From IMG/VR virus record IMGVR_UViG_3300005513_000024, positions 1 to 25,307 of that record: a DNA stretch of 25,307 nucleotides; one strand, written 5' to 3'. Below are positions 1 through 25,307 of this stretch, one piece after another; position 1 is the first letter of the stretch, and each line of letters starts with the position of its first letter. The stretch is from a virus. The position numbers were made by a program, and so were the translations under genes. The notes beneath the pieces are model-generated. The model saw only the letters and a list, made by a program, of their open reading frames with translations. It did no database searches and was not told the origin of the DNA.

Positions 1-6
1 TCTCAT
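1..6 (-). CDS. start of a gene running off the left edge (partial)
   Basis: An ATG on the minus strand at position 6 is preceded by a GAGGAAAG ribosome-binding site about 5 bases upstream, and it follows the stop of the 223-aa gene by 25 bases. Only two codons lie in the window, so nothing can be said about the product. It indicates that the leftward operon continues past position 1. Confidence 0.35.
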
Positions 7-31
7 TTGCTTTCCTCGTGAAAGACCAACA

Positions 32-703
32 TCAAGCGGCATTGCGCGGCGCGCGCATCTCGCGCTGATAGGCGAGCCAAGAGCCGAGACGCCGCCACGC
101 GAGAATGTGTCCGATGGATGCTTGGTGCATGGCGCCAGTGCAGTCGCCGCCAGAGGCATCAAGAACGACCTTACTGAGCGCCTTGGCGTCGTCATTGTCC
201 TCGGCGATAATGCCGTAGATGCCCTTGAAACCATGGAATTGCGGATCGGCTTCGGGATGCTCCGACAGCCAGTTGCAGCCGGCAGACACCATCGCGCGAC
301 AGGTGCGCTCGTAGCCGCCACCAAAGCCGCTAATCTCGTCCATGTCGTCAGTCCATTCGAACCCGGCGATTTGCGTCTCTGGGAGCTTTGATTCCAGCGC
401 AGTGAGCCGTTTGCGCTCCTCGTAGTCGGCGAGCCACGCAGCGCGTTCAGCGTCTCGCTGTTCCTGCGTTTTGTAGAAAACCGGCGTTCCGTTCAGACAA
501 AGGCCGAATACCTCGCAGCCAGGGCCAGCGCCGCCATAATAGCGCGCCGTCATGCCGGGCTCGGGGATGACCGGAGTATCAGCCGGGACTCCACCGAAAC
601 AGCACGCGTCGACGCATATGGTGTAGCCACCATCGCTGTGCTTCTCGACGCGAGTAATCGTGACATCTTCAAAGTTCGTATCGGAGGCAGGAATCTCAAT
701 CAT
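32..703 (-). CDS. hypothetical phage protein, 223 aa
   Basis: No family was recognised. The protein is soluble, acidic in the middle and rich in Trp, Cys and Gly, with no signal peptide or membrane segment. A charged stretch at about residues 80-105 (EQRDAERAAWLADYEERKR) looks helical. The ATG overlaps the stop of the upstream methyltransferase gene as ATGA, so the two are probably translationally coupled. It is the most promoter-distal complete gene of the leftward operon. Its length and its position next to a DNA methyltransferase do not identify a job. It is real by coupling and codon continuity; the function is unknown. Confidence 0.75.
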   Translation of the reverse strand: MIEIPASDTNFEDVTITRVEKHSDGGYTICVDACCFGGVPADTPVIPEPGMTARYYGGAGPGCEVFGLCLNGTPVFYKTQEQRDAERAAWLADYEERKRLTALESKLPETQIAGFEWTDDMDEISGFGGGYERTCRAMVSAGCNWLSEHPEADPQFHGFKGIYGIIAEDNDDAKALSKVVLDASGGDCTGAMHQASIGHILAWRRLGSWLAYQREMRAPRNAA

Positions 704-1212
704 TGTTCGTTTCCTTGTTGAAGTTCATGCGGAGAGAGGATAAAGCAAGCGATGTGGCGGCCCGTGCCTTTGCCCTCGGATCCGTCCTCGGTGGCGAGCC
801 AGCGTACGTCGCCGAGATTCCTGACGTGGCCGTGCTCTCCCAAAATCACCTTGAGCAACATCAGCACCCACTTATCGATCGGATAGACCAGGATGACGAG
901 CTTGCCCTTGCGCCACTCCTCGATCGCCTTGCGTACCCATGCGGTCGGACCTTTCTTCTTGCCCTGGTGCATGATGGATCCGAACGGCGGATTGACGTAG
1001 TTCTTCGCGCCCCACTCGCAAGTGAGGCCGTCGAAGCTTTCCGGAAGCGGAAAAGGGCAGGGATCGAAGAATGGGCCACCGAACTCGGCCTCCAGTTCGG
1101 CAAGCAAGGCGGGCGGTGTCAGCCAGTAGTGCTTGCCGTCGTCGCCATTGCCCTTGTGAAATTTATTCTCTGCCGGCGCGAGCTGAGACTGATGAATTGC
1201 AATCTCGCTCAC
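700..1212 (-). CDS. phage N6-adenine DNA methyltransferase (Dam-like, PF05869 type)
   Basis: This is a 170-aa protein resembling the phage Dam-type N6-adenine methyltransferases. It shows an early WLTPP motif (residues 30-34), FFDPCP (about 48-53) for cofactor binding, and the catalytic NPPF motif (74-77) followed by a helix and strand (KLVILVYPIDKW). Family members transfer a methyl group from S-adenosylmethionine to adenine in DNA, either to shield phage DNA from host restriction or to alter regulatory sites. The start is GTG, overlapping the previous stop as GTGA, with GGAG 9 bases upstream. Together with the Lar-like gene just upstream it suggests an anti-restriction pair. The recognition sequence cannot be read from the protein. 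Confidence 0.85.
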   Translation of the reverse strand: MSEIAIHQSQLAPAENKFHKGNGDDGKHYWLTPPALLAELEAEFGGPFFDPCPFPLPESFDGLTCEWGAKNYVNPPFGSIMHQGKKKGPTAWVRKAIEEWRKGKLVILVYPIDKWVLMLLKVILGEHGHVRNLGDVRWLATEDGSEGKGTGRHIACFILSPHELQQGNEQ

Positions 1213-1796
1213 TTACCATTCTCCATCTTTGAGTTCACAGGCTGTGACGAAGACGGAGCGACCATCGCCATGCAGGCCGGACATGGCTTTTCGCAATTGG
1301 CTGGCTTCGTCTCGTCGTCGATATCTCGGATGTTCTCACGGCACCATTGAAGCGCGGTCGCCTTGTAGTCGCTTGCTGCCGGAGACGGACGGGCAACAAG
1401 CAGTGAGATGCGAGCAACAAGGTCTGAGAGCGTGAAGGGTTGGCCCGTGAAGCCGTGTGCGCGTTCGGCGCGATGACAATCGGCCTCGTTGTCAGTCCAA
1501 AAGCGGACGTGTCCATTTTCAGCAAAAGCTATCCAAGCGACGGGGCTGTCACTAGACGGCGCTCGCTCTGCAGGAGGGGCAGCGAACCCGCCACGAAGAT
1601 GCAGTTGAGCAATCTCGCTGGATGTCAGCTGTTGGGCAAGAACGCCGGCACGTCGCTCGTTCCACTTCTCCGTAGTCTCAGCGGTAGCGCCACACTGCAT
1701 GCAGCCAGGTGACACTGCGCCATCGCCCCACTTGGCAAATGCTGCATCAATATCTGTAGATCCACAGAACGGGCACGGCTTGAGTTCTTCGGTCAT
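1209..1796 (-). CDS. Lar-like restriction alleviation family zinc protein, 195 aa
   Basis: The N-terminus is LKPCPFCGS followed by CMQCGA (Cys 8, 11, 32 and 35), the four-cysteine knuckle of the Lar family, with the usual downstream W-N-R motif (KWNERR). Lar of the Rac prophage modulates type I restriction; most phage homologues are untested. The remaining 140 residues are an extension that includes an AWIAFAENGHVRFW stretch and a second CEKPCPAC cluster near the C-terminus. I chose ATG at 1796 because it starts the zinc motif and overlaps the upstream stop as ATGA. An upstream in-frame start at 1841 would add a basic tail lying inside the preceding gene. The family call is good; the role is inferred. 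Confidence 0.75.
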   Translation of the reverse strand: MTEELKPCPFCGSTDIDAAFAKWGDGAVSPGCMQCGATAETTEKWNERRAGVLAQQLTSSEIAQLHLRGGFAAPPAERAPSSDSPVAWIAFAENGHVRFWTDNEADCHRAERAHGFTGQPFTLSDLVARISLLVARPSPAASDYKATALQWCRENIRDIDDETKPANCEKPCPACMAMVAPSSSQPVNSKMENGK

Positions 1797-2092
1797 GGCT
1801 GCTTCACCTTTGCGAGGGCGGCGCGGGCGACCAGGGCGCAAAATTCATGCGCGTCGCTGTTTCCGCGGATGTAGGAATCGTCATTTTCTTTGCCGGAAAA
1901 GGTTGTCCGCGCGATCATCTCCAGCGCCTTCACCAGCTCGGGCAGGGCGAGGATCGCTCGCGCATTTGCCTCGCCGAGTACCGTGGCGATATGAACTCCG
2001 CCAATGTCAGGCCTTGTTCCCTTGATCTTGATATTGAGCGGGTCGCTATCGTCGTAGATCGACCATGGGGACGGTGTGTGCTGTTCGTTCAT
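1793..2092 (-). CDS. small phage protein with TPSPW and ANARAILALPEL motifs, 99 aa
   Basis: This resembles a very common phage early protein whose hallmark is an N-terminal TPxPW followed by ANAR-I-A-PEL-ALE. Here the motifs are HTPSPW (5-10) and EANARAILALPELVKALE (41-58). No biochemical function is established for these proteins, which usually sit in early or accessory operons. ATG at 2092 overlaps the upstream stop (ATGA), and the gene's own stop overlaps the Lar-like start. There are no membrane segments. The existence of the gene is secure and the function unknown. Confidence 0.8.
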   Translation of the reverse strand: MNEQHTPSPWSIYDDSDPLNIKIKGTRPDIGGVHIATVLGEANARAILALPELVKALEMIARTTFSGKENDDSYIRGNSDAHEFCALVARAALAKVKQP

Positions 2093-2436
2093 CTTCCTTC
2101 CCCCTGGCCGCCGGCGAGGGCTGCCTCCTCGGCAGCGATAGCCCGATCAAACAACGCCAAGACCTCGGCATGCGGGTTTGCGTCGTTGAACTGGCTGATC
2201 CACGCGTCCTTCGCAAGCTGCCGCCTTAAGACCATCTCTAGTGCGTCCTCCGCCTCCCGCGGGCTCAGGTCGGCGACGCGACTGATAGCGCCTATAGCGC
2301 AGAACTTGCACGCATCGCTGGAGTCCGTAGGGACGGCGTAGTCATCTTGATCTCTGGCGTACCGGCCTGTGGTCCACCGAGCGGGATCTTCAATCAGCGC
2401 CCGCGCATCTCGCAGAATCTTAACCGTACTGCTCAT
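2089..2436 (-). CDS. DUF6197-like phage protein, 115 aa
   Basis: The protein has the pattern of the DUF6197 family: IEDPARWTTGRYARD near the start, then CKFCAIGAI (Cys 43 and 46), then an ISQFND stretch followed by a helical end (EVLALFDRAIAAEE). The function of the family is unknown. ATG at 2436 has GGAG 8 bases upstream. A TTG at 2460 in the same frame would be only one base past the upstream stop and has no better site. The stop overlaps the next start as ATGA, so it is coupled to the TPSPW protein. The paired cysteines may bind metal, which is inference. Confidence 0.75.
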   Translation of the reverse strand: MSSTVKILRDARALIEDPARWTTGRYARDQDDYAVPTDSSDACKFCAIGAISRVADLSPREAEDALEMVLRRQLAKDAWISQFNDANPHAEVLALFDRAIAAEEAALAGGQGEGR

Positions 2437-2460
2437 GTTGAAGCTCCGCTTCCATGACAA

Positions 2461-2631
2461 TCAATCAAGCGCATCGCGCTCGACGAGAAGGCCCGTAGCA
2501 ACGAGTTCTTCCCGGATCAGTTTGCGAACGGCGCTTTCAATCGGCTCTACCCGCTTAGCCATCTCTCCGAGATTGCTATCGTCGATCTCAGCGCGGACGA
2601 AATTGATTAATGCGATAGCTAATTCATTCAT
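2461..2631 (-). CDS. small hypothetical protein, 56 aa
   Basis: A short acidic, helical protein beginning MNELAIALINFVRAEID. ATG at 2631 has an AAGGGGAAAG ribosome-binding site. The same frame is open upstream to 2769, but that part is Arg-rich and antisense to the HNH gene's reading, so the internal start is preferred. It sits 26 bases after the HNH gene stop and 24 bases before the next start. No family was recognised. Confidence 0.6.
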   Translation of the reverse strand: MNELAIALINFVRAEIDDSNLGEMAKRVEPIESAVRKLIREELVATGLLVERDALD

Positions 2632-2657
2632 CGGCTTTCCCCTTGCGAGAACGAAAC

Positions 2658-3050
2658 TCAGCCCTTCGGCCGGTTCGCGTTCAGTATTCCTTCGGCTATC
2701 TCGTCGTCGCCCGTGGCAGCGTAGAGAGCGAGTGCAAGCCCGAACGGGTCCATCCTGTGCATGGCCCAAAACTTCAGCTCGTTCATGCTGTGCTGTTGCT
2801 CGTGGTGCGCTCGGCAGAGCGGGACGGTGAACTTATCTGACGGGCGTTCCGCCCCTCCGGTCTGGCGCTTGCCATAGACAGCGCTTGCCGACCTGATATG
2901 AGCTGGATCAGGTCCAGGGGCGCCGCAGATGCAACAGAACAGCCCGCGAATGAACTGGAGATGCTTATCGTTCTTCTCTCGCGGCCGGCGCTGTTTGGTC
3001 GAGGCGACGGAGAAGGCGGTGTCTGGTCTGACGATGCGTTGCGCTCTCAT
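2658..3050 (-). CDS. HNH-type zinc nuclease-like phage protein, 130 aa
   Basis: The protein carries a CCIC pair (Cys 39 and 42), then PAHIRS (His 51), a basic loop, and VPLCRAHHEQQHSMNELKFW (Cys 79, His 82, 83 and 87). This order of CxxC, AH, LC-xx-H and QHS-x-NE-x-FW is typical of the phage HNH-like proteins near the DUF968/Ref group, which cut DNA or assist recombination; most members are untested. ATG at 3050 overlaps the upstream stop as ATGA, so a longer frame to 3197 is rejected as a shadow. Its place directly downstream of a Rad52-type annealing gene and its partner fits a recombination cassette. The nuclease activity itself is inferred from the motifs. Confidence 0.75.
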   Translation of the reverse strand: MRAQRIVRPDTAFSVASTKQRRPREKNDKHLQFIRGLFCCICGAPGPDPAHIRSASAVYGKRQTGGAERPSDKFTVPLCRAHHEQQHSMNELKFWAMHRMDPFGLALALYAATGDDEIAEGILNANRPKG

Positions 3051-3541
3051 GCTCCTACGCGCTCCCAGGCTTGAAACTGATCGTCTAGCTGCTTCCAGAT
3101 CACGCGGGCGCGTTGCTCGGTATTGAGCAAGCTTCTCGACGAGACACCGCATATGAGACGAACGCAGTCCGCAGGATCGGAGCCTGCCTCCTGCCAATCA
3201 GCGCGCCTTTCTTCTTTCAGAAAGGCCATGAACGCAGCGTTATTGCACCGGAGCGCGGCCTGCTGAGCCGGGGGCAGATCGCGCCAGTCCCGTTTGCCCC
3301 CAGCCTGCGGCTTGTCCTCAACGGGCTGGGGGCGCTCGGAAGCAGGCTTGGACTCCTGCTGCGAGTTGATAGCGGCGATTGCGAACCAACGCTCAGCGGC
3401 AGGGTTCGGCATGCCGCCGAGCACTTCATATGCCGCATCGAAGTCAGCCAAAGGAATTTCGAAGATCAATTGCACGCATTGGCGCGTCTTGATGTTCTTG
3501 AGGTCGGAGAATGTAGCTCGGAAGGCGAGGGGGCCGGTCAC
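3047..3541 (-). CDS. conserved phage protein encoded next to the Rad52-like gene, 164 aa
   Basis: Two parts are visible. The N-terminal 50 residues are beta-like (ARATFSDLKNIKTRQCVQLI). A Pro/Lys linker follows, then a C-terminal domain with AAFMAFLKEE, DPADCVRLICGV and SSRSLLNTEQRARVIWKQL. The C-terminal pattern (a Gly-Val-x-Ser-Arg stretch followed by a helix) is common in rhizobial prophages, always unassigned to my knowledge. The start is GTG at 3541, overlapping the Rad52-like stop as GTGA. The gene is coupled to both neighbours, so it may be an accessory factor in recombination, which is inference from position only. Confidence 0.75.
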   Translation of the reverse strand: MTGPLAFRATFSDLKNIKTRQCVQLIFEIPLADFDAAYEVLGGMPNPAAERWFAIAAINSQQESKPASERPQPVEDKPQAGGKRDWRDLPPAQQAALRCNNAAFMAFLKEERRADWQEAGSDPADCVRLICGVSSRSLLNTEQRARVIWKQLDDQFQAWERVGA

Positions 3542-4203
3542 GCTGCTTTCTCCTGCTTTGGAAGTTTGGCGATAACGAGCGCCTTGAGCTGGTCAACTTC
3601 AGTGGCGCTCAAATCGAAGTCTCGGCGGGCCTGCTTCTCAGCTTCCCACCACGCGCGAATACGCGGGTCGGCATCTGGGAACGATGCGAGCTTGGCCTTA
3701 CAATCAGCAATGTATGTTGCTTTTGCATCGGACGGCTCATGCGGCGCTGGCTGCGGCTTCGCCCCACCAAGTACCTTCGCGAGCCGCGCGTATTCCTTAT
3801 CCGCGATCCGGAATGATCGGCCGGCCGCTTCGATCTCCACCCATGGAGAGTCAACATCGTACAGGTAACGACCGATGCCCCACTTAACCGCAGCGCGCTT
3901 GAACGCATCGCTAAGCGCGCCCTTTTCGGCCTCTACGTCGCTATCTCCGGCACCGTCGGCCTTCCATATCCACTCTTCGCCGATCTTGATGCCGATCGAG
4001 CAAATGGTTTTCTTGCCTTCCGCATGGGGATAGGCGCACTGCCAGCCAGCAACGCCACACACCTCGTCAAGACGCTCCATTACGTCCCTGGCGTCGATAT
4101 AGGCCAGGGCCATGCCGCGCTTCTTGTCCGCTGTAGTGCTGCCGATCCGCCAAGACACTTTTGCAGGATCAAACGGCGCGTTGAGCTTGCTAACGTCAAT
4201 CAC
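3538..4203 (-). CDS. Rad52/22-type single-strand annealing protein
   Basis: The first 135 residues match the Rad52 core fold: WRIGSTTADKKRGMALAYID, then VMERLDEVCGVAGW, a KTICSIGI strand, W-KADGAGDSD, and EKGALSDAFKRAAVKWGIGRYLY, a highly typical annealing-protein helix. Phage Rad52-like proteins anneal complementary single strands during double-strand break repair, replication and recombination. A Lys/Asp-rich C-terminal extension of about 85 residues follows. I chose GTG at 4203 because it overlaps the upstream stop (GTGA) and has GGAG 8 bases before it; a TTG at 4251 would overlap the upstream gene by 52 bases. The neighbouring HNH-like gene is a plausible nuclease partner. Confidence 0.88.
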   Translation of the reverse strand: MIDVSKLNAPFDPAKVSWRIGSTTADKKRGMALAYIDARDVMERLDEVCGVAGWQCAYPHAEGKKTICSIGIKIGEEWIWKADGAGDSDVEAEKGALSDAFKRAAVKWGIGRYLYDVDSPWVEIEAAGRSFRIADKEYARLAKVLGGAKPQPAPHEPSDAKATYIADCKAKLASFPDADPRIRAWWEAEKQARRDFDLSATEVDQLKALVIAKLPKQEKAA

Positions 4204-4427
4204 AGTCCATTCTCCGTCTGCCCATCGCGTCTCTTCACGAAGCACGGGCAATGCCCGAGGTTGATCGAGGCGCAGCGATTATAAGGCTCTGCGTGGACCC
4301 ACTGCCGCGGAGCCACCGCGTTCAAATTCTCAAGGCGCGGAAACTTGACGCAAAGCCACTGCCGCGGAGACTGCTTTCGCGATTGCTCGTGAACGTTGTC
4401 ACAGTCTTCGCACGGCGTAATGTTCAT
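4200..4427 (-). CDS. cysteine-rich conserved phage protein, 75 aa
   Basis: Six cysteines (6, 9, 26, 52, 60 and 62) sit in a pattern CEDC, WLCVKFPRLE, YNRC and GHCPCF that I know from short rhizobial phage proteins of unassigned function. The spacing is consistent with a zinc-binding fold. ATG at 4427 overlaps the upstream stop as ATGA and the stop overlaps the GTG of the annealing protein. The same frame is open further upstream (to 4748), but that stretch is the shadow of the preceding gene. Confidence 0.7.
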   Translation of the reverse strand: MNITPCEDCDNVHEQSRKQSPRQWLCVKFPRLENLNAVAPRQWVHAEPYNRCASINLGHCPCFVKRRDGQTENGL

Positions 4428-4696
4428 GCATCCACCGGCTTGCTCTGATACGCGGCCTGGGCTCGCACGATCTCCTCGAGCGCATGCGCCAGAACCTTCC
4501 GACAGGCGGCTAATTCGTCTTCGGCATAGGACTGGAAGCCGGGGCGAACCGGGAGTGCTCGAGCATGCCGAGCAGCCATCTGCGCACCAGAAATGATGAA
4601 CTGAAGGTGAGGGGCGACCTTCTGATCCCAATCGCTCAAAGGCATCGGGCGAAGCTCTCTGACGTTCTCGGGAGGAAGTTCGATTGTATCGCTCAT
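4424..4696 (-). CDS. hypothetical phage protein, 90 aa
   Basis: The gene encodes a soluble, helical protein starting MSDTIELPPENVRELRPMPL and ending in a long amphipathic helix (ELAACRKVLAHALEEIVRAQAAY). No family was recognised. The ATG overlaps the upstream 52-aa gene as ATGA and its stop overlaps the Cys-rich gene. The continuous coupling on both sides is the main evidence for it. Confidence 0.7.
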   Translation of the reverse strand: MSDTIELPPENVRELRPMPLSDWDQKVAPHLQFIISGAQMAARHARALPVRPGFQSYAEDELAACRKVLAHALEEIVRAQAAYQSKPVDA

Positions 4697-4851
4697 CTGA
4701 TCCTCTCAATGCATGCTTTGATCGGCGCCATCTCCCGGCGGACTGCATCCAACTCGCGCTCGTAGTCCGCGAGGTCGTTCTCGTTCACCGGCTCGTTTTC
4801 CTGCCGGCGCTTCTGCCAATAGGCCAGAAGGGCTTCGTCACGCGGCTGCAT
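4693..4851 (-). CDS. small charged helical protein, 52 aa
   Basis: The reading frame begins MQPRDEALLAYWQKRRQENE and is almost entirely charged helix. ATG at 4851 shares bases with the upstream stop (TGATG), preceded by GGGAGCGGCG, and its own stop overlaps the next ATG. No family was recognised. A short coiled-coil protein of this sort may act as an adaptor, but that is only a guess from composition. Confidence 0.6.
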   Translation of the reverse strand: MQPRDEALLAYWQKRRQENEPVNENDLADYERELDAVRREMAPIKACIERIR

Positions 4852-4940
4852 CACGCCGCTCCCATGATAAGGTTTGCGAGGAAGTAAATGGCCCAGCCGG
4901 AGAACAGGAGAGCCGCAATCTCGGTGAGGTCGCGGATCAT
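4851..4940 (-). CDS. 29-aa single-pass membrane peptide
   Basis: A short frame begins MIRDLTEIAALLFSG and ends NLIMGAA, with one hydrophobic segment over residues 7-28. ATG at 4940 overlaps the stop of the upstream 99-aa gene as ATGA and its TGA overlaps the next start as TGATG. The fit of both junctions makes chance unlikely even at this length. The role is unknown; small phage membrane peptides can act in superinfection exclusion or lysis control, which is inference. Confidence 0.5.
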   Translation of the reverse strand: MIRDLTEIAALLFSGWAIYFLANLIMGAA

Positions 4941-5236
4941 GCCGTCACCTTCGCAAGCTCGCGTTCATGATCGTGGCGATAGGCGATGCGGTCGGCCTTG
5001 TTCATGGCCTCCGCCTTCAGTTCGCCTTCTGCGAGGTCGAGCATTTCGGTCGTCATGTCGTCGACGAAGCCGTCTTCGATCCGATGGATGAAGACGATGT
5101 TTTTCAGCTCCCCGGACTTGATCATCTCGACGATCTGAGTTCGGGTCATCTCGGGCTGAACCACGGCTTCCATGCCAAGCCGGCCGCCGAGGTCCTGCAT
5201 CACAACGAAATAAGGAAAGCTGCGAACGTTTGGCAT
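4937..5236 (-). CDS. hypothetical phage protein, 99 aa
   Basis: A soluble protein opening with MPNVRSFPYFVVMQDLGG, followed by a predicted helix (TRTQIVEMIKSGELKN) and a strand (IVFIHRI), and ending in a charged helix (EGELKAEAMNKADRIAYR). ATG at 5236 has GGGAG about 9 bases upstream; the longer in-frame start at 5275 would overlap the previous gene. It lies 13 bases after the upstream stop. No family was recognised. Confidence 0.65.
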   Translation of the reverse strand: MPNVRSFPYFVVMQDLGGRLGMEAVVQPEMTRTQIVEMIKSGELKNIVFIHRIEDGFVDDMTTEMLDLAEGELKAEAMNKADRIAYRHDHERELAKVTA

Positions 5237-5249
5237 TGCCCAATCTCCC

Positions 5250-5561
5250 TTAAGCCGCGGCTTCTTCGCGCTCAACTTCAGCGCAAGCGCTCATCGAGCG
5301 AATGAAGTAGAGGTCAGCTCGCGTATTCGGGCCTTCATGGCGCTGTGCGATACAGCCAGCCAAAGCCTCGTCTAACGAGGCGTAGCTATAATGAGTGGAG
5401 AGGCCATCGATGTAGGTGCCAAACAACCGCTCGCGTCTCTTATCGGGCACGTTGTCTGCCTGATGAGACCAGTACTCGATCACGGCATAGGGACCGATCT
5501 CATGTACGGCGATCAAAGACGACCCGCGCCAGACGTAAGCTGTTTTGTCGATGGTGGTCAT
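5250..5561 (-). CDS. hypothetical protein, first gene of the leftward operon, 103 aa
   Basis: The protein begins MTTIDKTAYVWRGSSLIAVH, is beta-rich, and ends in an acidic helix (SACAEVEREEAAA). ATG at 5561 is preceded by a GGAGACGGGG ribosome-binding site. It is the first gene of the leftward block, facing the 5562-5829 control region, so it is likely the first translated early gene. No family was recognised. Confidence 0.65.
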   Translation of the reverse strand: MTTIDKTAYVWRGSSLIAVHEIGPYAVIEYWSHQADNVPDKRRERLFGTYIDGLSTHYSYASLDEALAGCIAQRHEGPNTRADLYFIRSMSACAEVEREEAAA

Positions 5562-5620
5562 TGCCCCGTCTCCATCTGCAGCCAGGCGGCTGCGTTCGAT
5601 GGAGAGGAGTATGGCGAAGA

Positions 5621-5660
5621 AATTTGGAAACGCAACAACTATTTTCGAATAAATTTGGAA
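5621..5660. promoter_or_regulatory. direct repeat AATTTGGAA, possible operator pair
   Basis: The 9-mer AATTTGGAA occurs at 5621-5629 and again at 5652-5660, 31 bases apart (about three helical turns). Its reverse complement TTCCAAATT lies at 6338-6346 in the repressor/cro interval. Being shared by the two divergent early control regions suggests a common regulator-binding site. No promoter hexamers were convincing here. Confidence 0.35.
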
Positions 5661-5699
5661 GCCCGTATAACCACGGGAACGAAATAGTGAGCCGTACTA

Positions 5700-5721
5700 A
5701 TGTTAGGTTGTGGACTAACAT
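5700..5721. promoter_or_regulatory. 7-bp perfect inverted repeat in control region
   Basis: ATGTTAG at 5700-5706 and CTAACAT at 5715-5721 form a perfect inverted repeat around 8 bases (GTTGTGGA). The size and symmetry fit a dimeric repressor operator better than a terminator, as no T-run follows. A weaker repeat, CCCGT/ACGGG at 5662-5677, lies nearby. Confidence 0.4.
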
Positions 5722-5754
5722 ATGACACTTTTAAAATGAGGCTTGCTGAAAATC

Positions 5755-5788
5755 AGAACATAATATAGAACGAAAATAGAACATAACT
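5755..5788. repeat. three tandem AGAAC-type repeats at helical spacing
   Basis: AGAAC followed by an A/T-rich tail occurs at 5755, 5767 and 5778, giving units AGAACATAATAT, AGAACGAAAAT and AGAACATAACT. The 12- and 11-base steps put all copies on the same DNA face. They lie upstream of the rightward 66-aa gene and between the leftward operon and the repressor gene. They look like an operator array or small iterons. Confidence 0.4.
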
Positions 5789-5829
5789 GGCGGGCTGGTG
5801 CCTACGTAGTGTGGCGAAGGGGGCTGGGA

Positions 5830-6030
5830 ATGCAGGATGCAGGCTGGAAACGGCGTCACGCCGTTCAAATCGCGGCTCAGCTGCCGGAAGACCCCGATGA
5901 CGCAATTGCGGTGCTAGAATTGGCTCGCAGCCTGGTGCTCAACTTCCTGATGGAGCCTCAGCCAGCCTTGGTAGCCGTCGAGCGATCTGCCGAGATCAAA
6001 GCGTTCCCGGCCTCGGCCAGTTCTCGCTGA
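5830..6030 (+). CDS. conserved small phage protein, 66 aa
   Basis: The protein begins MQDAGWKRRHAVQIAAQLPE and continues DPDDAIAVLELARSLVLNFLM. This resembles a recurrent rhizobial prophage protein with an H-A-QIAAQLP helix followed by D-A-VL-LVxxF, function unknown. ATG at 5830 has AAGGGGG 6 bases upstream. The last 73 bases overlap, on the opposite strand, the 3' end of the repressor gene, so rightward transcription here would be antisense to the repressor message. Confidence 0.5.
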   Translation: MQDAGWKRRHAVQIAAQLPEDPDDAIAVLELARSLVLNFLMEPQPALVAVERSAEIKAFPASASSR

Positions 6031-6278
6031 CGCTTGACGGTCAGATGATCATCGAGCCCACGCCAGAGCCAATCTAGGCTTAGATCAGGCCATTTCTTGA
6101 CGATCATAAACGCGACCTCCTTTGAGAGGGGTATTCCCCTTTCAAAGTTGTTCCATCGTTTGACATCGATCCCGAGCTGGGCGGCAAATGCGCTTTGGTT
6201 CCCGCCAGCCACGAGATAGCGCAGGCACTTCAAGCGCCAAGCGATAGCCTTGTCGGAGTCGGGTCGCCATTCATCCAT
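5958..6278 (-). CDS. XRE-family repressor-like DNA-binding protein, 106 aa
   Basis: A helix-turn-helix of the Cro/CI type spans about residues 12-65: NQSAFAAQLGIDVKRWNNFERG is the recognisable pair of helices, then SKEVAFMIVKKWPDLSLDWLWRG. It lacks an S24 peptidase domain, so it is not a LexA-like self-cleaving repressor; it may be controlled differently or by an antirepressor. ATG at 6278 was preferred; a TTG at 6287 is also in frame and has AGGGC close upstream. It is divergent from the cro-like gene, the standard layout of a lysogeny switch, with the shared operator region at 6279-6367. Confidence 0.75.
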   Translation of the reverse strand: MDEWRPDSDKAIAWRLKCLRYLVAGGNQSAFAAQLGIDVKRWNNFERGIPLSKEVAFMIVKKWPDLSLDWLWRGLDDHLTVKRQRELAEAGNALISADRSTATKAG

Positions 6279-6367
6279 GCCCGCCAAATTGCCCTGTTCA
6301 AAATTATTTCGCCAAGAAAGTCTTTGGGACCTTGCGCTTCCAAATTTCTTGGGCGATATTGGCTCGC
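6279..6367. promoter_or_regulatory. repressor/cro divergent operator-promoter region
   Basis: This 89-base interval separates the divergent regulators. It contains CCAAGAAA (6312-6319) and its complement TTTCTTGG (6345-6352) as an inverted repeat, plus TTCCAAATT at 6338-6346, which is shared with the leftward control region. A weak rightward promoter can be drawn with TTGCGC (6332-6337) and GATATT (6355-6360), spacing 17; it would give an almost leaderless cro message. Confidence 0.45.
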
Positions 6368-6586
6368 ATGACCGAGCTTCACACCACGAAAGACGTCATT
6401 GACGCGCTGGGGGGCATCCCCGGCATTTCGGAGCTTACGGGCGCCAAGACGAAGGCGATTTACGTTTGGCGCTCCAGCTCCTTCCCATGGAAAATGTATC
6501 CGATCATCACGGGAGCCCTGAGGGATCGAGGGATGACCGCGCCTGACTCGCTATTCGGTATGAAGCCGAAGGAGAGCGCGGCATGA
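6368..6586 (+). CDS. Cro/YdaS-like DNA-binding regulator, 72 aa
   Basis: The protein has the short Cro/YdaS pattern: DVIDALGGIPGISELTGAKT, then IYVWRSSSFPWKMYPIITGAL, with a single helix-turn-helix and nothing else. Such proteins act as the second switch regulator opposite a CI-type repressor. ATG at 6368 is chosen over an upstream TTG at 6332 because the shorter form starts at the family's usual position. The stop overlaps the next ATG as ATGA. Confidence 0.75.
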   Translation: MTELHTTKDVIDALGGIPGISELTGAKTKAIYVWRSSSFPWKMYPIITGALRDRGMTAPDSLFGMKPKESAA

Positions 6587-6768
6587 CCCACCGTCAGACC
6601 GAAGAAACGCGCACGAAGATTGGCAAGTCTGTCGACAAGAGTGCGTGGCGCCGGAAGGCGACTGATAAATCTTCGGAAGGCGGATCATCGAGCAATTACG
6701 ATGAGGACTTCAGAACTCCCGCGAGGGAGCGTTCCCATATGCCGCTTCTTTGGGAAGAAAGAACATGA
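6583..6768 (+). CDS. small basic hydrophilic protein, 61 aa
   Basis: A Lys/Arg/Ser-rich protein opening MTHRQTEETRTKIGKSVDKS, with no recognisable family and probably disordered. Its ATG overlaps the cro-like stop (ATGA) and its stop overlaps the next possible ATG at 6765 (ATGA). These junctions are the main support; composition alone would not be convincing. Confidence 0.5.
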   Translation: MTHRQTEETRTKIGKSVDKSAWRRKATDKSSEGGSSSNYDEDFRTPARERSHMPLLWEERT

Positions 6769-7064
6769 TCCTCCCCGATCTTCCATCCTGGGTCGCGGGA
6801 GCCGGCGCTGCGCTCCGTCATGCTGCGTTGAGCGCGGCGCCGAACTATTCGAGCCGGGAGAACGACGGCGGGGGCGCTACCCGTTCTCCCGGCTCTCACG
6901 CGCGTTGGGGCTCGCGCGATCCTGAAATTCTTCACGTCGAAACCGACATGCGCTTATGCGAGCGCGTGGCGTGCGGCTTCGTGTCTGCGTTCTTCGGTCT
7001 GCTGATCCTTTTGTTCTACCTCTTGGAGAGCATGATCGATTTCGGGTTTCACTTCGGCTCGTGA
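6765..7064 (+). CDS. small protein with a C-terminal membrane segment, 99 aa
   Basis: The frame ends in a clear membrane helix (ACGFVSAFFGLLILLFYLLE, about residues 69-88). ATG at 6765 has GGGAAGAAAG as ribosome-binding site and overlaps the preceding stop. The middle of the frame runs through a 14-bp hairpin (6851-6895) and reads as low-complexity, so the real gene may instead start at an internal ATG at 6948, giving only the 38-aa membrane part. An antisense frame at 6954-7166 is also open but has no ribosome-binding site. Confidence 0.4.
   Translation: MILPDLPSWVAGAGAALRHAALSAAPNYSSRENDGGGATRSPGSHARWGSRDPEILHVETDMRLCERVACGFVSAFFGLLILLFYLLESMIDFGFHFGS
6851..6895 (+). terminator. strong stem-loop, 14-bp perfect stem, no T-run
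   Basis: GAGCCGGGAGAACG at 6851-6864 and its exact complement CGTTCTCCCGGCTC at 6882-6895 flank a 17-base loop. The stem is GC-rich and would be very stable in RNA. No run of T follows, so it is not a classic intrinsic terminator. It could be a Rho-related pause, an antitermination or processing site, or a protein-binding hairpin just downstream of cro. Confidence 0.5.
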
Positions 7065-7219
7065 CAGCCGGGAGGAGTTCTGGAGCTTATTCAATATCAG
7101 CAAGGCGTGCAGGCCGATGCTGACGAATGGTTCATCGTCGTTAGCTGGTTCAACTGCCTTCTTCATGGTGCGTGCAATTAGCCATGGAAGGATTTGCAAA
7201 GGTGAAAAAGGATTCTGCA
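7065..7219. other. gap without a convincing gene
   Basis: This 155-base stretch has no supported plus-strand gene. A minus-strand frame (6954-7166, first residues MKKAVEPANDDEPFVSIG) is open and protein-like in composition but lacks a ribosome-binding site and would lie antisense to the membrane ORF. An AAAAAGGA ribosome-binding site at the right end serves the next gene. Confidence 0.4.
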
Positions 7220-7555
7220 ATGTCTGACGCCGCGTATTTGGATCAGGCTGCGATGTGGTCGAAAGACCTGACGCGCATGAAGGCGCGAGGGCCCGGAGAC
7301 ACCGAGAATGCAATGCGTTCCGTCGCGCGTGAGTACAGCATCGATTACGGATTCCTCTGGTCTCTCAGATATCGCCGGGAGCGGCTGAGGATAATTAGTG
7401 TCTCGGTCTACGAGGCCATCAGGGCGGCTTATCGCGCGGAATCTGAGCGGCAAATGCGAAAGCTGGAAAATGAAATCGCAAGGACGGAAGAAATCACCGG
7501 GCCTGATAACCGTGCTGTTCGCGCGGCTAAGACTTTGGTTAGTGAGGGCAATTAG
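7220..7555 (+). CDS. conserved rhizobial phage protein, 111 aa
   Basis: The protein opens MSDAAYLDQAAMWSKDLTR, then has DTENAMRSVAREYSIDYGFL and a basic helical end (RAAYRAESERQMRKLENEI). I recognise the pattern as a recurrent rhizobial prophage protein; the central part looks like a helix-turn-helix (REYSIDYGFLWSLRYR), so DNA binding is possible. ATG at 7220 has AAGGA 8 bases upstream; an in-frame ATG at 7184 lacks one. It is followed within 10 bases by the LuxR-type gene. Function unknown. Confidence 0.7.
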   Translation: MSDAAYLDQAAMWSKDLTRMKARGPGDTENAMRSVAREYSIDYGFLWSLRYRRERLRIISVSVYEAIRAAYRAESERQMRKLENEIARTEEITGPDNRAVRAAKTLVSEGN

Positions 7556-7564
7556 GGGGCAACC

Positions 7565-7789
7565 ATGACAATCAATATCGCTGATGTTTTCCCAGGACTC
7601 ACACGACGGGAGCGCGAAGTGTGCGCGCTCCTGATGAGCGGCCGTTCAAACAAGGAAATAGGCCCGGTGCTGTCGATCAGCTCGCGCACCGTGGAGGATC
7701 ACAAGTATTCGATCTACCGACGCTTGGGGGTCGAGAGCGTCGGGCAATTGCTCTGGAAGGCTTATGGGTGCCCGGAGATCGTTGCATGA
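7565..7789 (+). CDS. LuxR/GerE-type HTH domain-only protein, 74 aa
   Basis: The protein is almost only the LuxR C-terminal domain: FPGLTRREREVCALLMSGRS, NKEIGPVLSISSRTVEDHKY, then IYRRLGVESVGQLL. The LTxREREV helix and the N-K-EI-x-L-x-IS-x-RTVE-x-H motif are canonical. No sensing domain is present, so it cannot detect a quorum signal itself; it likely binds DNA constitutively or competes with a host LuxR-type regulator. The stop overlaps the next ATG (ATGA), tying it to the DnaA-like gene. Confident as a family; the target is unknown. Confidence 0.85.
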   Translation: MTINIADVFPGLTRREREVCALLMSGRSNKEIGPVLSISSRTVEDHKYSIYRRLGVESVGQLLWKAYGCPEIVA

Positions 7790-8562
7790 CGCCAGATCTA
7801 ACCCCAACGCAGCAGACAGCACTAGATCGGCATCGCGCGTTCCGCCAGTCGATCGCCCGCAAGGCGGCCGAACTCGCCGCGGCGAGGGCAGTTACGAAGA
7901 CCGCCAGACCGCCTGTAAAGGCCGTCAAGCCAGAAGCGCTTCCTGCGGAGCCCGATCCACCAAGGACATTCCGGCCGCCGATGATCTGGCCCGTGATCCC
8001 CGACCTCGAGCAATATCACCCACCGCTGAGCTATCGGGTTGCGGACGTGCAGGATGCCGTCTGCAAATACTACGGCGTCAGCAAGCTCGACCTTCAGTCA
8101 AGGCGCCGGCTCGATGTGGTTGTCTATCCGCGCCATGTCGCGATGTATTTGGCGAAGCATCTGTCAAACCGCTCGTTTCCTGACATTGGCCGGCGCTTCG
8201 GCGGCCGGGATCACACCACCGTGCTGCACGCTGTGCGTAAGGTCGAGCGGCTTTTGCTGAAGGACGAGAACCTAGCATTCGAGGTGGCCCAGCTCATCGA
8301 GGCAATCACGGGTCAACAGGACGTGCCTGTCACAACATCGAAACAACGTAGCAGTTCCGGAGATGAGGAGATGAAAGTCACTCTATTTGCGAACGTCTAC
8401 CGACCCTTCGCCGGGTCATGCGGCCACATCTATGAGAGCAAGGAACTAGCTGATCAGATGGCGGCTCAAGAGCGTCTCGCGTGCGTTGAGTTTTTCGCTG
8501 AAGTGCCAGCACCGGGGGAAACGAATGCAGATAGCAGCATCGACGACGAGACGCGCGGATAA
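7786..8562 (+). CDS. DnaA domain IV (helix-turn-helix) protein, 258 aa
   Basis: Residues 85-157 are the DnaA C-terminal DNA-binding domain, including the signature FGGRDHTTVLHAVRKVERL (138-156), which in DnaA recognises DnaA boxes at origins. The AAA+ ATPase part is absent. The N-terminal 80 residues are a Pro/Ala-rich basic linker. After residue 196 there is a separate segment starting MKVTLFANVYRPF. An internal ATG at 8371 with GGAG 8 bases upstream could make this 63-aa part as its own product. The protein may recruit or compete at DnaA boxes for phage replication (inference). ATG overlaps the LuxR-type stop. Confidence 0.85.
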   Translation: MTPDLTPTQQTALDRHRAFRQSIARKAAELAAARAVTKTARPPVKAVKPEALPAEPDPPRTFRPPMIWPVIPDLEQYHPPLSYRVADVQDAVCKYYGVSKLDLQSRRRLDVVVYPRHVAMYLAKHLSNRSFPDIGRRFGGRDHTTVLHAVRKVERLLLKDENLAFEVAQLIEAITGQQDVPVTTSKQRSSSGDEEMKVTLFANVYRPFAGSCGHIYESKELADQMAAQERLACVEFFAEVPAPGETNADSSIDDETRG

Positions 8563-9550
8563 CTGTCGCCCTGACATCGATGCGCTCGCCGAAGATTATG
8601 CACGGCTCGGCAATATATGGAAAGTCGGGGCTCTCCATGGGATCGCTGGTCAGACGGTCCACAAACGGCTTCGTCGCGCTGGAATTTTACAGCCACGACT
8701 TCCAGAATTCACGAATGACGAGATCGAGCGCATCAAATCTTACTATATCGAAACGCCAGAGAGTGATTTTGATTTAGGAGTTCTCGCATCTGAGATCGGA
8801 AAGTCGCGGCAAAATATATGCCGCACAGCTCGGCGCCTTGGCTTGAGCAATCGAAGCAGGCCGATGAGTACAGAAAGGCTTGTTAAGCATCGGTCTCCTA
8901 AGTGGCACGACAAGCCGCATCCCCGTGGGATGGCAGGGAAAAAACATACCCCTGAAACGGTTGCCGCGTGCAGGGTCAGGTCGAGACTAAACTGGGCTAC
9001 ATGGAAAACATTCGGCACGGGACCAATGTCACCGGAAAACCTCGCCAAGTTATCGCAGAGAATGCGAATAATGCAGGCAAATCGTCCAGCATCAACGAAC
9101 TACACCCGCACCAAAGGTGGTCATCGTGATGATCTCGGAGGTGTCTACTTCCGGTCATCATGGGAAGCAAACTATGCGCGCTATCTCAATATGCTGATGA
9201 AGTTCAAAGTCGTTGAGCGGTGGGAGTTCGAACCGGAAACATTCTGGTTTGATGGAGTGCGACGTGGTGCCGTGAGCTACAAGCCAGACTTTAAAATCTA
9301 CTATCGAGGCGACGAGAAGCCGGAATACGTTGAGATTAAAGGTTGGGAGGTAGCAAAAGACCGAACGAAGTGGCGCCGCATGAGAAAATACCACCCTCAC
9401 ATTAAGCTCGTAATCGTTGGCGCTAAGGAATACCGCGCCATTCAAACAAAGTGGTCATCTTCAATCCTAGGCTGGGAAACGCAGAAATCTGCGGTTGTGG
9501 TCAGGAGCAATCGGGGCGGTACCAATGAAGCAGTTGGAAGCGAAGGTTGA
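8525..9550 (+). CDS. HTH / NUMOD3-like / PD-(D/E)XK endonuclease, 341 aa
   Basis: Three parts are seen. Two helix-turn-helix units lie at about residues 20-52 (GNIWKVGALHGIAGQTVHKR) and 80-108 (LGVLASEIGKSRQNICRTAR). A GKKHTPETVAACR motif (138-150) resembles NUMOD3, a DNA-contact motif of homing endonucleases. The C-terminal nuclease has FRSSWEANYARYL (Glu 214), SYKPDF (Pro 254, Asp 255) and YVEIKGW (Glu 270, Lys 272), a complete PD-(D/E)XK set. This architecture fits a free-standing homing-type endonuclease; a phage resolvase is the alternative. ATG at 8525 has a GGGG site 7 bases upstream and overlaps the DnaA-like gene by 38 bases. Base composition looks lower in GC than its neighbours. 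Confidence 0.7.
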   Translation: MQIAASTTRRADNCRPDIDALAEDYARLGNIWKVGALHGIAGQTVHKRLRRAGILQPRLPEFTNDEIERIKSYYIETPESDFDLGVLASEIGKSRQNICRTARRLGLSNRSRPMSTERLVKHRSPKWHDKPHPRGMAGKKHTPETVAACRVRSRLNWATWKTFGTGPMSPENLAKLSQRMRIMQANRPASTNYTRTKGGHRDDLGGVYFRSSWEANYARYLNMLMKFKVVERWEFEPETFWFDGVRRGAVSYKPDFKIYYRGDEKPEYVEIKGWEVAKDRTKWRRMRKYHPHIKLVIVGAKEYRAIQTKWSSSILGWETQKSAVVVRSNRGGTNEAVGSEG

Positions 9551-9710
9551 CGCGTGTTGGCGATTGCTGCGGCGATCTAAGCCGAGGTCAAAGCGCAGAA
9601 CCAAGCTTGAAAGCGAAATGGTCAACATTCAATTGAGGCGCCTGAGGGCGGAAATTCGAGCGGGAAGGGCGAAATCGGATGCGGGGGAGCTTCGAAAAGT
9701 CGATCCATAA
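9525..9710 (+). CDS. small basic helical protein, 61 aa
   Basis: An Arg/Lys-rich protein starting MKQLEAKVDACWRLLRRSKP, with a long basic helix (NIQLRRLRAEIRAGRAK). ATG at 9525 has GGGGCGG upstream and overlaps the endonuclease gene by 26 bases. No family was recognised; its charge suggests nucleic-acid binding. Confidence 0.5.
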   Translation: MKQLEAKVDACWRLLRRSKPRSKRRTKLESEMVNIQLRRLRAEIRAGRAKSDAGELRKVDP

Positions 9711-9891
9711 ATGGGGGCGCGGGTGTCTCTCAAAGATGCCGATCGCTACGCTTGAGAAAGCAGAGCGCAAAGCCAAAGAAGTGACCAAGAAATACGGCGT
9801 CGAGCAGCACCCGTATTATTGCACATACTGCCAGAAGTTTCACCTAACGACCAGGCCACCACACCTTCAATTTAAAGGAACGAGCGCATGA
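9679..9891 (+). CDS. small zinc-ribbon-like protein, 70 aa
   Basis: The C-terminal half has KYGVEQHPYYCTYCQKFHLT, a CxxC followed by His that recurs in short phage proteins of unknown function. ATG at 9679 has GGGAAGGG 9 bases upstream but overlaps the previous gene by 32 bases; an internal ATG at 9736 (MPIATLEKAERK) would avoid the overlap but has no clear ribosome-binding site. The stop overlaps the GapR-like start as ATGA. Confidence 0.55.
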   Translation: MRGSFEKSIHKWGRGCLSKMPIATLEKAERKAKEVTKKYGVEQHPYYCTYCQKFHLTTRPPHLQFKGTSA

Positions 9892-10145
9892 GCGCGACAC
9901 CACAAGCCGGCAGCAATAGCAACGAACAACTCAAGTCGATCGTAGAACGGATCGAGCGCCTTGAAGACGACAAGGCAGCAATCGGATCTGATATCAAGGA
10001 TATCTACGCCGAGAGCAAGGGCAACGGCTATTGCCCGAAAACGCTCCGAAAAATCATCGCCATCAGAAAGAAAGACCCTGACGCGCGTGCTGAGGAGTCG
10101 GCGCTGCTCGAAACGTATCTCCACGCCTTAGGGATGGATGCGTGA
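9888..10145 (+). CDS. GapR / DUF2312 family nucleoid-associated protein, 85 aa
   Basis: The protein has the whole DUF2312 pattern: EQLKSIVERIERLEDDKAAI, GSDIKDIYAESKGNGYCPKT, then LRKIIAIRKKDPDARAEES. In Caulobacter, GapR forms a clamp on overtwisted DNA ahead of forks and is needed for replication; alphaproteobacterial phages often carry copies. It may help phage fork progression or interfere with the host protein (inference). The length is normal for the family. The ATG overlaps the upstream stop and its own stop overlaps the DUF1376 gene's GTG. Confidence 0.9.
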   Translation: MSATPQAGSNSNEQLKSIVERIERLEDDKAAIGSDIKDIYAESKGNGYCPKTLRKIIAIRKKDPDARAEESALLETYLHALGMDA

Positions 10146-10729
10146 GCAAGCGCGCCTGGATGCCCCTCTATGTCGGAGATTACCTGGGCGACACCGGGCA
10201 TCTGAGCACGACACAGCACGGCGCCTATCTTCTCCTGATGATGCACTATTGGCGCAAAGGCGATCTGCCTGATGACGATAAGCAGCTCGCGGCGATAGCG
10301 AAGCTGCCGCTGAGGCTTTGGCTCGACTCTAAAGAAACGCTTCAAGCCTTCTTTTACGATGGCTGGCGACATAAGCGAATTGATGGCGAACTCGCCAAAA
10401 TGGAGAAGGTTTCGGCGCGTCGGGCCGAGGCCGGGTTCAAAGGTGGCATTCGCTCTGCGATGAGCAGGATGCGTCTTGAGGATGCGTCCATCAGATCAAG
10501 CAATAGCCAACCAATTGCTAAGCAATTGCTTGAAGCAAAGACGAAGCAAACGGCAAGCAATTGCTCCAGTTTTGCTCAAGCCGAGCTCGACCACTCACAC
10601 TCACATAAGAATATAACTACTACTGTCTCCAAGGATACAGGCGAAGGGCTCGGCGATAGGCAGGCTGAGAAACCCAGGTTCCGTCCATCGTCGGAGCTTG
10701 TCGAAACGATTTTGCGCAAATCAAGGTAA
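10142..10729 (+). CDS. DUF1376 (YdaU-like) protein, probable replication initiator, 195 aa
   Basis: Residues 1-90 match DUF1376: MPLYVGDYLGDTGHLSTTQH, GAYLLLMMHYWRKGDLPDDD, then AKLPLRLW. DUF1376 proteins are winged-helix-like and sit in the replication position of many prophages. The C-terminal half is low-complexity (Ser/Gln/Lys) and is encoded by the iteron-like repeats at 10498-10577, the arrangement seen in lambda O, where the origin is inside the initiator gene. The start is GTG overlapping GapR's stop (GTGA). No helicase-loader gene was recognised nearby. Confidence 0.8.
   Translation: MSKRAWMPLYVGDYLGDTGHLSTTQHGAYLLLMMHYWRKGDLPDDDKQLAAIAKLPLRLWLDSKETLQAFFYDGWRHKRIDGELAKMEKVSARRAEAGFKGGIRSAMSRMRLEDASIRSSNSQPIAKQLLEAKTKQTASNCSSFAQAELDHSHSHKNITTTVSKDTGEGLGDRQAEKPRFRPSSELVETILRKSR
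10498..10577 (+). repeat. iteron-like repeats, candidate phage replication origin
   Basis: AAGCAA occurs at 10498, 10520, 10533, 10544 and 10555 (steps 22, 13, 11 and 11). Two copies are part of the 10-bp perfect palindrome AGCAATTGCT at 10521-10530 and 10556-10565. Opposite-strand half sites lie at 10513-10519 and near 10572. Helically phased repeats within a putative initiator gene resemble lambda's origin. Confidence 0.45.
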
Positions 10730-10806
10730 GTAATACACACAAAAGTTCCGCTGTTAGTTGAGATCGCGACCAAATCAGCAGACAATGCGCGCCGCAGGGG
10801 AAATCA

Positions 10807-11322
10807 GTGTCCATCGACGACATCCGTAGCCGACTCCGGGATATTCCGGGATCAGAGACCATGACGATGCAAGTTGTCATGGGCCGGCAGCTATTCGGCA
10901 TCAACGGGAAACTGATCGGGGTCCCGATGAGCGCAGATGATGCAGAGGTCGAGGGGACGATCCGGGCGGCGCTGGCGAGCAATCTCACGGTGGCTGAGAT
11001 CGTCCCTGCGGAAAGCCCTTCAGCGGCCCTCCTGCCGCCTCTCACGCAACCAGAGCAGCCAAAGGCACCCAGCATGACCGCGCCCGCACCAGGAAGCTTC
11101 GCTGCAAGCCTGAAGGCCATTCTGGATGAGGCGAGGGCAGGGCTGTCTCAGGCGAAAGAGGACGGAGCGGCGCTGGTCAAGAGCGCGGTTGGCGAACTCA
11201 GTGATGCGACCGCCTCGGTCAAGCATGTAACCGGCAGCATGGCGCAATCGATTAAGGACGAAGCTGATGCGGTCCGCGCAGAGCTCGGGCAGATCAGCAA
11301 CAATTTGACGGGAGAAGCGTGA
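10807..11322 (+). CDS. conserved phage protein with coiled-coil tail, 171 aa
   Basis: The N-terminal domain starts MSIDDIRSRLRDIPGSETMT and has GRQLFGINGKLIGVPMSAD, a pattern found in rhizobial prophages with no known function. After a Pro-rich linker (about residues 70-95) there is a long Ala/Lys/Glu helix (SFAASLKAILDEARAGLSQA onward), probably a coiled coil. The start is GTG at 10807 with AGGGGA upstream. It follows the DUF1376 gene by 77 bases. Confidence 0.7.
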   Translation: MSIDDIRSRLRDIPGSETMTMQVVMGRQLFGINGKLIGVPMSADDAEVEGTIRAALASNLTVAEIVPAESPSAALLPPLTQPEQPKAPSMTAPAPGSFAASLKAILDEARAGLSQAKEDGAALVKSAVGELSDATASVKHVTGSMAQSIKDEADAVRAELGQISNNLTGEA

Positions 11323-11522
11323 TGGATGTCGCATTCAGCCCGTGGCAATCGCCGCCAGCGACCACCGGACAACTCGCCGCGCATCTCGACAGCGAGCCCA
11401 AGGTTACCGACGAGAAGCGCTTCGAAGCCCTCCGCCTGGCCTGTGAGGGATCACCTCACGCCACGCCGACCGAAATCGTCGAACGAGCAAAAGCGTATTT
11501 CAACTTCCTGAAGGGAGAATGA
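11322..11522 (+). CDS. small conserved phage protein, 66 aa
   Basis: A helical protein opening MDVAFSPWQSPPATTGQLAA and ending TPTEIVERAKAYFNFLKGE. ATG at 11322 shares its A with the upstream TGA, preceded by GGGAG; a GTG one codon earlier is possible. No family was assigned. Confidence 0.65.
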   Translation: MDVAFSPWQSPPATTGQLAAHLDSEPKVTDEKRFEALRLACEGSPHATPTEIVERAKAYFNFLKGE

Positions 11523-11524
11523 CT

Positions 11525-11830
11525 ATGGATAGTTACAGCAACTTGCAAGCAAAAGCCCAGTCCGCGAACGCCTACGAGACGATGACGGGCGGGGCATCCG
11601 GGCCGCGAGAGCTGCGGATCACTGAGCGTGCCGATGGCATTCTTACCGGCATGGCAGAGCTAGCGAACCTTCTTTCAACAATTCAGGATCGTGTCTCACC
11701 ACTTCCACAAGCCACCGGTGAGAAGGTATCAGCCCCTATTCCTGGGCACCTGAATGGCCTTTTGTCGCAAACGGAGAACGTTCTGAAAGTATGCCTCAGT
11801 ATCGCGAACCAAATCAGTTCAAAGCTCTGA
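11525..11830 (+). CDS. small conserved phage protein, 101 aa
   Basis: A protein starting MDSYSNLQAKAQSANAYETM, then a helical stretch (ADGILTGMAELANLLSTIQD) and a C-terminal helix. ATG at 11525 was chosen because AAGGGAG lies 7 bases upstream; the ATG at 11519 overlaps the previous stop but would leave only one base after that site. Unknown function. Confidence 0.65.
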   Translation: MDSYSNLQAKAQSANAYETMTGGASGPRELRITERADGILTGMAELANLLSTIQDRVSPLPQATGEKVSAPIPGHLNGLLSQTENVLKVCLSIANQISSKL

Positions 11831-11840
11831 GGGGAAAACC

Positions 11841-12032
11841 ATGTCTCGCTTGACATCGAAGGACCGGAAGAACCTCCCCGCGAAAGACTTCAAGGGACCG
11901 AACCGCTCGTTTCCAATTCCTGACCGCGGCCACGCCCGCGCTGCGCTCCAGGATCTACCGAAGGCCAAATCCCTGACGCTCGATCAGGCCGCAAAAATCC
12001 GGGCCGCGGCGAACAAGAAGCTCGGCAAATAG
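11841..12032 (+). CDS. DUF6582-like small basic phage protein, 63 aa
   Basis: The sequence RKNLPAKDFKGPNRSFPIPD followed by RGHARAALQDLPKA matches the common short phage family with a (F/Y)PIPD-xx-HARAAL motif (DUF6582-type). These usually lie near head genes and lack an assigned role. ATG at 11841 follows a GAGGGGAAAA ribosome-binding site. Confidence 0.7.
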   Translation: MSRLTSKDRKNLPAKDFKGPNRSFPIPDRGHARAALQDLPKAKSLTLDQAAKIRAAANKKLGK

Positions 12033-12074
12033 CCGGCTTCAAGCCTGAAAACCCAACAACTTGAGTAATTTAAT

Positions 12075-12371
12075 ATGGCTGGCAGACCGGCAGGATCACA
12101 AAACAAGGACAAACCATTTCGGGACGCAATCCGAATGGAGTCAATCCTTGCTGAGAGTGGGGAAGCCAGCCCAGCAAAGCCGGGATCGCTTCGGTACATC
12201 GCAAGGCAATTGCTGATCAGAGCCGGTGAAGAAACCGCAGCAGCTAGAGAGATCGGAGATCGTCTGGACGGCAAGCCTGCACAAGCGATCATCGGGGGCG
12301 ATGAGGATGATCCTGGGGTGAAGATCATCAGCCGGATCGAGCGTGTGGTGGTGAAGCCGGACGGGGAATAA
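12075..12371 (+). CDS. small phage protein upstream of the packaging genes, 98 aa
   Basis: The protein opens MAGRPAGSQNKDKPFRDAIR, a basic start typical of the DUF5681-like and TerS-adjacent proteins, followed by RYIARQLLIRAGEETAAARE and IGDRLDGKPAQAI. The helical centre with a Lys/Arg-rich start suggests DNA binding. It could be a terminase small-subunit-like protein, but the distance to the large subunit (about 1.5 kb) leaves this unproven. Confidence 0.65.
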   Translation: MAGRPAGSQNKDKPFRDAIRMESILAESGEASPAKPGSLRYIARQLLIRAGEETAAAREIGDRLDGKPAQAIIGGDEDDPGVKIISRIERVVVKPDGE

Positions 12372-12375
12372 GGGA

Positions 12376-12528
12376 ATGGGCTTAGTCTGGATTCTGATCG
12401 TTCTTTCGCTGGTCTGTTCTGGAGCATCGCTGTTTCAGCGCGACCCTTACGCAGGGCTTTTGGTTTGTGTTTTGGCTGTCGCACTAGGCATGACCGCGGT
12501 CGCGATTGCATTCTCGGGGAAAATCTAA
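12376..12528 (+). CDS. 50-aa protein with two membrane segments
   Basis: The frame begins MGLVWILIVLSLVCSGASLF and contains a second hydrophobic stretch (AGLLVCVLAVALGMTAVAIA), separated by a short QRDPY turn. ATG at 12376 has AAGGGA only 1-3 bases away, but the TAA overlaps the next ATG (TAATG), supporting coupling. Two hydrophobic spans of this size are what small holin or antiholin-like proteins look like. No lysin was found nearby, so this is only a possibility. Confidence 0.5.
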   Translation: MGLVWILIVLSLVCSGASLFQRDPYAGLLVCVLAVALGMTAVAIAFSGKI

Positions 12529-12743
12529 TGTCAACTGCGGCGAGTGAAAAGCAAATTCCTATCGCTCTTACGGAGTTTGAGATCATGCTTTGCATTTCTG
12601 CTTTGCAAAGCGCGGCGTCAGAGCTGACGACGGCACAAGCCGGCGATGACACTGACCGCTTCATGTCAAATGCCCGTACTGGAGCGATAGCCGCCATGGG
12701 TAGCTTGGAATCTAAGCTTCGACGCGTCGTAGGTAGGAGCTAA
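12528..12743 (+). CDS. small helical protein, 71 aa
   Basis: The frame starts MSTAASEKQIPIALTEFEIM, followed by LCISALQSAASELTTAQAGD and an Arg-ending helix. ATG at 12528 overlaps the upstream TAA, and its TAA overlaps the next ATG. No family was recognised. Soluble by composition. Confidence 0.6.
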   Translation: MSTAASEKQIPIALTEFEIMLCISALQSAASELTTAQAGDDTDRFMSNARTGAIAAMGSLESKLRRVVGRS

Positions 12744-13399
12744 TGGACCTCCAGCGCCTCCAGGACCGCGTACAGCAGTTGTTGGAAGTGATCGGGGCGG
12801 ATGACGACCTCTCGGCTCGGCTCATGGCGGCCTTTGGCTTGGCGGAAAAAGACCATGCCATAATGCTGGGACTGCTGTACCGGCGCGATCTGGTGACACG
12901 GGATGGGCTCTATACTGTGCTTTACGGAGATGAAGCGGAGCACGAATGGCCGAACGACAAGATCATGGATCAACGGCTTTTCAAACTCCGTGCATCGCTG
13001 AAGGTTCACTCGATCGAGGTCGAAACTGTGCGGGCGTTGGGCTGGCGGATTTCCAGAGACGCGAAGGCAGCGATCAAGCGAGCGGTTGAGGGTCCGACGC
13101 ATGAGGAGATCGTTGAGCGGTATCGCATTGCGTTCGGTTTGCAGCCCAAGCAAGCGCGCATCCTGGCGCTAATGATGGAGCGGCCGGCAGTGACCGCGGT
13201 AAACCTTCAGGACATCGTGAACGGCTACGGGGCAGCTCGGCTGCAGATCCACCGCATGCGCAGGACCCTCGCTCCGTTCGGGGTGGACATCATCGGCAAT
13301 CATGGCCGCTGGTCTTTGGGAACCTCAGATCGTGCGATTGTGGAAACGACAGGAAACGCTTTCTCAGCAAGGCGACCGATTGCAGTGGGTGTGCGATGA
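12743..13399 (+). CDS. protein with two tandem winged-helix units, 218 aa
   Basis: The protein contains two similar units: residues 31-104 (FGLAEKDHAIMLGLLYRRD ... RLFKLRASLKVHSIEVETVR ... GWRIS) and 131-193 (FGLQPKQARILALMMERPA ... QIHRMRRTLAPFGVDIIGNH ... RWSLG). Each ends like the OmpR/TransReg_C winged helix, where the recognition helix carries an L-R-x-L pattern before the hairpin wing. It lacks a receiver domain. A tandem form could bind DNA as an internal dimer, either as a late regulator or as a terminase small subunit, given its place before the large subunit. ATG has GTAGGAG upstream and overlaps the previous stop. Confidence 0.7.
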   Translation: MDLQRLQDRVQQLLEVIGADDDLSARLMAAFGLAEKDHAIMLGLLYRRDLVTRDGLYTVLYGDEAEHEWPNDKIMDQRLFKLRASLKVHSIEVETVRALGWRISRDAKAAIKRAVEGPTHEEIVERYRIAFGLQPKQARILALMMERPAVTAVNLQDIVNGYGAARLQIHRMRRTLAPFGVDIIGNHGRWSLGTSDRAIVETTGNAFSARRPIAVGVR

Positions 13400-13602
13400 C
13401 GTTCGCGTATTTTCGTTTGCTATTGGCTCGGATAGTTGTACCGGCCGGCTATGTCATAGTGCCGCGCGAGCCAACGCCGAGCATGATTAAGGCCGCTTGC
13501 GCATCGATGTCTCCCGCCAAGCGCCCTACGCCGAATTGGGTTTCCGTGCGGGAAAAGCACAGGATCAGGTATCTGGCAATGATTGCGAAGGGCGAGACAT
13601 GA
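13396..13602 (+). CDS. small conserved phage protein, 68 aa
   Basis: A hydrophobic N-terminus (FAYFRLLLARIVVPAGYVIV) is followed by PREPTPSMIKAACASMS and a basic C-terminal REKHRIRYLAMIAKGE. The PTxxMI-x-AA then RYLAMI pattern recurs in rhizobial prophages without an assigned function. ATG overlaps the upstream stop as ATGA and the stop overlaps the next ATG. Confidence 0.6.
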   Translation: MTFAYFRLLLARIVVPAGYVIVPREPTPSMIKAACASMSPAKRPTPNWVSVREKHRIRYLAMIAKGET

Positions 13603-13670
13603 TCGGCCTCTACAGCCCCTTGGCATTGCTTGCCGTCATTCTCGACGCGATCTTTCGGCGCAAAAAGTAA
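13599..13670 (+). CDS. 23-aa membrane peptide
   Basis: A short frame begins MIGLYSPLALLAVILDAIF and ends RRKK; a single hydrophobic span with a basic tail. ATG overlaps the upstream stop (ATGA), with GGGCGAG 4-6 bases before. Its small size makes it uncertain; the coupled junction and hydrophobic-then-basic layout are the support. It may be a phage membrane peptide of unknown role. Confidence 0.4.
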   Translation: MIGLYSPLALLAVILDAIFRRKK

Positions 13671-13687
13671 CCTTTGGAAGGTTTGCG

Positions 13688-13861
13688 ATGTATGTCTTGA
13701 TCATACTCACTTGGATGGGCGGCTATGTCGATGGAGCCTCTGTTGTGTCGGTTGAATTCGTGTCGCAAAATAGCTGCGAGGCTGCCAAAGCAGAAGTGTT
13801 GAAGACCGCCGCGGAATGGAAGATCGGCGATAAACTGCGGCCATTCTGCGTATCAAAGTGA
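13688..13861 (+). CDS. small secreted or membrane-anchored protein, 57 aa
   Basis: The protein begins MYVLIILTWMGGYVDGASVV, a hydrophobic start that may be a signal anchor, followed by VEFVSQNSCEAAKAEV and ends PFCVSK, with two cysteines that could pair outside the membrane. I recognise this type as a recurring small rhizobial phage protein. ATG at 13688 has GGAAGG 7 bases upstream. The stop overlaps the terminase GTG. Confidence 0.6.
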   Translation: MYVLIILTWMGGYVDGASVVSVEFVSQNSCEAAKAEVLKTAAEWKIGDKLRPFCVSK

Positions 13862-15171
13862 CAACCCTCAAGATCAAAACGGCTGATGTGTTCGTGCCTC
13901 TGCTCGCGCCGGCACGGTACAAGGGCGCGTGGGGCGGAAGATGGTCAGGCAAATCGCATTTCTTTGGCGAAATGCTTGTTGAGCAGTGCGTGGTGTCGCC
14001 TGGGGACAATGCTGGTGTCGGGATGCTGGCGGTTTGCATCCGGGAGGTGCAGAAGACGCTTACTGACTCGTCCAAGCGCCTTGTCGAGAAGAAGATGGCC
14101 GACCTTGGCCTTGGAGAAGCCGACGGGTTCAAGATATGGCGAGATCGTATCGAAACGCCTGGCGATGGCGTCGTTATTTTCAACGGCATGGCTGACCACA
14201 CTGCAGAATCGATCAAGTCCCTAGAAGGGTTCAGGATCGCATGGGTCGATGAAGCTCAAACGCTGTCGGCGCGGTCTCTGTCATTGCTCCGGCCTACAAT
14301 CCGCGCGGCCGGATCAGAAATATGGGCGAGCTGGAACCCGCGCCGTAAGGCTGATGCGATCGATGAGTTCCTGCGCGGCCTCAAACCGGATGGCTCCATT
14401 GTCGTCAAAGCAAACTGGCGGGACAATCCATGGTTCAACGCTGAAGGTGAGGCTGAGCGGCAGCTTGACCTAAAGCTTTATCCAGAACGGTATGACCATA
14501 TCTGGGAGGGCGGCTACGCCAAGGCATTCGAGGGCGCGTATTTCGCCGGCATGTTGGCGCTGGCGAGGCAGCAGGGGAGGATCGTCAAGGGACTCAGCGC
14601 TGACCCGCTACTGCCGCTCCGGGCCTTCCATGACCTAGGTGGGGCCAGCGCCAATGCAGATGCTTACACCATTTGGATCGAGCAGTGGGTAGGTGACGAG
14701 ATCAAGGTGCTCGACTATTACGAGTCGGTCGGCCAGGTCATGGCGCATCACGTCAACTGGATGCGACAAAACGGGTATGAGAGCACGATCAATTACCTAC
14801 CTCACGACGGAGCCCGGCCGGATGGCTTTGTCGGCAAGCGGTACGAGGACCATTGGCGCGAGGCTGGATTTAACGTCGAGCCCTCGATCAAGAACCAGGG
14901 ACCGGGAGCTGCCTCGATCAGGATCGAGGCTGTGCGGCGTCTGTCGCCCAAATTCGTGTTCGATGAGGACAAGACGGAGGCTGGCCGGGACGCGCTCGGA
15001 TTTTACCACGAGAAGCGCGATCCTGAGCGGAATATCGGGCTTGGTCCAGAGCATGATTGGTCGAGCCACGCGGCGGACAGCTTCGGGCTCGGTGCGTGCT
15101 GCTACGAACCGCCGCGATCGACGGCGAATTTCAACCGCCAAATCAACTACGGAAATAGTGGATGGCGGTAG
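13858..15171 (+). CDS. terL: terminase large subunit (PBSX/Terminase_3 type)
   Basis: The packaging motor's ATPase-nuclease. The N-terminal ATPase has Walker A GGRWSGKS (26-33), Walker B RIAWVDEA (126-133, Asp 131 and catalytic Glu 132) and coupling motif SWNP (158-161). The C-terminal nuclease shows FHDLGG (Asp 259), LPHDGA (Asp 317) and SSHAADSFGLG (Asp 407), which fit the RNase H-like acidic triad. At 437 aa it is normal for the PBSX family. The start is GTG overlapping the upstream stop (GTGA). It should work with a small subunit, probably one of the upstream DNA-binding proteins, and with the portal that follows 41 bases downstream. Confidence 0.93.
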   Translation: MTTLKIKTADVFVPLLAPARYKGAWGGRWSGKSHFFGEMLVEQCVVSPGDNAGVGMLAVCIREVQKTLTDSSKRLVEKKMADLGLGEADGFKIWRDRIETPGDGVVIFNGMADHTAESIKSLEGFRIAWVDEAQTLSARSLSLLRPTIRAAGSEIWASWNPRRKADAIDEFLRGLKPDGSIVVKANWRDNPWFNAEGEAERQLDLKLYPERYDHIWEGGYAKAFEGAYFAGMLALARQQGRIVKGLSADPLLPLRAFHDLGGASANADAYTIWIEQWVGDEIKVLDYYESVGQVMAHHVNWMRQNGYESTINYLPHDGARPDGFVGKRYEDHWREAGFNVEPSIKNQGPGAASIRIEAVRRLSPKFVFDEDKTEAGRDALGFYHEKRDPERNIGLGPEHDWSSHAADSFGLGACCYEPPRSTANFNRQINYGNSGWR

Positions 15172-15212
15172 GGAACACCCGAATAACCGCTTTGGCCTGA
15201 CAAAAGCACGCC

Positions 15213-15791
15213 ATGGCGAAGAAAATGGACAATTCCACCCTGAAGGCAATGCTGGCCTCTGAGAGGACCAGTGCGCTTGCGGCCATGTCTGCCGCTCGGC
15301 TTGCAGAAGAACGCGCCGATGCGATGGATTACTATCTCGGCAACATGCGCAAGGACATGCCGGCGCAGGACGGACGATCGCGAGCGGTCTCAACGGATGT
15401 TTCTGACACCATCGAAGGGCTGATGCCCACCTTGATGGACATCTTCGCTGGATCTGACGAGGTTGTCCGATTTGAACCTGTCGGCCCCGAGGACGAGGAA
15501 GCAGCGCAGCAAGAGACGGATTACGTCAACCATGTCTTCATGCAGCGCAATCCCGGCTTCATGGTGCTTTACGGCTTTATCAAGGATGCTCTGTTGTCCA
15601 AGAACGGGATCGTCAAGGTGTGGTGGGATGAGCGCGAGGAGGAACAGCGCGAGACCTATTACGATCTGTCTGAGGACCAGTTCGCGCTGGTCGCCCAAGC
15701 CGTAGCCGAATCTGACGGTCAGATGGAGATCGTGGAACATACGGTCCACATGGGCGACGGCGAGCCGATCAAGGACGGGGACGCTTACTGA
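15213..15791 (+). CDS. portal protein, N-terminal part (192 aa, split gene)
   Basis: The sequence begins like the long podovirus-type portals: LAEERADAMDYYLGNM, SRAVSTDVSDTIEGLMPTLM, DIFAGSDEVVRFEPVGPEDE, then NPGFMVLYGFIKDALLSKNG and VKVWWDE. This is the N-terminal wing and stem region of the portal ring through which DNA enters. It stops at TGA after an acidic linker, exactly where homologues I know have a Pro-rich linker leading to a HDVT strand. The remainder is in a different frame at 15952, beyond a 53-aa frame. ATG at 15213 has only a weak GACAAAAG site upstream. Confidence 0.8.
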   Translation: MAKKMDNSTLKAMLASERTSALAAMSAARLAEERADAMDYYLGNMRKDMPAQDGRSRAVSTDVSDTIEGLMPTLMDIFAGSDEVVRFEPVGPEDEEAAQQETDYVNHVFMQRNPGFMVLYGFIKDALLSKNGIVKVWWDEREEEQRETYYDLSEDQFALVAQAVAESDGQMEIVEHTVHMGDGEPIKDGDAY

Positions 15792-15952
15792 TGGCCGACG
15801 AAGCCGAGATCGTGAGCATTGCCGCCTATCGAGCCGAGCGCGAGGAATACAAGCGCCGCAGGACGGAGCGCCACAAGCAACGGCTGCTTGCACATGCGAA
15901 AGAGGGCACTCCGATGTATCCCGGCGGGATCGATGACATGGATATTGGCTGA
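15791..15952 (+). CDS. 53-aa charged protein between the two portal halves
   Basis: The frame runs MADEAEIVSIAAYRAEREEY through a strongly basic helix (KRRRTERHKQRLLAHAKEG) to MYPGGIDDMDIG. Its ATG shares its A with the TGA of the portal N-part, and its own TGA shares bases with the ATG of the portal C-part (TGATG twice). It may be a distinct small protein or the diverged linker of a once-intact portal. No family was recognised. The basic helix would suit DNA or RNA contact. Confidence 0.6.
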   Translation: MADEAEIVSIAAYRAEREEYKRRRTERHKQRLLAHAKEGTPMYPGGIDDMDIG

Positions 15953-17652
15953 TGGCTCCTCCGGTCCCCGCATTGGCCCAGCAGGCCCAGCCGATGGCAC
16001 CCCAGCCGCCGCGCATGCATGACGTCACCATTGTCTCGACCAAGAAGCTCGCCCAAGCTAAGGTTATGGGAGTTCCGCCAGAGGAATTTGGCGTTGAGCG
16101 TGGCGCCCGATCGATCCAAGACTGCAATTACTGCTTCCATGATGTCGTGACCAAGACAGAAGCGCAGTTGATCGCTGAGGGCTATGACGCAGAGCAGATC
16201 AAAGCGCTCCAGCCCTATACCGGCCTGACGGACCTCGAGACCAACGCCCGCGACACGCTGCAAGAGCATATGTTCGGAGGCGACGGGCTGAATGCCGCGG
16301 CCAAGCCGGTCAAGATCACCGAGCATTACGTTCGGATGGACTATGAAGGCAAGAACCGGCCCTGCCTGTACCAGGTCATTACCGGAGGCGAGCAGGGCGA
16401 AATACTGCGCAAGGACGGCAAGGACTGCATCACGCCGTTCGACGCGATCCCGTTCGCTGCGACCACGCCGGTACCGATGACGCATCGGTTTTTCGGGCGG
16501 TCGATCGCCGAGCTGGTGATGCCGCTGCAACGCGAAAAGACGGCTCTTAAGCGTGGTGCTCTGGATAACATCTACCTGACCACCAATCCGCGTGTGGAAG
16601 TCGCTGAGTCCAACGCAGGGGCCAATACGCTGGATGACTTGCTCGTCTCACGCCCGGGTGGCGTGGTGCGCACCAAAACGCCTGGCGGCTTGAACTGGCA
16701 GACCGTCCCCGACATCACCGGCAGCATCTATCCGATGCTCCAATACCTCGATTCAGAACTCGAAACCCGCTCCGGCTTGACCAAGCAGGGGCAGGGGGTT
16801 GACGCGAACGCGCTGCAGAACCAATCTGCGACCGCAGTGGCGCAGGTGTTCTCAGCCTCGCAAATGCGGGTCAAGCTGATCGCCCGCATCATGGCGGAGG
16901 GGGTGCGGGATATCTTCTCGCTCCTCCACGCCACGATCCGCAAGCACGGCCAGGAGCAGCAGCAGACCGTCAGGCTACGGAACCAGTGGGTCAGCGTCGA
17001 TCCCCGCAACTGGAAAACCCGCGACGACATGACGATCAACGTCGGCCTTGGCTCGGGCGGGAAGGCGCAGCAGTTCGCCCAGACCATGGCGATCGCGAAC
17101 GTGCAGAAAGAGATGGTCGCAGCCGGCAAGGTCAATCTGGTCGGCGATCGTGAACTCTACAACACCGCGGCCGAGTTAACGCGGATCATGGGTCACAAGA
17201 ATCCCGATAAGTTCTTTAATGATCCAACGGCCAAGGACCCGCAGACGGGCCAGCTTCTTCATCCGGCACCGCCTCCGCAGCCTGACCCGAAGACACAGGC
17301 CATCCAGGCCAAGGCGCAGGCTGACCAGCAGACCGCAGCGCAGAAAGCCCAGATCGAGCAGCAGAAGGCGCAAAACGACGCCCTTCACCAGCAGATCAAG
17401 GCACAGGCGGAGATCGAGACGGCCAAAATCAAGGCCGATCTGGATGCCAAGATTGCGATCATCAACGCCCATCTGAAGACCGTTGAGGCTGAACAGAAGG
17501 CTGCGCACGTTAACGAACTGCACCGCACCAAGCTTGCCGGCCAGGTCGCGGGCATCGTAGCGCACGCCCACAAGCACGATACCTCGATGGCGCAGCAGCA
17601 GCAGGCGCACGAGAACGCTCAGGAACAGGCCAAGGATATGACCGATGGCTGA
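15952..17652 (+). CDS. portal protein, C-terminal part (566 aa, split gene)
   Basis: After a Pro/Gln-rich start (MAPPVPALAQQAQPMAPQPP) comes MHDVTIVSTKKLAQAKVMGV and PPEEFGVERGARSIQDCNYC, the usual middle of the long portals, then RFFGRSIAELVMPLQREKTA, the central helix region, and QTVRLRNQWVSVDPRNW. The last 130 residues are a Gln/Ala/Lys-rich coiled coil (about 430-566), equivalent to a barrel. Together with the 192-aa part the total of 758 aa equals a normal single portal. ATG at 15952 overlaps the 53-aa frame's TGA. It may assemble with the N-part as a two-chain portal. Confidence 0.85.
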   Translation: MAPPVPALAQQAQPMAPQPPRMHDVTIVSTKKLAQAKVMGVPPEEFGVERGARSIQDCNYCFHDVVTKTEAQLIAEGYDAEQIKALQPYTGLTDLETNARDTLQEHMFGGDGLNAAAKPVKITEHYVRMDYEGKNRPCLYQVITGGEQGEILRKDGKDCITPFDAIPFAATTPVPMTHRFFGRSIAELVMPLQREKTALKRGALDNIYLTTNPRVEVAESNAGANTLDDLLVSRPGGVVRTKTPGGLNWQTVPDITGSIYPMLQYLDSELETRSGLTKQGQGVDANALQNQSATAVAQVFSASQMRVKLIARIMAEGVRDIFSLLHATIRKHGQEQQQTVRLRNQWVSVDPRNWKTRDDMTINVGLGSGGKAQQFAQTMAIANVQKEMVAAGKVNLVGDRELYNTAAELTRIMGHKNPDKFFNDPTAKDPQTGQLLHPAPPPQPDPKTQAIQAKAQADQQTAAQKAQIEQQKAQNDALHQQIKAQAEIETAKIKADLDAKIAIINAHLKTVEAEQKAAHVNELHRTKLAGQVAGIVAHAHKHDTSMAQQQQAHENAQEQAKDMTDG

Positions 17653-17938
17653 GGGCCGAGAGATCACCATTGCGCGCGGGCGCCAAGCTGCGTCGTTGCT
17701 GGACGATGAGATTCTGAAAGGCGCGTTTGCCGAGCTCGAGCAATCCTATCTGGCAGCATGGCGAGCGACGACCATTGATAACGTGGCAGGCCGGGAAAAG
17801 CTGTTCTTGGCAGTCAACATCGTCGGCAAAGTCCGTGATCACCTTCAGCGCGTCGTCAACGATGGCAAGCTTGCCGATCGCGAGCTGAAAGAGATCATCG
17901 AGACGGCTGAGCGCAAGAAGCGCTTCGGGATCATCTAG
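17645..17938 (+). CDS. conserved small protein downstream of portal, 97 aa
   Basis: The protein MAEGREITIARGRQAASLLD, then ELEQSYLAAWRATTIDNVAG and LAVNIVGKVRDHLQRVVNDG, is a well-known short helical protein that follows portal genes in many prophages; its role is not established (possibly head assembly). ATG at 17645 overlaps the portal stop by 8 bases. Its TAG shares the CTAG palindrome at 17935-17938 with the stop of the convergent minus-strand gene. Confidence 0.8.
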   Translation: MAEGREITIARGRQAASLLDDEILKGAFAELEQSYLAAWRATTIDNVAGREKLFLAVNIVGKVRDHLQRVVNDGKLADRELKEIIETAERKKRFGII

Positions 17939-18201
17939 GCCCAATCGTCATCTTCATACAGAACGGAACCGTTTTCGTCCTCGATCTTAACGAGATAGGT
18001 ATCTGAGCCGCATTCCGCTCTATCGTCAAATTCCGGTTCATCACCGGCAGCTCTGGCGAAAAACAGGGAGCGGTTGCAGTCGCAAGCGTAATTGCCATCT
18101 GACCAGATGTAATCGCCGTCCCATGGCGTGTTATCGGCAAACTTACGAATCTCTCCCGTACCGACTTTGCGGATATAGATGATCTGCATATTGATGGCCA
18201 T
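17935..18201 (-). CDS. reverse-strand accessory gene (moron-like) in the head module
   Basis: The protein begins MAINMQIIYIRKVGTGEIRK and has IWSDGNYACDCNRSLFFARA, then CGSDTYLVKIEDENGSVLYE. The SDGNYxCDCNR-x-FF motif belongs to a small protein I know from alphaproteobacteria and their phages, function unknown. It is the only reverse gene from the cro-like gene to the right edge and is convergent with its left neighbour. It has its own candidate promoter (18219-18248). ATG at 18201 gives about 10 bases of leader; ATG at 18189 (MQIIYIR) is also possible; neither has a clear ribosome-binding site. Confidence 0.65.
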   Translation of the reverse strand: MAINMQIIYIRKVGTGEIRKFADNTPWDGDYIWSDGNYACDCNRSLFFARAAGDEPEFDDRAECGSDTYLVKIEDENGSVLYEDDDWA

Positions 18202-18218
18202 TGCTAGGGGTGCTCGGA

Positions 18219-18248
18219 ATAATAGCCCACTTCGGCCGCCCGGAACAA
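18219..18248 (-). promoter_or_regulatory. candidate sigma-70 type promoter for the reverse-strand gene
   Basis: On the minus strand TTGTTC (18243-18248) and TATTAT (18219-18224) are separated by 18 bases, giving a start near 18212, just ahead of the reverse-strand gene. A private promoter is what a moron gene needs to be expressed from the prophage while the forward structural genes are silent. Confidence 0.4.
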
Positions 18249-18273
18249 TCCAATAATCCAACCTGCCCATTCT

Positions 18274-18301
18274 CTCGCGCATGAAAACCGATGCGCGCGA
18301 G
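18274..18301 (+). other. small hairpin upstream of the scaffold start
   Basis: CTCGCGC (18274-18280) and GCGCGAG (18295-18301) form a 7-bp stem with a 14-base loop, 5 bases before the scaffold ATG. The only ribosome-binding-like bases (GCGAG) are inside the right arm, so the hairpin could dampen scaffold translation. Confidence 0.35.
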
Positions 18302-18306
18302 TTTGC

Positions 18307-19401
18307 ATGACCGACGAAACCGCAACTTCAATTCCGGAGAGTTTTTCCGATCCGCGCGAGGCCGCGAACTGGCTATCGCAGCAGGACGAGAAGCCCGAAG
18401 CCAATTCATCCGCAGAGCAGCCTGATGGCGCCGCGGAGCACAAATCGGCCCCTGTGGCCGACGCTGCCCCTCTTGAGGAGGCTCCCAGCGAGACTGAAGG
18501 CAACGACCCGGCAGACAATCTGCCCCCCGTCGATCGCCCGCGGTCTTGGTCGAAAGACGACGAAGCCGAGTGGAATGGACTGCCCCGCGCCGCGCAAGAG
18601 AAGATTGCGGCTCGTGAGCAGGCTCGTGAAGCGGAGTTGCGTCGAAGTCAGAACGAAGCTGCCGAAGCCCGCAAGGCCATCGAAGCCACGCGAACCCAGG
18701 CAGAGAGTAAGGCACAGATCGGCGAGAAGGTGAAGACGCTCCAGCGCGAGCTGGACGAACTGACCTTCACCAACAACATGCAATTCGGTGAGATCAAGTC
18801 CCAGGCGGACCTCGACAAGCTGTCGCAGGAACAACTGAGGCTTGCCGCGTCTGACCCGGTTACGGCCGGCCAGATCGGAGCGTTTCTCCAGGCTTGGCAA
18901 ACCCATCAATACAAGCTCAGCGCCAAGCAGACCGAATTGAATCAGGCCCAGCAGGGCGCAACCAGCGAGTTTCAGCAGACCCGCGCGGCCTATGCGGCCG
19001 AGCAGGACAAGCTATTCCGCGAAGCCCTGCCTGAGTTCGCCGATCAAACGAAGCTGACCGAGGCGCTTAAGCGCGCCGTTCCCATCCTGAATGAGTACGG
19101 CCTATCAACCGACAAGCTCCAGAAGTGGTGCGAGTCCAAGGCAGGTTACGAGATCATCGGCAGCGCTGGCTTTCAACGGCTCGTTGCAGACGCGCTCAAA
19201 TATCAGGACGTGAAGGCCGCCAAGCAGGCTGTCGCAGCAAAGCCCGTGCCTCCCGTGCAGCGTCCCGGCGCCCGTCAGGCTGGAGGCGGCAACGTCTCGG
19301 CCCTGAAGGCCGCTTCTGATGCTTTCAACCTCAACCCGAACGCTAAAACGGCCACCGCGCTCGCCATGGCGCGGCGTGAGGCCGCAGCCACGAAACACTA
19401 G
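18307..19401 (+). CDS. head scaffolding protein, 364 aa
   Basis: The protein is acidic and disordered at the N-terminus (EEAPSETEGNDPADNLPPVD), then has RSWSKDDEAEWNGLPRAAQE, a recognisable motif of phage scaffolds in this position, followed by a long coiled coil (KIAAREQAREAELRRSQNEA) and a Pro/Gly-rich basic end. Scaffolds line the procapsid interior and leave on maturation. It lies directly before the capsid gene with 21 bases between. The position and composition are persuasive. Confidence 0.8.
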   Translation: MTDETATSIPESFSDPREAANWLSQQDEKPEANSSAEQPDGAAEHKSAPVADAAPLEEAPSETEGNDPADNLPPVDRPRSWSKDDEAEWNGLPRAAQEKIAAREQAREAELRRSQNEAAEARKAIEATRTQAESKAQIGEKVKTLQRELDELTFTNNMQFGEIKSQADLDKLSQEQLRLAASDPVTAGQIGAFLQAWQTHQYKLSAKQTELNQAQQGATSEFQQTRAAYAAEQDKLFREALPEFADQTKLTEALKRAVPILNEYGLSTDKLQKWCESKAGYEIIGSAGFQRLVADALKYQDVKAAKQAVAAKPVPPVQRPGARQAGGGNVSALKAASDAFNLNPNAKTATALAMARREAAATKH

Positions 19402-19422
19402 CCTCCTCAAGGACCAATCACC

Positions 19423-20385
19423 ATGACGATGCCCGTCAATACCCAAACCACCTATAGCTCCATCGGCAATCGCGAAGATCTGTCCGATATGATCTATCGC
19501 ATCGATCCGACCGACACTCCCGGCATGTCCGGCATCGAGCGCGAGAAGGCCACCGGCGTCAAGCACGAATGGCAGACCCAGGCGCTCGCGGCCGCGGCGG
19601 CAAACGCGCAGCTCGAAGGCGACGATCCGACCGACGTTGCCACCACCCCGACCGTGCGCCTCGGCAACAACTGCCAAATCTCCTACAAGATCGCCCGCGT
19701 GACCGGCACTCAGCAGGCGGTTGAGCACGCTGGCCGCAGCAACGAACTGGCCTATCAGGAGATGCTGAAGGGCCTTGAGCTGAAGCGCGATATGGAAGTG
19801 ACCGTCTTCGGCACCAACCAGGCGACCGCCACGGGCAGCTCTACCGTGGTCCGCAAGACCGCTTCCATACTGTCCTGGATCAAGTCCAACACGTCCACGG
19901 GCGGCACTTCGCCGGCCGACCCGGCCGCGGCGGACGGCACAGGCACCCGTACAGACGGCACCGGCACGCTTCCGGCATTCACCGAGGCGCGTCTCAAGAC
20001 CGTCCTGTCCGCGACCTGGATCAACGGCGGTAAGCCGAACCAGATCATGACGGGCGCCTTCAATAAGCAGGCGTTCTCGACCTTCACCGGCCGTGCGACT
20101 GCGATCGAAGACACCAAGTCCAAGAAGATCGTCGCTTCCGTCGATGTCTACGAGTCCGATTTCGGCACGTTGAAGGTGGTTGCAAACCGCTTCTCGCGCG
20201 CCCGCGACGTTCTCGTGCTGCAGATGGACATGTGGGCGATTGCCTTCCTCAATGGCCGCAACATGATCTCGATCCCGCTCGCCAAGACCGGCGACAGCGA
20301 TCGGCGCCAGGTGCTGTCTGAGTACGCGCTCGTTGCCCGCAACGAGAAGTCCTCGGGCGGCGTGTTCGACAACACATCGTCTTAA
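19423..20385 (+). CDS. major capsid protein (SU10 family, DUF5309), 320 aa
   Basis: The sequence fits the DUF5309/SU10 capsid family: NTQTTYSSIGNREDLSDMIY, RIDPTDTPGMSGIEREKATG, KHEWQTQALAAAAANAQLEG, then VSGT-like R-VTGTQQAVEHAG and FSRARDVLVLQMDMWAIAFL with LAKTGDSDRRQVLSEYALVA at the end. It would form the HK97-fold icosahedral shell. A Gly/Thr-rich insertion lies at about residues 155-185 (STGGTSPADPAAADGTGTRT). ATG is preceded by CAAGGACCAATCACC. High codon regularity suggests strong expression. Confidence 0.93.
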   Translation: MTMPVNTQTTYSSIGNREDLSDMIYRIDPTDTPGMSGIEREKATGVKHEWQTQALAAAAANAQLEGDDPTDVATTPTVRLGNNCQISYKIARVTGTQQAVEHAGRSNELAYQEMLKGLELKRDMEVTVFGTNQATATGSSTVVRKTASILSWIKSNTSTGGTSPADPAAADGTGTRTDGTGTLPAFTEARLKTVLSATWINGGKPNQIMTGAFNKQAFSTFTGRATAIEDTKSKKIVASVDVYESDFGTLKVVANRFSRARDVLVLQMDMWAIAFLNGRNMISIPLAKTGDSDRRQVLSEYALVARNEKSSGGVFDNTSS

Positions 20386-20401
20386 CGGAAACCTCCTAAC
20401 T

Positions 20402-20435
20402 GCCGGCGCTCCGCAAATGGGCGCCGGCGCCATTT
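20402..20435 (+). terminator. hairpin with short T-run after the capsid gene
   Basis: GCCGGCGC (20402-20409) and its exact complement GCGCCGGC (20421-20428) flank an 11-base loop, followed by GCCATTTT. The GC-rich 8-bp stem with a short T-run looks like a weak terminator or an mRNA stabiliser that sets capsid level above downstream genes. Confidence 0.5.
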
Positions 20436-20455
20436 TCCTAACTGGAGGCTGATCC

Positions 20456-20833
20456 ATGTCACTACCTTCTTCACGTCCTTTCAACGATACGCCGGTCGAT
20501 GCTCAAACGACCTCGATCGGCGCAACCCCGGTTGCTGGCATCGGCGTCGCCCATATGTCCGGTTATCTTCAACGAGTCGTCGCGGCTGCTGGTGGCACCA
20601 CGACCGGCACGATTGCTGTTGCCGTAGCCATCAACGGCGGCTCCGATGTCACCGGTGGTGCTCTGACCATCGCTGCCGGGACCGGTGCGCGGGCTGGCTC
20701 CATTCAGGAGTTTCCGCTGACCGGCACGAGTTCGGTTTGGGTCAACGAGGGTGATTGCTTCACCTTCACGCCTTCGGGCGGAGGCGGTGCGTCGATCCCT
20801 GGGGCCTTCACGGCCGTCATTCGGGCGACCTGA
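20456..20833 (+). CDS. putative virion structural or decoration protein, 125 aa
   Basis: A Gly/Thr/Ala-rich beta protein: MSLPSSRPFNDTPVDAQTTS, then GGTTTGTIAVAVAINGGSDV and a C-terminal GGGGASIPGAFTAVIRAT. It is encoded just after the capsid gene, and its composition fits a head decoration or fibre-like protein. ATG has ACTGGAGG upstream. No family was assigned. Confidence 0.6.
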   Translation: MSLPSSRPFNDTPVDAQTTSIGATPVAGIGVAHMSGYLQRVVAAAGGTTTGTIAVAVAINGGSDVTGGALTIAAGTGARAGSIQEFPLTGTSSVWVNEGDCFTFTPSGGGGASIPGAFTAVIRAT

Positions 20834-20834
20834 T

Positions 20835-21161
20835 ATGGCGTTCTTCCCGAAGGTCTCGTCCTCTCGCCAAGGCGCCTCGCAGAACGTGGCCTTCGCTGCG
20901 TCTGGAGGCTCGTCTGCCGCTTCAACCGCGTTCGGAAGCGAAACCTACCAGATCATGCTTTCGGTGTCTGGAACGGGCTTTGTGGCCGGGACTGGCGGCG
21001 TTCGCGTCCGCATCGATAGCGGCACACCGACGGCGACGGCGACCGACACGTTCATTCCGACTGGTGTCATCGCGTTCTTCACGGTGACGCCAGGCCAGAA
21101 GGTCGCTGTGATCGGCAACGATGCTGGAACGGGCAATCTGAGCGTGACGGAGCTGTCCTAA
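20835..21161 (+). CDS. putative structural protein, 108 aa
   Basis: A beta-rich, Ser/Gly-rich protein starting MAFFPKVSSSRQGASQNVAF and continuing ETYQIMLSVSGTGFVAGTGG. It shares Gly/Thr composition and position with its upstream neighbour, but I see no clear sequence repeat between them. ATG at 20835 lies 1 base after the previous stop; TAATG overlaps the next start. Confidence 0.6.
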   Translation: MAFFPKVSSSRQGASQNVAFAASGGSSAASTAFGSETYQIMLSVSGTGFVAGTGGVRVRIDSGTPTATATDTFIPTGVIAFFTVTPGQKVAVIGNDAGTGNLSVTELS

Positions 21162-21487
21162 TGGATGGCGTTCTCGTCAGGCCGCATTTCGATTCCAACG
21201 GGCAAGATCTAGCGATCGAGCACGTGCAGGATTGCGAACCAATCCTCGAATGGAACAAAGAAGCGCGGCGGGACGAGCAAAAGAGCGATTGGGGGAGGCA
21301 CGTCGCGCGTATCCCCAATGTCGTCTATATGAAATGGCTCGATGAGGAATACGCGAAGGGCAATACGAACCTCCGCCTGTTCACCGAGGAGTTCGACCGG
21401 ATCGTTCAAAAGAAGCTGCAAGACCCGGAATGGGCGCATCTTCGTGTCGATAAGCCAGCCTTGCAGGTGGGCTGGTCATGGCGCTGA
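21161..21487 (+). CDS. conserved phage protein near the adaptor gene, 108 aa
   Basis: The pattern EHVQDCEPILEWNKEARRDE, QKSDWGRHVARIPNVVYMKW, LDEEYAKGNTNLRLFTEEFD, RIVQKKLQDPEWAHLRV matches a common short protein of podovirus-type prophages with the SDWGRHVA-IPNV motif, unassigned to my knowledge. ATG overlaps the upstream stop (TAATG). It overlaps the adaptor start by 10 bases. Confidence 0.75.
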   Translation: MDGVLVRPHFDSNGQDLAIEHVQDCEPILEWNKEARRDEQKSDWGRHVARIPNVVYMKWLDEEYAKGNTNLRLFTEEFDRIVQKKLQDPEWAHLRVDKPALQVGWSWR

Positions 21488-22140
21488 TCGCTGACTACAC
21501 GTCGTTGCAGGCGGCCGTTGTGGAATACCTTGCCCGCGATCAGGACACGACCACGATTGCCAGGATTCCAACGTTCATCCAGTTGTTCGAAGCCAAGATG
21601 AACCGGGGCCTGTTCGTTCGGCAGATGGAAAGCCGGGCAACTGCCCTAACCGATAACACCTTGACCGAGCCGCAGTTCATCGCACTTCCAGCCGATTTCC
21701 AGTCGATGCGGCGGATGCGGATCACGACAGGTAGTCAGACCGGCGCGCAGTCGGGGCTCGAGTTCAAGTCAACCGTCGCGATGGATGAGTTTCGGACGCA
21801 GACCGCGGACGTGGCGGGACAGCCGCGGTATTTCTCCATCTTCGGCGATGAGATCGAACTCGCCCCGACTCCTGACGCAGCTTACACCATCGAGATGATC
21901 TATCGAGCCAACCTTCCCGCACTGGCCTCGAATAGCACGAATTGGCTCCTGACGCTCGCTCCTGATGCCTACCTCTACGGGGCTTTGCTCGAGAGCGCGC
22001 CGTACATCAAGGAAGACGCGCGCATCCAAACCTGGGGCGCGGGGCTGAAGAACGCGCTGGATGATCTCAACGCGCTCGGGAATACCTCGACCTTCAACGC
22101 GGGTCCTTTGGTAGTCAGAACATCAGGGCAGGTATTCTAA
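21478..22140 (+). CDS. head-to-tail adaptor protein (SU10 adaptor type), 220 aa
   Basis: The protein shows the adaptor pattern: DYTSLQAAVVEYLARDQD, RIPTFIQLFEAKMNRGLFVR, QMESRATAL, then ALPADFQSMRRMRI and GDEIELAPTPDAAYTIEMIY. The last part reads YLYGALLESAPYIKEDARIQ. Such adaptors sit under the portal and join it to the tail. At 220 aa the size is normal. It fits the SU10-type capsid of this phage. Confidence 0.8.
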   Translation: MALIADYTSLQAAVVEYLARDQDTTTIARIPTFIQLFEAKMNRGLFVRQMESRATALTDNTLTEPQFIALPADFQSMRRMRITTGSQTGAQSGLEFKSTVAMDEFRTQTADVAGQPRYFSIFGDEIELAPTPDAAYTIEMIYRANLPALASNSTNWLLTLAPDAYLYGALLESAPYIKEDARIQTWGAGLKNALDDLNALGNTSTFNAGPLVVRTSGQVF

Positions 22141-22572
22141 ATGGCCGCTTTCAACAAGGTGAACATCTTCGTGCAAGACTTGGCGTCCGGCAAGCATCAG
22201 ATGCAGACCGGCACAGCGCATGTGTACAAGGTATACCTGACCAACACGGCTCCAGTCGCGACGAATACGGTCTACAACACGCCGGCCGATCTCTCGACCG
22301 CGAACGGCTATACGGCCGGGGGAGCTTCTGTCGGCACGATCACCGGTTCGCAGACCTCCGGCACGTTCAAATTCATCGGCGGCACTGACCCGAGCTGGAC
22401 GGCTTCGGGCGGCTCGATCGGTCCGTTCGAATACGCCGTGCTTTACAATTCGACCGCATCCGGCACCCCTCTGATCGGGTGGTGGGATTATGGCACAGCC
22501 ATAACCCTCACCAATGGAAACACGTTCACCGTCGATATTGACCAGGTGAACGGCATTTTGACGATCGCTTGA
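22141..22572 (+). CDS. virion structural protein, 143 aa
   Basis: Starts MAAFNKVNIFVQDLASGKHQ, then VYKVYLTNTAPVATNTVYNT, ANGYTAGGASVG and PFEYAVLYNSTASGTPLIGW, ending WWDYGTAITLTNGNTFTVDI. I recognise this as a frequent phage virion protein (LTNTAPV, NGYTAGG, PLIGWWDYG motifs) found among tail genes. Its exact role is not established. ATG at 22141 directly follows the adaptor TAA. Confidence 0.75.
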   Translation: MAAFNKVNIFVQDLASGKHQMQTGTAHVYKVYLTNTAPVATNTVYNTPADLSTANGYTAGGASVGTITGSQTSGTFKFIGGTDPSWTASGGSIGPFEYAVLYNSTASGTPLIGWWDYGTAITLTNGNTFTVDIDQVNGILTIA

Positions 22573-22586
22573 GCCAGTTGTATAGC

Positions 22587-22638
22587 CCTTGAGAGGAAAT
22601 CTAAAGATGTGGGTCCCATGCTCTCAAGGCGTATTTTT
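22587..22638 (+). terminator. hairpin with T5 between tail genes
   Basis: CCTTGAGAG (22587-22595) and its exact complement CTCTCAAGG (22621-22629) form a 9-bp stem with a 25-base loop, followed four bases later by TTTTT (22634-22638). This looks like an intrinsic terminator or attenuator. It is in a 117-base gap holding no other supported gene. Confidence 0.45.
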
Positions 22639-22689
22639 CTGCTCGCGCAGCCTCTCGTATTCTGGCGCAAACCGGGGAGGGTGCCTGTA

Positions 22690-23853
22690 ATGGCGGCCTC
22701 CTATCTCGACAACTGCGGTTTCAACCCGACAGCGGGAGGAACGACCGACTTTACCTTTTCCTCCGCAGCGCTTGGCTATCAATCGCCTTCGGCTGCGGGA
22801 GCAGTGAACGGGGCGATCTATCGCTATCGCGCGCAAAGTGCGGACCTAACTCAATGGGAGATCGGCTTCGGGGCCTACAATACCGGGACCGGCGTTCTCT
22901 CCCGCAGCACGGTTTTGTTCAACTCGTCCGGCACGACGGCGAAGATCAGTTTCACCTTGGCACCTCTCGTCGCGATCGTCGCACTCGCGGAGGACTTGAG
23001 CCGCACGCATAGCGTTATCCCGAATGGACGCTTGACGCTGACCTCTGGAACGCCGATCACGACGACAGACGTAACTGCTGCCACAACCGTCTACTATACG
23101 CCGGGTGGAAGCACGGGCAACGTCATCGCGCTCTATGATGGCTCGAATTGGGTGCCGGTGGTTTTTTCTGAAACGAGCCTTTCCCTTTCCGGTCTGACTG
23201 CCAACACGAACTACGACATTTGGGGGCGCATCAGCTCGGGCGTTTTGGCCCTCGACACGACAGCCTGGACCAACGACACCACGCGAGCGACTGCAATAGC
23301 TCAACAGGACAGCGTTGACATCAAGAGCGGAGATGCAACCCGGCGGCTTCTCGGCACGATCAGGATCACGGGGACGACGGGACAGACTGAGGATTCTCGG
23401 GCGAAGCGGTTCGTGTCAAACCGATACAATGACACCGCTCGTAATATGGAAGTCCACGACGCAGCGGCGACGTGGACTTATAGCATTGCGACCTATCGGC
23501 AGGCCAACGCCAACACCGCCAACCAGCTCGATTTCGTCTGCTGCGTTGCGCGCATGGTGCAGGCGGTTGCTTCGGGAGTTTGTGCCAGCGGCGGCACGCA
23601 AACCAGCGTCGCAACCGGTATCGGCCTGGATGCTATCCCTACCACGACTCCGGATTCCACTCAGCAGCAAGGAACGGTCATTCCTGCGACGGGTGGCGGC
23701 GTTCCTTCCACGGCCTATTATGCTGGGACGCCCGGTGTCGGCAGGCATTTCCTGGCGTGGCTCGAATACGGAAGCGCAGCAACGACCGTTACTTGGCAGG
23801 GCACCAATCTGCCGTTCAGTAAAACCGGGATCAGCGGTGTGGTGAGCAACTGA
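22690..23853 (+). CDS. tail fibre/tail protein, 387 aa
   Basis: The N-terminal part has a tail-associated motif set: ASYLDNCGFNPTAGGTTDFT, YRAQSADLTQWEIGFGAYN, TGVLSRSTVLFNSSG, and FTLAPLVAIVALAEDL. A central beta-rich repeat region (LTLTSGTPITTTDVTAATTV, YYTPGGSTGNVIALYDGSNW) resembles fibre or spike modules. ATG at 22690 has GGGAGGG 9 bases upstream, so the in-frame upstream start at 22609 is not used. The next gene encodes an esterase, so the fibre probably carries the host-recognition and surface-degrading functions. Confidence 0.7.
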   Translation: MAASYLDNCGFNPTAGGTTDFTFSSAALGYQSPSAAGAVNGAIYRYRAQSADLTQWEIGFGAYNTGTGVLSRSTVLFNSSGTTAKISFTLAPLVAIVALAEDLSRTHSVIPNGRLTLTSGTPITTTDVTAATTVYYTPGGSTGNVIALYDGSNWVPVVFSETSLSLSGLTANTNYDIWGRISSGVLALDTTAWTNDTTRATAIAQQDSVDIKSGDATRRLLGTIRITGTTGQTEDSRAKRFVSNRYNDTARNMEVHDAAATWTYSIATYRQANANTANQLDFVCCVARMVQAVASGVCASGGTQTSVATGIGLDAIPTTTPDSTQQQGTVIPATGGGVPSTAYYAGTPGVGRHFLAWLEYGSAATTVTWQGTNLPFSKTGISGVVSN

Positions 23854-23854
23854 G

Positions 23855-24739
23855 ATGTTTCAGGCGCTTCTAAGCCGGGGTGCTCCAGCGACGCCGAGCA
23901 ATGACCCCTACAGCCTTGTTCCGACCATTCCCAACGTCACGGGCGGAGCAACATGCAATAACTTCCCCGATTGGGCCAACCCAAACGGCAAGACGCCGGT
24001 TGATGTCTCGACGCTGACCAATCCGATCGTTGGCATTTTCGCTGGCCAGTCATTGACCACGAACTGCGTCAATGGAACGTACACCCCGACCGGTGGAACA
24101 GCCTACAACTTCTCGATCACGAACGGTGGGACTTACGTTGCATCAGATCCGCTGATGGGCTGCACGGGCTGGCACAACCTCCCGAGCAACCCTTGGCCTA
24201 CCGGGTCATGGCAGACGCGGCTACCGGACAAGATCAAAGCGCGCAGCATCACAAGGCCGGTGATCCTCGTTCCGATCGGCGTCGGAGGCTCTAATGTCAG
24301 GGATTGGCAGAATCCATCACTCGGAGGTGGTGGCAACTTCTCGCGGTGGGCTGTCACTGCAAAGCGGCTTGCGGTCGCTGGTCTTACCCCGTCATTCGTC
24401 TATTGGCAGCAGGGCGAAAGCAATACCGGCGATACTCAGGCGGCTTATGCGGCCGGCTTATCCAGCGTCATCACAGACGGAATTCGCGCGCAGTGGGCGA
24501 CAGTTCCGATCCTGATCGCGATCTCGACTTATATCAACGGTTCGGCGGATGCGAATGTGGCGGCAGCACAAGCGGCGGCCGTCAACAATCCGGCCTTCAT
24601 CTACGCCGGAGCCAACGGCGACAGCTTGACCGGGACGACTTACAGGCAAAGCGATCTAACGCACTGGAATAGCGCGACCGGATCGGATGCTTACGCTGGG
24701 CTGGCTGATACCGCTCTCCACAATGCTGGAGTGTACTGA
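23855..24739 (+). CDS. tail-associated SGNH/SASA-type carbohydrate esterase, 294 aa
   Basis: The SGNH-fold blocks are visible: GQS with the nucleophile Ser 66 (IFAGQSLTTN), GVGGSNVRDW (block II Gly, 143-151), YWQQGESNTG (block III, Gln-Gly-Glu with Asn 190) and SDLTHW (Asp 267 and His 270, block V). The QQGE-x-N form is typical of sialate O-acetylesterase and CE6-type enzymes, which remove acetyl groups from sugars. On a tail it would trim O-acetyl groups from host surface polysaccharide (inference). No signal peptide. ATG follows the fibre stop by 1 base. Confidence 0.8.
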   Translation: MFQALLSRGAPATPSNDPYSLVPTIPNVTGGATCNNFPDWANPNGKTPVDVSTLTNPIVGIFAGQSLTTNCVNGTYTPTGGTAYNFSITNGGTYVASDPLMGCTGWHNLPSNPWPTGSWQTRLPDKIKARSITRPVILVPIGVGGSNVRDWQNPSLGGGGNFSRWAVTAKRLAVAGLTPSFVYWQQGESNTGDTQAAYAAGLSSVITDGIRAQWATVPILIAISTYINGSADANVAAAQAAAVNNPAFIYAGANGDSLTGTTYRQSDLTHWNSATGSDAYAGLADTALHNAGVY

Positions 24740-25197
24740 TGGCGTTCCAGCTCGGTACCGCAGCAATCGGACGGCTCGCCATCGGGCAACTCCCCGGCGG
24801 CTCTGTTACTGTTTTGTCAGCGTCTCCTGGCGCATTTACGGAAACGGGGATTGCTGCTCTTTTCAGGCTCTCACAACTCTCAAACGTCGGCTCGTTCTCA
24901 GAAACGGGGATCGCGGCTGCGTTCAAGGTCAGTTTTGTTGGGTCTCCTACGTCATATGCGGTGAGCGTGAACGATGCGGCCTTCACAACCGGCATAGGAT
25001 CATCGCCCGGAATCTATGCCATCTCGGGAAATGACGCATCGTTCTACCGCGATTTCATCAACTGGATACAGCATCCGAATCCTTCGGCCTCATGGAGTGG
25101 AGCATCAGCCCCATCCTCGACTTGGACCCCAGCGAACACAGCATCAACCACATGGACCGATGATCCGGCTCAACTGATCCTTCCTCCGGTGCATTGA
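24739..25197 (+). CDS. structural protein with internal repeats, 152 aa
   Basis: Two kinds of repeats are seen: GAFTETGIAALFRLS and GSFSETGIAAAFKVS (about 31-64), then YAVSVNDAAF and YAISGNDASF (about 73-102). A Ser/Trp/Thr-rich end follows (SASWSGASAPSSTWTPANTA). The repeat pattern resembles beta-strand repeats of tail or fibre proteins. ATG overlaps the esterase stop (TGATG) and its stop overlaps the next start. Function unknown. Confidence 0.6.
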   Translation: MAFQLGTAAIGRLAIGQLPGGSVTVLSASPGAFTETGIAALFRLSQLSNVGSFSETGIAAAFKVSFVGSPTSYAVSVNDAAFTTGIGSSPGIYAISGNDASFYRDFINWIQHPNPSASWSGASAPSSTWTPANTASTTWTDDPAQLILPPVH

Positions 25198-25307
25198 TGC
25201 CGCTGCTCAAATTCGGTGCTTATAGTCCAGACACCGCGGATTACGAGTCGGATCAGGTCAATTCGATCCTGAACGTGGTCCCTCGCGGCGATGGCTATGG
25301 CCCGTTC
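25197..25307 (+). CDS. conserved virion protein, partial at right edge
   Basis: The 37 visible residues, MPLLKFGAYSPDTADYESDQ then VNSILNVVPRGDGYGPF, match the start of a large conserved virion protein of podovirus-type rhizobial prophages (MPLLKFG, ILNVxPRGDGYGPF). It may be related in role to the P22 gp10-type DNA-stabilising tail components, but only by position. The gene continues past 25307. ATG overlaps the previous TGA. Confidence 0.7.
   Translation, partial: MPLLKFGAYSPDTADYESDQVNSILNVVPRGDGYGPF

Follow-up and report, generated by a model that had tools for sequence, protein, structure and literature searches.

Few machines of tailed phages are as conserved as the portal ring, whose protein is treated as a single chain. 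More than one portal polypeptide form does arise in proteolytically trimmed portals, such as lambda gpB, where a product of one gene is trimmed after translation. The portal described here differs from these in being encoded by two genes.

Its closest described relatives are the SU10-type portals (Pfam PF23899, SU10_portal) of phages SU10, PaP3 and Pa223. The window, which is the whole 25.3 kb virus record analyzed here, resembles these phages in its full-length portal sequence, in the gene order TerL-portal-scaffold-MCP and in its SU10-type capsid protein. Members of PF23899 with solved structures consist of one chain, whereas the window phage has two genes with a break in a loop of the wing region. 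In SU10, the part of the chain around this position belongs to the wing domain, and an N-terminal helix lines the capsid (PMC9509320).

Divided genes are documented among phage enzymes. In nrdA of Aeh1, gene 60/39 of T4 and gene 43 of phage 25, a contiguous gene has been divided and the resulting polypeptides reassemble, with complementation of the halves shown for split nrdA and split gene 43 (PMC2988022). Homing endonucleases lie at or near the break in these systems, and overlapping stop and start codons have been reported for mobE (PMC2988022). All of these are enzymes, from a few T4-like phages, whereas the portal is a 12-fold virion ring protein whose division is fixed in a large clade and is also found in neighboring lineages at the same loop. 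Split phage enzymes are already known; a search of open-access papers gave no earlier report of a split portal, a two-gene portal or portal gene fission.

The portal locus of the window phage

The split portal sits between the terminase and the scaffold and capsid genes, which is the normal order of a head module (Table 1). The lengths and coordinates of the three frames and the TGATG sequence at both junctions are exactly as given in the initial annotation, and its claim of three different reading frames was confirmed by offsets of 0, 2 and 1.

Table 1. Features of the window and of loci with junction genes, with coordinates in the respective record
Feature	Locus	Coordinates	Strand	Evidence or remark
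Terminase large subunit (TerL)	window	13858..15171	+	Pfam Terminase_3 E 1.7e-18, PHROG TerL; adjoins portal N part upstream
Portal N part, 192 aa	window	15213..15791	+	PF23899, PHROG 1216
Junction 1, TGATG, N-part stop overlapping start of 53-aa frame	window	15789..15793	+	sequence
53-aa ORF, C-terminal end PGGIDDMDIG	window	15791..15952	+	without Pfam/PHROG family
Junction 2, TGATG, 53-aa frame stop overlapping C-part start	window	15950..15954	+	sequence
Portal C part, 566 aa	window	15952..17652	+	PF23899; Pro/Met-rich start, remaining portal, C-terminal coiled coil
Conserved 97-aa gene, overlaps C-part end	window	17645..17938	+	syntenic in relatives
Head scaffolding protein	window	18307..19401	+	PHROG 3927
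Major capsid protein	window	19423..20385	+	SU10_MCP PF17236 E 1.5e-92
Tagged junction protein	L003	4198-4950		
Tagged junction protein	L009	4351-4941		
Tagged junction protein	L014	3783-4937		
Tagged junction protein	L037	2518-3750		
Tagged junction protein	L325	6405-7586		
Coiled-coil ORF between halves	L210	2076-2405		
Coiled-coil ORF between halves	L211	2851-3231		
Junction gene	L310	2538-3779		
PF23899 match broken elsewhere	G372	C1:2616002-2617716		

The N part matches positions 2-161 of the PF23899 profile (E 1.8e-55) and the C part positions 160-591 (E 6.9e-126). Because the two matches adjoin, the parts together represent one complete portal; they cover the whole length of the profile, as two frames rather than one, with a stop and a start between them in all close relatives. 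PHROG 1216 is divided in the same manner, with positions 9-172 in the N part and 186-701 in the C part. The N part is homologous to residues 25-168 of the portals in PDB 7sxk and 9nwm (29-162 in the PaP3 portal alignment), and the C part aligns with residues 182-658 of the PaP3 portal (PDB 7sxk). At 192 + 566 = 758 aa, the two parts add up to a portal of normal size, as initially proposed (PaP3 705, SU10 747). AlphaFold models of each half alone are of low confidence (pTM 0.31 for the N part and 0.35 for the C part), as expected of fragments, and constitute no proof; a Foldseek search with the low-confidence C-part model returns the Pa223, SU10 and PaP3 portals as top matches. Because of this low confidence, the position of the loop was derived from alignments and not from the models.

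Alignment of both parts to full-length portals maps the junction to a variable loop of the wing region, at about residues 165-186 of SU10/PaP3, the exact residues being estimates from alignments to known portals. The break therefore lies inside the wing region, contrary to the suggestion that it does not fall within a domain. In one-chain relatives, the same site is a hypervariable loop of 0-82 residues between two predicted strands (...EIVEHT and HDVTIV...). It forms a minimal turn in L111 and L206, spans 11-17 residues in L109, L110 and L113, and reaches 58 and 82 Pro/Met-rich residues in L202 and L208. Judging from these sequences, the cut loop tolerates length change.

Distribution across viral relatives

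Scanning viral contigs with the C part yielded 80 loci at 64-79% identity, and added scans with the N part, intact portals and divergent portals extended the set to 330 loci. Every locus with a C part at least 60% identical and both parts in order is split at the same place (154 of 154, none intact); L030, a 4.2 kb contig on which the order of the parts is reversed, was left out. All 14 phage genomes of 42-73 kb have one N match and one C match each, and a whole portal is absent from them. The split is thus present in every close relative, beyond what chance would give, and by this comparison of sequences it is a clade-wide trait, not one peculiar to the window phage.

The same split in relatives, together with the conservation of both halves, upholds the earlier preference for selected coupling over recent decay, and its presence in isolate genomes excludes read errors. 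Two outcomes had been named beforehand as refuting, a single intact frame and intact relatives alongside an inactivated copy in the window; neither was found.

The halves are arranged in several ways among the 121 distinct main-group loci. Stop and start overlap as T(G/A)ATG in 40 of these and by 4 nt in 8, and two more have a short gap, while 71 have the halves more than 90 nt apart (12 with 91-300 nt and 59 with over 300 nt). Many N parts terminate in ...EATS, with the DNA sequence GAGGCGACGAGC-TGATG; a conserved GAGG lies 9-12 nt ahead of the junction and may serve the C part as its ribosome site. The TerL genes of L012, L031, L038, L050, L079 and L096 are of a different, distant type (about 30% identity), and the adjoining portal N part is still 66-81% identical, pointing to module exchange at the start of the portal.

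Among isolated phages, Bradyrhizobium phage ppBeUSDA76-2 (OP596614) has a split portal with a direct TGATG. This phage, listed by its authors as ppUSDA76Be-2 and produced spontaneously by Bradyrhizobium elkanii USDA 76, is a podophage that was observed under the electron microscope and whose extent was set by reads from virions (PMC10127595 Table 1). Read mapping and TEM, not protein, served to identify its virion. In the OP596614 record, the N half is annotated as hypothetical and the C half is missing from the annotation; its split portal seems to have been overlooked until now, which exposes a gap in annotation.

In bacteria, a sample of 399 genomes from the Bradyrhizobium family contains the halves apart in about 22 genomes and a whole portal in 2. 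In a wider sample of the order, matches outside this family are mostly unbroken frames where they are long.

Selection and evolutionary history

Across relatives, the median dN/dS is 0.08 in the N part and 0.17 in the C part, so both halves are under purifying selection. The nearest one-chain relatives are about 54% identical. In a tree built from the N plus C cores, with the loop left out, all main-clade rows including the window form one clade with a support of 100/100, and the nearest neighbor, L112, is intact.

Other splits at the same loop occur among intact relatives, in L210 and L211 (two separate contigs) and in L204. L197 and L203 are possibly split there too; each is known from one contig, whose overlapping frames an indel error could have produced, and the firm additional splits are L210/L211 and L204. 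L136, which has an in-frame stop and an intact sister, was excluded from the evidence. The tree requires five state changes, and a single change suffices in 0 of 200 bootstrap trees. The additional splits may represent repeated breaks or breaks combined with re-fusions. A stable two-gene clade together with breaks in its neighbors shows that the loop is dispensable for covalent continuity.

Contents of the junction

In compact phages, the junction is empty or holds one small gene. HNH endonucleases are found there in L050 (PF13392; several HNH PHROGs) and in L073 (PF01844, on the opposite strand). No homing endonuclease lies between the halves in the window or at most other junctions, and since only two junctions hold one, insertion of a homing endonuclease is a plausible but unproven origin of the split. 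The junction of L271 contains a 108-aa phage protein (PHROG 4256), and small unrelated ORFs occupy it in other loci.

In L310, the junction gene has weak similarity to ADP-ribosyltransferases (ART-PolyVal, below the cut-off) and to PHROG 873. L210 and L211, a lineage far from the window, have a coiled-coil ORF of 110-126 aa between the halves with TGATG on both sides, ending in NWENVAVMKMRKA(N/R)Y.

A probable two-polypeptide portal and its alternatives

The reading we hold to be highly probable is a two-polypeptide portal, with an old fission in the wing loop, coupled halves that co-fold into one subunit and a junction that hosts accessory genes. An ancestral single portal gene would have undergone fission where it encodes a variable surface loop, between the ...EIVEHT and HDVTIV strands of the wing domain. 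In compact phages, where the halves are adjacent, the stop/start overlap (T(G/A)ATG or 4 nt) would allow ribosomes to re-initiate and so produce both chains jointly. One wing domain would then arise from the pairing of both chains over the broken loop, and the ring would consist of twelve of these heterodimers. The broken loop would become an intergenic site for extra genes, with the 53-aa ORF as one of them, kept in step through the second TGATG. Directly supported are the division of the gene, its fixation throughout the clade, selection on each half, the lack of any other portal and the particles reported for one member; from these we infer translational coupling, co-folding and a ring of pairs. 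Neither proteomics nor a structure turned up for any two-chain portal, and purified halves might not pair, which would speak against the two-chain reading.

Two loci on single contigs do look damaged: L136 has an in-frame TAA and an intact sister, L119, and L041 has a C part that is closed early. However, more than 150 loci, drawn from many samples, share the split, isolate genomes have it too, and both halves are under strong purifying selection; errors of sequencing or assembly, or a portal gene in decay, are therefore extremely improbable accounts. If the frames were instead joined in translation by frameshifting, stop read-through or ribosome hopping, one chain would result, and it is consistent with this that in direct junctions the N part is always followed by a C part shifted to the -1 phase. 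In most direct junctions, however, the C frame does not stay open as far as the N stop but closes 3-42 nt ahead of it, with different sequences there, the window would need two shifts around the 53-aa frame, and relatives have 0.1-5.6 kb between the parts, including genes on the opposite strand. Because the C frame closes before the N stop or kilobases separate the parts, translational fusion is excluded for many members, and as a general explanation it is very unlikely. Removal of the middle by a self-splicing intron or intein would fit the homing-type HNH endonucleases in L050 and L073, but the N part ends in stop codons, some 40% of distinct loci lack any insert, the inserts are mutually unrelated, and an Rfam search of ten loci (the window, L006, L014, L013, L050, L073, L210, L211, L204 and L027) gave no match, which leaves this mechanism with next to no probability.

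The stem, clip and barrel regions all lie in the C part, and the N part follows its own course of evolution as a separate gene, which is what would be expected if the C part alone were the working portal and the N part now a separate protein. This is decidedly unlikely given that the N part retains portal-family sequence with a dN/dS below that of the C part, is found in 14 of 14 near-complete genomes and corresponds in SU10 to part of the wing, the domain whose N-terminal helix lines the capsid (PMC9509320). The initial annotation had further raised the 53-aa product as a portal component or inserted peptide, and as a third structural piece it could bridge both chains: it has TGATG coupling on either side, a motif scan of the fetched loci detects junction ORFs sharing its C-terminus (PGGIDD) in L279 (pairwise E 2e-6) and L024 only, and the distant L210 and L211 hold their own coiled-coil ORF there. 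However, the ORF matches neither a Pfam nor a PHROG family, no homologue came up when viral contigs were scanned, and most relatives lack it, including the close L026, L298 and L278, which have direct junctions. With T(G/A)ATG directly between the halves in 40 of 121 distinct relatives and unrelated genes at the junction in others (HNH endonuclease, M23 peptidase and others), a portal role for the peptide is unsupported and a bridging one quite unlikely. The 53-aa ORF is probably a lineage-specific passenger, not a portal piece.

The two-gene portal is common to a large group of Bradyrhizobium-type short-tailed phages, with mostly stop-start-coupled genes that are always cut in the same loop, and offers a natural split-portal system for assembly studies.

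Expanded prophage-like elements

Expanded prophage-like elements of Bradyrhizobium (L013-L029 and L084-L099) have kilobase inserts between TerL, portal N part, portal C part, the 97-aa gene and MCP and, downstream, additional incomplete copies of the portal C part. As inserts lie between other structural genes there as well, some of these elements may be decaying prophages, to judge by their gene layout, and the junction is not the sole insertion point.

Up to 5.6 kb lies at the junction in these prophages, mostly consisting of plus-strand genes ending in GGLLGLIQ(D/E)Y(M/L)RNN, and some of the tagged proteins carry an M23 peptidase domain (Peptidase_M23). The C-terminal tag, GGLLGLIQ(D/E)Y(M/L)RNNGY, is common to proteins with differing N-terminal parts, and 39 of 41 placeable cases lie between the portal halves (examples in Table 1). 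It matches no Pfam or PHROG family, and the one tagged protein tested had no GenBank phage match. The portal loop could conceivably serve as a cargo port, with the proteins encoded between the halves, many of them tagged, docking through the tag on the two-chain portal to be packaged and delivered with the DNA, although this is unlikely. Direct repeats or target-site duplications flanking the inserts appeared convincing by eye in L008 and L012, but only 1 of 71 loci reached p<=0.01, and this signal was discarded.

In one bacterial genome, G372, the PF23899 match is broken elsewhere (profile 479/480), with the C-terminal region in a separate frame.
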